DNA of 64,000 nt, from assembly GCA_900472175.1 (NCBI GenBank), contig UCHD01000023.1, positions 1 to 64,000 on the forward strand, read 5' to 3'. This stretch comes from Hyphomicrobiales bacterium. Its GTDB lineage: Bacteria > Pseudomonadota > Alphaproteobacteria > Rhizobiales > Rhizobiaceae. Of the stretch, positions 1 to 64,000 are shown in pieces. Numbering within the stretch: position 1 is the first letter of the stretch; each line of letters opens with the position of its first letter. The notes under the pieces were generated by a model that was not told where the DNA came from, made no database searches, and saw only the letters and a program-made list of their open reading frames with translations. The position numbers and the translations under genes were made by a program.

Positions 1-46
1 CCCCCTTGTGGGGGAGATGTCGGCGTTGCCGACAGAGGGGGGGTAA
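1..46. repeat. RIME-like palindromic intergenic repeat (partial)
   Basis: Two adjacent short palindromes are visible: CCCCC-TTGT-GGGGG at the very start and TGTCGGC-GTT-GCCGACA at about 18-34, followed by a G-run. This matches the general look of the RIME-type intergenic mosaic elements of Rhizobiaceae, which sit 3' of genes and fold into hairpins. It is probably cut by the window edge. The family assignment is from memory of the element, not from an alignment. Confidence 0.55.
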
Positions 47-68
47 CCCTCCGCAGGCGGTCAGCGCA

Positions 69-851
69 TCACTGCCCGTAAACGTCGAAGTCGAAATACT
101 TCTTCGAGAACGTGTCGTAGGTGCCGTTGGCGCGGATCGCCTTGATGGCGGCATTCAGCTTGGCCTTCAGCTCGTCCTCACCCTTGCGGATGCCGATACC
201 GACGCCAGCGCCGAGAATGGCCGGGTCATCCTTGACCATGCCCTTCAGGTCGCAGCATTCCTTGCCCTGATCGCTTTTCAGGAAGGCACCAAGCGCGATG
301 CTGTCGGCCTGGACGGCGTCGAGACGGCCGGCGGCGAGGTCGTTGTTGGCCTCGTCCTGCGTCTGATATTCCTTCACGGTCGCGCCGTTTTCACCGAAAT
401 ACTTGTTGGCATAGACTTGGTGGATGGTCGAAACCTGAACGCCGATCGTCTTGCCCTTCAGGCCTTCCGGGGTGGCTTCGAAGGTTTCGCTTTTCGGGCC
501 GATGACGCCGGTCGGAGTGTTGTAGTACTTGTCGGAGAAATCGATGGTCTTCAGGCGTTCCTCGGTGATCGACATCGAACCGATGATCATGTCGATCTTC
601 TTCGAGGTCAGCGCCGGAATGATGCCGTCCCAGGCGACGGGCGTGATCACGCATTCAAGCTTGGCCTCAGCGCAGATCGCCTTCTCGAATTCAACTTCCC
701 AGCCTTCCCAGTTGCCCGAGGCATCGGGCGAGGTGAAGGGCGGATACGGCTCGGCCGCGAAGCCGACCTTGAGGGGTTCGGCGGCGACGGCGCCGGCGGC
801 AACAATGCCGAGCGCGAGCGACAAGGCGATGGTCTTGAGCGTCTTTTTCAT
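69..851 (-). CDS. Basic amino-acid ABC transporter substrate-binding protein
   Basis: A 260-aa periplasmic binding protein of the SBP_bac_3 family (lysine/arginine/ornithine-histidine type). Residues 1-24 are a Sec signal peptide (KK, hydrophobic core, AVAA before the mature start). The mature part carries the family pattern of an EGWEVEFEKAIC-like segment and a CC pair near residue 199. It captures a cationic or polar amino acid for the ATPase encoded just upstream; the permeases are not in the window and probably lie to the left. The divergent neighbours are arginine-catabolic genes, so L-arginine or a methylated arginine is the inferred ligand. The start is the ATG directly before the signal peptide. 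Confidence 0.9.
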   Translation of the reverse strand: MKKTLKTIALSLALGIVAAGAVAAEPLKVGFAAEPYPPFTSPDASGNWEGWEVEFEKAICAEAKLECVITPVAWDGIIPALTSKKIDMIIGSMSITEERLKTIDFSDKYYNTPTGVIGPKSETFEATPEGLKGKTIGVQVSTIHQVYANKYFGENGATVKEYQTQDEANNDLAAGRLDAVQADSIALGAFLKSDQGKECCDLKGMVKDDPAILGAGVGIGIRKGEDELKAKLNAAIKAIRANGTYDTFSKKYFDFDVYGQ

Positions 852-887
852 GCTGTTTCCCTTTTTTGGTTTTCGTTGTTTTCAGTT

Positions 888-1661
888 TCAGTGGATAGAG
901 CTGATGAACTTTTTCAGGCGTTCGGATTTCGGATTGCCAAAGATCTCGTCCGGCGTTCCCTGTTCGTCGATGACGCCGTCAGCGAGGAAGACGATGTGGT
1001 TGGCGACGTTGCGGGCGAATTTCATCTCGTGCGTGACGAGGATCATCGTTCGCTTCTCCTTGGCAAGATCGCCGATGACGGTCAGCACTTCGCCGACGAG
1101 TTGCGGATCAAGCGCCGAGGTCGGCTCGTCGAACAGCATAACCAGCGGCTGGATCGCCAGGGCCCGGGCGATCGCCGCCCGCTGCTGCTGGCCGCCGGAA
1201 AGGAAGGCCGGATAGGCATCGCGTTTCTCGAACAGACCGACGCGCCGCAAGAGCGCTTCGCCGGTGGCTGTCGCTTCTTCCATGGATTTGCCGAGCACAT
1301 GGATCGGGACTTCGATGACGTTCTGGAGAATGGTCATGTGCTGCCAGAGATTGAAGCTCTGGAACACCATGCCGAGCTGGGTGCGCAGGCGCTGCACCTG
1401 TTTGCGGTCCGCGGGCATCAGGCCGCCGTGACCGTCTTTCTTCATGGCGATCGTTTCGCCATGCACCGTGACCGAACCGGATGTCGGCAGTTCCAGCATG
1501 TTGATACAGCGTAGGAAGGTCGACTTCCCAGAACCGCTGCCGCCGATGATGGCGATCACATCGCCCTCATTCGCGGTCAGTGAAACGCCCTTGAGCACTT
1601 CGAGCGGCCCGAAACGTTTGTGGAGGTTTGTAACCGCAATCGCCTGGGCTGGTTTCGTCAT
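888..1661 (-). CDS. Basic amino-acid ABC transporter ATP-binding protein (HisP/ArtP type)
   Basis: A 257-aa ATPase of a polar amino-acid importer. Walker A GGSGSGKST is at residues 40-48, the Q-loop glutamine at about 101, the signature LSGGQQQR at 154-161 and Walker B LFDEP at 176-180, so it should be active. It powers uptake with the binding protein encoded 36 bases downstream. The frame stays open about 84 codons upstream, but the ATG at 1661 gives the normal family N-terminus (MTKPAQ, then the first beta strand), and the extra residues look non-coding. It is transcribed away from the DDAH-like gene through a shared divergent promoter region. Confidence 0.9.
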   Translation of the reverse strand: MTKPAQAIAVTNLHKRFGPLEVLKGVSLTANEGDVIAIIGGSGSGKSTFLRCINMLELPTSGSVTVHGETIAMKKDGHGGLMPADRKQVQRLRTQLGMVFQSFNLWQHMTILQNVIEVPIHVLGKSMEEATATGEALLRRVGLFEKRDAYPAFLSGGQQQRAAIARALAIQPLVMLFDEPTSALDPQLVGEVLTVIGDLAKEKRTMILVTHEMKFARNVANHIVFLADGVIDEQGTPDEIFGNPKSERLKKFISSIH

Positions 1662-1787
1662 GAAAAGTCTGTCCTGTCGAGACAGGTCGCCAAATCTGAA
1701 CGCATGAAACAGTTCCCCTGTTTGTCTGTCGTGCGGCATTTTTTGCCTGTCACGCTGTTCCCTGAAACGCATCGTGGCACTTGTGCA

Positions 1788-1814
1788 GAAATTATTCAAC
1801 CGTATAATAATTTC
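1788..1814. promoter_or_regulatory. 27-bp inverted repeat, candidate operator in the divergent promoter
   Basis: GAAATTATT, nine bases, then AATAATTTC: a perfect 9-bp inverted repeat. It is centred between the transporter ATPase start (1661) and the DDAH-like gene start (1871). Size, symmetry and position fit a dimeric repressor site. The TetR-family regulator encoded at 2746 is the obvious candidate, but nothing in the sequence proves which protein binds. Confidence 0.5.
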
Positions 1815-1870
1815 GACGCTGCTTTTTTGGCGGCCCCGCCAGATGAATGATTTTCCAACAGGAGTAGACG

Positions 1871-2749
1871 ATGACGGCTTATGGTTCGCAGGAAATGTCG
1901 GCCAATCTGACACGCGTGCTGATGCGCCGGCCGGGCGCCAGCCTTGCCGCTGCCGACCCTGCGAAATGGCACTATGGCCCCACCTTTAACGGCGAGAAGG
2001 CCGTGCACCAGTATACGGAATTTGCGCGGCTGGTGGAAAAGTCCGGAGCAGAAATCCTCTGGCTGGAGGACAAGGGCGACGGTCTCGCCGATGCCATGTT
2101 CACCCATGATCCGTCGCTGATGTCCGATCATGGCGCTATCCTCCTGCGCATGGGAAAGCCGCTGCGCGAAAAAGAAACGGCGCTGCACGAAGCGGCTTAC
2201 AAGGCGGCCGGCATCCCGATCCTCGGCCGCATTGTTGCTCCGGGAACGGTTGAGGGCGGTGACTGCATCTGGCTCGACGCCGAGACGCTAGTCGTTGGCC
2301 GCGGCGTGCGCACCAATGAGGAGGGCATCTCCCAGCTGACGGAGATGCTCGCCCCGCACGGCATCACCGTACTGGGTTATGACCTGCCGCTCTGGCATGG
2401 CGAGGAAGCCTGCCTGCATCTGATGTCGGTGATGAGCCCGCTGTCGCGCGATCTGGCGCTGGTGTTCGCGCCGCTCCTGCCAGCCTCTTTCTACCAGCTC
2501 CTGAAGGAATGGGGCATCACCCTGATCGAGGCGCCGGCCGACGAGTTTCATGCCAGCAACGGCCTGAGCCTCAACGTTCTGCCGGTCCGGCCGAACGAAG
2601 TCATCATGGTCGCGGGGTTCCCCAAGACCAAGGCGGCGATGGAAGCGGCGGGCTGCAAGGTCGAGACTTTCGAGGCCGATGCGCTGTGCATCGCCTGCGA
2701 AGGCGGCCCGACCTGCCTGACCCGGCCGGTCCTGCGGCGGGCCGCATGA
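1871..2749 (+). CDS. DDAH/arginine-deiminase-like amidinohydrolase
   Basis: A 292-aa protein of the guanidino-group-modifying (amidinotransferase/DDAH) fold. Expected catalytic elements are present: EGGD at 128-131, a His in the LHL motif at 183, and a C-terminal nucleophile Cys282 in GGPTCLTRP. Known members hydrolyse N-omega-dimethylarginine to citrulline and dimethylamine, or arginine to citrulline and ammonia. It has a GGAG ribosome site 6 bases before the ATG. It heads an operon with a TetR regulator (ATGA overlap), aruH and aruI, all concerned with arginine-like substrates, so methylarginine or arginine is the inferred substrate. Which of the two cannot be told from sequence alone. Confidence 0.85.
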   Translation: MTAYGSQEMSANLTRVLMRRPGASLAAADPAKWHYGPTFNGEKAVHQYTEFARLVEKSGAEILWLEDKGDGLADAMFTHDPSLMSDHGAILLRMGKPLREKETALHEAAYKAAGIPILGRIVAPGTVEGGDCIWLDAETLVVGRGVRTNEEGISQLTEMLAPHGITVLGYDLPLWHGEEACLHLMSVMSPLSRDLALVFAPLLPASFYQLLKEWGITLIEAPADEFHASNGLSLNVLPVRPNEVIMVAGFPKTKAAMEAAGCKVETFEADALCIACEGGPTCLTRPVLRRAA

Positions 2750-3375
2750 GCCGCCGGACGTTCCATCGCGCACCGGAGGGGGAGCGGCGGCAGGAGTTGA
2801 TCGAGGCAACCCTCGATACGATCGCCGAGCTTGGCCTGCGCGGTGCGACCGTCCGCCAGATCGCTATCCGGGCCGGCGTCACCGCCGGTCTCGTACGGCA
2901 TTATTTCGCGTCCAAGGACCAGATGGTGGAGGAGGCCTATCGCTCGGTGCTCGCCACTTTTGCCGCCAAGGCATCCGATGTTTCCGGCGATCCGGGAACG
3001 CGGCTGAAGCGTTTCATCACGCTCAACCTGACGGCGCCGGTTGCCAATGACCGCAGCCTGTCGCTCTGGGCGTCGTTCATCAGCCAGGTCCGGCTGGATC
3101 CCGAGCTTGCCGCCATCCACCGCGAAGGCTATCTCGGTTTCCGCAATGATTTGCAGGGCTTGATCGGTGATTTTCTGAGGGCGGAAGGCAAACCATCGGG
3201 AGAAGCAGATTGCCGCCGCCATGCGATTGCCATCAATGGCATGATAGACGGGCTGTGGCTGGAGGCGTGCCTTGCGGGCGAGCTTTTCGAAGACGCCGAG
3301 CTTGTGGCAATCGCATTGTCGTCGAGCGAAGCCCTGCTGGGATTGCCGTTCGGCGGGGATGCCGCAATATTTTGA
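2746..3375 (+). CDS. TetR/AcrR-family transcriptional regulator (BetI-like)
   Basis: A 209-aa regulator. Residues about 14-60 form a classic TetR N-terminal helix-turn-helix (ATVRQIAIRAGV-TAGLVRHYF-SKDQM); the rest is an effector domain resembling BetI-type C-terminal domains. The ATG at 2746 overlaps the stop of the DDAH-like gene (ATGA), which points to translational coupling and decides the start; an open frame extends upstream but only antisense-like peptide results. It probably represses this operon and perhaps the divergent transporter in response to arginine or a derivative. The 1788-1814 inverted repeat is a plausible site. Confidence 0.85.
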   Translation: MSRRTFHRAPEGERRQELIEATLDTIAELGLRGATVRQIAIRAGVTAGLVRHYFASKDQMVEEAYRSVLATFAAKASDVSGDPGTRLKRFITLNLTAPVANDRSLSLWASFISQVRLDPELAAIHREGYLGFRNDLQGLIGDFLRAEGKPSGEADCRRHAIAINGMIDGLWLEACLAGELFEDAELVAIALSSSEALLGLPFGGDAAIF

Positions 3376-3394
3376 CTGAGGCCAGGAGGCTCCT

Positions 3395-4585
3395 ATGCGC
3401 TATTCATCGATCACCGACCGTCTGGCCGATCTCGGATCGGAAAAATGGGCGCTGCACATCCGCGCACGGCAGATGCAGGCAAGCGGCACGGAGGTCATCC
3501 AGCTGACGATCGGTGAGCCAGATATGCCGCCGGATGCCTCGCTGCTGGCCGAAGCACAGCGGGCGATGAATGCCGGACGCTACCGCTATTCCAACGGACG
3601 CGGCGAGCCCTCGGTGGTCAATGCGCTGACCGCCCGCTACGCCAAGCGCCGCGCGGATGTGACAGCGGAAAACGTACTTTGCTTCCCCGGCACGCAGACC
3701 GCGCTGTTCGCCGTCATGCTCGGCCTGGTCGAGGCCGGTGATGGCGTGCTGGTCGGCGATCCGCTCTATGCCACCTATGACGGGGTCATCCAGTCGACCG
3801 GTGCCCACCGCGTCACCGTGCCGTTGAAGCCGGAGAATGGCTTTCACATGCAGGCCGCCGACCTTGAAAAGGCAATCACGCCGAAATGCCGGGTATTGCT
3901 GCTCAACACGCCACACAATCCGACCGGCGCTGTGCTGACGGCCGACGAGATCAAGGCGATCGGCGACATCTGCCGCAAGCACGATCTCTGGATCGTCTGC
4001 GACGAAGTTTATGAGGAACTGATCTTCGACGGTCCGTTTGCTTCGCCCTTTGACGATGCGGACCTTGCCGAACGCACCATCGTCGTATCGTCGATCTCCA
4101 AGTCGCATGCCGCCCCGGGTTTCCGCAGCGGCTGGGCGATTGGCCCCGCCGAATTCGCCAGCCGTCTCCTGCCGGTGTCTGAAACCATGCTGTTCGGCGT
4201 TCAGCCCTTCATCGCCGACATGACCGCCTATGCGCTGACCCATGAAATCGGCACGTCAGCCGCCATGCGCGCGTCCTACAAGACGCGGGCCGACCTGATT
4301 GTCGAGGGGCTGTCGAATGTGCCCGGTATCGTGCCGCTGCCGCCGGAAGCCGGGATGTTCACCCTGATCGATGTTGCAGGCACCGGCCTGACCGGCGAGG
4401 CATTCGCCTGGATGCTTCTCGAACAGGAACATGTTGCGGTGATGCCTGGAGGATCCTTCGGCAACGAGGCGACCTCTTTCGTGCGCGTCAGCCTGACCGT
4501 GCCGGACATGGTCATCCAGGAAGCCTGCCAGCGGATTACCAAGCTGGCGATCCGGTTGCAGACACCAAAGGAGCGCCGCGCATGA
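3395..4585 (+). CDS. aruH: PLP-dependent aminotransferase, probable arginine:pyruvate transaminase
   Basis: A 396-aa class I/II fold-type I aminotransferase. NTPHNPTG is at 171-178, the cofactor-binding Asp at 203, the Schiff-base lysine at 236 in SSISKSHAAPGFRSGW and the substrate-carboxylate arginine region near the C-terminus. The length matches AruH of Pseudomonas aeruginosa (about 393 aa), which transfers the alpha-amino group of L-arginine to pyruvate giving 2-ketoarginine. The next gene, overlapping by 4 bases, is a 2-ketoarginine-decarboxylase-like enzyme, and this pairing is the main support for the specific call. A strong AGGAGG site precedes the ATG. Confidence 0.8.
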   Translation: MRYSSITDRLADLGSEKWALHIRARQMQASGTEVIQLTIGEPDMPPDASLLAEAQRAMNAGRYRYSNGRGEPSVVNALTARYAKRRADVTAENVLCFPGTQTALFAVMLGLVEAGDGVLVGDPLYATYDGVIQSTGAHRVTVPLKPENGFHMQAADLEKAITPKCRVLLLNTPHNPTGAVLTADEIKAIGDICRKHDLWIVCDEVYEELIFDGPFASPFDDADLAERTIVVSSISKSHAAPGFRSGWAIGPAEFASRLLPVSETMLFGVQPFIADMTAYALTHEIGTSAAMRASYKTRADLIVEGLSNVPGIVPLPPEAGMFTLIDVAGTGLTGEAFAWMLLEQEHVAVMPGGSFGNEATSFVRVSLTVPDMVIQEACQRITKLAIRLQTPKERRA

Positions 4586-6192
4586 GCGAAGCCCTGAAAA
4601 CCGTCGGCGAGGTACTGGTCGATCTGCTTGAAGCCAACGGCGTCGAAGTCGTGTTCGGCATTCCGGGTGTGCATACGGTCGAACTCTATCGCGGCCTTGC
4701 GGCTTCAAAAATCCGCCACGTGACGCCGCGCCACGAACAGGGCGCCGGCTTCATGGCTGATGGTTATGCCCGCGTCAGCGGCAAGCCCGGCGTGGCGCTG
4801 GTCATCACCGGGCCGGGATTGACGAACACGATTACGGCGATGGCGCAGGCGCGGCAGGATTCGATCCCGATGCTGGTGATATCAGGCGTCAACCGCCGCG
4901 ATTCGCTCGGCCATGGCCGTGGGCTGCTGCACGAACTGCCCGACCAGCACGGCATGATCAAGACGCTGGCACTCTATTCGCAGACCCTGCTCAATCCGGC
5001 CGATCTCGGGCCTGTGATCGATCGTGCCTTTGCGATCCTCACCTCCGGCAGGCCGGGGCCAGTGCATATCGAAATCCCGACCGATGTGATGACGGCGCGC
5101 ATCACATCGCCGCCACTCCGCAAAGCGGCGGCGACCCGTCCGCGAGCTGACGCTGAAACACTGCAGAAAGCCGCTATTTTCTGCGGTGATGCGCAGCGCC
5201 CGGTGATCCTTTGCGGCGGTGGCGCGATCACGGCAGAAGCGGAAATCCGCGAACTGGCCGAGCGGATCGGCGCGCCTGTCGTGATGACCGTCAATGCGCG
5301 TGGCATGCTTGCCGGCCATCCGCTGCGGGTGCCCGCAAGCCCCAGCCTCAAGGCTGTCCGCTCGCTGATTTCCGATGCCGATCTGGTCATTGCGCTCGGT
5401 ACCGAGATGGGGCAGACCGACTATGACATGTATGCCGATGGCGGCTTTCCGATCCTCGGTAATCTCATTCGCACGGATATCGACGCAGCCCAATTGGCGC
5501 GCGGGCCGCATGCCGCCTTGTCGATCCTGTCGGGCGCCAAGGCGGCGATATCAGGCATTCTCGTCTTCCTTACGGCGAAACCGGCGGCAAGGGCTGCAGA
5601 TCGGGCAGCGGCAACGCGCAAGGCGGCCATGGCCGAGTTGACCGCAAAGATGCGCGCCGAAATTGCCGTCATCGACGCGATCTACCAGGCGCTGCCCGAT
5701 GCCACGATCGTTGGCGACAGCACCCAGGCCGTCTATGCCGGCAATCTTTATTGCGATGCGCCGCGGGCCAGGAGCTGGTTCAATTCGGCGACCGGCTTCG
5801 GCGCATTGGGTTATGCTCCACCGGCCGCTGTCGGTGCGGCGGTGGCCGAACCGGAAAAGCCGGTCATCTGCCTCGTCGGCGATGGCGGCATCCAGTTTTC
5901 GCTGGCGGAGCTGGGATCGGCCGCCGATATCAACGCCAATGTCATCTTCCTGGTCTGGAACAATGACGGCTACCAGGAAATCGAATCCTACATGGTCGAA
6001 TCGGGCATTACCCCGGAGGGGGTGAAGCCATCGGCGCCGGACTTCCTGCTCGCCGCCAGCGCCTACGGCGTGCCGGGCGTGCGGCTTTCGAAGGCCGGTG
6101 ACCTGACCGCAGCGCTTGTCGAAGCGAACAAGAGGGGCGGTCCCTCGCTGATCGAAATCCACCAGACGCGGACTTCGGGCGTCACGGCCTGA
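4582..6192 (+). CDS. aruI: ThDP-dependent decarboxylase, probable 5-guanidino-2-oxopentanoate (2-ketoarginine) decarboxylase
   Basis: A 536-aa enzyme with the three-domain acetolactate-synthase-like layout. The activating glutamate is at residue 52 (RHEQGAGFMADGYAR), the central domain spans about 190-320 and the ThDP/Mg GDGG...NND motif starts at about 433. AruI decarboxylates 2-ketoarginine to 4-guanidinobutyraldehyde. The ATGA overlap with aruH indicates one transcript and coupled translation. Acetolactate synthase is unlikely because there is no small subunit and the partner gene is a transaminase. The later enzymes of the pathway (guanidinobutyraldehyde dehydrogenase, guanidinobutyrase) are not in the window. 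Confidence 0.8.
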   Translation: MSEALKTVGEVLVDLLEANGVEVVFGIPGVHTVELYRGLAASKIRHVTPRHEQGAGFMADGYARVSGKPGVALVITGPGLTNTITAMAQARQDSIPMLVISGVNRRDSLGHGRGLLHELPDQHGMIKTLALYSQTLLNPADLGPVIDRAFAILTSGRPGPVHIEIPTDVMTARITSPPLRKAAATRPRADAETLQKAAIFCGDAQRPVILCGGGAITAEAEIRELAERIGAPVVMTVNARGMLAGHPLRVPASPSLKAVRSLISDADLVIALGTEMGQTDYDMYADGGFPILGNLIRTDIDAAQLARGPHAALSILSGAKAAISGILVFLTAKPAARAADRAAATRKAAMAELTAKMRAEIAVIDAIYQALPDATIVGDSTQAVYAGNLYCDAPRARSWFNSATGFGALGYAPPAAVGAAVAEPEKPVICLVGDGGIQFSLAELGSAADINANVIFLVWNNDGYQEIESYMVESGITPEGVKPSAPDFLLAASAYGVPGVRLSKAGDLTAALVEANKRGGPSLIEIHQTRTSGVTA

Positions 6193-6341
6193 AAGGGGCA
6201 GCATTGAGGATGTTCATCAGGTCCGGCTGATGGTAAGATTTGACTTTGGTGGCGGGCGATGGTTTTTAGGCCCGCTTGTACGCTGAATCGGCGTGCAGTT
6301 CGGCGATTTGCTGCGAAAACAGCACGCCAACGGGAAGGACG

Positions 6342-6770
6342 ATGTCCTTGATGGGCATGAACGGCAACAGGATCGATCGCAGCCAGGCAGGCAAGCTTTT
6401 TGCCGTGCTGTGGATTCTGGCGGCCGCCATTGCCATGCAGTTCGTCGCCTCGGCGCAAGGATTTTCGTCGCGGTTCTCGACGGAGGCAAGTGCCGGGAAC
6501 GTCGCAGTTCCGGAAGGCGGCACCTCCGATACGACACTTGCGCGTCATGCCGTGCGGGCTTTTCCCGTTGCTGATCTGCGCTTTCTGGCTGATCGGACAG
6601 ACGGCAAGTCTTCGCCGGGCGGGCCGGGGCCATTTGTGCTGCCTGTGCCGGCTCTCGTCGCGTCGATCTCTTACGGCAGCATGTCGTCTACCGGTCTTTT
6701 GCATGCTGCGATAACGGGAGTGAAGGGTTATACGACCCGCGCTCGCGGACCACCGGCGTTTTACGCCTGA
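6342..6770 (+). CDS. Small secreted or membrane-anchored protein of unknown function
   Basis: A 142-aa protein I do not recognise with certainty. A GAAGGA ribosome site lies about 5 bases before the ATG at 6342. Residues about 15-40 form a hydrophobic segment after basic residues (signal peptide or anchor). The C-terminal half is rich in Gly, Pro and Ala and ends RARGPPAFYA, which recalls DUF2946-type exported proteins, but the cysteines typical of that group are absent. A stop is followed at once by a hairpin terminator, which supports a real gene on this strand. It stands alone between aruI and secDF. Confidence 0.5.
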   Translation: MSLMGMNGNRIDRSQAGKLFAVLWILAAAIAMQFVASAQGFSSRFSTEASAGNVAVPEGGTSDTTLARHAVRAFPVADLRFLADRTDGKSSPGGPGPFVLPVPALVASISYGSMSSTGLLHAAITGVKGYTTRARGPPAFYA

Positions 6771-6791
6771 GACTGCCCTGGGCAGTCTTTT
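6771..6791 (+). terminator. Intrinsic terminator after the small secreted protein
   Basis: GACTGCC and GGCAGTC form a 7-bp stem with a very short CTG-type loop, followed by TTTT. It begins directly after the TGA of the 6342-6770 gene and would insulate it from secDF. Confidence 0.65.
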
Positions 6792-6876
6792 GCGCATCGG
6801 CGCAACTTTCCTTGACGCATCACACCCGCCGTCCCAGGCTCTGCCGGACGGGCGCGGGCTATAATGGAACCTTAAC

Positions 6877-9408
6877 ATGCGCACTTCGAAATGGGCCGTC
6901 CTGGCCTATGTCGCGGTTACCCTCTTTGGGATACTCGCGGCGCTGCCCAACGTTCTGCCGGCATCCGTCCAGCAGCAATATGCTTCCTTCCTGCCGGTCA
7001 AGCCGGTTACGCTCGGCCTTGACCTGAAGGGCGGTTCCCATCTGGTTCTGGAAGTCGATGCGGCTGGCCTGCGTAAGGCACGCCTCAACACGCTGCTCGA
7101 CGATATCCGCGGTGCGCTTCGCACCGAGCGGTTGCCGACATCCTCGGCCCGCATTGCCGGTGATTCCATCGCTGTCAAAATCCCCGACCAGGCCGATCGC
7201 GACAAGGTGATGCCTAAAATCCAGGAACTGGCTGTGCCTGCGGGCACGCTCGGTTTCGGTACGGCAACCTCCGATATCGACGTCACGACGGCTGATGATA
7301 CGATCACTATCAAGCTGACGGAGGCTGGCCTCAACGAGCGCATGACGGCTGCCGTCGATCAGAGCCTTGAGATCATCCGCCGCCGCGTCGACCAGGTCGG
7401 CGTTGCCGAGCCGTTGATCCAGCGCGTCGGTTCCGACCGTATTCTCGTCCAGCTGCCGGGCCTGCAGGACCCGACACGCCTGCGCCAACTGCTTGGTTCG
7501 ACCGCGCAGATGAGCTTCCACATGGTCGACACAACGGTCGATCCGAACACCACGACACCGCCGCGCGGTGTCGACATCCTGCCCGGTACTAATGACGGCG
7601 CCAAATATGCCGTCGAAAGCCGCGTGGCGATTTCCGGCGAGCGTCTCGCCGACGCCAAGGCCGGCTTCAACCAGCAGACCAACGAACCGATCGTTTCCTT
7701 TACCTTCGACAGCCAGGGTGCCCGTCAGTTCGCGGAAATCACCCGCGACAATGTCGGCCTGCCTTTCGCTATCGTGCTTGACGGCAAGGTTCTGACGGCG
7801 CCGCGCATCAACGAACCGATCCCGGGCGGCCAGGGCCAGATCAGCGGTAACTTCACCGCCCAGGAAGCCACCGTTCTTTCTGCACTGCTGCGCTCCGGCG
7901 CCCTGCCTGCACCGCTGACCATCATCGAAGAACGTTCCGTTGGCCCGAACCTCGGTTCCGACTCCATCCGCATGGGCGTCTATACCGGTCTCGCCGGTTT
8001 CGCCGCCGTCGTCGTCATGATGCTGGTGCTCTACACGTCCTGGGGCGTGATCGCCAATATCGGCCTCATCCTGCACACGATCCTGACGATCGGCGTGCTC
8101 GGCATGCTCGGCTCGACACTGACACTTCCCGGTATCGCCGGTATCATCCTTGGTATCGGTATGGCTGTTGATGCCAACATTCTGATCAATGCCCGTATCC
8201 GAGAGGAAACGGCAGGCGGCGCCGGTGCGATGAAGGCGCTCGATGTCGGCTTCAACAAGGCGTTCGCAACCATCATCGACGGCAACGTGACGACACTAGT
8301 CGGCACCATCCTGCTGTTCATGTTCGGCACCGGCCCGGTTCGCGGCTTCGCCATCACCATGATGATCGGTATCGTGATCTCCATGTTCACCTCGATCACC
8401 GTCGTTCGCCTGATGATGTACCAGATGGTCGTGCGCCAGAAGCTGAAGAAGATCGAGATTCATTCGATCTTCGGCAAGGTTCCTGCAATCCCGACCTTCT
8501 CCTTCATGCGCGGCCGCTACGTTGCGATCGGCATGTCGGCGTTCCTGTCGACCAGTTCTGTCGTGCTGTTCTTCACGCCCGGCCTGAACTACGGCATCGA
8601 TTTCGTCGGTGGTATCCAGGTCGAGGCAACCTCGCAGACGCAGCTCGACCTTGGCGCATTGCGGCCGAAGCTCGAGGAGCTGAATATCGGCGAAGTGGCG
8701 CTGCAGGATTTCGATCAGGGCAAGGCAGTTCTGATCCGCGTCCAGCGTCAGCCGGGCGGCGAAGCGGAGCAGACAGTTGCTCTGAACGCCATCAAGGGTG
8801 CCGTTGCTGAAGCCATTCCTGGTGCCGCTTTCGAGCGTACAGAGGTGGTTGGACCGACCATCAGTGCGGAACTGGCACGCTCGGGCTTCCTTGCGGTCGG
8901 ACTCGCGATGGTGGCCATCCTGTTCTACATCTGGTGGCGGTTCGAGTGGCACTTCGCAGTGGGTGCAATCGTGACACTGATCCTCGATATCACCAAGATG
9001 ATCGGGTTCTTTGCGCTGACACAGATCGACTTCAACCTGACGGCTATTGCCGCCGTGCTGACGCTGATCGGCTATTCCGTCAACGACAAGGTCGTGGTTT
9101 ACGACCGAATGCGCGAAAACCTGCGCAAGTACAAGACGATGCCGTTTACCGACCTGATCGACCTGTCGATCAACCAGGTGGTGATGCGATGCATCTTTAC
9201 CTCGGTTGCCATCCTCGCATCGCTGCTGCCGATGGCGATCTGGGGCGGCGACCCGGTAAAGCCGTTCGCGTGGCCGATGGTCTTCGGCGTTGTCGTGGCG
9301 ACAACCTCGTCGATCTACATCGGTGGCCCGATCCTCTTATTCCTCAGCCGCTGGTGGAAGGATCGCGAATCAACCCGCGCTCCGGGCAGCGAGTTGGCCA
9401 AGAGCTGA
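6877..9408 (+). CDS. secDF: Protein translocase subunit SecDF (fused)
   Basis: An 843-aa fusion of SecD and SecF, the inner-membrane RND-type motor that uses proton motive force to finish protein export through SecYEG. The N-terminal half has one transmembrane helix, the periplasmic P1 region with the conserved LGLDLKGGSHLVLEVD stretch, and a five-helix bundle after residue about 365. The second half (from about 540) starts a new SecF-type unit with NYGIDFVGG and ends in another helix bundle containing the conserved GYSVNDKVVVYDRMREN segment. Fusion is usual in rhizobia. It is monocistronic, bounded by terminators on both sides. Confidence 0.96.
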   Translation: MRTSKWAVLAYVAVTLFGILAALPNVLPASVQQQYASFLPVKPVTLGLDLKGGSHLVLEVDAAGLRKARLNTLLDDIRGALRTERLPTSSARIAGDSIAVKIPDQADRDKVMPKIQELAVPAGTLGFGTATSDIDVTTADDTITIKLTEAGLNERMTAAVDQSLEIIRRRVDQVGVAEPLIQRVGSDRILVQLPGLQDPTRLRQLLGSTAQMSFHMVDTTVDPNTTTPPRGVDILPGTNDGAKYAVESRVAISGERLADAKAGFNQQTNEPIVSFTFDSQGARQFAEITRDNVGLPFAIVLDGKVLTAPRINEPIPGGQGQISGNFTAQEATVLSALLRSGALPAPLTIIEERSVGPNLGSDSIRMGVYTGLAGFAAVVVMMLVLYTSWGVIANIGLILHTILTIGVLGMLGSTLTLPGIAGIILGIGMAVDANILINARIREETAGGAGAMKALDVGFNKAFATIIDGNVTTLVGTILLFMFGTGPVRGFAITMMIGIVISMFTSITVVRLMMYQMVVRQKLKKIEIHSIFGKVPAIPTFSFMRGRYVAIGMSAFLSTSSVVLFFTPGLNYGIDFVGGIQVEATSQTQLDLGALRPKLEELNIGEVALQDFDQGKAVLIRVQRQPGGEAEQTVALNAIKGAVAEAIPGAAFERTEVVGPTISAELARSGFLAVGLAMVAILFYIWWRFEWHFAVGAIVTLILDITKMIGFFALTQIDFNLTAIAAVLTLIGYSVNDKVVVYDRMRENLRKYKTMPFTDLIDLSINQVVMRCIFTSVAILASLLPMAIWGGDPVKPFAWPMVFGVVVATTSSIYIGGPILLFLSRWWKDRESTRAPGSELAKS

Positions 9409-9430
9409 CCGCTCTCACATCAAAAAATCG

Positions 9431-9458
9431 AAAGGGCGGCTCCGGCTGCCCTTTTTTT
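9431..9458 (+). terminator. Intrinsic terminator of secDF
   Basis: AAAGGGCGGC and GCTGCCCTTT pair in a 10-bp stem (one G-T wobble) around a TCCG loop, with a run of seven T on the 3' side. It lies 22 bases after the secDF stop. Confidence 0.9.
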
Positions 9459-9734
9459 GTCCCAAGATGGGCCTATATGATACCCGCGAACACAATGTCG
9501 ATGAAGCCGGGAAAGTAGATTCTCATTCTACGATATGGCCGTTCGTGAACAAGTGCTGCTGCATTTGGTTGATAGGGCGAATGAAGTAGTATTATTTTTC
9601 AATGGGGCCTAAATTTAATTGACTAAATTTGTGGTCTACCCTATCTTGTGATTATCCGCTGATGGCATGAGCCAGAGTGGAGACCTGTAACACGCCCGGA
9701 TAGATCCGGCCGGGCCTTGCCGAAGGAGAGAGCC

Positions 9735-9830
9735 ATGTCTGACAATGCCCACATCGCCGCTTTCCGAGGCACGCATTCCCATTGTCGCACAACGAAAGAC
9801 CTTTGCATTCGCACCTTTTGGCGAATGTGA
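9735..9830 (+). CDS. Possible 31-aa small protein or leader peptide
   Basis: An ATG at 9735 is preceded by AAGGAG at 9723-9728, the best ribosome site in this otherwise empty stretch (9459-9905). The frame encodes 31 residues ending in WRM and contains two Cys and two His. No family is recognised. It could be a real small protein, a leader peptide for the gene at 9906, or chance; only the strong ribosome site supports it. I see nothing else in 9459-9734. Confidence 0.3.
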   Translation: MSDNAHIAAFRGTHSHCRTTKDLCIRTFWRM

Positions 9831-9905
9831 ATTCCACGCAGTCTTTTCCTTGAATGTTGCACGATTTGAATGGTCCGCGCCGAGGCGTGGAAGGAGTATT
9901 GTTTG

Positions 9906-10136
9906 ATGAACAAGCAGGTTATCGAATTTGGCGGTGAAGCCGTCGGTGTCGTGGTCCCGGACGCGGACCGTTTGAAGTTCGTCGCTGTGAAATATCATGT
10001 CTGGGATCTGGATTCGCGGCACTTTCGCTCGGCCGATGAAGCAAGGGTGGCAGTGCGGCAGTTGATGGCTGCGCAAACCATTCGGCCAGCGGCACTGCGC
10101 GTTCCGGACACATCGGCGGTCTATGCGGTCGCATAA
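9906..10136 (+). CDS. Small conserved-looking protein of unknown function
   Basis: A 76-aa soluble protein with no recognised family. It starts MNKQVIEFGGEAVGVVVPD and contains a KYHVWDLDSRHF segment and an arginine-rich helix (SADEARVAVRQLM). The ATG at 9906 was chosen for the AAGGAG site about 9 bases upstream; an upstream in-frame start lacks such a site. It has no signal peptide or membrane segment. It stands alone between secDF and the Rrf2 regulator, without operon partners that would hint at a function. Confidence 0.6.
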   Translation: MNKQVIEFGGEAVGVVVPDADRLKFVAVKYHVWDLDSRHFRSADEARVAVRQLMAAQTIRPAALRVPDTSAVYAVA

Positions 10137-10286
10137 ACCACAAATATGCGCGAAAACCGCAGTTTGGCCATCTTTTCACTAAATCGGTATATTGACACGG
10201 CTTCCCATGTGGTATGCCGGGTCATGTGATGGCAATCTGCCGGCAGGCGCTGTTCTGGTGCCTGCTTGCGAAAAGAGCGAACTGCG

Positions 10287-10751
10287 ATGCTGACCAAAAA
10301 GGGAAAGTACGGATTGAAGGCGCTGGTTGATCTGGCCCGGCTTGATCCGGGTGAGACCGCTTTCATCACTGAGATTGCAAGCCGCAACAATATCCCGAAG
10401 AAGTTTCTCGATACCATTTTGCTGGAACTCCGAAACGCCGGCATCCTGCGCTCGAAAAAAGGCCCTGGCGGCGGTTATTCGCTGTCGCGACCCGCATCCG
10501 AAATTCGTATCGGCCAGGTCGTGCGCACCCTTGACGGTCCGCTGGCTCCGATCCGCTGTGCCAGCCGCACGGCTTACGAAATCTGTGATGATTGCAACGA
10601 TCCGGATACCTGTGAGGTTCGCCGGTCGATGACGACGGTCCGCGATGCCATCGCCGACATTCTCGATACGATGACGCTGGAAGCCTTTGTCAGCAATCCC
10701 GGCCAGACGATACTCAGGGAAGACGAGATCGTCGAGCAGCGCGCTGGCTGA
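10287..10751 (+). CDS. Rrf2-family transcriptional regulator
   Basis: A 154-aa Rrf2/IscR-family winged-helix protein. The N-terminus MLTKKGKYGLKALVDLA is the family start, which decides for the ATG at 10287; the wing carries GGGYSLSRP near residue 62-70. Cysteines at about 90-112 (C...C..C...C spacing around AYEICDDCNDPDTC) could ligate an Fe-S cluster as in IscR/RirA/NsrR, but the spacing differs from RirA, so I do not give it that name. A TTGACA hexamer lies upstream at 10192-10197. No target genes are evident nearby. Confidence 0.85.
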   Translation: MLTKKGKYGLKALVDLARLDPGETAFITEIASRNNIPKKFLDTILLELRNAGILRSKKGPGGGYSLSRPASEIRIGQVVRTLDGPLAPIRCASRTAYEICDDCNDPDTCEVRRSMTTVRDAIADILDTMTLEAFVSNPGQTILREDEIVEQRAG

Positions 10752-10896
10752 CCCTGGAGGTCAAGCGTGTTCGGCGGCCAGACTTGAAGGTTTCGCCTAT
10801 TTTAGCAAATAAAGAGCGCAATTCGGCTGTTTTGGTTTGATCTGAAAGGGCTCTGGTTATAACCGGAGGCCTCGTTGTGGTTTTGGAGTGGCAATC

Positions 10897-11907
10897 ATGG
10901 GTCTCAGGCAAGTCGATACGAATCCTCCTGAAGAGGGCATTGTCATCGAATCGTTGAGGCGATCGATTTCCACCGCGGTTGACGGTATCAACGCCTTCGC
11001 GGCCCAGTTTTCCGCCGATCCTGCGCTCGCACGCAGCCTGGTTGATGCGGTCGAGTTGATCGCAGGCGGCCGTGGTCGCGTGGTTGTTTCCGGTGTTGGC
11101 AAGAGTGGCCATATCGGCCGCAAGATCGCCGCGACCATGGCATCGACCGGAACGTCTGCTTATTTCGTGCATCCGACGGAAGCCAGCCACGGTGATCTCG
11201 GCATGATCACGTCCGAGGATTTGCTCATTCTCCTGTCCTGGTCGGGGGAAACCGTCGAACTTGGAAACATGCTGGCCTATGCCAAGCGTTTCAATGTTCC
11301 GGTTGTCTCGCTTACATCCAATGCCGAAAGCCTGCTGGCACGCAATTCCAGTGTCGCCATCACGTTGCCGAAGGTGCAGGAAGCCTGTCCGCATGGGTTG
11401 GCGCCAACCACCTCGGCGATGTTGCAGCTGGCCGTCGGCGATGCCCTGGCGATCGCGCTTCTCGAGCGGCGCGGGTTTTCCGCGCAGGACTTCAAGACAT
11501 TCCACCCCGGCGGCAAGCTCGGTTCGCAGCTGCTTCTCGTTCAGGATTTGGCGCATGCCGGCGATGCGGTCCCGCTTTTGCCGCTCGGCAGCCCGATGGG
11601 CGATGCGGTCATCCAGATGTCGTCGAAAGGCTTTGGCGTCGTCGGCATTACCGATGCAGCGGGCAAGCTCGCCGGCGTGATCACCGATGGCGACTTGCGC
11701 CGGCATATGTCTCAGGATCTGCTACTCGAGACCGTTGATACCGTCATGTCGCATAACCCACGCGTCATCAAAGGCAGCCTATTGGCAAGTGCTGCCATGG
11801 AATTGATGCAAGCGCAGAAGGTGACGGTGCTGTTCCTGGTGGACGATACCGGCGCTCCAAGCGGCATCCTCCATATCCACGACCTGTTGCGCGCCGGTGT
11901 TGCGTAA
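10897..11907 (+). CDS. kdsD: D-arabinose-5-phosphate isomerase (KdsD/KpsF type)
   Basis: A 336-aa enzyme converting D-ribulose 5-phosphate to D-arabinose 5-phosphate, the first step of CMP-Kdo synthesis. An N-terminal SIS domain (about residues 45-180; VVVSGVGKSGHIGRKIAATMASTG, then the conserved HPTEASHGDLGM and SWSGET stretches) is followed by two CBS domains (about 205-336). The frame opens at a GTG at 10888, but the ATG at 10897 with GGAG 8 bases upstream is the better start. It converges on the rkp capsule genes; Kdo is part of rhizobial K-antigens and of lipid A cores, so it may be the capsule-dedicated copy. Confidence 0.93.
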   Translation: MGLRQVDTNPPEEGIVIESLRRSISTAVDGINAFAAQFSADPALARSLVDAVELIAGGRGRVVVSGVGKSGHIGRKIAATMASTGTSAYFVHPTEASHGDLGMITSEDLLILLSWSGETVELGNMLAYAKRFNVPVVSLTSNAESLLARNSSVAITLPKVQEACPHGLAPTTSAMLQLAVGDALAIALLERRGFSAQDFKTFHPGGKLGSQLLLVQDLAHAGDAVPLLPLGSPMGDAVIQMSSKGFGVVGITDAAGKLAGVITDGDLRRHMSQDLLLETVDTVMSHNPRVIKGSLLASAAMELMQAQKVTVLFLVDDTGAPSGILHIHDLLRAGVA

Positions 11908-11987
11908 GCCGGTACTGATGGAATCTGGAAGCGCGTGAATGGCGCGCCGGCGTCTGGCAGACGAAGAAAAGCGCCAGAACCGCTCAG

Positions 11988-13286
11988 TTAGAAGCGGCCT
12001 GCCGTGCGTTTGGCGGGCTTCTGTCTCGGAGGCGGATCGACAAATCCGCCGGGCTTGTTGACAGAGCGGTCGTGTAGCCTTTGTGCTATTGCCTCTGCAC
12101 CGCCATTTGTCCCAGCGGTCGAGTAGAAATTCCCTCTCACCTGGATGGCTGCTGCGAGCAGGCGGAAGAAGGCAGATCTCAGCGGTTCTTGCGGGCTCAC
12201 CGGAGCTGTCCAGAACTGATCAAGCTCTGTCTGATCACTGAGACCGGCAATGTCGAAGACGGCGGTTCCGAGAACCTTCACGGGTTTGCCTAGTTGTAAC
12301 GCATGGAGCCCAACCGTGGAGTTGATCGTGACGACACCTGCGGTTTTTTCCAGTAATGCGTTCAGGTCGCCGCCATCGAGAAACTGCACGCGGCCGCCGA
12401 TGCCAAGCCTGCTTGCCAGATCTTCGACATGGGCCTGCCAACGGATGAGCCCGTTGTCGAGAGGGTGTATTTTGACAATCAGTTGGGCGGCACGCGAGGC
12501 ATGCGTGGCGAACGAGGTGATCACCTCAACGATCGCCTCGCGTTGATCATTGTAAGGCGAGTGTGAGCGCAGCTGAAAATCGGTATGCAATTGCAATGGG
12601 AATACAAAGAACAGAGTGCCGCCGGCAAGCACACGCTCAACAAGCGTAGATGCCTCCAGTGCTCTTTTGCGGCTCCCCGCTAGCCGCAGGACCCACCCGG
12701 CATATTCCGCCAGCGGGTGAAACAGGGCGTGGCGGCGATAATGCGGAAAGAGAAACCCCAGGAACACATTCGGCAGATTGTAGAGAAGGTCGTATCCAGC
12801 GTCGGCCGTAAAGCTCTGTGTGTAACGTCTTTTCCAGTCGGGCTCGGGAAGCGTGCCGGCGGCATCGACAATCTGCTGCGGATCGTTGGGAAAGTGCGAG
12901 TTGGACGACATGCCGTCGCGTTCCAGCGTCAACCAATCCGGCCGCAGATAGCCCATTTCGATAACCGATACGGCTATGTCACGGTCCTTGGCGGCCTTGA
13001 TGGCAAGGAGATGGTAGGGGCGCTCCTCTCCCAGCAGGATGAGATCGGTAACCGCATGCCGGTCCATGAAGGAGGCGACGTAGTCGCGCCAGTCGTTTCC
13101 GCCTCGGCCGCGGTAATTGCAGGCGCCCTTGCGCCGCCAGAAGATTTGGTCGCCCGGATTGAGGTTGATCCGTAGGCAGCGATGGCCCCTGGCCTTCAGC
13201 TGGTCGGCGATCTTGCCAAAGATCGGCGAGGATGGCCCCTGTAGGAAAAGGAAGACGCGCCGTTCCGGCGCAGTTGGCGAGACCAT
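11988..13286 (-). CDS. rkpJ: RkpJ, KpsS-like capsular polysaccharide export/Kdo-transferase protein
   Basis: A 432-aa cytoplasmic protein of the KpsS/LipB capsule family. N-terminal RRVFLFLQGPSSPIFGKIADQLKARGH is the family start; HPLD at about residue 294 and a later INSTVGLHALQLGKPVKVLG segment are the conserved glycosyltransferase-like C-terminal motifs. KpsS family members are beta-Kdo transferases that build the linker between capsule and its lipid anchor. It is the last gene of the rkpA-G-H-I-J series. The ATG at 13286 was preferred over an open frame reaching 13349, because it gives the normal family N-terminus; the longer version would almost reach rkpI. Confidence 0.85.
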   Translation of the reverse strand: MVSPTAPERRVFLFLQGPSSPIFGKIADQLKARGHRCLRINLNPGDQIFWRRKGACNYRGRGGNDWRDYVASFMDRHAVTDLILLGEERPYHLLAIKAAKDRDIAVSVIEMGYLRPDWLTLERDGMSSNSHFPNDPQQIVDAAGTLPEPDWKRRYTQSFTADAGYDLLYNLPNVFLGFLFPHYRRHALFHPLAEYAGWVLRLAGSRKRALEASTLVERVLAGGTLFFVFPLQLHTDFQLRSHSPYNDQREAIVEVITSFATHASRAAQLIVKIHPLDNGLIRWQAHVEDLASRLGIGGRVQFLDGGDLNALLEKTAGVVTINSTVGLHALQLGKPVKVLGTAVFDIAGLSDQTELDQFWTAPVSPQEPLRSAFFRLLAAAIQVRGNFYSTAGTNGGAEAIAQRLHDRSVNKPGGFVDPPPRQKPAKRTAGRF

Positions 13287-13317
13287 CGTCACAGGTCCTG
13301 GAAGAACGGTACTGGCA

Positions 13318-14898
13318 CTATCGCAGATCATCCCTGTGCAGATTGGCATGTTTCAGCATCGCTTCCAGCAGCTTCCAGGGCTCTTCGTTCTGCGGAACGG
13401 CCGGCGCATTCTGAGATTTGCGTGCAGCGGCGAGGGGCACGATGAAATAATCGGTGCGGGGATCCGGGAAGGGGTCGGCGAAGGATTTCAGCAGCGGCGC
13501 GTGATCGCCATAGAAAACCAGCCAGACGGGACGGTCGAGCCCGTTCAGATGGTCGACGAGTTCGCCCAGCGCCTTGTCGGATTGCTGGAGGATCTCAAGA
13601 TAGATTTCGACCGGGTCGGCCATCCCTTCGACGCGATTGGGCTCCCACGGTCCGTGGTTCGCCATCGATGCGACAAAGAGGAAGTTGCCCTTGTCATCGG
13701 TCTGGCCTTCCACGGCGGCAATGACTTTGCGGGTCAGGGTCTCATCCGAAACATAAGGCCCATCGCGGAGGGAATCATGGCCGAAGTCATCGAGCATGGT
13801 CATCTTCTCGAAGCCGAGCTGCGGCATGGCCTTATGGCGAAGGAAGAACGTCCGGTCATACGGGTGCATGAAATGCGTGCCCCAACCCGCATTCTTCAGC
13901 TTTGTTGGCCAGACCACATTGGTGTAGTGACTGGCACGCAGGTAGGGATAGCTTGCATCGACATGCAGATCGTCGGGAACAAGGCCACTCAGCACCGCGA
14001 ACTCGGTGCGTAGCGTGTAGCCGCCCTCGAAGACCGTGGCCAGACGCCCCCATTGCACCGCAAGTTTCTGCAGCCGGTCGATGGTCGGCATTGCGAGGCC
14101 CTCTACCCCGCAATGGCGCATGTCGATGAAGGATTCCGACTGCCAGACAATGACCAGTGGCGCCTTGTTGTCGGCGTCGTGGCCGATCAGGTCCTGGACC
14201 GCGGCAAAAAAGCGTTCCTGCAACTCGGCAACGATCTTTTCGCGCCGCCGCCCCAGCCAGAGGATGAAATGGAAGATGACCGACGCGAATGTGCCAAAGC
14301 GGATGGTGCTGACCTTGACGCTTGGCTTGCCGACCAGCCGCTGCACAAAATCAGCCACTGGGCGGTTTACTGGGCCGTAGAACAGGAGAATCCAGGGCAG
14401 GTCGGCGATCAGGATGATCAGAATGATCCAGAGCAGCTTGTGGCTGTCAGGTAGGATGCTGGGCTCCAGATACATGTACAGCGCGGAGACACCGAAAACA
14501 TACAGGAAGGCGACCAGCCAGAACACGATGTTGAGCGAGTTGGCGTAGAAGATCGTCTTGTACTTGAAGACGTCGGCGACCAAGGCAATGTCTGAAAAGA
14601 CGAGAGGTTCGCGAATGAACCGGTATTTGGCCCGGGATATGCCGGTGAAGATCACGAAGAAGCTCATGGTGCCGGCCCCGGCATAAAGGGGACGCCAGGA
14701 GATCGAGAAGAAGCCTGCGAACACGAGTGCAATGATCGGCAGCCGCGACAGAATGTCGACCGTGGCACCCCGGCGGCTGAACGGTGGCCGGTGCCTGCGG
14801 CGTTCGCGCGCCGGCAAGGCAAACTTGTCCGTGTAGAGAATGACGGCACAGGCAAGCGCGTAGCAAAGAAAGGTCAGCACCGCTGGATGGTACTGCAT
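13318..14898 (-). CDS. rkpI: RkpI, membrane sulfatase/LTA-synthase-like protein
   Basis: A 526-aa inner-membrane protein of the alkaline-phosphatase superfamily. About five hydrophobic helices (residues about 5-180) precede a large extracytoplasmic catalytic domain. Metal and nucleophile motifs are visible: WQSESF, the threonine-containing GGYTLRTEF, ANHGPW and FYGDHAP. This is the arrangement of LtaS/OpgB/EptA-like phosphoglycerol or phosphoethanolamine transferases. In Sinorhizobium rkpI is needed for K-antigen; the enzymatic role is not known, and decoration or lipid modification of the polysaccharide is an inference. The start is uncertain: ATG at 14898, or a TTG at 14919 with a weak AAGGT site. 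Confidence 0.85.
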   Translation of the reverse strand: MQYHPAVLTFLCYALACAVILYTDKFALPARERRRHRPPFSRRGATVDILSRLPIIALVFAGFFSISWRPLYAGAGTMSFFVIFTGISRAKYRFIREPLVFSDIALVADVFKYKTIFYANSLNIVFWLVAFLYVFGVSALYMYLEPSILPDSHKLLWIILIILIADLPWILLFYGPVNRPVADFVQRLVGKPSVKVSTIRFGTFASVIFHFILWLGRRREKIVAELQERFFAAVQDLIGHDADNKAPLVIVWQSESFIDMRHCGVEGLAMPTIDRLQKLAVQWGRLATVFEGGYTLRTEFAVLSGLVPDDLHVDASYPYLRASHYTNVVWPTKLKNAGWGTHFMHPYDRTFFLRHKAMPQLGFEKMTMLDDFGHDSLRDGPYVSDETLTRKVIAAVEGQTDDKGNFLFVASMANHGPWEPNRVEGMADPVEIYLEILQQSDKALGELVDHLNGLDRPVWLVFYGDHAPLLKSFADPFPDPRTDYFIVPLAAARKSQNAPAVPQNEEPWKLLEAMLKHANLHRDDLR

Positions 14899-15022
14899 AT
14901 GGAGCGACGACAACGCCAAACGAATACCTTCGATCTTTCACCGGCCGCCGATGCGTTTTGCACCACCGCGACTGAGCGACACTTAAAACCAAATCGCGGT
15001 GGATACAAGCAGGCTCTACTGT

Positions 15023-15823
15023 TCAGCGCCGGCCGCTTATCCGTTGAATACCCCGGTCGAACCACCAGTTGAGAACCGGCTTTACCACCGGGCCGAAACG
15101 CCCCAGCGCCCAAAGCGTCCAGCCGAAGAACACCTCGAATTGGCCTTTGTCGATTGCGCGTGCGATCCGGTGCGCAACAGCAGCGGACGTCCAGGGCGCA
15201 ACGCGCCCCATGATCACCGTTGCTTCCAGCGGCCGATGTTCCAATTCGCGGGTAAACTGCGGCGTCTCTGTGTCCGGCGGGAAACAGACGGAAACGCTGA
15301 CACCGTGGGGCTTTGCTTCCGAACGAAGGGCGTCCGCGAAACCATGCAGAGCGAATTTCGAGGCACAATAGGCCGTGTAGCCGTAGATGCCGATCAGGCC
15401 AGCGCCGGAAGAGACCAGCATGATCCTGCCGGAGCGCCGTTGCTTCATGGCCGCGTAAACAGCCCGCACCGCGTGAACGCTGCCGAGCAGGTTTGTCTGA
15501 ATTTGCTGACGAAAGGCAGCCGATGAAAGCGCTTCGAACCGCCCAGGTTCGACAATGCCGGCAGAGGTGATCAGAACGTCACAGGGGCCGAAGGCATTTT
15601 CGCATCTGGATATTGCCGCCAATGCCTGATCTTCGTCGGCAACATCGGCGCTTTCGATGCGGATCGTTTCCTTGCCGCAGCCTTCTGCAAGTTCACTCCA
15701 GGCCGCTTCAAGCGCGGGCAGGGAGCGTGCCAGCAGCGATATACGTGCGCCACGGGCAGCATAGATGCGTGCCAGCGCCAGTCCGATACCGCTTGAGCCG
15801 CCGGTAATGATCACATGAGTCAT
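15023..15823 (-). CDS. rkpH: RkpH, short-chain dehydrogenase (3-ketodihydrosphingosine-reductase-like)
   Basis: A 266-aa SDR-family oxidoreductase. The NAD(P) motif TGGSSGIG is at residues 7-14, the catalytic Ser is in LVSSGAG and the YxxxK pair in YTAYCASKFAL at about 151-160. The C-terminal part has a hydrophobic, membrane-associating look. Its closest family resemblance, as I read it, is to 3-ketodihydrosphingosine reductases, which reduce the ketone formed by serine palmitoyltransferase. That fits the upstream rkpG, which encodes an alpha-oxoamine synthase. It lies 53 bases after rkpG on the same strand. Confidence 0.87.
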   Translation of the reverse strand: MTHVIITGGSSGIGLALARIYAARGARISLLARSLPALEAAWSELAEGCGKETIRIESADVADEDQALAAISRCENAFGPCDVLITSAGIVEPGRFEALSSAAFRQQIQTNLLGSVHAVRAVYAAMKQRRSGRIMLVSSGAGLIGIYGYTAYCASKFALHGFADALRSEAKPHGVSVSVCFPPDTETPQFTRELEHRPLEATVIMGRVAPWTSAAVAHRIARAIDKGQFEVFFGWTLWALGRFGPVVKPVLNWWFDRGIQRISGRR

Positions 15824-15876
15824 GCCGCAAGATCGGTTCGGTTCATGGATGTTGACCTGCTTTTGCGGGAGACGAG

Positions 15877-17292
15877 CTATTGGGAGGCGAGCATCTTCAT
15901 CATCTGCTGAACATCGATCGATGCGAGACCGAAATTCCGCTCGGTGAGATCCTTGAGCTTTTCAGCCGTCATCGCCACGGTCTCGCGAATCTGTTCTTCC
16001 GTATGCTGGCTGGTGATGAAAAACCGTAGACGCGCCATGCCTTCCGGGACTGCCGGATGAATGATCGGCAATGCGTTGATGCCGGCGGCAAGAAGATCGT
16101 TCGACAACTGCACCGCCCGAAGTGAATCGCCAACCAGGACAGGAACCACAGAAAAGCCCGCGCTCAGACCCGTATCCAGACCAGCCTCCTGGGCGAGCTT
16201 CAGGAACAGCGCGCCATTGCGCCTCAGGGCGTCGACGCGCTCCGGCTCGCCTTCCAGAATATCGAGGCTGGCAATGGCCGATGCGGTGAGGACCGGCGCA
16301 AGGCCGACACTGTAGACGAAGCCGCCGGCGGTCGCCTTGAGCACGGCTGCAAGAGCGCCGCTGCCAGCGATATAACCGCCGCAGCTCGATGTCGTCTTGG
16401 AGAGCGTTCCCATCCAGATGTCCACCTGGCGTGGATCAATGCCAAAATGTTCGAATGTGCCTTTGCCGCGCTTGCCGAGAATGCCAAGTGAATGCGCTTC
16501 GTCGACCATCAGCCAGAAGCCGTATTCCGCCTTCAGCTTCATGATCGCCGGCAGGTTGGCAATATCGCCATCCATCGAATAGACGCCTTCGACGATCACC
16601 AGAATACGGCGATAGTCCCCCGCAACTGTGCGCAGCACGTGCTCCAGATCGTTTGCGTCATTGTGCTTGAACAGCCGGCGGGTGGCGCCGGAGAGCTTGA
16701 TGCCGGCAAGTGCGCTGTTGTGAATGAACTCGTCATGCACGACGAGGTCCTTTGGACCCATCAGGCAACTGATCGCCGCGACATTGGTCAGATAGCCGCT
16801 GACGAAGCAGACCGACGCTTCGACGCCATAGAAAGCGGCAATGCGCTCTTCCAGTTCGGCATGGGCCGGGCGTTCGCCCGCCACGAGCCGGCTGGCGGAT
16901 GCCGAGATGCCGAAGGTGCCGATGGTGTCGCAGGCCTGGGCCAGAACATGCGGATGCCGGTTGAGACCGAGATAGTCATAGGATGCGAAGTTGATCAGCT
17001 TGCGTCCGTCGATCACTGTCGTGGCGCCGGCTGCAGTCTGGTGCGCCCGGTAGAACGGGTTGTCGATCCCCAGCTGTTCGCTGGCAACCTTCTGGGTCTG
17101 GACCTGCTTGTATTCCGGCAGGTCCTCGAACCGTGTCTGCTTGCGCCGGACCGGCGGAGGAACGTCGCGTTCGGAACGAGCCATGCGGTTTCGCTCCGAG
17201 GACTGATGCGCATTGCGCATCTTGTCTAGAAGGTTTTCCTTCAGGCTGCTGTTCATCTTCGAAACGGTGTTGCGTTCCTCGTTTTCGCTCAT
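15877..17292 (-). CDS. rkpG: RkpG, PLP-dependent alpha-oxoamine synthase-like acyltransferase
   Basis: A 471-aa fold-type I PLP enzyme of the AONS/KBL/SPT family. About 65 extra N-terminal residues precede the catalytic core. Conserved parts are VHDEFIHNSALAG, the cofactor segment MVDEAHSLGILG and the Schiff-base lysine in MGTLSKTTSSCGGY. The family condenses an acyl thioester with an amino acid, with loss of CO2, to give an alpha-aminoketone. Its ATG overlaps the rkpA stop (ATGA), so it is coupled to the PKS/FAS that lacks a thioesterase. No biotin genes adjoin, which argues against BioF. The amino-acid substrate is unknown. Confidence 0.9.
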   Translation of the reverse strand: MSENEERNTVSKMNSSLKENLLDKMRNAHQSSERNRMARSERDVPPPVRRKQTRFEDLPEYKQVQTQKVASEQLGIDNPFYRAHQTAAGATTVIDGRKLINFASYDYLGLNRHPHVLAQACDTIGTFGISASASRLVAGERPAHAELEERIAAFYGVEASVCFVSGYLTNVAAISCLMGPKDLVVHDEFIHNSALAGIKLSGATRRLFKHNDANDLEHVLRTVAGDYRRILVIVEGVYSMDGDIANLPAIMKLKAEYGFWLMVDEAHSLGILGKRGKGTFEHFGIDPRQVDIWMGTLSKTTSSCGGYIAGSGALAAVLKATAGGFVYSVGLAPVLTASAIASLDILEGEPERVDALRRNGALFLKLAQEAGLDTGLSAGFSVVPVLVGDSLRAVQLSNDLLAAGINALPIIHPAVPEGMARLRFFITSQHTEEQIRETVAMTAEKLKDLTERNFGLASIDVQQMMKMLASQ

Positions 17293-20200
17293 TGGTTGAC
17301 TGCCTTCTCCGTACCGTTGCCGGTATGGCGCTGGGCGAGTTCGTTGACGATCTTGTTGTCCGCTGGCTCGCTGTCTTCGTCGCTGCCGTGATCGCGCTTG
17401 CTCACCTTGTCGTAGAGCTTGCGTGCGACATCGCCAACAGTCGTATTGTCGGCAACGCCACTCAACGGCATATCGAAGCCGGTATTTTGCTGGAAGCTGA
17501 TCCCCAGTTCAACGGCCATGAGGCTATCGAGGCCGATTTCCTTGAGGATCTTGTTGCGCGAAATCGTATCCTTCGACACGCGCAGGATCGCAGCGATTTC
17601 ACTGGCGACCAGATCATAGAGGATATCCTCGGCCTCCTGCGGCGATTTTCCGTCGATCATCGCCACCAGATCCATGCTCTTGCCGTCGCCGCCGGCCGTA
17701 TGCTGGTCGGCCGTCCGCAGAATGACCTCGAACAGAGCATTGCGGACAACTGGCAGATTGCGCGCCGCTGCCCAGTCGAGCTCGGAAACCATGGCAACAG
17801 CGGCATCGACCGTACCCGGGTCGGAGCGGATGTAGCTCTCGACCTGATTGAGGGCGGATTGCGCCTTCAAGGCCGTCTTGCCGATGCGCTTGGACAGCAG
17901 ATCGTTGACGTCGGTATTCTGTGCCAGATATCCCTTGTCGGCGATCGCACCGAAACCGATGGCGAGACCCGGCAGACCTTCTAGCCGGCGTGCGCGGGCA
18001 AGGCCTTCGAGATAGCCATTGGCCGCCACGTAGTTTGCCTGGCCCGGATTACCGACCAATGTCGTTGCCGATGAGAACATGATGAAATGTTCGAGCGTAT
18101 CGGCGCGTGTCAACCGGTCGAGAACGGCCGCCCCTTGCGCCTTGACGTCGATAACCGGACGATTGCGCTCGCGGCCGAGATTGTTGATCAGGGCATCATC
18201 AAGAACCATGGCTGCATGAACAACGGTCTTCAGGGGGCCAATCTGGCGAAGCGCCTTCAACAGGGCGTCGGCAGCGGTCTCGTCGGTCACGTCGCAGGCA
18301 TGAATGGTCGCCGCGACGCCCAAGTTTTCCCAGCGCTTGATCAGTTCAAGGGTTTCGATATCGGCAATGCCGCGGCGGGTAGCGAGCGCGATGTTGCGTG
18401 CGCCCTTTTCAACCAGCCAGTTGGCAGCGGCAAGACCGAACCCACCAATACCGCCAACGACCAGATGTACACCGTGACTATCGACCGACATGCGGCCGGC
18501 AGGCTTGTTGGAAACTTCATCGCGTCCTGCAAGAGGCGGCAGCACGACGATCTTGCCGATATGGCCTGCGTTCTGCATCAGCCGGAAAGCGTTGCCGATT
18601 TCATCGAAGCCAAAGGCACGGTAGGGCAGCGGTACAAGCTTGCCCTCTTCGAACAAAGCGCCGATTTCGGTGAAAATACGCTTTGTCAGATCCGGTGCGT
18701 TGACCAGCAACTGGTCGGCATCGATACCAAAATAGCTGATATTGCGGCGGAACGGCCGAAGGCCGATCTTGCTGTCACCGTAGTAGTCGCGCTTGCCCAG
18801 TTCGAGGAAGCGGCCGAACGGCTTTACCAGCGACAGGCTCTGTTCCATGGCTTCGGCAAACAGCGAATTCAGAACCAGATCGACGCCTTCGCCGCCCGTT
18901 ACGCCCCGAATGTCGTTAACGAATGCCAGCGAGCGCGAATCGAACACGTGATCGGCGCCGAGCATTTTCAGGAAACGGCGCTTTTCGCGTGTTCCCGCCG
19001 TGGCAATAACCTTGGCACCGGCAAGCTTGGCGACCTGCAGCGCCGCCAGGCCGACGCCGCCGGCCGCACCGTGGATCAGGATCGTTTCGCCGGCACGAAT
19101 GCGGCCAAGCTCGATCATCGCATAATAGGCCGTGAGGAAGGCAACCGGAACGGTTGCTGCCGCAACAGGGCTGACGGTTTCCGGCAACCTGGCGACACCA
19201 GACCGTGAAACCACCACATGGGTGGAGAATGCGGCAGACGCAATTGCCATCACGGCATCGCCGACCGACAGGTCTTTGATGTTGCTACCGATGGCAACCA
19301 CATGCCCCGAGAGCTCCATGCCGATCGTCGCACCGGCAAAGCCGTCTTCCAACGCCTCTTCCGGCAGCAGGCCCATGGCCCACATCACATCGCGGAAGTT
19401 CAGGCCGGTGGCGGCAACAGCGACGACGACATCGTCCGGGCCTGCCTGCGGAATCTCGGACTGTTCCCAGGCAATACTGCCGACCTGCGAGCTGACGCGC
19501 TGGCGGATGGTCGCGGCTGTGAAACCGGTTGTCTGGCGCAGGCCCTGATCGACGGGACCGGGAACGGCGCGGATTTCCGAAAGCAGACCGCTTGTTCCGT
19601 CAAGCAGCCATTCGCGGTTTCCGCCGGTATCGCCGAGCATCGAAATCGCCGCAGCAAGCTGATTGCCGGCTCCGGCCTTGGGGCCGGTGAAATCGAGCGA
19701 ATGGATATCGAGGAAATCATACTCGTTCTGCAGCACACGGGCGAATGCCCACAGACCGCTGTTGACGCTTGAGCCGGAAACATCCTTTTTCCGCGCCGCC
19801 AAGGTCACGGGCGCCCCACCTGGAGCAGCGATCACGAGGCGGGGGCGCTTATCGGCTGCTGGCTCCGCATGGGCATGATGCTGGCGCAATGCCTCGGCAA
19901 ACGCGCTGAGCGACAGAACGCGATTCTGCAGGGCGGCCGAATCCTGGCTGCGATCCGCACCGGTGGCTGCAGACAGATAGACTGCCCGCACCGGCTTTTC
20001 GTTCAGGGCCGCGATCGCGTCGGCGATCTTGTCCCTGTCGGCCTCGAAATCGCCCGTCAGTTGAACCTGAACAAGCGGTGCCAGAATGGCATCCTTTCCG
20101 GAAGGGAGCGCGTTGTTCAGGCTCGACACAGTGCCTTCATGCAAAACAAGAACCGGGTTTGCGGCCTCTGCATCAGTCGCCTGGGCGTCGGCAAACTGGC

Positions 20201-23200
20201 CGCCTTGCGCCTCAACGGTGATGATGTTTCCATGCGAGAGTTCACGGTCTTCGACCAGGATATTGCGTAGGCCCAGATCGGTCAGATCCTTTTGCCATTG
20301 CGTAACCGTCGCCAGCTTGCCGATCGGAAACTCGACGGCCTGGGTGCGGGTAAACCAGCCTTCGGTCAAGCCAAAAGCAAAGTCGCTGAATACCGTCGGA
20401 GCGTTTGTTGCGGCGATAAGCGCGCCGTTTTCCCGCAGGCAAACGCGCAATGCGTTGCGGATGGCGCCGTCTTCGTCGATCAGCGTGAAAATTGTATCGG
20501 AGGCGCTGACAACAAGATCGAACAGCGGGAGTGTTGCGAACGCATCCTTTTTCAGAACGCGAACATGGGCATCGTCTTCGAAGGCGATTTCCAGGTTGCG
20601 CTGGGCATTTTCGCGCGGTTCGACAACGATCAGGCTAGCATTGTGCCTTGCCGCCAGCGTCGCGAGCTTACGGGTGAAACCAGCAGAGATGGTGCCTGCC
20701 TCGACGATCCGCAGGTCAGATTTGCCCCCATCGCTGGTCAGTGCCTTTTCGACCGCGGCGAGAACCAGGCCCATGCGCTGTCGCGTGGATTCCGAGTGAA
20801 CGGTCTGGTGGTCGAGCGTTGCGTCGCTGATGAAGTTCTGCGGCTTGGTTGCCGCGTCACTGTCGTCGCCCGATATTTCCGAAGCAAAGAGGCTGTCGAT
20901 GCGGTCAAGCGCTTCCGCGTAGGAATTGTTGATCAGCACGGTTTCCACGGCGCGCTCAGAGCGCTCGCCATAGAGTTCCTTGAGGATGTCTCCGACGGGC
21001 GGAAGCGAAAACTCCGGCGCGATCTTCCAGCTGCCCGCCTTGTGTTCGCACAAACCGGCATCTTCGAGAACGTACAGGCAATTGGCGAGGAAGCAGCGAA
21101 AGGCAAAATCGCCGGGTAGTGACCGTGTATCAACCTTGGCCGTGCCTTTGCCAAGCTTGAGCGCGATTTCGTGGCAGGCGCGGTAGATGGCCGCGTTGAA
21201 CAGAAGCGTCGTGTTGTCGATGCCGGTTTCGTCGGTTGTGGCCAGCAGCGGCAGAGACAGCGCATGCGAACGGCCAAGCGCCACAAACGGCGCGGCCCGA
21301 TCGGATGGTACGGCCTCGTAGTGGAACGACAGCATGTCCAGCGTCTTGTGCTGGCGCAGATAGGTGCGACGGAAGCGGCAATCATCGAATGTCGCGATGA
21401 TTTCGCCGCCCTTGCCGAAGAAATGGAACTTCGCCTTGATCGAATTGGCGCTGATGCGCTCGATCTCGACCAATGCCCGCCTTACGGTCAGACCGGAATT
21501 CGTCAGGCGCACGGAACCGAAGCGTACCGGAATATAGGGTGCCCCGCCGGCCTCGCCGGTGAAACGGTCGAACAGCGCCACCAATCCGTGGAACGTCGCG
21601 TCCACGGAAATCGGGTTGAGGCTGTAGGAGACAAACGGATTGCCGGCTGTCTCAGGCTCTTTCAACTCGACATCGATGAAACGGTCACCGTAGGAGACAG
21701 CCTTGGCCAACAATTGAAAGCGTGGGCCGTAATCCAGGCCAAACTGGCGTGCGGTCTCATAGGCCTTTCCGGGTGTCACGGTCGCCGTCTTTTCGAGGCC
21801 GGCAAAGGCTTTGTTGAAATTGATCGGATCGGCGGGGATCGGTTTGCGGCTTCTCGCCACCGCGTGCACCGCCCAGTCGTCTTCCGAAAGGCGCTCGCGA
21901 GAACGGATTTCAATATCGCCGGTTTCCGGAGACAGGATGGTCGAGAGCTCCATCATCCGGTTGTCGGCCAGTTCCAGCGGCCGGACAATCTCCAGATTGG
22001 TGATGTCCACGTCTGCTGTCTGATAATATTGTTGCGCTGCCGAGATGGCGATCTCGATGAAACCGCTGCCTGGCAGGATAGCCTTGCCGTCGACAACATG
22101 TTCCGCCAAATCGGGGAACAGATGCGCGTCAATATGGTTCTTCCAGCTGCCGCTGTTGAGATCGGCCCGCCAGCCTGCCAGCGTATACGGGGTCTTGGAG
22201 CCGCGGCCGAACAGGTCTGTGGCGTCGCTCGTCGATGCCGGGCGCAGTTCGGTCAATTCAAAAGGCAGGTTCGGCAGGCGGACGAACGCGTTGCGCTTGC
22301 CGAACAGACGCGCTTCGTCGAAGGCGGCGCCGTGGGCGATCGCGCGCGCCATGGCGCGCGAGATGGGGTCCTGGCCCTTTTCGCCGGCATCGCGCAGCAA
22401 GGTCGCAACGACGGTGCCCGGTATCGATGCCTGTTTGACCGTCTCCTTGAGGTAGGATGACAGGATCGGGCGCGGCGAAATTTCGATGAACAGGCTGCAG
22501 CCAAGTTCGATAGCGGCTTCTGTCGCTGCCTGGAAGCGAACCGGTTCGCGAACGTTCTTCCACCAGTAGTCCGGATCCAACTGCGTGCCATCCATCCGTT
22601 CGCCGGTGACCGTCGAAAGATAGGCAAGCTCGGACTTGCGCGGTGCGATATCAGGGATATCGGCGAGAAAGGCTTTTTTTGCCCGGTCGATGATCGGATG
22701 GTGGAATGGATAGTTGATGTCGAGAATCTGAACCGGGATTTTCGCTTTGCGCGCTGCGTCGCGGAAGGCTGAAACTTCGTTTCCCGGGCCAGAAATCGTT
22801 ACCGAATTATGGGCGTTGATGGCTGCGACGCAGACCTGTTCAAGGCCGCGCGCCTTGGCGAAGGCAAGCGCTGCGTCTTCGCCAAGCATAGCCGCCGCCA
22901 TGGTGCCTTGTCCGGCCAGGAGATCCTGGTGCAGTGAGCGCTTGGCAACGATAGATACGGCATCGACGAGCGAAAGGGCGCCGGCGGCATAGGCGGCTGC
23001 GATTTCACCGACGGAATGGCCGAAAACCGCTGTCGGCTTGATGCCCATCGCAACGAGCGAATCCGACAGTGCGGCCTGGACCGCAAACAGCAACGGCTGG
23101 GCAAATTTCGTGTCGGACAATTTCTTGTCCAGATCCGGATCTGTCAGCAGATCGGTCAGCACGATGTCCGAATGGAACTTGAACAACGCGCTGACGGAGG

Positions 23201-24863
23201 TGAAACACTGGCGGAAATGCAGGTTTTCGCGGAACGCCTCGACACCCATGCCGGCCCATTGGGAGCCGTTGCCGGAAAAGACGAACGCAACCTTGGCATC
23301 CTTCGTTACCGCTTCGCCGGTTTCACCGATATCGGATGCCGGTTTTTCAAGATGACTGGCAATCGCGCGGATGATGTCTTCGGGGTGGTCGCTGCGTGCG
23401 GTAAAACGATGGCGCATCTGCGTGCGGTTGGCGCCGGACGCTGCGATGACAGCCCGTGCCTCATCCTTGGATGTCTTGGCAAATGTCGACTTATACGACT
23501 TCAGCAATTCCTCGAGGCTGCCGACGGTATGGGCGCTTGCCATGAAGACGTGACCAGCGGAGGCGTTACGGCTGCGCTCATCCTGAACGGGATCCGGATC
23601 GCTGATGACGACATGGGCATTGGCGCCGCCGAAGCCGAAGGAGTTGATGCCGGCAAGGCGCGCGCGCTTGCCGCGCAGCAGTTCGATCGGGTTGGCAGTA
23701 ACGCGGACATTCAAGCCATCGAAGTCGATGTTCTCGTTCGGCGTTTCGAAATGCAGCGATGCCGGCAGGTAATTGTTCTCAAGCGCCATGACCGCCTTGA
23801 GCATGCCGAACAGGCCGGAGGCCGGCTCGGTATGGCCAATATTCGATTTGATCGAGCCGATTGGTACCGGCGCGCGCCGGTTGGCGCCGATCACCGTGCC
23901 GATCGACCAGACTTCGGAGGGGTCACCAACCTTGGTTCCTGTCCCATGGCCTTCAACGAAGGCAACCTGGTTGGAATCGATGCTGTTGCCCTCATAGATT
24001 GAGCGCAGCAGGTTGGCCTGGGCTTCGCGTGACGGCAGCGAAATGCCATTGGTGCGCCCGGCTGAATTGACGCCGGTCGCGACGATCTTGGCGTAGCTGC
24101 GGTCTTTCTCCTGCCGTGCTCTGTCGGAACGGCGCAGAATGAAGACCACACCACCTTCTGCCCGGACATAGCCGGACCCGTCATTATCATAGGCGCGGCA
24201 GAGCCCTTCGGCCGAAAGCATGCGTGCCTGCGCAAAACCGACAAAGGGAAGCGGATGAGCAAGCACATTGACGCCGCCAACGATCGCCGTGTCGATTTCG
24301 CCGTCGTTCAGCGCGCGCATGGCCTGGTCGAGCGCGACCAGCGACGAGGAACAGGCGGTGTCGACCGTCATGCTCGGGCCGCTCAGCCCGAAAATGTGTG
24401 AAATACGGTTGGACACGATCGAAAGCGTGTTGCCCGTCATGAAATACGGGCCGGCCGCAGCCGGATCCTCGACTGTCAGGTTGGCGTGGTCGAGGCTGGA
24501 GGCGCCGATATAGACGCCGACATTTTCGCCGTGCAGCGAGGGGATGGCAATGTTTGCATCTTCGAGTGCGCGCCAAGCCAGTTGCAACAGGACGCGCTGC
24601 TGCGGATCCATATGCATGGCTTCGCGCTGCGACATGCCGAAGGCGGCTGGATCAAAATCATAGATGCTATCCAGCACGCCGGCGGCGAACGAATAGGTCT
24701 TGCCCGGATTGCCGATGACAGGATGCCAAAAGCGTGCAAGGTCCCAGCGGTCGGACGGAATACGCGTGACCGTGCATTTGCCCTGGCGCAAGATTCGAAA
24801 CAACGCCTGCGGCGAATTCGCTCCCGGGGCGAGGCATGCGCGCCCTATGATTTCAACTGTCAT
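17289..24863 (-). CDS. rkpA: RkpA, multidomain type I fatty-acid/polyketide synthase
   Basis: A 2524-aa megasynthase. Domain order: ketosynthase (about 1-425; Cys171 in DTACSSS, His306, His344), acyltransferase (about 525-820; Ser617 in GHSVGE), dehydratase (about 905-1180; His922 in HVVDGKAILPGSG), a methyltransferase-like region (about 1320-1520) whose glycine loop (EAGTISAGFT) is poorly conserved, enoylreductase (about 1800-2100; GAAGGVGLAALQVA near 1934), ketoreductase (about 2115-2300; GGIGGFG, then a Y in QANYVAANGYLEG) and acyl carrier (Ser about 2437 in GLDSLMAVE). There is no thioesterase, so another enzyme must release the chain. In Sinorhizobium meliloti rkpA is required for K-antigen and is thought to make a special lipid. 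It heads the rkpAGHIJ series. Confidence 0.95.
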   Translation of the reverse strand: MTVEIIGRACLAPGANSPQALFRILRQGKCTVTRIPSDRWDLARFWHPVIGNPGKTYSFAAGVLDSIYDFDPAAFGMSQREAMHMDPQQRVLLQLAWRALEDANIAIPSLHGENVGVYIGASSLDHANLTVEDPAAAGPYFMTGNTLSIVSNRISHIFGLSGPSMTVDTACSSSLVALDQAMRALNDGEIDTAIVGGVNVLAHPLPFVGFAQARMLSAEGLCRAYDNDGSGYVRAEGGVVFILRRSDRARQEKDRSYAKIVATGVNSAGRTNGISLPSREAQANLLRSIYEGNSIDSNQVAFVEGHGTGTKVGDPSEVWSIGTVIGANRRAPVPIGSIKSNIGHTEPASGLFGMLKAVMALENNYLPASLHFETPNENIDFDGLNVRVTANPIELLRGKRARLAGINSFGFGGANAHVVISDPDPVQDERSRNASAGHVFMASAHTVGSLEELLKSYKSTFAKTSKDEARAVIAASGANRTQMRHRFTARSDHPEDIIRAIASHLEKPASDIGETGEAVTKDAKVAFVFSGNGSQWAGMGVEAFRENLHFRQCFTSVSALFKFHSDIVLTDLLTDPDLDKKLSDTKFAQPLLFAVQAALSDSLVAMGIKPTAVFGHSVGEIAAAYAAGALSLVDAVSIVAKRSLHQDLLAGQGTMAAAMLGEDAALAFAKARGLEQVCVAAINAHNSVTISGPGNEVSAFRDAARKAKIPVQILDINYPFHHPIIDRAKKAFLADIPDIAPRKSELAYLSTVTGERMDGTQLDPDYWWKNVREPVRFQAATEAAIELGCSLFIEISPRPILSSYLKETVKQASIPGTVVATLLRDAGEKGQDPISRAMARAIAHGAAFDEARLFGKRNAFVRLPNLPFELTELRPASTSDATDLFGRGSKTPYTLAGWRADLNSGSWKNHIDAHLFPDLAEHVVDGKAILPGSGFIEIAISAAQQYYQTADVDITNLEIVRPLELADNRMMELSTILSPETGDIEIRSRERLSEDDWAVHAVARSRKPIPADPINFNKAFAGLEKTATVTPGKAYETARQFGLDYGPRFQLLAKAVSYGDRFIDVELKEPETAGNPFVSYSLNPISVDATFHGLVALFDRFTGEAGGAPYIPVRFGSVRLTNSGLTVRRALVEIERISANSIKAKFHFFGKGGEIIATFDDCRFRRTYLRQHKTLDMLSFHYEAVPSDRAAPFVALGRSHALSLPLLATTDETGIDNTTLLFNAAIYRACHEIALKLGKGTAKVDTRSLPGDFAFRCFLANCLYVLEDAGLCEHKAGSWKIAPEFSLPPVGDILKELYGERSERAVETVLINNSYAEALDRIDSLFASEISGDDSDAATKPQNFISDATLDHQTVHSESTRQRMGLVLAAVEKALTSDGGKSDLRIVEAGTISAGFTRKLATLAARHNASLIVVEPRENAQRNLEIAFEDDAHVRVLKKDAFATLPLFDLVVSASDTIFTLIDEDGAIRNALRVCLRENGALIAATNAPTVFSDFAFGLTEGWFTRTQAVEFPIGKLATVTQWQKDLTDLGLRNILVEDRELSHGNIITVEAQGGQFADAQATDAEAANPVLVLHEGTVSSLNNALPSGKDAILAPLVQVQLTGDFEADRDKIADAIAALNEKPVRAVYLSAATGADRSQDSAALQNRVLSLSAFAEALRQHHAHAEPAADKRPRLVIAAPGGAPVTLAARKKDVSGSSVNSGLWAFARVLQNEYDFLDIHSLDFTGPKAGAGNQLAAAISMLGDTGGNREWLLDGTSGLLSEIRAVPGPVDQGLRQTTGFTAATIRQRVSSQVGSIAWEQSEIPQAGPDDVVVAVAATGLNFRDVMWAMGLLPEEALEDGFAGATIGMELSGHVVAIGSNIKDLSVGDAVMAIASAAFSTHVVVSRSGVARLPETVSPVAAATVPVAFLTAYYAMIELGRIRAGETILIHGAAGGVGLAALQVAKLAGAKVIATAGTREKRRFLKMLGADHVFDSRSLAFVNDIRGVTGGEGVDLVLNSLFAEAMEQSLSLVKPFGRFLELGKRDYYGDSKIGLRPFRRNISYFGIDADQLLVNAPDLTKRIFTEIGALFEEGKLVPLPYRAFGFDEIGNAFRLMQNAGHIGKIVVLPPLAGRDEVSNKPAGRMSVDSHGVHLVVGGIGGFGLAAANWLVEKGARNIALATRRGIADIETLELIKRWENLGVAATIHACDVTDETAADALLKALRQIGPLKTVVHAAMVLDDALINNLGRERNRPVIDVKAQGAAVLDRLTRADTLEHFIMFSSATTLVGNPGQANYVAANGYLEGLARARRLEGLPGLAIGFGAIADKGYLAQNTDVNDLLSKRIGKTALKAQSALNQVESYIRSDPGTVDAAVAMVSELDWAAARNLPVVRNALFEVILRTADQHTAGGDGKSMDLVAMIDGKSPQEAEDILYDLVASEIAAILRVSKDTISRNKILKEIGLDSLMAVELGISFQQNTGFDMPLSGVADNTTVGDVARKLYDKVSKRDHGSDEDSEPADNKIVNELAQRHTGNGTEKAVNQ

Positions 24864-25692
24864 ATCTTCTCGAACGCTCTACGCTGCTGTGAATTATCTT
24901 GCTGATTGCACTTGATACGCGAAAAAGCAATTGGAACTTCTTCGCCAGGTCTGCGGATCGTCTCGTCATGACTTCAATGCCAGCTGTATTGCTGCTCTTT
25001 TATCCCATGTTTTCCGGCTTTCAACCCCCATATGTGGCCATGCACAGGGCATCGCTCGCTCCAATGTCAATTATAGAAACACATCGTAACCTTCATGGCA
25101 GGCTATTACCGAAAGGCCGTCGACAATTAAAAGAGTGTCGATGTTCTGCCGTTGACGTGGGTGATAGCGTCTCTAATGCGGAATTGAAGGTCTTGCGTGC
25201 TATGGTAATAACGGTATTTCAAAAATCATCAGCAAGGTCAATTTAAGAGTGTTTTTTGGGGGCGGCTCCCTGTTTTCTGCCTCGTAGGGTTGTGGTTGCC
25301 AGCTTTCTGGCGATTGTCAGAATCTTTGGGCTCAAAGAGCGAGCCAAGGCCCTTTGGAAGTAGGAAGTCTATCCGCATAGGATACCGACTTCTGACGTGC
25401 TGGACGAAGAAAATATCAAGAGAGCTGGCGCTGGAAGCCCGAAGATTTCCATGGCCGCCGAAAAGGTGTTGGCGCAGCGAGAATGCGCGGTTTCAGGTGA
25501 AAACTCATTCTCATACGCCGGATATCGGCATAAGTGTTGCCAATTAGCATAAGTGATTTCCTTAAACTCTCTGACATAGTTTTGATCCAGAAAGGGACGG
25601 GATGCGCTCTTGATCGGCAGCCCCTGCTAAGCTAGTCATGCTGGCGAAATCCTGTGAGATACCTTGGCGATCAAGGTTGAAAGTGGAAGTGA
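24864..25692. other. AT-rich non-coding stretch between divergent rkpA and the export lipoprotein gene
   Basis: 829 bases with no protein-like reading frame on either strand; short frames here give compositions unlike the neighbours. It must hold the promoters of rkpA (reading left) and of the gene at 25693 (reading right). Immediately before rkpA a GAGAAG ribosome site is visible. A small CCTTG-GCGAT-CAAGG repeat lies about 15 bases upstream of 25693. Nothing else could be supported. Confidence 0.6.
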
Positions 25693-26859
25693 ATGCGACC
25701 TTTTATCCGATACTTATTCCTGTCAGGTGCCGCATCGTCCATCCTGGTGTTGTCGTCCTGCACCGGTTTGCCAAGTTCCGGACCAAGTGCTGGAACCATT
25801 GAATCCGGTGCCAAGGCTGCAGAAACCCCTTACGTGTTGATTCCTGTAACGCAGGCTGTTGCAGATGCGCTTTCGCGCGTGCAGGAGCGCCCTCTGTCGG
25901 CCGCATTCGGCGCGGCGCGGCGGCAAAGCTCTTCGCGCATTGGCGTCGGCGACGCTGTGACCGTGTCGATATGGGAAGCCTCGGAAAATGGACTGTTCTC
26001 GGCCGGCTCCAGCCAGCAAGGGAACGCCCAGATCCCCGTCCAGCTTGTCTCTGAGAATGGAACGATATCGGTTCCCTACGCAGGGAGCATCAAGGTTGCC
26101 GGCCAGAGCCCGGAAGACGTAAAGGTCACGATCGAGAAGGCTTTGAGCCGGATGGCTGTTGAGCCTCAGGTGCTCGTCAACGTTATCAAGAATAACTCGA
26201 ACACTGTTACCATCACCGGTGAGGTCGCGGCAAGCGGGCGTATTCCGCTTACGCCCGGTGGCGAACGCCTGCTCGATGTCATCGCGACGGCCGGTGGTCC
26301 GCGGATGGAATTGCATCAATTGGCCGTGCAGATCACGCGGGGCATGAAAACCGAAACCATTCCGATGGAACAGTTGATTTCGGACCCACGCGAGAACATC
26401 TACGTCCAATCTAACGACATCGTCACACTCATCAGGCAGCCTCGGAGCTTTACTGTTTTTGGCGCGTCGATGGCCAATGCTTCCCTGCAGTTTGATGAAT
26501 CGCAATTATACCTCAACCAGGGGTTGGCCAAGGTGGGTGGCCTCAATGACGAAAGAGCAAACGCCAAGGGCGTTTTCGTCTATCGTCAGGAACCACTAGA
26601 ACGCGTTCGCGCTTTCGCGCCGAATGCGCGTTCCATGCATGCTGATGGCACGGTCAACGTGATCTATCAGGTGGATTTGAAGGACCCCAGCGGCTTCTTC
26701 GTGCTGAAGAACTTCAAAATCAAAAACCGCGACCTGATCTACATTGCCAATTCGTCGCTCGCCGAAGTCAGGAAATTCTCGACACTCGTCAGCTCGACTG
26801 TGGCGCCAATTGCTCAAGGGACGTCGTTTGCGGCCAATATCAATGATTTGAAGAATTAG
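25693..26859 (+). CDS. Polysaccharide export outer-membrane lipoprotein (Wza/KpsD-type)
   Basis: A 388-aa outer-membrane polysaccharide export protein. A lipoprotein signal ends in LSSC (Cys23). The Poly_export domain covers about 75-165 (RIGVGDAVTVSIWEA), followed by two SLBB-type beta-grasp units (about 170-260 and 265-370; VTITGEV..GRIPL and FTVFGASM). The family forms the periplasm-spanning channel through which capsule or K-antigen leaves. Its position next to rkpA suggests the role of rkpU in Sinorhizobium, but several paralogues exist in rhizobia, so I leave the symbol open. No polymerase or Wzc-like partner is encoded directly downstream. Confidence 0.88.
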   Translation: MRPFIRYLFLSGAASSILVLSSCTGLPSSGPSAGTIESGAKAAETPYVLIPVTQAVADALSRVQERPLSAAFGAARRQSSSRIGVGDAVTVSIWEASENGLFSAGSSQQGNAQIPVQLVSENGTISVPYAGSIKVAGQSPEDVKVTIEKALSRMAVEPQVLVNVIKNNSNTVTITGEVAASGRIPLTPGGERLLDVIATAGGPRMELHQLAVQITRGMKTETIPMEQLISDPRENIYVQSNDIVTLIRQPRSFTVFGASMANASLQFDESQLYLNQGLAKVGGLNDERANAKGVFVYRQEPLERVRAFAPNARSMHADGTVNVIYQVDLKDPSGFFVLKNFKIKNRDLIYIANSSLAEVRKFSTLVSSTVAPIAQGTSFAANINDLKN

Positions 26860-27227
26860 GCTCGGTAGCCCTGAAGCAATCTGATATCGAAAGATTGCGG
26901 TAACAAGGGTTATGGAGAAGAAGTGATGTGCGATGCGATACGTAGCGAATCACACGCCACATATACGGTTTTGTGCGAGAATATTATTCTTTAGGCGCGC
27001 ATCCCCCAAGTACGTGCCTGATGGCGGTATCGGTTTACCGAATGCCTGCTGATCGCAACATCCATGCTTGCGGCCGGAAGGTGGAATAGGCCTCATCAAG
27101 GCGTCTCACCCCAAGTCGTAAGCACTACCGCGACGCGGATACGCGCTGCGGCCAAGCCCCAGAATTTGCCATGGTAAAAGTGACCATGACGCCTTTATTC
27201 CGCCGGCCGATAACCGGCTTATGCGGC
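26860..27227. other. Non-coding stretch after the export lipoprotein
   Basis: 368 bases without a convincing gene. A 22-codon frame begins at about 26925 after GGAGAAGAAGTG, but it is too short to support. GCCGG-ATAA-type half-symmetry at about 27200-27217 could be a weak terminator for the rml remnant on the minus strand. Confidence 0.5.
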
Positions 27228-27412
27228 TCAATCCTCCGCCAGCCTCAGCAGGTATTTGCCGTAAGGTGTCTTGGAATACAGTTTCCCGTACTCGACCAGT
27301 TTGTCGTGGGGAATCCAGTCGTTGAGATGGGCGCCCATCCTCGATGCAGGCCAAGTGAACGGGGAAAGCGCTTTGCCGACCTGTCCGGTTCCGCCGGCCA
27401 CTAGATTCGCAT
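27228..27412 (-). pseudogene. Collapsed rmlD-rmlA remnant (5' end of rmlD joined to 3' end of rmlA)
   Basis: On the minus strand, 16 bases after rmlC, a start with an AAGGA site encodes MRI, and after a one-base slip the peptide LVAGGTGQVGKAL, the nucleotide-binding start of dTDP-4-dehydrorhamnose reductase. Within about 20 codons the peptide changes to ACIE and, after a second slip, HLNDWIPHDKLVEYGK and KTPYGKYLLRLAED, which reads as the C-terminus of glucose-1-phosphate thymidylyltransferase. So almost all of rmlD and most of rmlA are missing, and frameshifts interrupt what is left. The order rmlC-rmlD-rmlA agrees with an ancestral rml operon. Assignments rest on motif recognition. Confidence 0.65.
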
Positions 27413-27428
27413 ACAGCGTCCTTACGTC

Positions 27429-28001
27429 TTAGATTTCGAGGAGTTCGAGTGGCTCGCCGTCATAGGCGAACGGGCTGTCAAAGGCAGAGATCAGCGGTTG
27501 TTTTTCATCCCTTGGGCTGAGAAGCGGTTCAACGTCTGCCGGTAGAGGCCAGTCGATATTGACCTGTTGATCGCTCCAGAGAATACCATGATCGTTCGCC
27601 GGCGCGTAGAAGTTCGTCACTTTGTAGGTTACTTCCGTCGATGGTTCGAGCGTTACAAACCCGTGCGCAAAACCGACTGGGATGTAGAGTTGTCGGCCGT
27701 TTTCCGCTGACAGTTCGACCCCGACCCATTTCCCATAGGTCGGCGATCCGCGGCGAACATCCACGGCGACATCGAATATCTTGCCACGGATACACCGGAC
27801 GAGCTTTGCCTGACTATAAGGAGGGGTTTGGAAGTGCAGTCCCCTCAAGGTTCCTGCGGGAACTGAAAGCGAGTGATTATCCTGCACGAATTCATCGGAA
27901 ATGCCGATGTCCGAGAATTTCTTTGTGCTGTAAACCTCGGAAAACCATCCTCGATCATCGCCGAAGCGCTTCGGATTGATCAGTATAACTTTCGGCGACA
28001 T
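27429..28001 (-). CDS. rmlC: dTDP-4-dehydrorhamnose 3,5-epimerase
   Basis: A 190-aa cupin enzyme that epimerises dTDP-4-keto-6-deoxyglucose at C3 and C5 in dTDP-L-rhamnose synthesis. Conserved parts are DDRGWFSEVY, the LRGLHFQ catalytic His/Arg segment (R53, H56), GKIFDVAVDVRRGSPTYGKW and YIPVGFAHGF. Length is normal. The ATG at 27999-28001 gives the family N-terminus; an upstream TTG at 28043 is a poorer start. The gene appears intact, although its neighbours rmlD and rmlA are reduced to a remnant and rmlB lies 1.2 kb away across a decayed stretch. Confidence 0.93.
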   Translation of the reverse strand: MSPKVILINPKRFGDDRGWFSEVYSTKKFSDIGISDEFVQDNHSLSVPAGTLRGLHFQTPPYSQAKLVRCIRGKIFDVAVDVRRGSPTYGKWVGVELSAENGRQLYIPVGFAHGFVTLEPSTEVTYKVTNFYAPANDHGILWSDQQVNIDWPLPADVEPLLSPRDEKQPLISAFDSPFAYDGEPLELLEI

Positions 28002-28464
28002 AGGTATGCCCTGTTTTGCTGGATTAAGTTTAGAACCTGTCAATGCGTGATTGCTGCGCGCATCCCTCTATGCCAGACACTCGTCTACCCGGACACACGC
28101 TTCACGGTCAGCGTCGGCCTTGTACGGGAAGCGAATACATTGGAATGAGCGGCAACGGAAGGTCAAAGGGCTGCAACATGATACACGCGAACAACCATTT
28201 TGTTGTTCTTGATGGTGATGATGCCGGCCATGATCTGGCTACCCGATCATCGTCGATTTAGCCGACCGGGATAGAGTTCTGGGGCGTGTAGCAACTGTTT
28301 GCTTGCATAGGCAGGATCGGTTTCCAGCCCTCCTCACGCGTCCCATACTTCTCGATGATAAGGGGCGCGGGCATTTTTATGGGTGGATGCCGGTCAGCTT
28401 ACATAAGCTTTCGGTTCAGCCACATCTACCTGCCCCCGCAAAGGGAGCGTGGCCAATTACTCGC
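28002..28464. other. Decayed sequence between rmlC and the glycosyltransferase remnant
   Basis: No intact gene. Short plus-strand frames around 28303-28464 give protein-like stretches (for example FPALLTRPILLDDKGRGHFYGW) that run into the glycosyltransferase remnant and may belong to the same dead gene or a neighbour. The rest looks like non-coding sequence with many stops. Confidence 0.4.
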
Positions 28465-29040
28465 GTCCGCCGGATATTCTACGTCAGATTGGCAGCACTT
28501 GTTGCACGAAATGCACCGCTTGCAGCGTTGCGTGCGCTACGGCTGCTTGTCGTCGGTAACGTCAAGGGCTTCGAATACCGCTTCGCCCGGTTTGCGACGC
28601 TCTCAACGCGCCGTCCTATGCGGAGTGGATGAAGGCAATGGCGGAGACAGCGCCCTCTGGTTCGCCGGTTCCGTCGGCGCGCGACGTAGGACCGCCTGTC
28701 TTTGTCACGACTGTCGGAGCCGATGCTTCGCAAGCCGCGTCAACGCGCCGGTCTGTCGAACAGCAAACCTATCCAGGCGTCCGCGAGATTCCGGTCGAAG
28801 ATGGGTCTACATGGGGGATGAAAACGAAGGAGCCGGCCTATTGGATGCGGCTGCCCGCCGGTATGCTCCTTGAAAAAACGGCCATCGAACATCTGATGCA
28901 GCCTCTCATCGCTGATCCGTTTCTTGCGGCCGCCTAGTGTGACGAAGACCGGATCGATGCATGCGGGAAGTGTTTCCAGCCGTTCTACAATCGGAACCTG
29001 TCGCTGACTGCAGCCGATTGGACGCTCAGCGCTGCGCCGG
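28465..29040 (+). pseudogene. Decayed family-2 glycosyltransferase
   Basis: Plus-strand frames join into a glycosyltransferase-like protein only if mutations are repaired. ALVARNAPLAALRALRLLV..FEYRFARF is followed, after a shift near 28602, by DALNAPSYAEWMKAMAE, VFVTTVGADASQAASTRRSV, EQQTYPGVREIPVEDG, YWMRLPAGMLLEKTAIEHLM and DPFLAAA. A TAG at 28935 then stands where the conserved Tyr of YCDEDRID should be, and CDEDRIDACGK..FQPFYNRNL continues in frame beyond it. The CDED segment is the acidic motif of GT-A O-antigen transferases. At least one frameshift and one nonsense mutation make it non-functional. Confidence 0.6.
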
Positions 29041-29111
29041 TCAATCTCTCCGCGAGAGTACCAAGCCTGCAGTCATCGTCCTCGAACAAGGCGGCGGGTT
29101 GACGCCCATAT

Positions 29112-29140
29112 AAGGGCCGGTGGACACGTTACCGGCCCTT
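29112..29140. terminator. Terminator-like inverted repeat downstream of rmlB
   Basis: AAGGGCCGGT and ACCGGCCCTT form a perfect 10-bp stem around a 9-base loop, 39 bases past the rmlB stop. There is no clear T-run on either strand, so it is a terminator-like hairpin rather than a textbook intrinsic terminator. Confidence 0.55.
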
Positions 29141-29179
29141 GGAATACAACAGTGAGAGCTCGCTGTAGAGCGACCTATC

Positions 29180-30235
29180 TTATGTGTTGGACTTCAAGAG
29201 GCCGAGGCGGCTGCCATCGTAGCCCTTGCGCAAAGGTCCCCACCACCATTCGTTTTCGAGATACCATTTCACGGTCTTTTCGATGCCCGTATCGAAGTTT
29301 TCCTGCGCTTTCCAGCCGAGTTCGTTTTCAAGCTTCGTCGCATCGATGGCATAGCGCGCATCATGTCCCGGACGATCCTGTACGTAGGTAATCAGGTTCT
29401 CGTGCGGACGGCCTGAAGTGTGCAGTTCGTTCATCAACGTGCAGATGCGCTTGACCACGTCGATGTTGCGGCGCTCGTTGCGTCCGCCGACATTGTACGT
29501 CTCGCCTATACGGCCGCGCTGGGCAATGATATCCAGCGCGCGCGCATGGTCCTCGACGAACAGCCAGTCGCGGATATTGGCACCGGTACCGTAAACCGGG
29601 AGCGGCTTGCTTTCGAGGGCGCTGATGATGATCAGTGGAATAAGTTTTTCGGGAAAATGGAACGGGCCGTAATTGTTCGAGCAGTTCGATACCACGATCG
29701 GCATGCCATAGGTGCGTGTCCAGGCTTTGGCCAAATGGTCGGACGCAGCCTTGGAGGCAGAATAGGGCGAACTCGGGTCGTAAGGCGTGGTTTCCTCAAA
29801 AAGTCCGATGTCTCCGAGCGAGCCGTAAACCTCGTCCGTCGATACATGCAGGAAGCGAAAGGCTGCTTTTTCAGCCACCGGGAGCGATTGCCAGTAGGCA
29901 CGGGCGCATTCCAGCATGGTGAACGTACCAAGCACATTGGTTTCGACGAAATCGCGGGCGCCGGTGATCGAGCGATCGACATGGCTTTCCGCTGCAAGAT
30001 GCATGATACGGCCTGGCTTGAAGCTCGCAATCGCTTCGGAAATGGCCCGCCCATCGCAAATATCCGCCTTGAGGAACCTGTAACGCGGATTTTCCTCTAC
30101 CGCCTTCAGCGAAGTCAGCGTTCCCGCGTAGGTCAATTTGTCGATGTTGAGGACCTCATATCCCTTTTCGAGAATGAGGTAACGGACGACAGCAGACCCG
30201 ATGAAGCCTGCACCACCAGTCACCAATACACGCAT
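29180..30235 (-). CDS. rmlB: dTDP-glucose 4,6-dehydratase
   Basis: A 351-aa extended SDR that turns dTDP-glucose into dTDP-4-keto-6-deoxyglucose. The Rossmann motif TGGAGFIG is at 6-13, the catalytic TDE triad at 133-135 and YxxxK at 158-162 (YSASK), and [12 protein letters not shown] lies in the C-terminal half. The ATG at 30235 has GGAG upstream and gives the family N-terminus. With rmlC it is one of two intact members of a broken rml set; dTDP-rhamnose would need rmlA and rmlD elsewhere. It may instead supply the 4-keto intermediate to another pathway. Confidence 0.94.
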
Positions 30236-30502
30236 GGGCAATTCTCCACTTGCTTCCGTCAGCAACGGACAATGATTCGATATCAAGCACAGTGATATTC
30301 GTCAGGTGACTGTCCTGCAATATTGCCGTAGCCGGAGAGCCGGAGGTTCCTGCAACTTTAAGCACGAGTGCCTTGTCCGCAACCGAGCAGTTCGAACTGC
30401 GCCCGCTTTGACACATGCACGGGTGCATTCTATTGCAAAGACAACGACGAGCGAACTGCTGATATCAGCCACTGGCAATGAACGAGGCAAGGGCCTGCAA
30501 TA

Positions 30503-31582
30503 ATGCGTGACAACTGGTTGAGACGGATCTTTGCGCAGGCTTTGCCGACGCCGCAGCTTCGTGTCGGTGCGACCGGCCGTCCCCGCAAGCCTGTTCGCCG
30601 CGTTTTCCTCCTTGGACGTCATCCGAACCCCACATCCGACTACTATTTTGCCGCTCGCCTTGCAGCCCTTGGGATGCCTCCACACCAAATGGTGGATATC
30701 GGCTGCCGTGATTTCAGCAGTCTCGACGCGGATGGTGCCTTCATCGTTGTCTGTCGGTACGCTTCCACCGCCGCCTTGAAATGGATCGAGCAGGAGAGTT
30801 CAAAGCTTGCCGGAGTCGGGCTGTTTCTGGACGATGATATTCCCGGCATCATAACCGGCCGGGAAGCAGCCATCGGCTACAGATTGACCCTGTTCTGGTT
30901 GGGACTTATGCCGTTGCCGCGACTCAATCGGCATCTCGATATTGTATGGGCCTCGACGCCGAGGCTCGCTGAGCGCCTCCAGAGCGCGAATGCCCGCGTT
31001 CTGCCGCCTGCTCCCCCTGCAAGCCTGTGGAGCGTTCCGCACCAGAACAATTCCAGCCCGGAGCGTGAATTGCTGATCGCCTATCACGCAACGACTGTTC
31101 ATGTGGATGAGCATCGCTTCCTTCAGCCGATGATCCAGGAAGTCCTGGCCTCCCGGCCAAACGTGCGGTTCGAGGTTTTCGCCGGCAAGGCTACCGCGCA
31201 TCTTTGGCAGGGGATGGAACGTGTGCTGCTTCGTCAGCAGGTGTCTTGGTCTGCGTATCTTGCTGAAGCCTTGACGCGGCGGATTGACATCATGCTGGTG
31301 CCACTCGGCTCCTCAAGCGTGAATGATTGCCGTTCTGCAACCAAAAGGATAGATGTGGCGCGGGCAGGCGCAGCGGGAGTATTTTCCGTCTCTGAAGCCT
31401 ATGGATCTGCAGACGATAGCGGCGAGATCAGACTCCCACCCGATGCAGCAGTGTGGCGCAATACGCTTTTGACGCTGATCGATGAACCGGAAAAGAGGCG
31501 CGCGGCAGCGCAAGCAACGGCGCATATTGTGGGGCGTATGTCTCTGCAAGCCGAGGCGGGGCTCGCATTCAATCCATCGTAG
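30503..31582 (+). CDS. Glycosyltransferase-like protein of unknown specificity
   Basis: A 359-aa soluble protein without signal peptide. I recognise a glycosyltransferase-like (GT-B) architecture only loosely: an N-terminal half with VDIGCRDFSSL and FLDDDIPGIITGREAAIGY, a linker with IVWASTPRLAERL, and a C-terminal half with ELLIAYHATTVHVDEHRFLQPMI and VPLGSSSVNDCRSATKRIDVARAG, similar to the donor-binding part of such enzymes. The ASTPRLAERL segment also occurs in family-1/4-like transferases. It converges on the KpsC-like gene, and its neighbourhood is capsule related, so a transferase acting on surface polysaccharide is inferred. It has no visible operon partner. Confidence 0.6.
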   Translation: MRDNWLRRIFAQALPTPQLRVGATGRPRKPVRRVFLLGRHPNPTSDYYFAARLAALGMPPHQMVDIGCRDFSSLDADGAFIVVCRYASTAALKWIEQESSKLAGVGLFLDDDIPGIITGREAAIGYRLTLFWLGLMPLPRLNRHLDIVWASTPRLAERLQSANARVLPPAPPASLWSVPHQNNSSPERELLIAYHATTVHVDEHRFLQPMIQEVLASRPNVRFEVFAGKATAHLWQGMERVLLRQQVSWSAYLAEALTRRIDIMLVPLGSSSVNDCRSATKRIDVARAGAAGVFSVSEAYGSADDSGEIRLPPDAAVWRNTLLTLIDEPEKRRAAAQATAHIVGRMSLQAEAGLAFNPS

Positions 31583-31611
31583 GGAGAGCCGTTTGCAGGG
31601 CGGCTTGTCTG

Positions 31612-32745
31612 TTACCGGGATGCCAGCTCCTCGACAAGCAGATCAATGGCCTGCAAGACGTGGATCGGTTGCCACGTCGCCGGATCTCTATAGGATGGGT
31701 AGACTGAGAAGACCACTTCAACAAGCTCGTCGATAGTTGGCCGTGCCGTGCGTCTTTGAGCAATGGCCGCCTTTGCTGCCTGGCTGACAGTGTCCTGCGT
31801 GAGCCCCCATCCGGCATAAAACGGTACCGCATAACAGCGCACCGGCAAGCCCCGCAGCAATGCGTCCAGCCCGAACTGGCTTGAGACTGTCCAGACCTCG
31901 TCCACGACGTCGAGGATGGAGGCCACAGAGACCTGATCATCGACGAAGATGACGCCCGGCGTTCTGGCGGCGAGTTCCGTCAGGTAGCCTTTGCGATAGC
32001 CGGCCATGACGTCGGGATGGGTCCGCACCAGGCATTGGCCGTCGCTTGCAACCGCATCAAGCAGCATCTGCTCGAAGGACGCAGCACTTCCAAGCGCCCG
32101 CCCAACCGAGACGTCGCCGACTACCTGATCGACGAGCAGCAGCCGTCGTCGTGTGGTGGTGTCTATTTTCGGTGCTTTATGCGGCAGATGATTGTATTTC
32201 GAGAGTTTGTGCTCGACCAGACGCTGGCGGATCGTTTCGCCGCAAGCCGGATCTCGCTTACGCGTGGGATCGCCAATCAGGAATTCCAGGCGGGAGGCGA
32301 TGCCCGCGTCGACCGGCAAGCCAAGATCGTCGGCGATGATCGACAGCGGGGTAGATCCACTTTTACCCAGTCCAACGGAGCGCAAGAAACCGTCTTCCAG
32401 GTTCCAGTGTGGCAGGCCGCGCAAGCAGGCAATCACTATTGCCGTCTTGGCCGGGAGGCGTCCGCCCCAGGACACGATGCCCTTGATCCCTGGCGAAAGC
32501 GTCGTACTCATTTCGGCCAGCTCGAAATGATGATGCAACCAAGGAAACGCCTGGCGAACGAAAAATGTCGCGCCGAGCGGCATCCCGGCGGGAGGGAACC
32601 ATTTTTTTTCCGGAATTGGAGGAAGCTCCACTCGGGTATCGCCTCTCAAATTGGTTATTTTCCCGTGCATGAAGGGATCAAGATGGCCATCTACAAGAAC
32701 TGTTGCGCCGAAGTCCAGATCAATCAGAGAGGTGAAACTGTTCAA
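31612..32745 (-). CDS. KpsC-like capsule polysaccharide protein, single transferase domain
   Basis: A 377-aa protein of the KpsC/KpsS capsule family. The core begins at about residue 89 with IVSWGGRLPAKTA and includes LEDGFLRSVGLG, LSIIADDLGLPVDA, RTHPDV at about 265 and the C-terminal VSSQFGLDALLRGLPVRCYAVPFYAGWG. KpsC of Escherichia coli has two such units in tandem with different beta-Kdo transferase activities; here there is one, so it should perform only one of those reactions, perhaps alternating with RkpJ. The first 85 residues are poorly defined and the TTG start at 32745 has no good ribosome site; the ATG at 32670 is an alternative. Confidence 0.8.
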   Translation of the reverse strand: MNSFTSLIDLDFGATVLVDGHLDPFMHGKITNLRGDTRVELPPIPEKKWFPPAGMPLGATFFVRQAFPWLHHHFELAEMSTTLSPGIKGIVSWGGRLPAKTAIVIACLRGLPHWNLEDGFLRSVGLGKSGSTPLSIIADDLGLPVDAGIASRLEFLIGDPTRKRDPACGETIRQRLVEHKLSKYNHLPHKAPKIDTTTRRRLLLVDQVVGDVSVGRALGSAASFEQMLLDAVASDGQCLVRTHPDVMAGYRKGYLTELAARTPGVIFVDDQVSVASILDVVDEVWTVSSQFGLDALLRGLPVRCYAVPFYAGWGLTQDTVSQAAKAAIAQRRTARPTIDELVEVVFSVYPSYRDPATWQPIHVLQAIDLLVEELASR

Positions 32746-32881
32746 GATTATTCAGCGCTGGGGGCCGGGAAGATCCTGGTCTGCTTGGCATAAGCGCGTA
32801 ATAACACGTACGTTTCCGGCGCGTTTAGAAACGCGCAGACCGCCGGGTGTGAAGCTGTGATCGGACTGTGGATAGCCCTGC

Positions 32882-33640
32882 TTAGAAAGATAGATCCAGC
32901 ACGCGGTCTTCGAACAGGCGGTTGCGGGAGCCTTCGAGGTGGAGGCGCATGGCCTTCTGCGCATCGTCTGCGCGGCCATCGGCGATCGCCTGATAAATGG
33001 CGTTATGCTCGTCGAATACTTTTTCCAGCCCAAGCCGCGGCCCCATCAGCGACAGGCCGTGCAGATGCATGCCGACGGCGATATGCGGTTTCAGTGCTTC
33101 GATGGAGGCCGTATAATAATGATTGTTGGCGGCTTCGGTGACGCAGCGATGGAACACGAAGTCGGCGTCGGTGCGGTGCAGCTGGTGGCTGGTCGCCTCG
33201 CGCAGGTCGGCAAGGGCGGCGGCGATCTTCTGGATGGCGGCTTCGTCGCGCCGCTGGGCGGCAAAGAAGGCGGCGACCGGCTCGATCGTCAGGCGGAACT
33301 CGTAGCAGCGTTGGATATCGGCGATGGTCTTGACCGGTGAATAGGCAAGATGGGTGGCAGGCGAGGCCTGCGCACTGACGAAGGTGCCGGCGCCCTGCCG
33401 GGAGTAGACCATGCCTTCCTCGCGCAGACGCCCCAGTGCATCGCGCACGATCGGGCGGGAAACGCCCATGATCGAAGCCAGTTCATGCTCGCCCGGCAGG
33501 CGGGAATCCGGCGGGTAGTTGCCGGAGCGGATGCGTTCGCGCAGCTGATCGAAGACGCGGTCGACCAGCCGCACGGATTTGACGCGCTCCGGTTTGGCGT
33601 TCGGGCCGGGCTCTTCGATTGCGGGGGCATCCTGCGCCAT
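32882..33640 (-). CDS. FadR-subfamily GntR transcriptional regulator
   Basis: A 252-aa regulator. A winged helix at about residues 22-90 (RLVDRVFDQLRERIRSGNYPPDSRLPGEHELASIMGVSR and VRDALGRLREEGMV) is followed by an FCD-type ligand domain (about 105-235) containing RLTIEPVAAFFAA, DADFVFHRCV and DEHNAIYQAIADG, whose Asp/His residues suggest a metal-bound carboxylate effector. It is the last gene of the transporter operon, 5 bases after the acid-sugar kinase; that spacing fixes the start at 33640 although the frame runs on upstream. It probably controls this cluster by sensing a sugar acid. Confidence 0.88.
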   Translation of the reverse strand: MAQDAPAIEEPGPNAKPERVKSVRLVDRVFDQLRERIRSGNYPPDSRLPGEHELASIMGVSRPIVRDALGRLREEGMVYSRQGAGTFVSAQASPATHLAYSPVKTIADIQRCYEFRLTIEPVAAFFAAQRRDEAAIQKIAAALADLREATSHQLHRTDADFVFHRCVTEAANNHYYTASIEALKPHIAVGMHLHGLSLMGPRLGLEKVFDEHNAIYQAIADGRADDAQKAMRLHLEGSRNRLFEDRVLDLSF

Positions 33641-33645
33641 TTTCT

Positions 33646-34749
33646 TCACCACGCCTGTTTTTCGATCCTTGTCAGAGGGGACGTTGTTTGACTTAGCAGA
33701 TTCTCGGGTACGAGTTTTAGCAAAGAATCGATCGTACCAAACCCCCCCGATTTGACCGCACAACGGATTGTCCGGCCGTCCACGCTTTCGATCTGAAACC
33801 ACGGGATGCCCGCTTCGATCTCACCATTGGGGATCAGCACGCTGGCGCCAAGCGCTTTCAGGATTGCAAGTGCCGTGTCGCCGCCGCCCATCATCAACAT
33901 GTCCGGCCGGGTTTTCTCAACCGCATGCCGGATACAGTCGGCAAAACGGGCAACGACCTGTTCAGGGCTTGAAGTCAGGGCGCCGGAGCAGCGTGCCACA
34001 GCCGGGAGCCCGCAGAGGTCCTCCTGCGACAGTTCCCCGGCGGGCGCGTCTGCAATGGCGGCAAGCTGCCGATGTTCGGCTAGATGTGCGATCTGCTCCG
34101 AGGTAATGGGATCGCGCGATCCGAAGGCAAACAGGGTTTTGGCAGATACTGGCAGTGCCGCGCGAACGGCAGCTGGTCGTGCCAAAGAACGGGCAAACGC
34201 ACTGCCAAGACCACGCGCGCCGACGGCGACCACGGTTGACCAGTTGGCTTGCCGAACCAGATCATCCAGATCGGCATCGGTGCCGGCGTCATAAATATCG
34301 AGCGTCAGCGCATTTGCTGGAAAGAGGCCGCGGATCGGCAGTGGCGTCTCGACGCCCCGGCCGGTCACGGCGCCGTCGATGGTAAAACGCTGCTGATCCG
34401 GAATGGCCGGCGCCACGACGATCCGGCTTCGGCAGGCAACTTCCGCAAGCGCAAGGCTTTCCGCTGCGACATTTCCCTTCAGCCGGGAATCAATCTTCTT
34501 GAACAGAATGGAGGGGGTGGCCGATCCCAGCGCGGAAACAGCCGCCTGCACCTTGCGCACCGCTTCGTCAGCCGAAAGCGCCCGTGATGCGGTGTTGATG
34601 ACGACCACATCTGGATCGCGCGCCAGCGCTTCGGCCACGGCTTCGATGTCGATCGCCACCGCCACCTTCAGGCCGGCTTCGACAAAGGGCGTTCCGGTAT
34701 CGAGCGCGCCTGTCAGGTCGTCGGCAATGATGGCGGCTTGCAGCGTCAT
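33646..34749 (-). CDS. Four-carbon acid-sugar kinase (DUF1537/OtnK family)
   Basis: A 367-aa kinase of the DUF1537 family, shown in other bacteria to phosphorylate D-threonate, L-threonate or D-erythronate at O4. N-terminal IIADDLTGALDTG, the FKKIDSRLKGN stretch and the C-terminal nucleotide-binding LMMGGGDTA are the family hallmarks; length is slightly short of the usual 400 or so. The ATG at 34749 overlaps the stop of the transporter ATPase gene (ATGA). Its pairing with PdxA2 at 44533 is the standard kinase-dehydrogenase set for D-threonate or D-erythronate breakdown to DHAP. The stereochemistry cannot be read from the sequence. Confidence 0.88.
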   Translation of the reverse strand: MTLQAAIIADDLTGALDTGTPFVEAGLKVAVAIDIEAVAEALARDPDVVVINTASRALSADEAVRKVQAAVSALGSATPSILFKKIDSRLKGNVAAESLALAEVACRSRIVVAPAIPDQQRFTIDGAVTGRGVETPLPIRGLFPANALTLDIYDAGTDADLDDLVRQANWSTVVAVGARGLGSAFARSLARPAAVRAALPVSAKTLFAFGSRDPITSEQIAHLAEHRQLAAIADAPAGELSQEDLCGLPAVARCSGALTSSPEQVVARFADCIRHAVEKTRPDMLMMGGGDTALAILKALGASVLIPNGEIEAGIPWFQIESVDGRTIRCAVKSGGFGTIDSLLKLVPENLLSQTTSPLTRIEKQAW

Positions 34750-35741
34750 CCGGGCAGGCCCTCGGTGACGGCGTGACAGGCGACCATATGGCCAGCGCGG
34801 GCCTCCCTCCATTCCGGCACCACCTTGCCACAGATCTCCATAGCGATGGGGCAACGAGTGTGGAAGCGGCAGCCGGATGGCGGGGATAGCGGGCTTGGCA
34901 CGTCGCCCTGCAGGATCTGCCGTTGGCGGCTGCGCTCATGCGCCGGATCGGCCTCCGGTACGGCTGAGAGAAGGGCCTTGGTATAGGGGTGTAATGGGTG
35001 CTCGAACAATTCCTCGCGGGTGGCCAGTTCGGCAAGACGCCCGAGATACATGACGCCGACGCGGTCGCTGATATGGCGGACGACGGCGAGATCGTGGGCG
35101 ATGAACAGATAGGTCAGCCCGTATTTCTGCTGCAGGTCGAGCAGCAGGTTGATGATCTGCGCCTGCACGGAAACGTCGAGCGCCGAGATCGCTTCGTCGC
35201 AGACGATGAATTTCGGCTGGCAGGCCAGCGCCCGGGCAATCGCCACGCGCTGGCGCTGGCCACCGGACAGTTCGTGCGGATAGCGGGAGGCAAAGCGTGG
35301 CGGCAGGCCGACATCGGCAAGCAGTGTCGCGATCCGGTCCTTCAGTTCTGCCTTGGTGGCCAGCTTGTGAAACAGGATCGGCTCGCCAACGGCTTCGCCG
35401 ATGGTCATGCGCGGGTTGAGCGTCGAGTAGGGGTCCTGGAAGACGATCTGCAATTGGCGCCGATAGGGCCGCATCGCCTTTTCGTCGAGCTCAACGATAT
35501 TCTTGCCCTGATAAATCACTTTGCCTTCGGTGGCCCGGTGCAGATTGAGCAGGGTGAAACCCGTGGTCGACTTGCCGCAGCCGGATTCGCCGACGAGGCT
35601 GAGTGTCTCGCCCTCGAGAATGTCGAAATTGACGTCATCAAGCGCATGCACGGTGGCCGCCCGCTCCCCGAACGCGCCGAGCCGGACGTGGAAGTGTTTG
35701 ACCAGATTTTCGATGCGCATCAGCGGCTGAGCACCCATCAC
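34746..35741 (-). CDS. Oligopeptide/nickel-type ABC transporter ATP-binding protein (DppF/OppF type)
   Basis: A 331-aa ATPase. Walker [10 protein letters not shown] (about residues 51-59), signature LSGGQRQR, Walker B FIVCDEAISALD, and a C-terminal oligopeptide-ABC extension with a CRFHTRCPIAMEIC cysteine segment that in homologues binds an Fe-S cluster. It forms a heterodimer with the ATPase encoded just upstream (4-base overlap). Together they drive import of the ligand bound by the 38834-40489 protein. Neighbouring catabolic genes indicate a sugar acid or oligosaccharide, not a peptide. Confidence 0.92.
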   Translation of the reverse strand: MMGAQPLMRIENLVKHFHVRLGAFGERAATVHALDDVNFDILEGETLSLVGESGCGKSTTGFTLLNLHRATEGKVIYQGKNIVELDEKAMRPYRRQLQIVFQDPYSTLNPRMTIGEAVGEPILFHKLATKAELKDRIATLLADVGLPPRFASRYPHELSGGQRQRVAIARALACQPKFIVCDEAISALDVSVQAQIINLLLDLQQKYGLTYLFIAHDLAVVRHISDRVGVMYLGRLAELATREELFEHPLHPYTKALLSAVPEADPAHERSRQRQILQGDVPSPLSPPSGCRFHTRCPIAMEICGKVVPEWREARAGHMVACHAVTEGLPG

Positions 35742-36775
35742 GCGGCCTCCAGTTTTCTTTGGGCGACGAAGCAGGCGACGCGGTGGGCGCCGTCCTGGCC
35801 AAGGCCTTCCAGCGACGGGACGCGCTCATGACAGATCGCTTCCGCCAGCGGACAGCGCGGCGCAAACGGACAGCCTTTTGGGCGGCGGCCGGGTTCAGGC
35901 GGCGTGCCGCCGATGGAACTGAGGCGCGTCGAGCGCTCGTCGGACAGTTTCGGGATCGAGGCGAGCAGCCCTTGCGTATAGGGGTGGCTCGGGTTGGCAA
36001 ACAACGCATCGACGGGCGCGTCCTCGACTACGGTGCCGGCATAGAGAACGTTGATGCGGTCGACCAGGCCGGCGATCAGCGCCAGATCATGGGTGATCCA
36101 GACCACCGACATGCCGAGCTTGTCACGCAGGTCCTTGACCAGATCGACGATCTGCGCCTGGATCGTCACGTCGAGCGCGGTGGTCGGTTCGTCAGCGATC
36201 AAGAGCTGTGGATTGCAGGCAAGACCGATGGCGATCATCACGCGCTGGCGCATACCGCCGGAGAGTTCATGCGGATAGGCGTCGAGACGATCTTCTGCGC
36301 CGGGAATACCGACAAGCTTCAAGAGTTCGCCAGCCCGCTTGCGCGCCTCCGCCTTCGACATGCCGCGGTGATAGATCAGCGGCTCGGCCAGCTGTTGGCC
36401 GATGCGCATCACCGGATTGAGCGAGGTCATCGGATCCTGGAAGATGAAGCCGACATCGCCGCCGCGCACCTTTCGCAGGTCCGAATTCGACATTTTCTGC
36501 AGGTCACGCCCGGCGAAATTGGCTTCACCCTTGGTGACTTTAATCTTGTTGGGCAATAGCCGCATCATGCTGAGCATGGTCAGGCTCTTGCCGCAGCCGG
36601 ATTCGCCGACGATGCCGAGCGTCTCGCCCTTATCGACATGCAGGTCGATGCCGTCCACGATGGTGGCGGGACCGGTACGTGTCTCGATCTCGATGGTCAG
36701 GCCCTTGACGTCGAGCAGGCGCTCGCCGGTCTTAGCCGGCGGTTCTGGACGGATATTGCTGGCCATCATCATCAC
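35738..36775 (-). CDS. Oligopeptide/nickel-type ABC transporter ATP-binding protein (DppD/OppD type)
   Basis: A 345-aa ATPase. Walker A GESGCGKS at about 56-63, signature LSGGMRQR at about 168-175, Walker [13 protein letters not shown] and the C-terminal oligopeptide extension with [14 protein letters not shown]. Four ATG codons in a row stand at the 5' end (36775 and following), overlapping the stop of the permease gene, so the exact first residue is open by up to three. It pairs with the DppF-type ATPase downstream. Confidence 0.92.
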
Positions 36776-37731
36776 TTCGCTCCGCGCGGATTGAGGGCAT
36801 CATTGAGGCCGTCGCCGAGGAATGAAAACGCGACGGAGGCAAGGCCGAGGACGGCGGCAGGTGCTGCCAGCAGATGCGGATAATGCTGCCAGACGCGCAG
36901 GCCGTCGGAGATCATGTTGCCCCAGCTTGGGGTCGGCGGGTTGACGCCGACGCCGAGGAACGAAAAGGCGCTTTCCAGAACCATGGCGGTGCCGAGACCG
37001 GCGCTGACGGCGACGATCAGCGGACCCAGCGCATTCGGCACGACATAGCGCATCAGGATGATGCGGTTGGTCAGCCCCAGCGCCTGGGCTGCGGTGATAT
37101 AAGGCCGCGAGCGGATGGAAAGAACCTGGGCGCGGACGAGACGCGCATAGGGCGGCCAGGAGATCAGCGCCATCGAGCCGAAGACCAGCAGGAAATCGAC
37201 CCAGATGGTTTCGCGATAGACCGGATTGAGTGTCGCCAGATAGCGGCTTTCCATCCAGCTTGTGATTGGCGATTTCAGCGAGGCGTTGATAACGACGACG
37301 AGCAGAAGGTTGGGGATCGACATGGTCATGTCGGTCAGCCACATGACGATCCGGTCCAGCCAGCCGCCGAAGAAGCCCGCCAAGGCGCCGAGCGTTACGC
37401 CGATCACCACAGCAATGAAGGTGACGACGATGGCGACGAGGAACGCTGTGCGTGTACCGTAGACAACGCGGCTGAAGACATCGCGGCCGAGGTCGTCGGT
37501 GCCGAACAGATGCGACAAGGAGGGGGCCAGATTACGCGAATTCAGGTCTTGACTCAGAAAGTCGTAGGGCGTCAGGTACGGCCCGAACAATGCGGTGAAG
37601 GCAAGGATGACGACGACCACGAGACCGAAGACCGCAAGCTTGTTGCGGCGCAGTCGGTGCCAGGCATCGCGCCAGAGGCTGACGGGCGGTTCGATTTCGG
37701 CGGCGGTGCCGGGCATGGGAACGACGGACAT
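36772..37731 (-). CDS. ABC transporter permease (DppC/OppC type)
   Basis: A 319-aa inner-membrane protein with six predicted helices. An N-terminal OppC_N-type segment (RLRRNKLAVFGLVVVVILAFTALFGPYLTPYD) precedes the BPD_transp_1 domain. The cytoplasmic coupling helix EAA-type motif is VRAQVLSIRSRPYITAAQALG at about 207-227. It forms the channel with the DppB-type permease encoded 2 bases upstream. Four-base overlap with the following ATPase gene shows a single tight operon. Confidence 0.92.
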   Translation of the reverse strand: MSVVPMPGTAAEIEPPVSLWRDAWHRLRRNKLAVFGLVVVVILAFTALFGPYLTPYDFLSQDLNSRNLAPSLSHLFGTDDLGRDVFSRVVYGTRTAFLVAIVVTFIAVVIGVTLGALAGFFGGWLDRIVMWLTDMTMSIPNLLLVVVINASLKSPITSWMESRYLATLNPVYRETIWVDFLLVFGSMALISWPPYARLVRAQVLSIRSRPYITAAQALGLTNRIILMRYVVPNALGPLIVAVSAGLGTAMVLESAFSFLGVGVNPPTPSWGNMISDGLRVWQHYPHLLAAPAAVLGLASVAFSFLGDGLNDALNPRGAK

Positions 37732-37733
37732 GG

Positions 37734-38690
37734 TCAGCGGCTCCTTCTTGTGTCGTTGGCGCGCGGGTCGAGCAGTGGGTAGAGCACGTCGACAAGCAGG
37801 TTGGAGATCATCACCAGGAACGAGCCGATCAGCGTGATGGCGAGGATGACGGGATAATCGGTATTGGTCAGCGCCTGAACGGTGAGGCGGCCAAGACCGG
37901 GCAGGCCGAAGACCAGCTCGACGAAGATGGCGCCGTTGACGATGGTGATCATGATCAGGCCGAGCTGGGTGACAACGGGCGTCAGGACCGGGCGCAGGAT
38001 GTGGCGCAGTGCCACCATCATTTCCGGCACGCCCTTGGCCCGGGCAGTACGGACGAAATCTTCCGACAGAACTTCAATCACGGCAGCGCGGGTCTGGCGT
38101 ACGATCAGCGCGATCGGCTGGAAGGAAAGAACGAGCAGCGGCAAAAGGATGCGCACGTCGAAAACACCGCCCCAGCCATAGGGTACGGCGGAGCCCGGCA
38201 GGATCATGATCAGCATGACCATCAGCATCGGGCCTGCGACATAGGCCGGGATTGCCCAGAGAAACAGCGCTGAGCCGAGAATGGCATAGTCGGTGCGGGT
38301 GTTTTGATTGAGCGCTGCGATCAGCCCGAGAGGAATGGCAACGACAGCGGTCAGGATGACGGAACAGAGCGCCAGCTTGAAAGACACAGGTGCTGCCGCG
38401 GAAATCATCGCCCAGACGGAACGGCCGGAGCTCAGCGAATTGCCGAAATTGCCGTGCAGCAGGTTCCAGATATAGCTGCCGAACTGGATGAGGAACGGCC
38501 GGTTGAGGCCCGCACTTTCGCGGATCGCCTCGATGCGCTCGGGATTATAGGCAACGTCGCCGGGCGCCCGCAGGAAGATCAGCTTGATCGGGTCACCGGC
38601 ACCATAATAGGCCAGCGCATAGACGCCGAGCATGACAAGAAGGACGGATGGTATCCAGACGACGAAACGGGTCGCGATGTAACGCAGCAT
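37734..38690 (-). CDS. ABC transporter permease (DppB/OppB type)
   Basis: A 318-aa inner-membrane permease with the standard DppB start (MLRYIATRFVVWIPSVLLVMLGVY) and a BPD_transp_1 domain from about residue 95. The EAA-type loop is VLSEDFVRTARAKGVPE at about 205-222. It lies 143 bases after the binding-protein gene; that gap holds a stable hairpin which may lower permease expression relative to the binding protein. Confidence 0.92.
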   Translation of the reverse strand: MLRYIATRFVVWIPSVLLVMLGVYALAYYGAGDPIKLIFLRAPGDVAYNPERIEAIRESAGLNRPFLIQFGSYIWNLLHGNFGNSLSSGRSVWAMISAAAPVSFKLALCSVILTAVVAIPLGLIAALNQNTRTDYAILGSALFLWAIPAYVAGPMLMVMLIMILPGSAVPYGWGGVFDVRILLPLLVLSFQPIALIVRQTRAAVIEVLSEDFVRTARAKGVPEMMVALRHILRPVLTPVVTQLGLIMITIVNGAIFVELVFGLPGLGRLTVQALTNTDYPVILAITLIGSFLVMISNLLVDVLYPLLDPRANDTRRSR

Positions 38691-38781
38691 GGCAGTCTCC
38701 CACCCTTGGTTTCAGAAGATGAAGCTTCGAGCTTTGCCCTGCGGGGTCAAGCGCCGCAATCATACTCCAGCATTCGCAATC

Positions 38782-38810
38782 TGTGCGGAAACGGTTTCCG
38801 CCTCCGCACA
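38782..38810 (-). promoter_or_regulatory. Intra-operon hairpin between binding-protein and permease genes
   Basis: TGTGCGGA and TCCGCACA form an 8-bp inverted repeat; an inner GCGGAAAC/GTTTCCGC palindrome is an alternative fold. It lies 24 bases after the binding-protein stop, on the operon transcript. Such hairpins commonly protect upstream mRNA or partly terminate transcription, giving more binding protein than permease. There is no T-run, so full termination is unlikely. Confidence 0.55.
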
Positions 38811-38833
38811 GAATAAGGTGTCAGCGCGGCCGC

Positions 38834-40489
38834 TTAGCCAGCGACCGAAATGTCCCAGGGGGCAACAACCTGCCAGTCGAGGTTCTTGTCCATGCCGGTG
38901 ACCTTGTCGGTCGCCCAGCGCGACATCGCCTGCGCGTACCAAGGGATGAAGCTCCAGTCTTCGCGGAACGCCTTCTGGGCTTCGAGCGCCAGAGCAACAC
39001 GCTGCGGATCGTCCACCGACTTGGTGGCGGCTTCGGCGAGCAGGCTGTCGACCTTGTCGTTCTTGTAACCGCCGAGCTTGTTCTGCGCGTTCGACGAGGT
39101 CGAGGCGATGGAACCGGCAAGATAGGATACGGCATCGGGAACACGGGTGCCGACGTCGTCGCGGAAGATCTGCACCGCGTTCTGGTCGGGGCCTGCATAG
39201 GCATCCTGCTGCGGCTTCATATCGACGGCGGTGATGCCGAGGTTCTGGCGCCATTGCTCGGCGATGAACTGGGCGGCAGCCTCGATGGCGGGGCCGGAAA
39301 CGCCGACGAAGAGCAGCTTGGGCAGACGTTCCGGGCCACCATAGCTCGATTCGGCCAACAGCTTCTTGGCGCCTTCCGGGTCGTAGGGATAAGGCTCGAA
39401 GCCGGAGTTGTCGGCGCCGGGGACTGAATTGATGACCTGGTCGGTTTTCTTGTGCGGGCCATCCGGGAAGGACGCCTTCATCAGGCCATCGCGGTCGACG
39501 GCCATGATCAGCGCCTGGCGGACTTTCGGATCGTCCATCGGCGCGCGCGCCGAGTTGAACCAGAAATGCTGGCTGGTCGGGATCAACGGGCCTTCGGCAA
39601 AGCTCGCGCCGAGGTCCTGGATGATGGTCGAGGTGACCAGTTCCGTATGGGCATTGTATTCGCCGGACTTCAGGAGCGATGTCGCGGTGACGTTGTCTTC
39701 GATCGAGTCGATCTCGATACGGGCGAGCTTCGGCTTCGGACCGAAGAAGTTTTCGTTGGGCTCGAACACCAGTTTGCCGGCATCGAGATCGATGCTGGTC
39801 AGCTTGAAGGGACCGGAATAGACGGCGCTGCTATCAGGCATGTACCAGTCGGTGATTTCCTCGCCATCTTCGCCTCGAGATTGCGAGGCCTTGGTGATCG
39901 GCGCGATATGGTTGCCGAGCCGCATGAAGAAGATCGGGTCTGATTCCGACAGGGTCACGACAACCGTGCCTTCGTCCGGCGTCGCGATGCCTGAAATTTC
40001 CTTGGCCTTGCCGGCGCTGACATCGGCATAGCCTGCGACCTTGCTCAGTACCTGGTCGGCGCGCTGGTTCTTGGTATTCGGCATGGCCGAGACATTCCAG
40101 GAACCCTTGACGTCTTCAGCGGTGATCTTGCTGCCATCCGAGAAAACGGCCTTCGGATCGATCTTGAAGGTCCATGTCTTACTGTCAGCATCCGGCTCCC
40201 AGCTTGTAAAGACGTAAGGGTGCAATTCTCCCTTCGAGTCGAAATACATCGGTGACGCCCACCAGGCGGAATTCCAGCGATACGGCACGCCACCGCCGCG
40301 CAACGGCGACCAATCCTGGTTGAAGGCCGGGTTTGCGACCTTGAGCACCTGGCCTTCCTGGGCCATGACGATCCGGGCATTCAGGCCGAACAGGCCAAGC
40401 GCCACACTGGTGCCGAGGCCGAGTTTCAAGGCGTTGCGGCGCGTCATCTGCGGCTGCGACGAGCCGCCTTCCTTGTTCTGATTAGACAT
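38834..40489 (-). CDS. Family-5 extracellular solute-binding protein, Tat-type signal
   Basis: A 551-aa SBP_bac_5 protein. Residues about 15-45 carry a twin-arginine signal (TRRNALKLGLGTSVALGLFGLNA, then MAQEG), suggesting export in folded form. The mature protein shows the family features: KTWTFKIDPKAVFSDGSKITAEDV and VRQALIMAVDRDGLM. Members bind peptides, opines, oligosaccharides or nickel. The ATG at 40489 has GGAGG 5 bases upstream, so the in-frame TTG before it is not used. First gene of the minus-strand operon; neighbours suggest a plant-derived sugar acid or oligosaccharide. Confidence 0.9.
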   Translation of the reverse strand: MSNQNKEGGSSQPQMTRRNALKLGLGTSVALGLFGLNARIVMAQEGQVLKVANPAFNQDWSPLRGGGVPYRWNSAWWASPMYFDSKGELHPYVFTSWEPDADSKTWTFKIDPKAVFSDGSKITAEDVKGSWNVSAMPNTKNQRADQVLSKVAGYADVSAGKAKEISGIATPDEGTVVVTLSESDPIFFMRLGNHIAPITKASQSRGEDGEEITDWYMPDSSAVYSGPFKLTSIDLDAGKLVFEPNENFFGPKPKLARIEIDSIEDNVTATSLLKSGEYNAHTELVTSTIIQDLGASFAEGPLIPTSQHFWFNSARAPMDDPKVRQALIMAVDRDGLMKASFPDGPHKKTDQVINSVPGADNSGFEPYPYDPEGAKKLLAESSYGGPERLPKLLFVGVSGPAIEAAAQFIAEQWRQNLGITAVDMKPQQDAYAGPDQNAVQIFRDDVGTRVPDAVSYLAGSIASTSSNAQNKLGGYKNDKVDSLLAEAATKSVDDPQRVALALEAQKAFREDWSFIPWYAQAMSRWATDKVTGMDKNLDWQVVAPWDISVAG

Positions 40490-40781
40490 CTGATCCTCCA
40501 ATAGATGCTGTCATCGCGCCCTCCTTCTGCCGGTTCGGGGCAGTCTGCCGCGCCATGATGAGGCCGGACACTGGATCGTTATTGTAAATATGTCAACATT
40601 AAATCTTGGTTATATTCACGCCTGTCAGAAGAAGTCATATAAAACTTATATTTTTCAATAGGATAATTTTCTGTTGAAATTTTCAATGAAGAATTTTTCT
40701 TGACAAGTTGTCATGATTGGAGAAAAAGCGAGGGGCGGCGGCGCCAAAACGGCCGGACGGCTGCGGGAGGAGTTTGCGAAA
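40490..40781. promoter_or_regulatory. Divergent promoter region with candidate FadR-family operator
   Basis: This 292-base AT-rich region separates the transporter operon (leftward) from the aldolase operon (rightward). A perfect 13-bp palindrome, TGACAAGTTGTCA, is at 40701-40713, overlapping a plus-strand TTGACA. A second TTGACA reads on the minus strand at about 40593-40598. Position and symmetry suit control of both arms by the FadR-type regulator encoded at 32882. The protein-site pairing is inferred. Confidence 0.5.
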
Positions 40782-41687
40782 ATGACGATTCACAAGATCA
40801 CCGGCGTCTATAGCGCCGCTACGACGCCGCTCAATGCCGATGACACGCCCGATCTCGGCCTGTTCACCGCCCATTGTCAGCGGCTTCTGAGCGAGGGCTG
40901 CCACGGTGTGGCGCTGCTCGGCACGACCGGCGAGGCCAATTCGTTTTCGTCCCCAGAGCGCCGCGATATTCTCGAGGCGGCCTTGAAGGCTGGGATATCC
41001 GGCGATCAGTTGATGCCAGGGACGGGCGTAGCGGCCATTCCGGAGACGATCGAGCTGACGCGGCATGCGTTGTCCAATGGCGTGAGCCGGGTCGTCATGC
41101 TGCCACCCTTCTATTACAAGGGTGTATCGGACGACGGGTTGTTTGCCGCCTATGCACGGATCATCGAGACGATCGCCGACGACCGGCTGCGTGTCGTTCT
41201 CTATCACATTCCCCAGGTTTCCGGCATTCCGCTGACCCTGCCACTGATCGGCCGGTTGATCGAGGCTTTCCCGGATACCGTCGTCGGCATCAAGGATTCG
41301 GCCGGCGACTTTGCCAATATGGAAGCGCTGCTGGCGGCATTTCCAGGCTTTTCCGTGCTCGCTGGCGCTGATCCGCTGCTCTTGCCGCTGGTCAAGGCCG
41401 GTGGGGCAGGCTGCATCACCGCAACCTCCAATCTGGTCGCAGACTCCCTTCGGGCCGTCTACGATCATGCCAACGACCCGGCTCGTGCTGAAGAGGTCGA
41501 GACGGCGCAGGCGCGCATCAATGCCTATCGTTCGCTGTCCAATTCTTACGTCCAGATCCCTACGATCAAGGCGATGGTCGGCCTGAAGAATGGCAACTCC
41601 GCCTGGGCACGGCCGCGACCGCCGCTGATGGCGCTGGGCGCCGCCGACCAGGCGGATCTCGCTGTCAAATTCACTCAATTACCATAG
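40782..41687 (+). CDS. Pyruvate aldolase/lyase of the DHDPS-NAL family
   Basis: A 301-aa (beta/alpha)8 class I aldolase. GTTGEAN is at 47-53, the catalytic Tyr141 in LYHIPQ and the Schiff-base Lys171 in GIKDSAGD. The family forms or cleaves C-C bonds with pyruvate: dihydrodipicolinate synthase, N-acetylneuraminate lyase, KDG aldolase and others. A housekeeping DapA role is unlikely here, because it sits in a catabolic operon with a sialidase-like hydrolase 12 bases downstream. Retro-aldol cleavage of a 2-keto-3-deoxy sugar acid is inferred. The ATG at 40782, with GGGAGGAG upstream, gives the family N-terminus. Confidence 0.88.
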   Translation: MTIHKITGVYSAATTPLNADDTPDLGLFTAHCQRLLSEGCHGVALLGTTGEANSFSSPERRDILEAALKAGISGDQLMPGTGVAAIPETIELTRHALSNGVSRVVMLPPFYYKGVSDDGLFAAYARIIETIADDRLRVVLYHIPQVSGIPLTLPLIGRLIEAFPDTVVGIKDSAGDFANMEALLAAFPGFSVLAGADPLLLPLVKAGGAGCITATSNLVADSLRAVYDHANDPARAEEVETAQARINAYRSLSNSYVQIPTIKAMVGLKNGNSAWARPRPPLMALGAADQADLAVKFTQLP

Positions 41688-41699
41688 GAGGAGCGCCTC

Positions 41700-42902
41700 A
41701 TGACATTGGGCTCCGGGTTGAAGCCTGAGGAAATTCCGCCGCTTATGAACGGCGCCATCGTCTCTCATACGGTAGAAAGCCATCGTTTCGATGCCTTCCT
41801 GCCGTCGCCTTGCGTACAGAACCACGCCGCCAACCTGGCATTCCTTGCAGATGGCACGCTGACCTGCGTCTGGTTTGGCGGCACGATGGAAGGCATGGGC
41901 GATATTTCGATTTACATGTCGCGGCTGGCCGCCGGTTCCGCTGTATGGTCGGCGCCGGAGAAGATGTCGGACGATCCGCAGAAATCCGAGCAGAACCCGC
42001 TGGTGTTCACGGCGCCGGATGGAAAAGTCTGGCTGATCTTCACGTCGCAGACGTCGGGAAATCAGGACGGTGCCGTCGTCAAGCGGCGGATTTCCGAGGA
42101 TGGCGGGCGCACATTCGGCCCTGTCGATATTCTCTGCGATAGTCCCGGCACATTCGTGCGCCAGCCGGTCATCGTCAACGGGAACGGAGACTGGCTCTTG
42201 CCGGTGTTCCGCTGCATTGGCGAGCCCGGCCAGCGCTGGACCGGTAATGCGGACACGGCTGCTGTTCTGCTCTCGCAGGATGCCGGAGCGAGCTGGAAAA
42301 TGGTTGATCTGCCGGGCAGCGTGGGCGCAGTCCATATGAATATTGTCCCGCGTGGCGATGGGCAAATGGTGGCCTTCTTCCGAAACCGCTTTGCTGAGCA
42401 GATCCTGCGCAGCACATCAAGCGATGATGGCCTGACCTGGAGTGCGCCGGCGCCAACCGCGTTGCCCAACAACAATTCATCGATCCAGGCCATTGCCCTC
42501 AAGGATGGGCGGATCGCAATTATCTGCAATCATTCCAATGCGTTGACCTCGAGCGACCGGCGCCATTCTCTTTATGATGAGATCGAGGCGGAAGAGGGCG
42601 TGCAGGCTGTGTCTGCAGGGGCTGGTTCGTCTGTCGATGGCAGGCCAAAGGCGATCTGGGGCGTGCCGCGCGCGCCAATGAGCCTCGTCTTATCCGGTGA
42701 TGACGGAGAGACCTTTGGTGCTCCGGGACATCTGGAAGCCGGTGATGGCTATTGCCTCACCAACAATTCGAAGGATGCTCTCAATCGCGAATATTCCTAC
42801 CCGTCGATCATCGAGGGACCGGATGGCGCGCTCCACATCGCCTACACCTATTATCGCCGGGCGATCAAATATGTGCGGCTGGAACCTGGGTACGGTTCCT
42901 AA
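41700..42902 (+). CDS. Sialidase-like six-bladed beta-propeller hydrolase, cytoplasmic
   Basis: A 400-aa BNR-repeat protein. Four Asp-boxes are visible: SEDGGRTF (132-139), SQDAGASW (192-199), SDDGLTW (241-247) and SGDDGETF (332-339), the mark of sialidase-type propellers. There is no signal peptide or membrane segment, so it should act inside the cell on an imported substrate. NHAANLAFLADGTLTCVWFGGT near residue 41-62 is typical of a sialidase-related family without known substrate; the usual sialidase arginine triad cannot be placed with confidence. An AGGAGG site precedes the ATG. It follows the aldolase gene and ends before a strong terminator. Confidence 0.85.
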   Translation: MTLGSGLKPEEIPPLMNGAIVSHTVESHRFDAFLPSPCVQNHAANLAFLADGTLTCVWFGGTMEGMGDISIYMSRLAAGSAVWSAPEKMSDDPQKSEQNPLVFTAPDGKVWLIFTSQTSGNQDGAVVKRRISEDGGRTFGPVDILCDSPGTFVRQPVIVNGNGDWLLPVFRCIGEPGQRWTGNADTAAVLLSQDAGASWKMVDLPGSVGAVHMNIVPRGDGQMVAFFRNRFAEQILRSTSSDDGLTWSAPAPTALPNNNSSIQAIALKDGRIAIICNHSNALTSSDRRHSLYDEIEAEEGVQAVSAGAGSSVDGRPKAIWGVPRAPMSLVLSGDDGETFGAPGHLEAGDGYCLTNNSKDALNREYSYPSIIEGPDGALHIAYTYYRRAIKYVRLEPGYGS

Positions 42903-43010
42903 GGTCTCGCCGCAGGGGCGAGGTTGCCTTCATCGGGCGTGAAGTTGCGGGTCTTTGTGGCCGTGAAATCGAGCGCGGCCCAAGGTGATTTTGACAAATA
43001 GAGTTTTGTT

Positions 43011-43053
43011 TTGCGATTTCCGCGCCGAAAGGCGCGGAAATCGCAATCTTGTT
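43011..43053 (+). terminator. Very strong hairpin terminator of the aldolase-sialidase operon
   Basis: TTGCGATTTCCGCGCC (43011-43026) and its exact complement (43031-43046) form a 16-bp stem closed by a GAAA tetraloop, followed by TCTTGTTT. It lies 109 bases after the sialidase-like gene. The remaining 285 bases up to the dehydrogenase gene at 43331 are AT-rich, contain a GGTA/TACC half-symmetry near 43119-43133, and probably hold a separate promoter. Confidence 0.85.
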
Positions 43054-43330
43054 TACAACAGGTGTGTCGATTTTAACGCCCGGCCTGCCGGTCCTCTTGT
43101 TTCTTTAATGGGGCTGTCGGTACCAGGTTTACCATAGTATTATATATTAAAAACAATAAGTTGATAGTTCGTACTCTGTGTTCGCGTTGCCTGATGCGGG
43201 TGCGAAAGGCGATAAAAAGCGGCTTCCACGCACCTTGGCTCTTGCCAAGAAAGCCTGTTTTGGATAACAAATTTACATGTTGGTTGCGATCCCCGGTGGA
43301 TGGAGCGACGAAAACAACGAGGACATGTCC

Positions 43331-44464
43331 ATGACCAGCTTGAGCGCCCCCATCACGATCATCCGGCCGGATATCATCGAATTCGGCGTCGGCGTGGCAG
43401 GCAGGCTTGGACAATGGGCGAAAAACCAGGGCTTTGCGCGCATCCTCGTCGTGTCGGATGCGTTCAACGCATCGCGTGTCGGCATTCTCGATCTGCCGGG
43501 AGATGTCACGGTCTTTTCACAGGTAAAGCCGGAGCCGGATACCGACAATCTCGATCTGGTGTTGGCGGCTGCCGATGGCGCTCAGGCCGATCTGATCGTC
43601 GGCTTTGGCGGCGGCAGCGCCATGGATCTGGCCAAGCTCGCCTCAGTCCTTTCCGGTTCCAGTCAGACACTGCGTGATGTCGTTGGCGCGGGCAAGGTGG
43701 CGCAGCGCCGCCGGGCCGGACTGGCGCAGGTGCCGACGACATCCGGTACAGGTAGCGAGGCCGGTATTCGCGCCCTGGTCACCGATCCCGCAACGCAGGC
43801 GAAGCTGGCGGTCGAAAGTATCCACATGCTGGCTGACATCGCCGTCATCGACCCCAGCCTGACCTTCACGGTGCCAGCCGCGACGACAGCTGCGACCGGC
43901 GTCGATGCCATGGCCCATTGCGTCGAGGCTTTCACCAATCGCAAGGCCCACCCGATAATCGATCTCTATGCGATCGAAGGCGTGCGTCTGGTCGGGCGTT
44001 ATCTTGCCCGGGCGGTTGCAGATGGCGCGGATGCTGAGGCTCGGGCCGGTCTGTCGCTTGCCTCGCTTTATGGCGGCTTTTGCCTTGGGCCGGTCAATAC
44101 CGCTGGCGGTCATGCGCTTGCCTATCCGCTCGGCACGCGCTGGCATGTTGCACATGGCGCAGCCAATGCCTTGATCTTTCCACATGTGCTGGCGTTCAAC
44201 GCGCCCGCAGTCGTCCACAAGACGGCGCAGGTAGTTGCAGCGCTTGATCTCAAGGCTGCTGCCGGCCAGGCCTCGGTCTTTGATGCGGCGTTCGGTTTCT
44301 GCGCCGATCTGGGTATCGAGATGCGGCTCTCGGCCTTGGGCGTGCCGGAAACTGATCTTGGCGTCATGGCGGATGACGCGTTTGCCATTCGCCGCCTGCT
44401 CGATAACAATCCGCGCGATCTTTCGCGCGACGACATTCTCTCGATCTATCGAACCGCCTACTGA
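43331..44464 (+). CDS. Iron-type alcohol dehydrogenase
   Basis: A 377-aa group III alcohol dehydrogenase. NAD(P) motif GFGGGSAMDLAK at about 97-108; PTTSGTGSE near 136-144; metal ligands in DAMAHCVEAF and in HGAANALIFPHVLAFN. The family reduces aldehydes or keto groups (1,3-propanediol dehydrogenase, maleylacetate reductase and others). With PdxA2 68 bases downstream and the aldolase operon nearby, reduction of a four-carbon aldehyde acid to a tetronate is inferred. The ATG at 43331 has CGAGGA 7 bases upstream; the ATG at 43325 and the open frame from 43277 are less likely. Confidence 0.88.
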   Translation: MTSLSAPITIIRPDIIEFGVGVAGRLGQWAKNQGFARILVVSDAFNASRVGILDLPGDVTVFSQVKPEPDTDNLDLVLAAADGAQADLIVGFGGGSAMDLAKLASVLSGSSQTLRDVVGAGKVAQRRRAGLAQVPTTSGTGSEAGIRALVTDPATQAKLAVESIHMLADIAVIDPSLTFTVPAATTAATGVDAMAHCVEAFTNRKAHPIIDLYAIEGVRLVGRYLARAVADGADAEARAGLSLASLYGGFCLGPVNTAGGHALAYPLGTRWHVAHGAANALIFPHVLAFNAPAVVHKTAQVVAALDLKAAAGQASVFDAAFGFCADLGIEMRLSALGVPETDLGVMADDAFAIRRLLDNNPRDLSRDDILSIYRTAY

Positions 44465-44532
44465 TTGGAACAATCCTGCCACGGCAGTGCCGGAGTGCAG
44501 GGATGGCCTGAGCGCCGCACGGAGGACTGAAC

Positions 44533-45513
44533 ATGACCACATCACGCGTAGCCGTCACGCTGGGGGACCCGGCGGGTGTCGGTCCGGAAGTCATCGTCAA
44601 GGCTTTGGCGTCACTGCCGGAAGCCGACAGGGCAAACTTCGTCGTCGTCGGCAATGTCGAGGCGCTGGAGCGGGCCAACAAAGTGACGGGAACGGAACTG
44701 CATTTCTCTGCAGCGCCCACCGCAGGTGCGATTGCCGTCGATGAGGTTGCGATCGATGGAACCCTGCCTGCGATTGGCAAGGTCAGCCCGGTTGCCGGCG
44801 ATGCGTCGGTGCGCTATATCAAGCGCGCGGTTGAGCTGGCCATGTCCGGTGCGGTCGATTGCATTGTCACGGCGCCGATCAACAAGGAAGCGATGAACCT
44901 TGCCGGCCATCATTTCGATGGCCATACCGGCCTTCTCGCGCATCTGACGGGGTCAAAAAGCTCCTTCATGCTCTTGGCGTCTGAGCGGCTGAACACCATC
45001 CACGTCTCGACACACGTCTCGCTGCGCACCGCCATCGAACGGGCGACTGTCGATCGTGTGTTGGCGACGATCGAGGCGGGGCATCGCCATTTCCTGCGTC
45101 TCGGCCGCAAGGCACGGATCGCCGTCGCCGGCATCAATCCGCATTGCGGCGAGGGCGGCCTGTTCGGCGATGAGGACACGAAATTCCTGGCGCCGGCTGT
45201 CGAACTGGCGCAGGCCAAGGGTATAGATGTCGTTGGCCCGATTTCCGCCGATACCGTCTATGCCCGCGCCTATGGCGGCGCCTTCGACCTTGTCGTCGCT
45301 CAGTATCACGACCAGGGGCATATCCCGATCAAGCTCGTTGCCTTCGAGACCGCCGTCAATGTCTCACTCGGCCTGCCGATCGACCGGGTGTCCGTCGACC
45401 ACGGGACGGCCTTCGACATTGCCGGCACCGGCAAAGCCAACCACGTCAATATGCTGTCGGCGATCGACTATGCGCGGATGGTGGCACGATCACCAAAGAC
45501 GGCTGCCGCCTGA
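44533..45513 (+). CDS. pdxA2: PdxA2-type 4-phospho-D-threonate/erythronate dehydrogenase
   Basis: A 326-aa member of the PdxA family, NAD- and divalent-metal-dependent oxidative decarboxylases of 4-phosphohydroxy acids. Conserved parts: [12 protein letters not shown] near the N-terminus, [13 protein letters not shown] with HFDGHT, metal-ligand His in [14 protein letters not shown] and [14 protein letters not shown]. PdxA itself makes pyridoxal phosphate, but the PdxA2 subgroup, found with DUF1537 kinases, converts 4-phospho-D-threonate to DHAP and CO2. The kinase lies in the same cluster (33646), which supports PdxA2. Distinguishing the two by sequence alone is not certain. Confidence 0.87.
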
Positions 45514-45529
45514 CGCGTCGGCGGAGCCG

Positions 45530-45790
45530 CTAGTTCTGATCGAAAAAATCGCTGCGAATCTCACGCCGGATCAGCTTCAGCGAGCGGTCCGGCTGGATGA
45601 TGTAGGTCTCATAGGCAACGCCGGTCACCGTGCGGAACGAATTGTGCACGACGCTGCCGATCGGCGATTTCGTCAGCTTGGTTCGTGGCTGGCCGCCATA
45701 GGTGATACTGCCGGGGATCGGCTCCACATCCGGCGTTGTGCACGAGGCCAGCATCAAAGCGGCTGCGGCCAAGAGAATGAGAGATTTCAT
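45530..45790 (-). CDS. Small lipoprotein of unknown function
   Basis: An 86-aa predicted outer- or inner-membrane lipoprotein: a short basic start, hydrophobic core LILLAAAALML and lipobox LASC (Cys17). The mature part is about 70 residues with SITYGGQPRTKLTKSPIGSVVHNSF and no family I can name. The ATG at 45790 has GGGGAGAAA upstream; an in-frame extension to 45850 would bury the signal peptide and is rejected. It converges on pdxA2 and has no partner gene. Confidence 0.7.
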   Translation of the reverse strand: MKSLILLAAAALMLASCTTPDVEPIPGSITYGGQPRTKLTKSPIGSVVHNSFRTVTGVAYETYIIQPDRSLKLIRREIRSDFFDQN

Positions 45791-46059
45791 CGGAGTTTCT
45801 CCCCAAAGACGCTTGTCAAAAGCACGTAGTGTGGCCGTTCCGGTATTCAAGATAGTCTACGATCGTTTACTTGGCCGCCGCGGCGTGTACTCCGCCGCGA
45901 ACACAGGCCAGCAGCAAAATTCTTTTAATCGTTTTCCTGCGACGGAGCCAATCCATTTCGCTCTTTTTGGTTGCCTCTTTTCCAGGGTACCACAATCAAG
46001 ATGATCTGGTTCTCTCACGTCGTGCCCGCCGGGGCGGTCCACCATCGATTGTGTCTCTC

Positions 46060-46242
46060 TTAATGCTTCGCAGTGTGGGAATTTGAGGCCGGAAACACGA
46101 AGTGTAATTGTCCGGACTTGATCGATGCGCGCTCGATCAGAGCCTTGTGCTCTTCCCGCATTGCCTGCGAACGCTCTCTGAACGCCCTTGATCGCGCCAG
46201 AACTGCCTGCGTCCGCGCCGTAACTTCATCAACATGGCTCAT
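46060..46242 (-). CDS. Small 60-aa helical protein of unknown function
   Basis: A 60-residue frame with AGAGGT about 5 bases before the ATG at 46242. Residues 8-38 are highly charged and predicted to be one long helix rich in Arg, Glu and Ala (ARTQAVLARSRAFRERSQAMREEHKALIERA), possibly coiled coil. No recognised family. Support is the ribosome site and the orderly amphipathic composition; flanking 45791-46059 and 46243-46517 hold nothing else that I can support. Confidence 0.45.
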   Translation of the reverse strand: MSHVDEVTARTQAVLARSRAFRERSQAMREEHKALIERASIKSGQLHFVFPASNSHTAKH

Positions 46243-46517
46243 GTCTTACCTCTAAGATTAAAGCTGCCGGGCAATTGTGCTCGCATTACAATGATTGTGC
46301 AGCCAGCGAGAGTCTGTTTGTTCACTGTACGTTCTAATTTGAGGCAAAGTCAAGAGAACGCTCGCAGTGGACGTTTGCGTTTGTTTGAAGTAACAAAAAT
46401 TGGCGAAGATAAGAAAAGAATGGGGCGCTACGACGGTCGATCGCCTGTTTCTACAGGCGATTGTCGCGAACCTTGCCGAAATCGAGGACGGCCGGGATGG
46501 TCCGGTTCGGAGCGGGC

Positions 46518-47030
46518 TTACAATTTCCCGAACGCGACGCTTCTCCAACCCCAGCCGGCTTGATGAGCGGCGTCAATGAGAGGGGTCTTTATTTCGGCGG
46601 TATTGAAGCGATATTCGTAAATCTTGCCGTAGGACAAATCCTCCTTGAAGGCGAAGGCCATCTCGAAGCTTTTCTCCCACTTTCGGCCGCGAAACGCATC
46701 AGCGTTCAATGCAAGCGTGGGTACGCCGGCGCGCCATTCGACAGACCACTCCTGATCGACAGCACGGACTTCGCAATTGGCAGCATTGAATTTCATCAAC
46801 ACCTTGAACACCTTTCGCAGCCCGGCCTTGGCAAATAATTCGTACCAGCGGGCGTCAACGATCTTCCATTCCGCGACGAGATCGACGCCTTCCGGCTTGC
46901 CGTCACGAATGATGAACGGCGCAGTCTTTCTATTGATGGCGAGGAGGTTGTTGCGAAGTGCTGCCGCCGATTCACGGTCCACGTCCTTCGGCGCCGGTTT
47001 ATAGCCTGTCAGCCAGTCGAACAATTTCAC
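46518..47030 (-). CDS. Conserved-looking hypothetical protein
   Basis: A 170-aa soluble protein, start GTG at 47030 with GAGGAG 6 bases upstream. It begins MKLFDWLTGYKPAPKDVD; no signal peptide, membrane segment or known motif. Composition is rich in aromatic and charged residues (SVEWRAGVPTLALNADAF, KEDLSYGKIYEYRF), consistent with a folded alpha/beta protein. No family recognised. It lies alone upstream of tRNA-Thr, on the same strand. Confidence 0.65.
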   Translation of the reverse strand: MKLFDWLTGYKPAPKDVDRESAAALRNNLLAINRKTAPFIIRDGKPEGVDLVAEWKIVDARWYELFAKAGLRKVFKVLMKFNAANCEVRAVDQEWSVEWRAGVPTLALNADAFRGRKWEKSFEMAFAFKEDLSYGKIYEYRFNTAEIKTPLIDAAHQAGWGWRSVAFGKL

Positions 47031-47264
47031 GGCGGTCTCCTCAATCAGCGCCTACATGAGGCATTCCTACAATGAGGCGCGTTAAAAAATTGAGGTCACG
47101 TCCCGTCAGGCTCTTGTTTGCCAAGCGCGCGACAAGAAAAGATGAGAACGAAGCAAACGGCTTTTCACGGTTCAGCCGCGCAACTCATGGAATGTTCCAC
47201 GTATTCAAGCGGATTGGCTTCTTCGCCTATTCGGCAAAGTAGTATTGAAGGATTGAGAGAAAAA

Positions 47265-47340
47265 TGGTGCTGCTAGAGAGATTTGAACTCTCGGCCTCTC
47301 CCTTACCAAGGGAGTGCTCTACCCCTGAGCTATAGCAGCA
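47265..47340 (-). tRNA. tRNA-Thr (GGT anticodon)
   Basis: Minus-strand cloverleaf: acceptor TGCTGCT pairs with AGCAGCA, followed by encoded CCA; D-arm TAGCTCAGGGGTAGAGC; anticodon stem CTCCC/GGGAG around TTGGTAA, giving anticodon GGT; T-arm GAGAGTTCAAATCTCTC. 76 bases including CCA. Confidence 0.97.
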
Positions 47341-47496
47341 TCGTGCGCTGGATCAGTGTTTGTCCGGCGCGAGCGAGGGCCTATTGCCATAGCTTGTTGC
47401 GGAGCGCAAGCAGCAAATCGAAGTTTTCACTGGATGGCGGGCTTGAAAAACACGCCGCCCTTCCGGACCGCCCGGTTTTGCGGTATCTGAGCGGTC

Positions 47497-47745
47497 ATGC
47501 AAGATAATAACGATCAGACATCCAACCATGCTGCAATGCCTGCTGCATCTGCCAAAACCGAAGCAGGCAAGCTTGAACCGGGGCACGAGGCCGAGCGGCA
47601 GGCCGACGCGCGCCGCGAGCGGGCGGCAAAGACGCTGCGTGACAATCTTTTGCGGCGAAAGCAGCAAGGGCGCGCGCGCCGCGCTGGGGCTGCCGATGAA
47701 ACATCCGGCCTGCCTGCCGCAAAAACGGACGAATCTGCGGAATAG
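47497..47745 (+). CDS. Small charged hypothetical protein upstream of murA
   Basis: An 82-aa hydrophilic protein, probably largely disordered: Ala/Glu/Arg-rich, with an Arg/Lys core (RRERAAKTLRDNLLRRKQQGRARR). No signal peptide or known domain. A similar small gene is typically found before murA in rhizobia, which is the main support. The ribosome site is weak. The 261 bases between it and murA show no other gene. Confidence 0.6.
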   Translation: MQDNNDQTSNHAAMPAASAKTEAGKLEPGHEAERQADARRERAAKTLRDNLLRRKQQGRARRAGAADETSGLPAAKTDESAE

Positions 47746-48006
47746 ATTGCGCCAACACCATCGACCGGATCCGGGGGCGGGTCGCGATGGTCAGCAATAT
47801 CACTTCCACACGCCGGGTGCCTCATCTGATCAATGAAGCATCGCTGCGAACGCCAGTCATTATCCGTGCCGCTACCGCGTCCATATGGATGCGCTTCCGG
47901 CATCGGCTCAATTTGCTTCTCATTTCACGGTGCTTCCTTTATGGAGGCGCCAATCTCTTAAAGTCCGGACTATCAGGAAAGGCGGGCGGCGCCCGTAAGG
48001 TACCCT

Positions 48007-49299
48007 ATGGATCGCATCAGAATTACCGGCGGCAACGAGCTGCGCGGCATCATCCCGATTTCCGGCGCCAAGAACGCCGCACTGCCGCTCATGATCGCGT
48101 CGCTTCTGACCGACGACACGCTGACGCTCGAAAACGTGCCGCATCTGGCCGATGTCGAGCAGCTGATCCGCATCCTCGGCAATCATGGCGCCGACATTTC
48201 CGTCAATGGCCGCCGCGAGCGCCAGGGCGAAGGTTATTCGCGCACCATCCATTTCACCTCGCGCAACATCGTCGATACGACCGCTCCTTACGAGCTGGTC
48301 TCCAAGATGCGCGCCAGCTTCTGGGTCATCGCGCCGCTTCTCGCCCGTGAAGGCAAGGCCCGCGTCTCGCTGCCGGGCGGCTGCGCCATCGGTACGCGGC
48401 CGGTCGACCTGTTCATCGAAGGCCTGACGGCGCTCGGCGCCACAATTGAGATCGACAGCGGCTATATCAATGCAACGGCCCCGAAAGGCGGCCTGATCGG
48501 CGCGCGATACGTCTTTCCGAAGGTTTCGGTCGGTGCTACCCATGTGATGATGATGGCGGCGACGCTTGCCAACGGCACGACGGTGATCGGCAATGCCGCA
48601 CGCGAGCCGGAAGTTGTCGATCTCGCCAACTGCCTCAATGCGATGGGCGCCAAGGTTTCTGGTGCTGGCACATCGACAATCACCATCGAAGGCGTCACCT
48701 CACTGTCGGGTGCACGCCACCGCGTCCTGCCTGACCGGATCGAGACCGGCACCTATGCCATGGCTGTCGCCATGACCGGCGGTGATGTCGTGCTCGAAGG
48801 CACCAATGCCAAACTCTTGGACACGGCGATCGAAGCAATCCGCCGCGCCGGTGCCGAAATCACCGAGACCGAAAGCGGCCTGCGCGTCGTACGCAATGGC
48901 GGCGGCATCAAGCCGGTGGACGTGGTGACTGACCCGTTCCCTGGCTTCCCGACCGACCTGCAGGCGCAGTTCATGGGCCTGATGACCAAGGCGTCCGGCA
49001 CCTCGCATATCACCGAGACCATCTTTGAAAACCGTTTCATGCACGTCCAGGAACTCGCCCGTCTCGGTGCCAAGATCACGCTTTCCGGCCAGACGGCAAA
49101 GATTGAAGGCGTCGAACGCCTGAAGGGCGCACCGGTCATGGCAACGGACCTGCGCGCATCCGTGTCGCTGGTGATTGCCGGCCTGGTGGCCGAAGGCGAT
49201 ACTATGGTTTCGCGCGTCTATCACCTCGATCGCGGTTTTGAGCGACTGGAAGAAAAGCTCAACAATTGCGGCGCCCAGGTGGAACGCGTCAGTGACTGA
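48007..49299 (+). CDS. murA: UDP-N-acetylglucosamine 1-carboxyvinyltransferase
   Basis: A 430-aa EPT/RTPC-fold enzyme for the first committed step of peptidoglycan synthesis (transfer of enolpyruvate from PEP to UDP-GlcNAc). N-terminal [22 protein letters not shown] includes the catalytic Lys-Asn pair; the fosfomycin-target Cys lies in [15 protein letters not shown]. The C-terminal [17 protein letters not shown] motif is intact. Full length. It leads the housekeeping block that continues with DUF2948 and hisD. Confidence 0.97.
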
Positions 49300-49405
49300 T
49301 ATGACACCGGCATCGGGTCGCGCTGTTGCGGATTCGGTGCTGCCGTCCTATGTCCATTGTCATGATGGTGGCGGCCACCGGCTGCGCAGGCAAGGGATGA
49401 ACGGC

Positions 49406-49846
49406 ATGGACGATTTGAAGCTGATGGCGCTGGATCAGGAAGACCTGGAGATCGTGTCCGCCCATGTGCAGGACGCGGTCTTCAAGGTTTCCGGCCTCGA
49501 TTATGCGCCGCGCTCCAAACAACTATCGCTGGTCATCAACCGCTTCGTCTGGGAAACGGCCGAGGGCCGCGGCAAGTCGTTCGAACGCCGCCGTAGCCTG
49601 CTCGCCTTCAAGCGCGTCACGGCCGTCCGCTCCATCGGTTTCAGCCGCAAGGATGACGAGAAGGTCCTGTCGCTTCTGGCCATCCAGTTCGAACAGAACG
49701 GCGAAGGGCCGGACGGAACCGTCGAGTTCATCCTGTCCGGTGAAGCCTCGATCATGCTCGATGTGGAATGTATCGAGGTCCAGCTTGCAGATACCGGCGG
49801 CGCATGGGAAACCGGTTTCAAGCCGCGCCATCCCGCCGGCGCTTGA
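49406..49846 (+). CDS. DUF2948 family protein
   Basis: A 146-aa protein of unknown function typical of Alphaproteobacteria. It begins MDDLKLMALDQEDLEIVSAHVQDAV and contains FKRVTAVRSIGF and ASIMLDVECIEVQLADTG, the family C-terminus. AAGGG lies 9 bases before the ATG at 49406; an ATG at 49397 would sit directly on that site, so the later one is preferred. Its usual place between murA and hisD is kept. No membrane or signal segment. Confidence 0.85.
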   Translation: MDDLKLMALDQEDLEIVSAHVQDAVFKVSGLDYAPRSKQLSLVINRFVWETAEGRGKSFERRRSLLAFKRVTAVRSIGFSRKDDEKVLSLLAIQFEQNGEGPDGTVEFILSGEASIMLDVECIEVQLADTGGAWETGFKPRHPAGA

Positions 49847-49909
49847 TTTTCTGTTTACCGGCCTGAGAGGGCCGCGCATTTCTGACGACCACGCATAAGG
49901 ACGTTTTCA

Positions 49910-51214
49910 TTGGCTATCCGTCTCGACTATCTGACCCCGGGCTTCGAAGCCGAATTCGCAGCCTTTCTGACAACCAAGCGGGAAGTGTCCGAAGACGTCA
50001 ACGCCGTGGTCAAGACGATCATCGACGAAGTTCGCCTGCGCGGTGATGCGGCGCTGGCAGATTATACCAGAAAATTCGACGGTCTTGATTTCGCTGTTAC
50101 CGGCATGGCGGTAACGGCTGACGAGATCGATGCGGCGATCAATGCGGTGCCATCCGAGGTATTGGGCGCACTCAAGGTCGCTGCCGTGCGCATCGAGGCA
50201 CATCACGCCCGCCAGCGGCCCAAGGACGATATTTACGAGGATTCGATGGGCGTTGGGCTCGGCTCGCGCTGGACGGCGATCGATGCCGTCGGTCTCTACG
50301 TGCCGGGCGGTACGGCGAGCTATCCAAGCTCCGTGCTGATGAATGCGCTGCCAGCCAAGGTCGCGGGTGTCGAGCGCATCGTCATGGTCGTCCCCGCCAA
50401 TGGCGGCGTGATCAACCCGGCGGTTCTGGCTGCCGCGCGCATGGCCGGTGTCGAGGAAATCTACCGTATCGGCGGTGCCCAGGCGATTGCAGCCCTTGCC
50501 TATGGCACGGCAACCATTGCGCCGGTCGCCAAGATCATGGGACCGGGCAATGCCTATGTCGCCGCCGCCAAGCGCCAGGTGTTTGGCGCTGTCGGCATCG
50601 ACATGATCGCCGGCCCTTCGGAAGTGCTTGTGATCGCCGACCGCGATAATGATCCCGACTGGATTGCCGCCGATCTTCTGGCGCAGGCCGAACACGATGT
50701 TGGCGCCCAGTCGATCCTGATTACCGATGACGCAGCCTTTGCAGCGGCGGTCGAGGCTGCAGTCGAGCGCCAGTTGCGCACCCTGCCGCGAGCGGAAACC
50801 GCGAGCGCCAGCTGGCGTGATTTTGGTGCCATCATCCTGGTGCCTGATTTTGACGTGGCCGTGCCGCTCGCCAACCGGATTGCCGCCGAACATCTCGAAC
50901 TTGCCCTTGCCGACGCAGATGCGATGATCCCGAAAATCCGCAATGCCGGTGCGATCTTCGTCGGCCGCCATACGCCGGAAGTGATCGGCGATTATGTCGG
51001 CGGCTCCAACCACGTGCTGCCGACCGCGCGCTCCGCCCGGTTTTCCTCCGGCCTCGGCGTGCTTGACTACATGAAGCGCACCTCGATCCTGCGGCTTGGC
51101 GCCGACCAGTTGCGTGATCTCGGACCGGCCGCCATCGCGCTTGCCCGCTCCGAAGGTCTTGAGGCTCATGCGCGCTCGGTTGCCATCCGCCTCAATCTCG
51201 GGGGCGAGGGATGA
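49910..51214 (+). CDS. hisD: Histidinol dehydrogenase (TTG start)
   Basis: A 434-aa zinc enzyme that oxidises L-histidinol to L-histidine in two NAD-dependent steps. Conserved parts: [58 protein letters not shown] and the zinc/catalytic segment [10 protein letters not shown], with [17 protein letters not shown] near the C-terminus. The start must be the TTG at 49910, because it alone gives the family N-terminus ([12 protein letters not shown]) and has AAGGA about 9 bases upstream; no ATG is available nearby. It overlaps the UPF0262 gene by 4 bases. Confidence 0.96.
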
Positions 51215-51681
51215 CATCCAGCCACCGCCTCTGCGATGTCGTGCTCGACGAAACCATCGGCCGCTCGACGCCCGATGTCGAGCATGAACGGGCGGTTGCG
51301 ATCTTCGATCTGATCGAGGAGAATTTCTTCGAGCCGGCCGGCCACATCGGCGGCCCCTACCGGCTCAAACTGTCTCTGGTCGATTCCAAGCTGGTTTTCG
51401 CGATTACCACCGAGACCGACGCGGGGGTTGCTACCCATATCCTGTCGCTGACACCGTTCCGGCGGATCGTGAAGGATTATTTCATGATCTGCGAAAGCTA
51501 TTACGAGGCGATCCGTTCCTCGACGCCAAGCCAGATCGAAGCGATCGACATGGGGCGGCGTGGTATTCACAATGAGGGCTCGCAGACGCTCATGGACAGG
51601 CTCTCGGGCAAGATCAAGCTCGATTTCGATACGGCGCGGCGTCTGTTCACGCTGGTGTGTGTGCTCTACTGGCGGGGATGA
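51211..51681 (+). CDS. UPF0262 family protein
   Basis: A 156-aa protein of the UPF0262 family, found next to hisD in many Alphaproteobacteria, function unknown. Recognisable stretches: [54 protein letters not shown] and the C-terminal [27 protein letters not shown] overlaps with hisD upstream and with the phosphatase gene downstream show tight co-translation. Confidence 0.9.
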
Positions 51682-52166
51682 CGGTGACGGTCGCTGCTTC
51701 CCCCACCGAGCCGCAGCGGAGCGTCAAATCGCCGGGATCGGTGCTGTTCATGTGCGGCATGAATGCGATCCGTTCGCCGATGGCGGAAGTGCTGGCAAAG
51801 GCGATGTTGCCGCCGGGCACCTATGTCGCTTCGGCCGGAGTGCGGCCCGGCGAACGTGATCCTTTCGTCGATGTGGTTCTGGAGGAGATCGGGCTGACGG
51901 CCGGACGGCACCAGCCGCATACGCTGGACGAACTGGAAGATGACTATTTCGATCTGATCGTCACGCTGGCGCCAGAAGCGCATCATGCGGCACTGGAACT
52001 GACGCGGTCGATGGCGATCGATGTGGTCTACTGGCCAACGCCGGATCCGACGGTGGCCACCGGCACCCGCGAACAGATCGTTTCGGCCTATCGCGAGGTT
52101 CGAAATCACATTGCCAGCCTGCTCAAGCATCGTTTACTTGGACAAATGCCGGATAAGATGGCATAG
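51678..52166 (+). CDS. Low-molecular-weight protein-tyrosine-phosphatase-family protein
   Basis: A 162-aa protein of the LMW phosphatase/arsenate reductase fold. The P-loop CGMNAIRSP (starting at about residue 26) keeps the CX5RS signature, so catalysis is possible, but it lacks the usual VCxGNICRS wording. The C-terminal PDPT segment supplies a candidate general-acid Asp. The ATG at 51678 overlaps the preceding stop. The substrate is unknown; its constant place behind hisD-UPF0262 in rhizobia is known, without a clear reason. Confidence 0.8.
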
Positions 52167-52293
52167 GGGCGCTGACCAAACCGGAAAATGAAGCCGCTGC
52201 TGTTCACAAAACCGCGGCGATTGTGTAGTTTCCGCCAAATTTTTAAAGGGCGCGGCACGCGCCTCTATCGAAGCACAGAAAGAAATACCCTAC

Positions 52294-52512
52294 ATGGCGA
52301 AAGAAGAAGTCCTCGAATTCCCGGGCGTCGTTACCGAATTGCTTCCCAATGCAACGTTCCGCGTCCAGCTCGAAAACCAGCATGAAATCATTGCCCATAC
52401 GGCTGGCCGCATGCGCAAGAACCGCATCCGCGTTCTCGCTGGCGACAAGGTGCTTGTTGAAATGACGCCTTACGACCTGACCAAGGGCCGTATCACTTAT
52501 CGCTTCAAGTAA
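52294..52512 (+). CDS. infA: Translation initiation factor IF-1
   Basis: A 72-aa S1/OB-fold protein that occupies the ribosomal A site during initiation. [42 protein letters not shown] and the C-terminal [13 protein letters not shown] are canonical. Full length. Preceded by 127 non-coding bases that probably hold its promoter, followed by maf. Confidence 0.98.
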
Positions 52513-52560
52513 GCGCAGTGCGGCCTTGGCCGCAAACTCGAGATCGATGGCCCTGTTGCG

Positions 52561-53181
52561 ATGGCATTGACACACAAGCTGATCCTGGCCTCCGGTTCGC
52601 CGCGGCGCGTCGAACTGCTTGCGCAGGCAGGCATCGAGCCGGCGCGTTTGATGCCGATGGATCTCGACGAGACACCGAAGCGCACCGAGCATCCGCGATC
52701 GCTCGCATGGCGCCTTTCGGCCGAGAAAGCCGGAGCGGCACTTGCCGCCATCAAAGGCGAACCCGGCTGGGAGGGGAGCTATATCCTCGCCGCCGATACT
52801 GTCGTCTCCGTCGGCCGTCGCATTCTGGGCAAGCCTGAACTGGTCAGCGAGGCCTCGAGCGCGCTGCATCTGTTGTCCGGCCGCAGCCACCGGGTTTATA
52901 CCGGGATCTGCCTGATCACGCCGGACAAGACGGTGCGCCAGAAGGTCATCGATACCAAGGTTCGCTTCAAGCGCCTTTCCAGCCACGACATCGACAGTTA
53001 TCTTGCGTCTGGTCAGTGGCGCGGCAAGGCGGGTGCCTATGGCATCCAGGGCATCGCCGGCAGCTTTGTCGTCAAGCTGGTGGGTTCCTACACCAATGTC
53101 GTCGGCTTGCCGCTCTATGAGACCGTCAGCCTGCTTTCAGGCGAAGGTTATGACGTGCATGACAGCTGGATGAAGGGCTAA
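52561..53181 (+). CDS. maf: Maf-family nucleoside triphosphate pyrophosphatase
   Basis: A 206-aa house-cleaning pyrophosphatase. The [16 protein letters not shown] motif at residues 10-25, the catalytic Asp in ILAADTVV (about 75-82), and [13 protein letters not shown] near 153-165 are the family signature. It hydrolyses non-canonical or pyrimidine nucleoside triphosphates (dTTP/UTP in the main subgroup). It sits between infA and yacG, a conserved rhizobial order. No clear ribosome site at the ATG, suggesting coupling to infA. Confidence 0.93.
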
Positions 53182-53185
53182 GGCC

Positions 53186-53392
53186 ATGAGCTCAGACGAA
53201 GCCAAGGGCGCCTCCAACGTGGCGCCGCTGCGCAAGGCGGTGTCTTGCCCCGAGTGCAAGCGCCCGTCGCATCGCGAACACTACCCCTTCTGCTCGGACC
53301 GCTGCCGCAACGTCGATCTCAACAGATGGCTGACCGGCTCCTATGCCATTCCAGTGGCCGACGATGAATCAAAAGCCAACGGCGAGGATTGA
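53186..53392 (+). CDS. yacG: DNA gyrase inhibitor / zinc-binding protein YacG
   Basis: A 68-aa zinc protein. The CPECKRP and FCSDRCRNVDLNRWL segments give the CX2C...CX3C zinc site and the family core; an acidic tail follows. YacG binds GyrB and blocks DNA binding. It follows maf by 4 bases, the usual arrangement, and ends the block. Confidence 0.93.
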   Translation: MSSDEAKGASNVAPLRKAVSCPECKRPSHREHYPFCSDRCRNVDLNRWLTGSYAIPVADDESKANGED

Positions 53393-53437
53393 GAACGTCC
53401 GGATTTTCGCGGGATATCCGTTGTTTTTCAATTATTT

Positions 53438-53480
53438 GCACCAAATGACATTTTCCTGTCGAAAAAACGTCATTTGGTGC
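53438..53480. repeat. 12-bp perfect inverted repeat between yacG and tRNA-Phe
   Basis: GCACCAAATGAC (53438-53449) and its exact complement (53469-53480) are separated by 19 bases. It ends directly at the -35 element of the tRNA-Phe promoter. It could be the yacG terminator (no T-run) or a protein-binding site acting on the tRNA promoter. Confidence 0.6.
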
Positions 53481-53508
53481 TGGACACCGCCGAACAAGAT
53501 GTTATAAC
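53481..53508 (+). promoter_or_regulatory. Predicted promoter of tRNA-Phe
   Basis: TGGACA (53481-53486), 16-base spacer, TATAAC (53503-53508): a good sigma-70-type promoter, 71 bases before the tRNA. Confidence 0.6.
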
Positions 53509-53579
53509 CCCGCTCGCTTCCGGGGCGAAACCAACGCCCCACGGTTCTTCAAGCGGAACCATTGCCTGACGGCAAGGAT

Positions 53580-53655
53580 GCCCGGATAGCTCAGTTGGTA
53601 GAGCAGCGGATTGAAAATCCGCGTGTCGGTGGTTCAAATCCGCCTCCGGGCACCA
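53580..53655 (+). tRNA. tRNA-Phe (GAA anticodon)
   Basis: Acceptor GCCCGGA/TCCGGGC with encoded CCA; D-arm TAGCTCAGTTGGTAGAGC; anticodon stem GCGGA/TCCGC around TTGAAAA, anticodon GAA; T-arm GGTGGTTCAAATCCGCC. 76 bases. Confidence 0.98.
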
Positions 53656-54144
53656 TTCACTTGGTCCCCCAAACTAATTGATTGTCGCCATCATAGTCGC
53701 TGGACGAACGCCGTTTCGTGTGGAGTGTGACGATCCGCGTTCAGCCTTGGAGTTGGGAACCGGACATCGCGAAGATGCCCTGTTCAGTCTCGCGCGGGAT
53801 TGGCCGGGTGCAAATGGCGGATAGGGCGCGCCATATTTGGTGGTGTTCTATCCATTTCTGTCAGCCGGAGCTGGCCTTGCGGGCGGTGCCGGACCCTATT
53901 CTGTTGGCGGACAATGTTCGCTAGTCCGTTGATGCGTCGATGGATACTGATAATTATCATTTAAAAACAATAAATTGAATGGCTCCACACGTAGAGTTCG
54001 CCGCCGCGCAGGGTGCAGGTTATGTCAGATATCGGGCTGACCATCGGCGTAAATGCTGCTGGCATCACCTCTGCCTCATTCATGCCGCATTCACATTTGG
54101 TGCGCTCTAAAGCCAGCAGCCGATTGGGCTTTAGGGAGTAGAAA
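53656..54144. other. Non-coding stretch after tRNA-Phe
   Basis: 489 bases with no supported gene. A 68-codon frame at 53718-53924 has tryptophan/cysteine-rich composition unlike real proteins here. No integrase, direct repeat of the tRNA 3' end or other sign of a mobile insertion was seen. The last part must contain the promoter for the 54145 gene. Confidence 0.5.
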
Positions 54145-54474
54145 ATGCAGAGAATGAAAATCGCCGTTGCCGCTGCTGCGGTGTTGTTGAGCGCCAGTGT
54201 TTCTCATGCGGAAGACCTGGTCTTCACGCTGAAGAACGGCACGAAATCGGTACTCAACAATTTCCACGCTTCGCCTGTTGGCGTCGACAAGTGGGAAGAC
54301 GATATCTTCGGCAGCCAGGCGCTTGGTCCGAATGAAACCATGGAAATCACCATCGCCGACGGCCGCAACGTCTGCAAGTACGACATGCGTTTCGAATTCC
54401 AGGGTGATGATCTCGACGTCACCACCGACACCCAGGATCTCTGCGAACTCGGCGAATACACCATCGAAGAATAA
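54145..54474 (+). CDS. Small periplasmic protein of unknown function
   Basis: A 109-aa exported protein. A Sec signal peptide (MQRMKIAVAAAAVLLSASVSHA) is followed by an acidic mature domain of about 87 residues with two cysteines (NVCKYDMRFEF and DLCELGEY) that could form a disulfide. LVFTLKNGTKSVLNNFHASP suggests a beta-rich fold. GGGAG lies upstream of the ATG and a strong terminator follows the stop. No family name could be given; similar small secreted proteins are common in rhizobia. Confidence 0.75.
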   Translation: MQRMKIAVAAAAVLLSASVSHAEDLVFTLKNGTKSVLNNFHASPVGVDKWEDDIFGSQALGPNETMEITIADGRNVCKYDMRFEFQGDDLDVTTDTQDLCELGEYTIEE

Positions 54475-54494
54475 GCGTTCGAACGCTTGATCTG

Positions 54495-54528
54495 CCCCGT
54501 CACCGCTTCCGTGTTGGCGGGGTTTTTT
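54495..54528 (+). terminator. Intrinsic terminator
   Basis: CCCCGTCA pairs with TGGCGGGG (one G-T wobble) in an 8-bp stem with a 12-base loop, then TTTTTT. It lies 20 bases after the stop of the 54145-54474 gene. Confidence 0.8.
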
Positions 54529-54946
54529 ACGTGTCCTTTTTGCGGCATTCTGCAAGGTGTCACGGAACCGGAAACGGCCCCCTTTTTGGACGACCGGCAA
54601 CCGCATTTTCCTCTTCACAGCGGGAGACTATCGTCTTGCCATCAGCAGACAAGGCATTTTGATACCGGGGGCGCGCCAGCTTCCTCCGGGGGAGGGCCTG
54701 AAACTGTGTGATTTTGGTGACGGGCAGCCAGCATGTTGTGGGTACGCCGGTGCGCGGCCGGGGCTGCCTTCGAAATGTCCTAATAAGAGGTGAACAGTTG
54801 AGCGTCTGTCATCTGCAACCGATCCTCGTTCTTGCTGGTCCTTGCGTTATCATCCCACTCGGGATCGCTGCAACATTCGATGACTGTTGTGAATCTATCG
54901 GCTGAATGGCCGCGTGCGATGTGCGGCCCCGGTTTGAGAAGGAAAA
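54529..54946. other. Non-coding stretch before the DUF992 gene
   Basis: 418 bases. No reading frame looks protein-like on either strand. It should contain the promoter of the gene at 54947, but no clear -35/-10 pair was picked out. Confidence 0.45.
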
Positions 54947-55483
54947 ATGATGAAGAAAACCCTCGCTTTGGCGCTCACCGCCGCGACCCTGTCCCTGACG
55001 GGCGCAATTGCCGCTCAGGCTGCCGATCTGGCAAGCGGTGCGCCGGCCCCCAGCTATCAAGAGAGCGACGTGCGTGGCGGTGTGAAGATCGGCTATCTCG
55101 AATGCGAAGTCGGCGGCGGCGCCGGTTATGTGCTCGGCTCGGCCAAGGAAATCGATTGCACTTTCCATTCCTCGGTCGGCAAGGAGCGTACGGATCATTA
55201 TAGCGGCGCTATCCGGAAGATGGGTGTCGATTTGGGCTTCACCACGCGCAGCAAGCTTGTCTGGGCGGTGCTTGCGCCGACGGCGGGTTACCATCAGGGT
55301 TCGCTCAGCGGCCTCTATCAGGGCGCAAGCGTCGAAGCCACGGTCGGCGCAGGCATCGGTGCAAACGTCCTCGTGGGCGGCACCTCGGGTTCCATTCACC
55401 TGCAGACGATCAGCGTGACGGGCCAGCTCGGCCTCAATCTTGCGGCCGGCGGCACGTCGGTAACGCTGACAGCCATCAACTAA
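54947..55483 (+). CDS. DUF992 domain exported protein
   Basis: A 178-aa secreted protein of the DUF992 family. The signal peptide covers about 1-26 (KKTLALALTAATLSLTGAIAAQA). The domain shows GGVKIGYLECEVGGGAGYVLGSAKEIDCTF, with a Cys pair, followed by YSGAIRKMGVDLGFT and LVWAVLAPT, the hallmark wording. The C-terminus is Gly-rich. The function of the family is unknown; members are often abundant periplasmic proteins. Two consecutive ATGs (54947, 54950) follow AAGGAAAA. Convergent with the ABC-type gene through a shared terminator. Confidence 0.88.
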   Translation: MMKKTLALALTAATLSLTGAIAAQAADLASGAPAPSYQESDVRGGVKIGYLECEVGGGAGYVLGSAKEIDCTFHSSVGKERTDHYSGAIRKMGVDLGFTTRSKLVWAVLAPTAGYHQGSLSGLYQGASVEATVGAGIGANVLVGGTSGSIHLQTISVTGQLGLNLAAGGTSVTLTAIN

Positions 55484-55487
55484 ACGA

Positions 55488-55525
55488 TGCCGCTTCCCCG
55501 CCGTCTCTTCGGTGGGGAAGCGGCA
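55488..55525. terminator. Bidirectional terminator between convergent genes
   Basis: TGCCGCTTCCCC (55488-55499) and GGGGAAGCGGCA (55514-55525) form a perfect 12-bp stem that extends by three more pairs including a G-T wobble. It lies between the stops of the DUF992 gene and the convergent ABC-type gene. There is no T-run, but the stem is very stable. Confidence 0.75.
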
Positions 55526-55556
55526 GTAGACCTGCGCTGCCAGTCACTCCGCCTGT

Positions 55557-57386
55557 TCAATCCGCCAGTTCAGGATTATCCGCGCGAAGGCTTTTGGGCC
55601 TAAGCAGGCGAATCGCCTTGCCTGCGGGGCTGCTCTGGAGTTGCAGCGTGCGGGTAAAGAAGCGGTTACCCGATGCCACCCTGCCGATATTGACGATGGC
55701 CGCGTCATCCAGTTCCTGCTCCATGAAGGTCAGGACCTGCTGGTAGGCATCCCGGTCCAGGGTATCGAGCGCCTCGTCGATGATGATCCAGGCCGGTTTG
55801 TGCAGCCCAAGCCGCGCAATGGCCAGAAGCCTGATTTCGACTTCATTCAGCGTCAGTTTCGTCCGCATGTCCTGATCAAAGCTGTTTTGCAGTTTGCTCA
55901 AACCGACCTTGGACAATACCGACACCAGATCGGCTTTCTTGAAGCGGCCCGGGTTTTCCGGATAGCTGAGAACTTCTTCCAGCGTTCCCGGGGGAAAGTA
56001 GGGTGTTCGCGGCACAAAGGCGATGTCGTCGCCATCGGGCAGGGCAATGCGTCCATGGCCCCACGGCCAGAGCCCGGCCAGAGACCGGAAGAACGGCGCC
56101 TTTTCCACATCCGAATCGCTGGTGACGAGAACGCGGTCGCCGGGCTTGATCTCGACATGCTGATCGGCCAGCTTGATGCAGCCGGAAGGCAGGGCGATTT
56201 CCAGCTGGTCGATAGTCAGCTGGTGGCCGTTCGTCCTGGCAAATTCGATGCGCTTGTCGTTTTCGTGCCGCTCATCGGTCATCAGGATCGCAGAGCGGAA
56301 GGCGGCGACGCGCAGTAATGTCGCCCGCCAGTCGGCGATGCTGTCGATATTGTCGACGAACCAGCGCAGTGACGCATTGACCTGATTGAATGCGCCGACC
56401 GCCATCATCAAGCCGCCGAAGCTGAGATCGCCGTTGAAATAGACGGGGGCGGCGATAACGATCGGTGCAACGACCGTGACCCAGCCATACCCGGCCGTCA
56501 CCCATGTCAGCCGGGTCAGTGCCATCATCAGCTTGTTGCTGATCTCAAGCACCGAGGCGAGATCGCGCTGCAGGCGGCGCTTTTCGTTTGCCTCGCCTGA
56601 TGACAAGGAGACGGCTTCGATATGTTCGTTGACCCGCATCAGCGAGAAGCGCAGGGCGGCTTCCCTTGCGTAGTGATCGCCATTGATCTTGACGAGTGGG
56701 CGGCCGACGAACCAGCTGAGGGCCGCGGCGGTGCCGGCATAGAGGAACGCCGCCCAGACCATGTAGCCGGGGATATTGAGATCGTAGCTGCCGACATGGA
56801 AGACGAAGCCGGCGGACAGCGACCACAGCACGCCGACGAAACTGGCAAGCAGAATGCCCGATTGGAACAGGCCGATGGTCAAGCCCGCCGTCAGGTCGGC
56901 AAGGTGGCGGGCATCCTCATGCACGCGCTGGTCGGGATTGATGCCGATCGCGCCGGCATTGGCAAGCCGGAAGGCGCGGGCCGGTTTCATCCACTCGCCG
57001 ATGAGGTCGAGCGTCAGGCCCTCCCTCAGCTTGATCCGGATCCACTGGCTGAGCCAGGTCTGCATCACATTGAGAACCAGAAGCGTTCCGGCAATCTGGC
57101 CAAAGGTGATGAACTGCATCAGGAAGGCTGAGAGATCGCGCCGCTCGAGCGTATCGTAGAAGGGTTTGTACCATCGGTTCAGCATGATCTGCCCGAAGGC
57201 GGTCGCCAGGATGACCGTGACGATCCCGATCGCCAGCCAGATGATCGCCTTGCGAACCGGCGAAGCGACAAAGGCCCGCTGCATCATGCGGAGTTGATCG
57301 AAAAATGGCTGCTCGTCGTCGGCCTCGGTACGGTGATTGGTCTTGCTGTTCATGTCATGCGGCATCGGCGCGAATCTCTCCACCAC
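55557..57386 (-). CDS. SbmA/BacA-ABCD-type transporter with degenerate ATPase domain
   Basis: A 609-aa half-transporter: an ABC_membrane_2/SbmA_BacA-like membrane domain (about residues 40-370, with FGQIMLNRWYKPFYDTLERRDL and NPDQRVHEDARHL) fused to a C-terminal nucleotide-binding domain. The ATPase motifs are badly altered: Walker A is SDSDVEKAP, the Q-loop Gln is Arg (VPRTPYFPPGTL), the signature is LTLNEVEIR and the H-loop His is Arg (NIGRVAS); only Walker B IIIDEALDTLD remains. The frame is fully open, so this is not recent decay. GTG at 57386 with GGAGG 8 bases upstream is the preferred start; ATG at 57365 is possible. The substrate is unknown. Confidence 0.85.
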   Translation of the reverse strand: MVERFAPMPHDMNSKTNHRTEADDEQPFFDQLRMMQRAFVASPVRKAIIWLAIGIVTVILATAFGQIMLNRWYKPFYDTLERRDLSAFLMQFITFGQIAGTLLVLNVMQTWLSQWIRIKLREGLTLDLIGEWMKPARAFRLANAGAIGINPDQRVHEDARHLADLTAGLTIGLFQSGILLASFVGVLWSLSAGFVFHVGSYDLNIPGYMVWAAFLYAGTAAALSWFVGRPLVKINGDHYAREAALRFSLMRVNEHIEAVSLSSGEANEKRRLQRDLASVLEISNKLMMALTRLTWVTAGYGWVTVVAPIVIAAPVYFNGDLSFGGLMMAVGAFNQVNASLRWFVDNIDSIADWRATLLRVAAFRSAILMTDERHENDKRIEFARTNGHQLTIDQLEIALPSGCIKLADQHVEIKPGDRVLVTSDSDVEKAPFFRSLAGLWPWGHGRIALPDGDDIAFVPRTPYFPPGTLEEVLSYPENPGRFKKADLVSVLSKVGLSKLQNSFDQDMRTKLTLNEVEIRLLAIARLGLHKPAWIIIDEALDTLDRDAYQQVLTFMEQELDDAAIVNIGRVASGNRFFTRTLQLQSSPAGKAIRLLRPKSLRADNPELAD

Positions 57387-57517
57387 GGTCTTCACCTCCG
57401 AAATATAGCGCGTCCGAGGCGCTACCCCTAAGAAAGATTAGCAGAGCAGCATGGAGCGAGGCAGTTCACCGCGCTTGTTTGCCGGCTATCATCGCAAATT
57501 CACGGGGTGATGGCTGT

Positions 57518-58261
57518 TCACGTTTCGCGGAGCTTGGCGTGCACGAAGGCCTTTGCCCCGGCAATCGCGGTGAACAGCGTGTCGCCGAAGGCCAGGCGCG
57601 CGGCAATCGCACTGGCCAGCATGCAACCGGTGCCGCGCATTGCCGCAGCAAGCCGTGGCGCGTCGAAGGACTGGTCAGCATGCCCCGTCCGGAAGAGAAT
57701 ATCGGTGGATTGCGCGCCGTCGCCATGCCCTCCCTTGACCAGAACCGCCTGCGCACCCGCCCTCAGAAGGGTTTGCGCTTGATTGGAAACGCTGTCTGTC
57801 GAGGTGGTTGGGATAGACCCCGCTAGAGCCGAAAGCTCTGGCAGATTGGGGGTGATCAGGGTGCAGGAGCCGAACAGATCGCGCAGGGCGTCCGTCGCGT
57901 CTGGGCTTAGCAATGCGCGGCCGGAGGTGGAGACCAGCACCGGATCAAGGACCACCGGGATTTCGGGATGGTCAACTAACACCCGCGCAACAGCGACAAT
58001 TGTCGTTGACGCCGCCAACATTCCAATCTTGATCGCTGCGATAGGGTTGGCCGTCAGAGCGGCGCGCATCTGCTGCGCCACCCGATCCGGCGCCACGGCA
58101 TCCACGTGCTCGACGCCGTGATGAGTCTGGATGGTGACGGCGGTGATCGCCACCGACGCCTTGACGCCAAAGGCGGCCAAGGTCTCGATATCACGCACGA
58201 TCCCGGCGCCACCGGACGAATCCGAGCCCGCGACGACAAGCACGTGCGGCATGTGGTTCAT
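57518..58261 (-). CDS. thiD: Hydroxymethylpyrimidine/phosphomethylpyrimidine kinase
   Basis: A 247-aa ribokinase-fold kinase that phosphorylates HMP and HMP-P to HMP-PP for thiamine synthesis. VLVVAGSDSSGGAGI near residue 6-20, the VLVKGGHG segment and the catalytic RGTGCMLASA are present. The ATG at 58261 has GAGGA upstream and lies 10 bases after thiE, so thiD is the last gene of the thiamine operon. An open frame extends upstream inside thiE but is not used. Confidence 0.93.
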   Translation of the reverse strand: MNHMPHVLVVAGSDSSGGAGIVRDIETLAAFGVKASVAITAVTIQTHHGVEHVDAVAPDRVAQQMRAALTANPIAAIKIGMLAASTTIVAVARVLVDHPEIPVVLDPVLVSTSGRALLSPDATDALRDLFGSCTLITPNLPELSALAGSIPTTSTDSVSNQAQTLLRAGAQAVLVKGGHGDGAQSTDILFRTGHADQSFDAPRLAAAMRGTGCMLASAIAARLAFGDTLFTAIAGAKAFVHAKLRET

Positions 58262-58271
58262 CGCGGCGTCC

Positions 58272-58877
58272 TCACCGGAAACGCGCCGTGCACGCGATCC
58301 ATTCCCGCACGCGTCCTTCCGGATCGGCATTGAGGGTGATGTCGGTGACAACAGCGGCGCTATCGGCGCCATGGGCAAAGACGCCGTCGATCCGGTCGAT
58401 ATTAATCCCGCCGATCGCCACCAGCGGCAGCGCGCCGATCCGTGTCTTCCAGTCGCGCACTTTCTCCAGCCCCTGCGGCGCCCATGTCATCTTCTTCAGG
58501 ATGGTCGGCCAGACCGGCCCGAGCGCCACATAGTCCGGCGCCGCCGCAAGCGCCGTCTCCAGTTCGGTCGCATCATGGGTGGAGAGCCCGAGCTTGAGCC
58601 CGGCGCCGCGAATGGTGGCGACATCGGCTTCGGCGAGATCCTCCTGGCCGAGGTGGACGAAATCGCAGCCTTCCTCAATTGCGACGCGCCAATAGTCGTT
58701 GATGATCAACTGGCAATCATGCGCGGCACAGACCGTTTTAGCGCGGCGAATGGCGGTCCGCAGCGCAGCATCGGTGCAATCCTTCATTCGCAACTGCACC
58801 AGCTTGACGCCGAGCGGCACGAGCCGGTCGATCCAGTCGGCGCTGTCAACGATCAGGTAGAACGGATCAAGCTTCAT
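58272..58877 (-). CDS. thiE: Thiamine-phosphate synthase
   Basis: A 201-aa (beta/alpha)8 enzyme coupling HMP-PP with thiazole phosphate. [41 protein letters not shown] and [10 protein letters not shown] are the conserved substrate- and pyrophosphate-binding segments. It overlaps thiG by 4 bases. Slightly shorter than the E. coli enzyme, as is usual in rhizobia. Confidence 0.93.
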
Positions 58878-59647
58878 GAAAACACCGCCTTGCCGATGAC
58901 GGGCGTCGAGGGAACGGCCATGTCGCGCGGCTCCAGCATGCCGGCGTGAAATGCTATGCGGCCCGCATCAATCGCGCCGGTAAACGCTGCGGCCATCGCA
59001 GCAGGGTCAACTGCCCCTGCAACGGCTGTGTTCAACAGCACGGCATCGAAACCAAGCTCCATGACAGTAGCGGCATGCGATGGCCGGCCGATACCGGCAT
59101 CGACGATCAGCGGCACCTCAGGAAAATTGGCCCGCATGCTGCGCAAGGCCGGCAGATTGACCGGCCCCATCGCCGAGCCGATCGGCGCACACCACGGCAT
59201 CAGCACGTTGCAACCGGCTTCCAGCAAACGTTCCGCAACGACAAGATCGTCGGTGGTGTAGGGAAAGACCTTGAAACCCTCGCCGCTGAGAATACGGGCA
59301 GCCTCGACCAGCGCGAAGACGTCTGGCTGCAACGTGTCATGATTGCCGATCACCTCAAGCTTGATCCAGTCGGTGGAAAACACGTCGCGGGCCATCTTGG
59401 CGGTCAGGACTGCTTCGGAAACAGTGTGGCAGCCGGCGGTATTGGGCAGAACCCGGACGCCGAGCGTGCGGATCAGTTCGAAGAAGGCGCCGCCTGCCTT
59501 GCCGCCCACCGTTTCGCGGCGCAGCGACACCGTGACGATATCGGTTCTCGATGCCCGAACTGCTTCGGCGAGAATGGCGGGTGAGGGGTAGCGGGCAGTG
59601 CCGAGCAGCAGGCGTGAAGACACTGAGGTTCCGTAGAGCGTTAACAT
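58874..59647 (-). CDS. thiG: Thiazole synthase
   Basis: A 257-aa TIM-barrel enzyme that forms the thiazole ring from deoxyxylulose phosphate, dehydroglycine and ThiS thiocarboxylate. The Schiff-base Lys is in [10 protein letters not shown] (about residue 96); [13 protein letters not shown] and [18 protein letters not shown] follow. It lies 2 bases after thiS. Complete. Confidence 0.95.
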
Positions 59648-59649
59648 GA

Positions 59650-59847
59650 TTAGCCCCCCTGCATGGGCGACAGGATTTCGATCCGGTCGCGTTCACCCAG
59701 CGAAAATCCACTACGCTCTTCGCGATGCACAAGCTCACCGTTGACGGCCGTCGCCAGCCATTCGCCTTCGTAATCGAGAGCGGTCAGCAGATCGGCGAGT
59801 GTTACCGCCGCAACCTGCTGTTCCTCGCCGTTGATGATGAAAGTCAT
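59650..59847 (-). CDS. thiS: Sulfur carrier protein ThiS
   Basis: A 65-aa beta-grasp protein ending in the obligatory Gly-Gly that is adenylated and thiocarboxylated to donate sulfur to ThiG. VNGE and ILSPMQGG are typical. It overlaps thiO by 4 bases and precedes thiG. Confidence 0.95.
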
Positions 59848-60830
59848 GACGCCTTCCTTTCGGGTTGTCTTTGTTCTGCAAGCAGACGCCGTGCCACCTC
59901 TCCAGCCATGGCGGGCGCCAGCAGGTAGCCATGGCGGTAAAGGCCATTCACGTGCAGGGTGCGCCCCTCCTCGGTCACGCGTGGCAGGTTGTCGGGATAG
60001 GCGGGACGCACGCCTGCGCCGGCCTCGGTCAGCCGCGCCTCTCCAAAGGCGGGGTGGAGTGCATACGCGGTATTCAGCAATTCCATCAGCGAGCGGGCCG
60101 TGATGGGGCCGGCATCATCGCTTTCGATCATGGTCGCGCCGACCATGAAACGGTTCTTTCCGCGCGGCACGATATAGATCGGGTGACGTGGATGCAGCAG
60201 GCGGATGGGGCGGGAAAGGCTTATCTCGCCGGTTTCGAGTAGGAGCATCTCTCCACGCACGCCGCGAAGATCCGGAAGCAACCCGATCTGTGCCGGGCCG
60301 GTGCAATCGACGGTGCGGTCATAATGGGCTTCCGCTGGGACGCCCCCGGCGCCGAACAGGAAACGCATACGCGTTTCCTCCAGCGCTCCGGTCAGCGCGG
60401 ACAATGCCTGCAGTGGATCAAGATGGGCTTCCTGCCGGAAAAACAGGGCCTTGCGGAAACGGCCGGCGAGATCCGGTTCCAGTGCCGCAATCGCCGCTTC
60501 GTCCAGCCACTCCCAGCCGGTGGTACGGCTGGCAAAACGGTCCAGTTCGCCAGTGTCACGGCTGCCCGCGACGACCAGCGTGCCGCAACGCTGCACATGG
60601 CCGGGGAGTGCAGCCTCCCACCAGTCGGCGGCCACTCGGCCGAGTGTCAGCACGGGTTCATCCGCGCTTTCCCGCTCGCACCAGGGGGCCAGCATACCGC
60701 CGGCAAAGCCTGACGCGCCGGTGCCGATCCTTTCGGCGCGTTCGAGGATGGTGACCTCGAATCCGTGGCGGTAGAGTTGCCAGGCGACCGTGAGGCCGGC
60801 AACGCCGGCCCCTTTGACGAGGATACGCAT
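59844..60830 (-). CDS. thiO: Glycine oxidase ThiO
   Basis: A 328-aa FAD-dependent D-amino-acid-oxidase-family enzyme that makes dehydroglycine for thiazole formation. The FAD motif GAGVAGLTVAWQLYRHG begins at about residue 7; the C-terminal GAGVRPAYPDNLPRV and GLYRHGYLLAPAMA are conserved. The ATG at 60830 follows the thiC stop by 2 bases; a GTG at 60836 overlaps the stop but is a weaker choice. Confidence 0.93.
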   Translation of the reverse strand: MRILVKGAGVAGLTVAWQLYRHGFEVTILERAERIGTGASGFAGGMLAPWCERESADEPVLTLGRVAADWWEAALPGHVQRCGTLVVAGSRDTGELDRFASRTTGWEWLDEAAIAALEPDLAGRFRKALFFRQEAHLDPLQALSALTGALEETRMRFLFGAGGVPAEAHYDRTVDCTGPAQIGLLPDLRGVRGEMLLLETGEISLSRPIRLLHPRHPIYIVPRGKNRFMVGATMIESDDAGPITARSLMELLNTAYALHPAFGEARLTEAGAGVRPAYPDNLPRVTEEGRTLHVNGLYRHGYLLAPAMAGEVARRLLAEQRQPERKAS

Positions 60831-60832
60831 GG

Positions 60833-62884
<2,052 letters not shown>

Positions 62885-63033
62885 GGTGAATGCACCAATC
62901 TAGGCACAGTTTTGGACGGAGCGTCAAGGGCCGTTGCGCGCTGCATCATCCGGCCGCCGCTCTCGGCCCATCGCAAGACTGTGAAGATATCCAATGATTA
63001 CAAGCGCGCCCTCGACAGCGCCGCCCCGGCAAA

Positions 63034-63043
63034 TTATCTATAA
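63034..63043. promoter_or_regulatory. BioR box upstream of bioR
   Basis: TTATCTATAA, a perfect match to the published BioR consensus TTATMKATAA, 3 bases before the ATG of the GntR-family gene. It indicates autoregulation and identifies the regulator. Confidence 0.8.
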
Positions 63044-63046
63044 AAC

Positions 63047-63715
63047 ATGACCTCAGCGAGCGAAGACACGATTGCCAGCCGCATCAGCCGCATCCTGGCC
63101 GACAGAATCGTCACCGGACAATTGGACCCGGGTACGAAGCTGCGGCAGGACCATATTGCCGAGGAGTTCGGGACCAGTCATGTGCCGGTGCGCGAGGCTT
63201 TCCGGCGGCTGGAGGCGCAGGGGCTTGCGGTCAGCGAGCCACGCCGGGGCGTGCGGGTCGCGTCCTTCGATCTGAAGGAAGTGCGCGAAGTGGCGCAGAT
63301 GCGCGCTGCGCTTGAGGTTTTAGCCCTTCGCCACGCTGCACCACATCTGACGCCTGCGATCCTCGATCAAGCCGAAGAAGCGACGGTCGCAGGTGACAAT
63401 TCCCGCGATGTCCGCTCCTGGGAAGAAGCAAACCGCCGCTTTCACACGCTGATTCTGACCCCCTGCGGCATGCCGCGGCTGCTGGCCGCGATCAGCGATC
63501 TGCATGCGGCCAGTGCCCGGTTCCTGTTCGCCAGTTGGCGGTCGGAATGGGAAGTGCGCACCGATCATGATCACCGCGCCATCCTGACCTTTCTGCGTCA
63601 GGGCAATATCGAGAACGCCGCTCCCGTCCTTGAACGGCACGTGCAATGGATCGGGCAGAAGCCCGTTCGCAATGCCTCCGGTGCGACGCGGGATGCCTTC
63701 GCCATCGTCGGCTGA
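63047..63715 (+). CDS. bioR: BioR, GntR-family repressor of biotin genes
   Basis: A 222-aa GntR regulator: winged helix at about 8-75 (LDPGTKLRQDHIAEEFGTSHVPVREAFRRLEAQGL) and an FCD ligand domain (about 85-210; MRAALEVLALRHAAPHL, DHDHRAILTFLRQG). The family is broad, so the specific call rests on the two BioR boxes, one overlapping its own start region and one before the next gene. In Agrobacterium and Brucella BioR represses biotin synthesis or uptake genes. The ATG at 63047 has no strong ribosome site. Confidence 0.8.
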   Translation: MTSASEDTIASRISRILADRIVTGQLDPGTKLRQDHIAEEFGTSHVPVREAFRRLEAQGLAVSEPRRGVRVASFDLKEVREVAQMRAALEVLALRHAAPHLTPAILDQAEEATVAGDNSRDVRSWEEANRRFHTLILTPCGMPRLLAAISDLHAASARFLFASWRSEWEVRTDHDHRAILTFLRQGNIENAAPVLERHVQWIGQKPVRNASGATRDAFAIVG

Positions 63716-63850
63716 GAATTATTTTTCACTTCCTTTTTTCCTGATTTTGACTGCTTTCGGTGCGTCTCTCCGGATTATGGAGACGCGTACTGCGGGAATT
63801 TTTACGCCATGCACTAAAAAGGCGGTTGCGATTCCATGGCTTTGGATAAA

Positions 63851-63860
63851 TTATAGATAA
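63851..63860. promoter_or_regulatory. BioR box upstream of the gene at the right edge
   Basis: TTATAGATAA, matching TTATMKATAA, in an AT-rich promoter-like stretch. It predicts that the next gene to the right belongs to the biotin regulon. Confidence 0.7.
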
Positions 63861-63890
63861 TTATTATTTTTAATCTATCATGCTAGGTGG

Positions 63891-64000
63891 ATGATGCTGA
63901 GAAACGAAAGTTCTGCCGATTTTCCGATTGAAATGGGTCTTTTAAAGGGAAATTCTCACGATGAAAGCTCCGGAACGGAGCGGCATTCTCTCGTTGATGC
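63891..64000 (+). CDS. Start of a gene cut by the window edge, probably BioR-regulated
   Basis: Two reading frames stay open to the edge. One starts at the ATGATG at 63891, behind AGGTGG, and reads MMLRNESSADFPIEMG. The other starts at the ATG at 63961, behind AAAGGGA, and reads MKAPERSGILSLM. Which is real cannot be decided from 110 bases. The BioR box 30-100 bases upstream suggests a biotin synthesis or transport gene, but the peptides themselves are not diagnostic. Confidence 0.35.
   Translation, partial: MMLRNESSADFPIEMGLLKGNSHDESSGTERHSLVD

Follow-up and report, generated by a model that had tools for sequence, protein, structure and literature searches.

An eleven-gene set occupies positions 32882–45513 of the window, the 64,000-nucleotide stretch of rhizobial DNA analysed here. 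The genes are arranged in two divergent arms, one on the minus strand (32882–40501) and one on the plus strand (40713–45513), that face away from a region at 40502–40712 (Table 1). ORF positions, combined with Pfam and NCBIfam scans, bear out the coordinates and families that the first-pass annotation had assigned to all genes. The Pfam scan covered ten of the eleven proteins; for the PdxA protein, the model scan was limited to NCBIfam. The likely starts differ from those of the longest ORFs for the kinase (ATG 34749), the gntR gene (ATG 33640), the aldolase (40782), and the iron-type alcohol dehydrogenase (FeADH; 43325 or 43331).

Table 1. Genes and operator candidates of the divergent cluster, in window coordinates.
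Feature	Position	Strand	Evidence
FadR/GntR-type (FCD) regulator	32882..33640	-	Pfam FCD 3.7e-22, GntR 7.8e-21; ATG 33640
DUF1537 four-carbon acid sugar kinase, predicted D-threonate kinase	33646..34749	-	SBD_N 2.1e-28, NBD_C 9.3e-15; best PDB chain 4xfm
ABC ATPase, OppF/DppF type	34746..35741	-	ABC_tran + oligo_HPY
ABC ATPase, OppD/DppD type	35738..36775	-	ABC_tran + oligo_HPY
ABC permease, OppC type	36772..37731	-	OppC_N + BPD_transp_1
ABC permease, OppB type	37734..38690	-	BPD_transp_1 9.6e-35
Family-5 solute-binding protein, Tat-like twin-Arg leader	38834..40501	-	SBP_bac_5 1.2e-62; MTRRNALKLG in translation
Operator candidate TGTAAATATGTCA, divergent promoter region	40583..40595	+	exact pattern TGTAAAKWTGTYA
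DHDPS/NAL-family class I aldolase, predicted ulosarate aldolase	40782..41687	+	PF00701 1.2e-40; Lys + Tyr motifs
Cytoplasmic sialidase-fold protein (BNR_2), predicted hydrolase/opener of ulosarate glycoside or derivative	41700..42902	+	
Second operator candidate TGTAAATTTGTTA, upstream of feADH-pdxA	43265..43277	-	shared motif
Fe-type alcohol dehydrogenase, predicted threuronate reductase	43325..44464	+	Fe-ADH 2.8e-33, ADH_Fe_C 7.8e-47
PdxA2-type dehydrogenase, predicted D-threonate-4-phosphate dehydrogenase (DHAP + CO2)	44533..45513	+	PDB matches 2hi1, 6e85

The eleven genes form a conserved unit. A homology check for recurrence, proposed at first pass, covered the best 80 of 196 loci from other genomes: 78 contain the full set, and the remaining two are cut by contig ends. 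The 5.46 Mb window genome contains one BNR match at E ≤ 1e-30, two DUF1537 matches, and four PdxA matches; because such matches are few and the eleven genes recur jointly, their grouping is not due to chance. In distant Pseudomonadota, the aldolase, FeADH, kinase, and PdxA are mostly retained, and the transporters are swapped. Across 37 BNR-positive genomes, including that of the window, DHDPS lies within about 10 kb of BNR in 32, DUF1537 in 31, PdxA in 25, FeADH in 24, and all four in 18. At most two core genes lie near BNR in ten genomes, and none in three (G255, G728, and G739); the BNR contig of G728 is 4.6 kb long. A second cluster with all four core genes is present in G255 and G728; in G739, PdxA, an SDR, and DUF1537 lie away from BNR. 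Conversely, core clusters L177, L247, and L248 lack an adjacent BNR gene, and the search gave no BNR match in G124, the source of L177. No kinase was seen near BNR in G322 or in the Pantoea ananatis gene table. FeADH gave no match at 1e-60 in G147, G566, G738, and G739, where an SDR adjoins pdxA. The BNR gene is present in 1043 of 5426 complete Escherichia coli genomes, about a fifth; its genomic context was examined in three of these records. In Klebsiella locus L250, FeADH and BNR are missing from the gene table (PLSDB tables are incomplete), yet a BNR match is present. The gene beside pdxA in L244 and L245 resembles, by eye alone, the D-2-hydroxyacid dehydrogenase gene of L152.

The window aldolase scores 139.5 bits against PF00701 (cut-off 22.1) and contains the Schiff-base lysine in a GIKDS motif and the tyrosine in YHIP. 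These residues had been numbered Tyr141 and Lys171, which is correct for a start at Met24 (40782) and corresponds to Tyr164 and Lys194 in the long ORF. The protein falls below the cut-off of the DapA model TIGR00674 (4-hydroxy-tetrahydrodipicolinate synthase; 129.4 versus 206.15 bits). A tree of related aldolases, built without the L107 fragment, resolves two separate groups, one of 19 rows with support 99/98 (linked-NAL) and one of 15 rows with support 95/93, and the same partner genes accompany both. Six unlinked NAL homologues fall outside the two groups, and the sampled unlinked set had no member of the second group. NAL relatives in L178–L182 and L114 were set apart because the core partners are absent.

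D-threonate is the likely C4 acid of the pathway, because the kinases and dehydrogenases of E. coli, Klebsiella, and G366 pass curated cut-offs: 534, 508, and 615 bits against D-threonate kinase NF047819 (cut-off 450), and 680, 667, and 681 bits against D-threonate 4-phosphate dehydrogenase NF002891 (cut-off 583). These versions support the first-pass assignment of the kinase/PdxA2 pair to D-threonate, but the window proteins themselves fall short: NF047819 is the best NCBIfam model of the window kinase at 141.3 bits, and the window PdxA scores 318.6 bits against NF002891. Other relatives also remain under the cut-offs, namely L152 (181), L164 (104), and L247 (111 bits) for the kinase, and L152 (339) and L164 (300 bits) for the dehydrogenase. 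The window PdxA does pass TIGR00557 (336.5 bits, cut-off 290.35). Its best PDB chains are PdxA2 2hi1 (292 bits) and D-threonate 4-phosphate dehydrogenase 6e85 (285 bits), compared with 161 bits for the E. coli PdxA chains 1ps7/1ptm. A role in vitamin B6 synthesis was set aside in view of these PdxA2-type structures and three further PdxA matches in the genome.

The BNR protein has the six-bladed propeller and Asp-boxes expected of family GH33. The four Asp-boxes noted at first pass were located as S-x-D-x-G-x-x-F/W-like motifs at residues 132–139, 192–199, 240–247, and 332–339, and visual inspection of the first 50 residues shows no N-terminal signal, in line with a signal-less protein. The earlier description as sialidase-like stands for fold and Asp-boxes. 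In the putative active site, a phmmer alignment places His212 opposite the Glu of the NanC SAEAQF segment; in addition, the propeller is absent from some core clusters. This Glu is presumably the catalytic residue paired with the Tyr nucleophile. The same method aligns Arg228 with an Arg of NanC, and the first Arg of the GH33 triad seems, by eye against the family motif, to be replaced by His42. His212, Tyr367, Arg154, Arg228, Arg230, Arg324, and Arg386 are invariant in 40 BNR rows (38 plus E. coli and Pantoea ananatis), among 22 checked positions preselected as conserved in earlier alignments; a 4-residue fragment from L163, counted in the earlier 39-row set, was excluded. GH143 is absent among the matches listed (50 rows, Foldseek and VIA), which excludes nothing. 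We consider it unlikely that the propeller is a canonical sialidase, and its role as a glycosidase is unsure because His212 occupies the NanC Glu position and the SSS, SLC13, and TTT carriers of related clusters suggest a small substrate.

These carriers include an SLC13 permease of E. coli, which matches CitMHS, as well as TctA/TctC in the second cluster of G587; the TTT and SLC13 types would fit a dicarboxylate substrate. YhcH, of the sialate-anomerase family, lies beside BNR in three of the 37 genomes and also in records from Pantoea, Klebsiella, and E. coli. Where gammaproteobacterial clusters place it next to the propeller, it hints that the substrate is a ulosonic acid; against the N-acetylneuraminate anomerase model (cut-off 160), YhcH of E. 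coli reaches 90.6 bits. By gene count, pRL90101 corresponds to the binding-protein gene, which points to a plant link.

The regulator reaches 98.3 bits against the NanR subfamily model, under its cut-off of 260, and we infer that it probably binds the two operator candidates. Allowing up to one mismatch, the motif occurs twice in the window against 0.11 expected, and the exact pattern occurs twice genome-wide, both times within the cluster. Among 79 relatives (L083 was skipped), it is found exactly in the divergent gap of 65 and in the gap before feADH-pdxA of 49, counts that are circular in that 10-mers shared by these loci supplied the pattern; the whole-genome count is less so. Ranking of exact palindromes was uninformative. 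An unlinked regulon was rejected, as the one-mismatch search gave 11 matches (nine of them one-mismatch sites) versus 6 for a reversed-pattern control.

On balance, we lean towards a cluster that would degrade a C7 2-keto-3-deoxy diacid through D-threonate to DHAP. Gene content, linkage, the shared motif, and the curated-model assignment of some homologues to D-threonate are observed; the reactions, their order, the regulator–operator pairing, and most of all the nature of the substrate are inferred. The ABC transporter would import the sugar, and the sialidase-fold protein may release or open it. The DHDPS/NAL-family aldolase would cleave it by a retro-aldol reaction to pyruvate and D-threuronate, which FeADH would reduce to D-threonate; the DUF1537 kinase would phosphorylate this acid, and PdxA2 would oxidize and decarboxylate the product to DHAP and CO2. 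The common operator would place both arms, together with feADH-pdxA, under the FadR-type protein. The proposed sugar is DHA (3-deoxy-D-lyxo-2-heptulosaric acid), a sialic-acid-like sugar of rhamnogalacturonan II (RG-II) and a natural sugar that would fit this route. The claim that its cleavage yields D-threuronate, and reduction then D-threonate, held when the lyxo configuration at C5 and C6 was re-derived by hand from the Fischer projection. By the same derivation, the xylo isomer would yield the same product, since C4 becomes the carbonyl on cleavage. The complete route from DHA claimed at first pass is supported in part: a recurrent aldolase, dehydrogenase, C4-acid kinase, and PdxA2 pathway is upheld, DHA as the substrate, its origin in RG-II, and a glycosidase role of the propeller are proposals, and the window kinase and PdxA scores weaken the case. 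More tentatively, with a probability somewhat short of even, the clusters of rhizobia, Pantoea, Klebsiella, and roughly one in five complete E. coli genomes may be dedicated to DHA from RG-II, with the propeller as a cytoplasmic ulosarate-processing enzyme of non-canonical catalysis (His for the sialidase Glu). A search of open-licence literature turned up no DHA catabolic pathway, and no RG-II depolymerase is named in the annotated neighborhoods of related clusters. Carriage by E. coli shows that the substrate need not derive directly from plants.

Since the C4 configuration is lost on cleavage, D-threonate leaves it unfixed, and the same topology could serve another 3-deoxy-2-heptulosarate, such as the xylo epimer, or a 2-hydroxy precursor of microbial, algal, or host rather than RG-II origin. 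The FAD-linked oxidase between aldolase and kinase in L177, which has no BNR, the D-2-hydroxyacid dehydrogenase of L152 with its look-alikes, and the occurrence of BNR with core genes in E. coli, Roseomonas, and a saline-soil alphaproteobacterium speak for such a substrate; DHA is nevertheless a known natural candidate and the rhizobial hosts are plant-associated, and we regard this alternative as unlikely, at about one chance in five. The locus might instead combine two loosely related pathways, with the kinase and PdxA2 acting on imported D-threonate or D-erythronate and the aldolase and propeller on a different sugar acid. The divergence of the kinase and PdxA2 genes from the aldolase genes in E. 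coli and Klebsiella agrees with this arrangement, but the core genes remain together where BNR lies elsewhere, L152 reads from DHDPS to SDR as a single co-directional run, and the partner genes are the same for both aldolase groups, making two pathways rather improbable.

Ordinary catabolism of sialic acid, Kdo, or Kdn by a GH33-type sialidase and an N-acetylneuraminate lyase would account for the sialidase fold, the NAL superfamily membership, the NanR-like regulator, the gammaproteobacterial YhcH, and the position of the E. coli locus beside nagE-nagBACD. Kdo and Neu5Ac, however, yield no C4 acid, in three relatives the D-threonate enzymes score above the curated thresholds, the window aldolase reaches 99.1 of the 281 bits required by the N-acetylneuraminate lyase model NF003164, and genes for ManNAc, GlcNAc, or arabinose are absent from the eleven-gene set. 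The earlier argument that Kdo leaves the C4-acid genes unexplained is in line with this; the Kdo/Neu5Ac route was set aside for its missing downstream genes and the lyase score, and we consider the whole explanation very improbable. No more likely is a DHDPS-family protein that acts as a sugar-acid dehydratase of the KdgD kind in a route ending elsewhere: the family is functionally mixed and the KdgD model does match, but the scores (52 of 374 bits, and 60 of 278 for 5-dehydro-4-deoxyglucarate dehydratase) lie far under the cut-offs, and the kinase/PdxA2 pair would have no substrate.

If the preferred reading, DHA catabolism through D-threonate, is correct, the cluster would provide a full DHA route with one gene per step, a purpose for the D-threonate enzymes of E. 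coli and Klebsiella, and a candidate function for proteins annotated as exo-alpha-sialidase. It would tie the chemistry of plant cell walls to bacteria of the rhizosphere and the gut, and carriers of the cluster could feed on DHA liberated by root tissue or by RG-II-degrading gut bacteria.

Several known systems bear comparison. HpaI-NOT-DapA (TIGR02313), a member of the DHDPS family whose name refers to the cleavage of a C7 dioate, is the second-best model of the window aldolase at 103.5 bits, although far below its 396.7 cut-off; DHA would be a 5,6-dihydroxy analogue. Catabolism of D-threonate by DtnK and PdxA2, reportedly described by Zhang et al. in 2016, shares the kinase and dehydrogenase families, with E. 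coli and Klebsiella copies above the equivalog cut-offs. It differs in that the window pair is joined to an aldolase, an Fe-ADH, a sialidase-fold protein, and a transporter, and would receive D-threonate produced intracellularly. Sialic acid (Nan) catabolism likewise relies on a transporter, a sialidase fold, a pyruvate lyase, and a NanR-like regulator, and gammaproteobacterial copies add a YhcH/NanQ-family anomerase; in contrast, the window set has no amino-sugar genes, its lyase lies under the NAL cut-offs, a His stands at the NanC Glu position, and its predicted product is a C4 acid rather than a hexosamine. Bacteroides degrade RG-II using the DHA-hydrolase GH143. The proposed target sugar is identical, but Bacteroides depolymerise RG-II with glycosidases, whereas the window set is predicted to carry out the cytoplasmic catabolism of the sugar.

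The cluster is built as two divergent arms, gntR-kinase-oppFDCB-sbp facing nal-bnr followed by feADH-pdxA, in a 5.46 Mb draft genome that apparently belongs to Rhizobiaceae, judging by its closest named relatives: Rhizobiales isolates, Rhizobium and Pararhizobium. Within the first arm, the oppF stop is overlapped by the kinase ATG, and the kinase stop is followed by the gntR ATG, as in an operon. The ORFs and family matches of the window bear out the gene list and families of the first-pass annotation, and the aldolase residues it named, Tyr141 and Lys171, are correct if translation begins at Met24. The cluster is abutted by a Capsule_synth (PF05159) gene; KpsS/KpsC-type members of this family are Kdo transferases. 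The gene is probably unrelated to the cluster, because none is listed adjoining the cluster in locus L106.

Coordinates of features in the window and in loci of other records (L-numbers)
Feature	Record	Position	Strand
Capsule_synth gene	window	31612-32745	-
gntR-kinase-oppFDCB-sbp	window	32882-40501	-
gntR ATG	window	33640	-
Kinase ATG	window	34749	-
nal-bnr, feADH-pdxA	window	40713-45513	+
TGTAAAKWTGTYA	window	40583; 43265	
DHDPS-family gene, split	L107	5726-6605	
DHDPS-family gene, one piece	L210	2726-3604	
FAD-linked oxidase	L177	10230-11726	
D-2-hydroxyacid dehydrogenase	L152	13049-13999	
D-2-hydroxyacid-dehydrogenase-like	L244	9476-10435	
D-2-hydroxyacid-dehydrogenase-like	L245	9582-10550	
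SDR	L108	13617-14294	
SDR	L109	9028-9720	
SDR	L153	11370-12059	
E. coli A42 locus	L252	5868-14847	

By Fischer projection, C3-C4 cleavage of DHA would give pyruvate and D-threuronate, and reduction of the latter would give D-threonate, the same stereochemical outcome as first proposed; Kdo cleavage would yield arabinose. If the enzyme is a pyruvate aldolase and the C4 acid is D-threonate, then the substrate is a 3-deoxy-2-heptulosarate with threo C5/C6 and lyxo or xylo configuration at C4, among which DHA (lyxo) is a known natural sugar. Data that were not available to the first-pass annotation greatly strengthen its pathway logic. We regard the topology via D-threonate as very probably correct, and DHA as main substrate as a well-founded prediction with even chances. 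According to a review of RG-II, this polysaccharide is so far the sole place in plants where DHA occurs (PMC12168206).

Recurrence of the gene set, which the first-pass annotation had proposed to check by homology search, was seen: among the best 80 of 196 loci with a BNR protein, 78 retain all eleven genes, and L029 and L083 are truncated by contig ends. Order and strand are the same in 76 of the 78, with pdxA shifted ahead of nal in two. Genera represented among these 80 loci include Rhizobium, Pararhizobium, Sinorhizobium, Neorhizobium, Agrobacterium and Aminobacter, and a Devosia assembly is among them too. TGTAAAKWTGTYA occurs exactly at two positions and nowhere else in the whole genome; it recurs in the sbp-nal gap of 65/79 relatives and the bnr-feADH gap of 49/79, and was not found outside these gaps in the 1.60 Mb that the 79 relatives' loci comprise. 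It is a candidate site of the FadR-type protein. By gene count along the locus, pRL90101 would be the binding protein of the R. johnstonii copy. A table in PMC7105596 has pRL90097, named pdxA2, raised in gmcA-mutant bacteroids (ratio 1.23, P 0.0332).

Carriers adjoining the set vary across copies: two-ATPase ABC, fused-ATPase ABC, SSS symporter, TctC/TctA and SLC13/CitMHS. The aldolase tree, unrooted and containing no unlinked Atu-type rows, has a NAL-type group (19 rows, support 99/98) and an Atu-type group (15 rows, 95/93); all six NAL relatives not linked to the cluster fall outside the former. In the alignment, a DHDPS-type Arg follows the catalytic Tyr motif in 14/16 Atu-type and 0/19 NAL-type rows; this Arg binds the carboxylate of aspartate semialdehyde, likewise a C4 aldehyde acid. 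FeADH was not found at 1e-60 in genomes G147, G566, G738 and G739, where an SDR adjoins pdxA. Because carriers and enzymes are replaced independently around the same steps, the pattern argues for one linear pathway. The DHDPS-family gene of S. meliloti RCAM1750 (L107) is split over two frames, by decay or sequencing error, whereas that of S. meliloti 1021 (L210) matches in one piece.

At E<=1e-30, BNR matches 11/398 genomes of the phylum and 32/297 of the order, 37 distinct genomes with the window genome counted in. Within ~10 kb of BNR lie DHDPS-family genes in 32, DUF1537 in 31, PdxA in 25 and FeADH in 24; four core genes are present in 18 genomes, three in nine, two in six, one in one and none in three. 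Where genes were lacking near BNR, they were sought elsewhere in the genome. G255 and G728 carry a second cluster, feADH-pdxA-kinase-DHDPS with an IclR regulator; G587 has, away from BNR, feADH, TctC, TctA, DHDPS, a hydroxyacid-dehydrogenase-like gene, pdxA, gntR and kinase; G739 has pdxA-SDR-kinase-gntR elsewhere; and feADH-pdxA of G642 lies ~9-11 kb from BNR. Core cluster L177 lacks BNR, and its genome, G124, has no match in the phylum search (E<=1e-30). On these arrangements, aldolase, FeADH, kinase and PdxA form a core that tends to stay together, whereas BNR and its transporter make up an upstream module that can stand apart or, as in L177, be missing. The FAD-linked oxidase between aldolase and kinase in L177 suggests an alternative entry via 2-hydroxy acid oxidation. 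Elsewhere, pdxA is adjoined by a D-2-hydroxyacid-dehydrogenase gene (L152, Pfam scan) or one alike by eye (L244, L245), and several of the distant copies that have an SSS symporter also carry an SDR of ~230 residues together with BNR.

For the window kinase, the best NCBIfam model is D-threonate kinase (cut-off 450 bits), and for PdxA the second-best is D-threonate-4-P dehydrogenase (583 bits), both scoring below cut-off. In L152 and L164 both proteins likewise fall short, and in L247 the kinase does. Kinase and PdxA both exceed the cut-offs in E. coli (534/680), Klebsiella (508/667) and G366 (615/681). The Klebsiella locus holds DeoR, D-threonate-4-P dehydrogenase, kinase, DHDPS, SSS, a BNR match and YhcH, with FeADH absent from the gene table; Pantoea ananatis has D-threonate-4-P dehydrogenase, FeADH, DHDPS, SSS, BNR, YhcH and SDR, with kinase not listed nearby, and Pantoea piersonii only SSS, BNR, YhcH and SDR. 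The G366 BNR gene is matched in 1043/5426 E. coli genomes, at ~72% DNA identity among the matches listed. In E. coli A42, and at the same locus in two further strains (three records examined in context), the genes between glnS and nagE run DeoR, D-threonate-4-P dehydrogenase, dtnK, FeADH, DHDPS family, TerC, sialidase family, YhcH and SLC13, the A42 sialidase-family protein being 51% to the window BNR.
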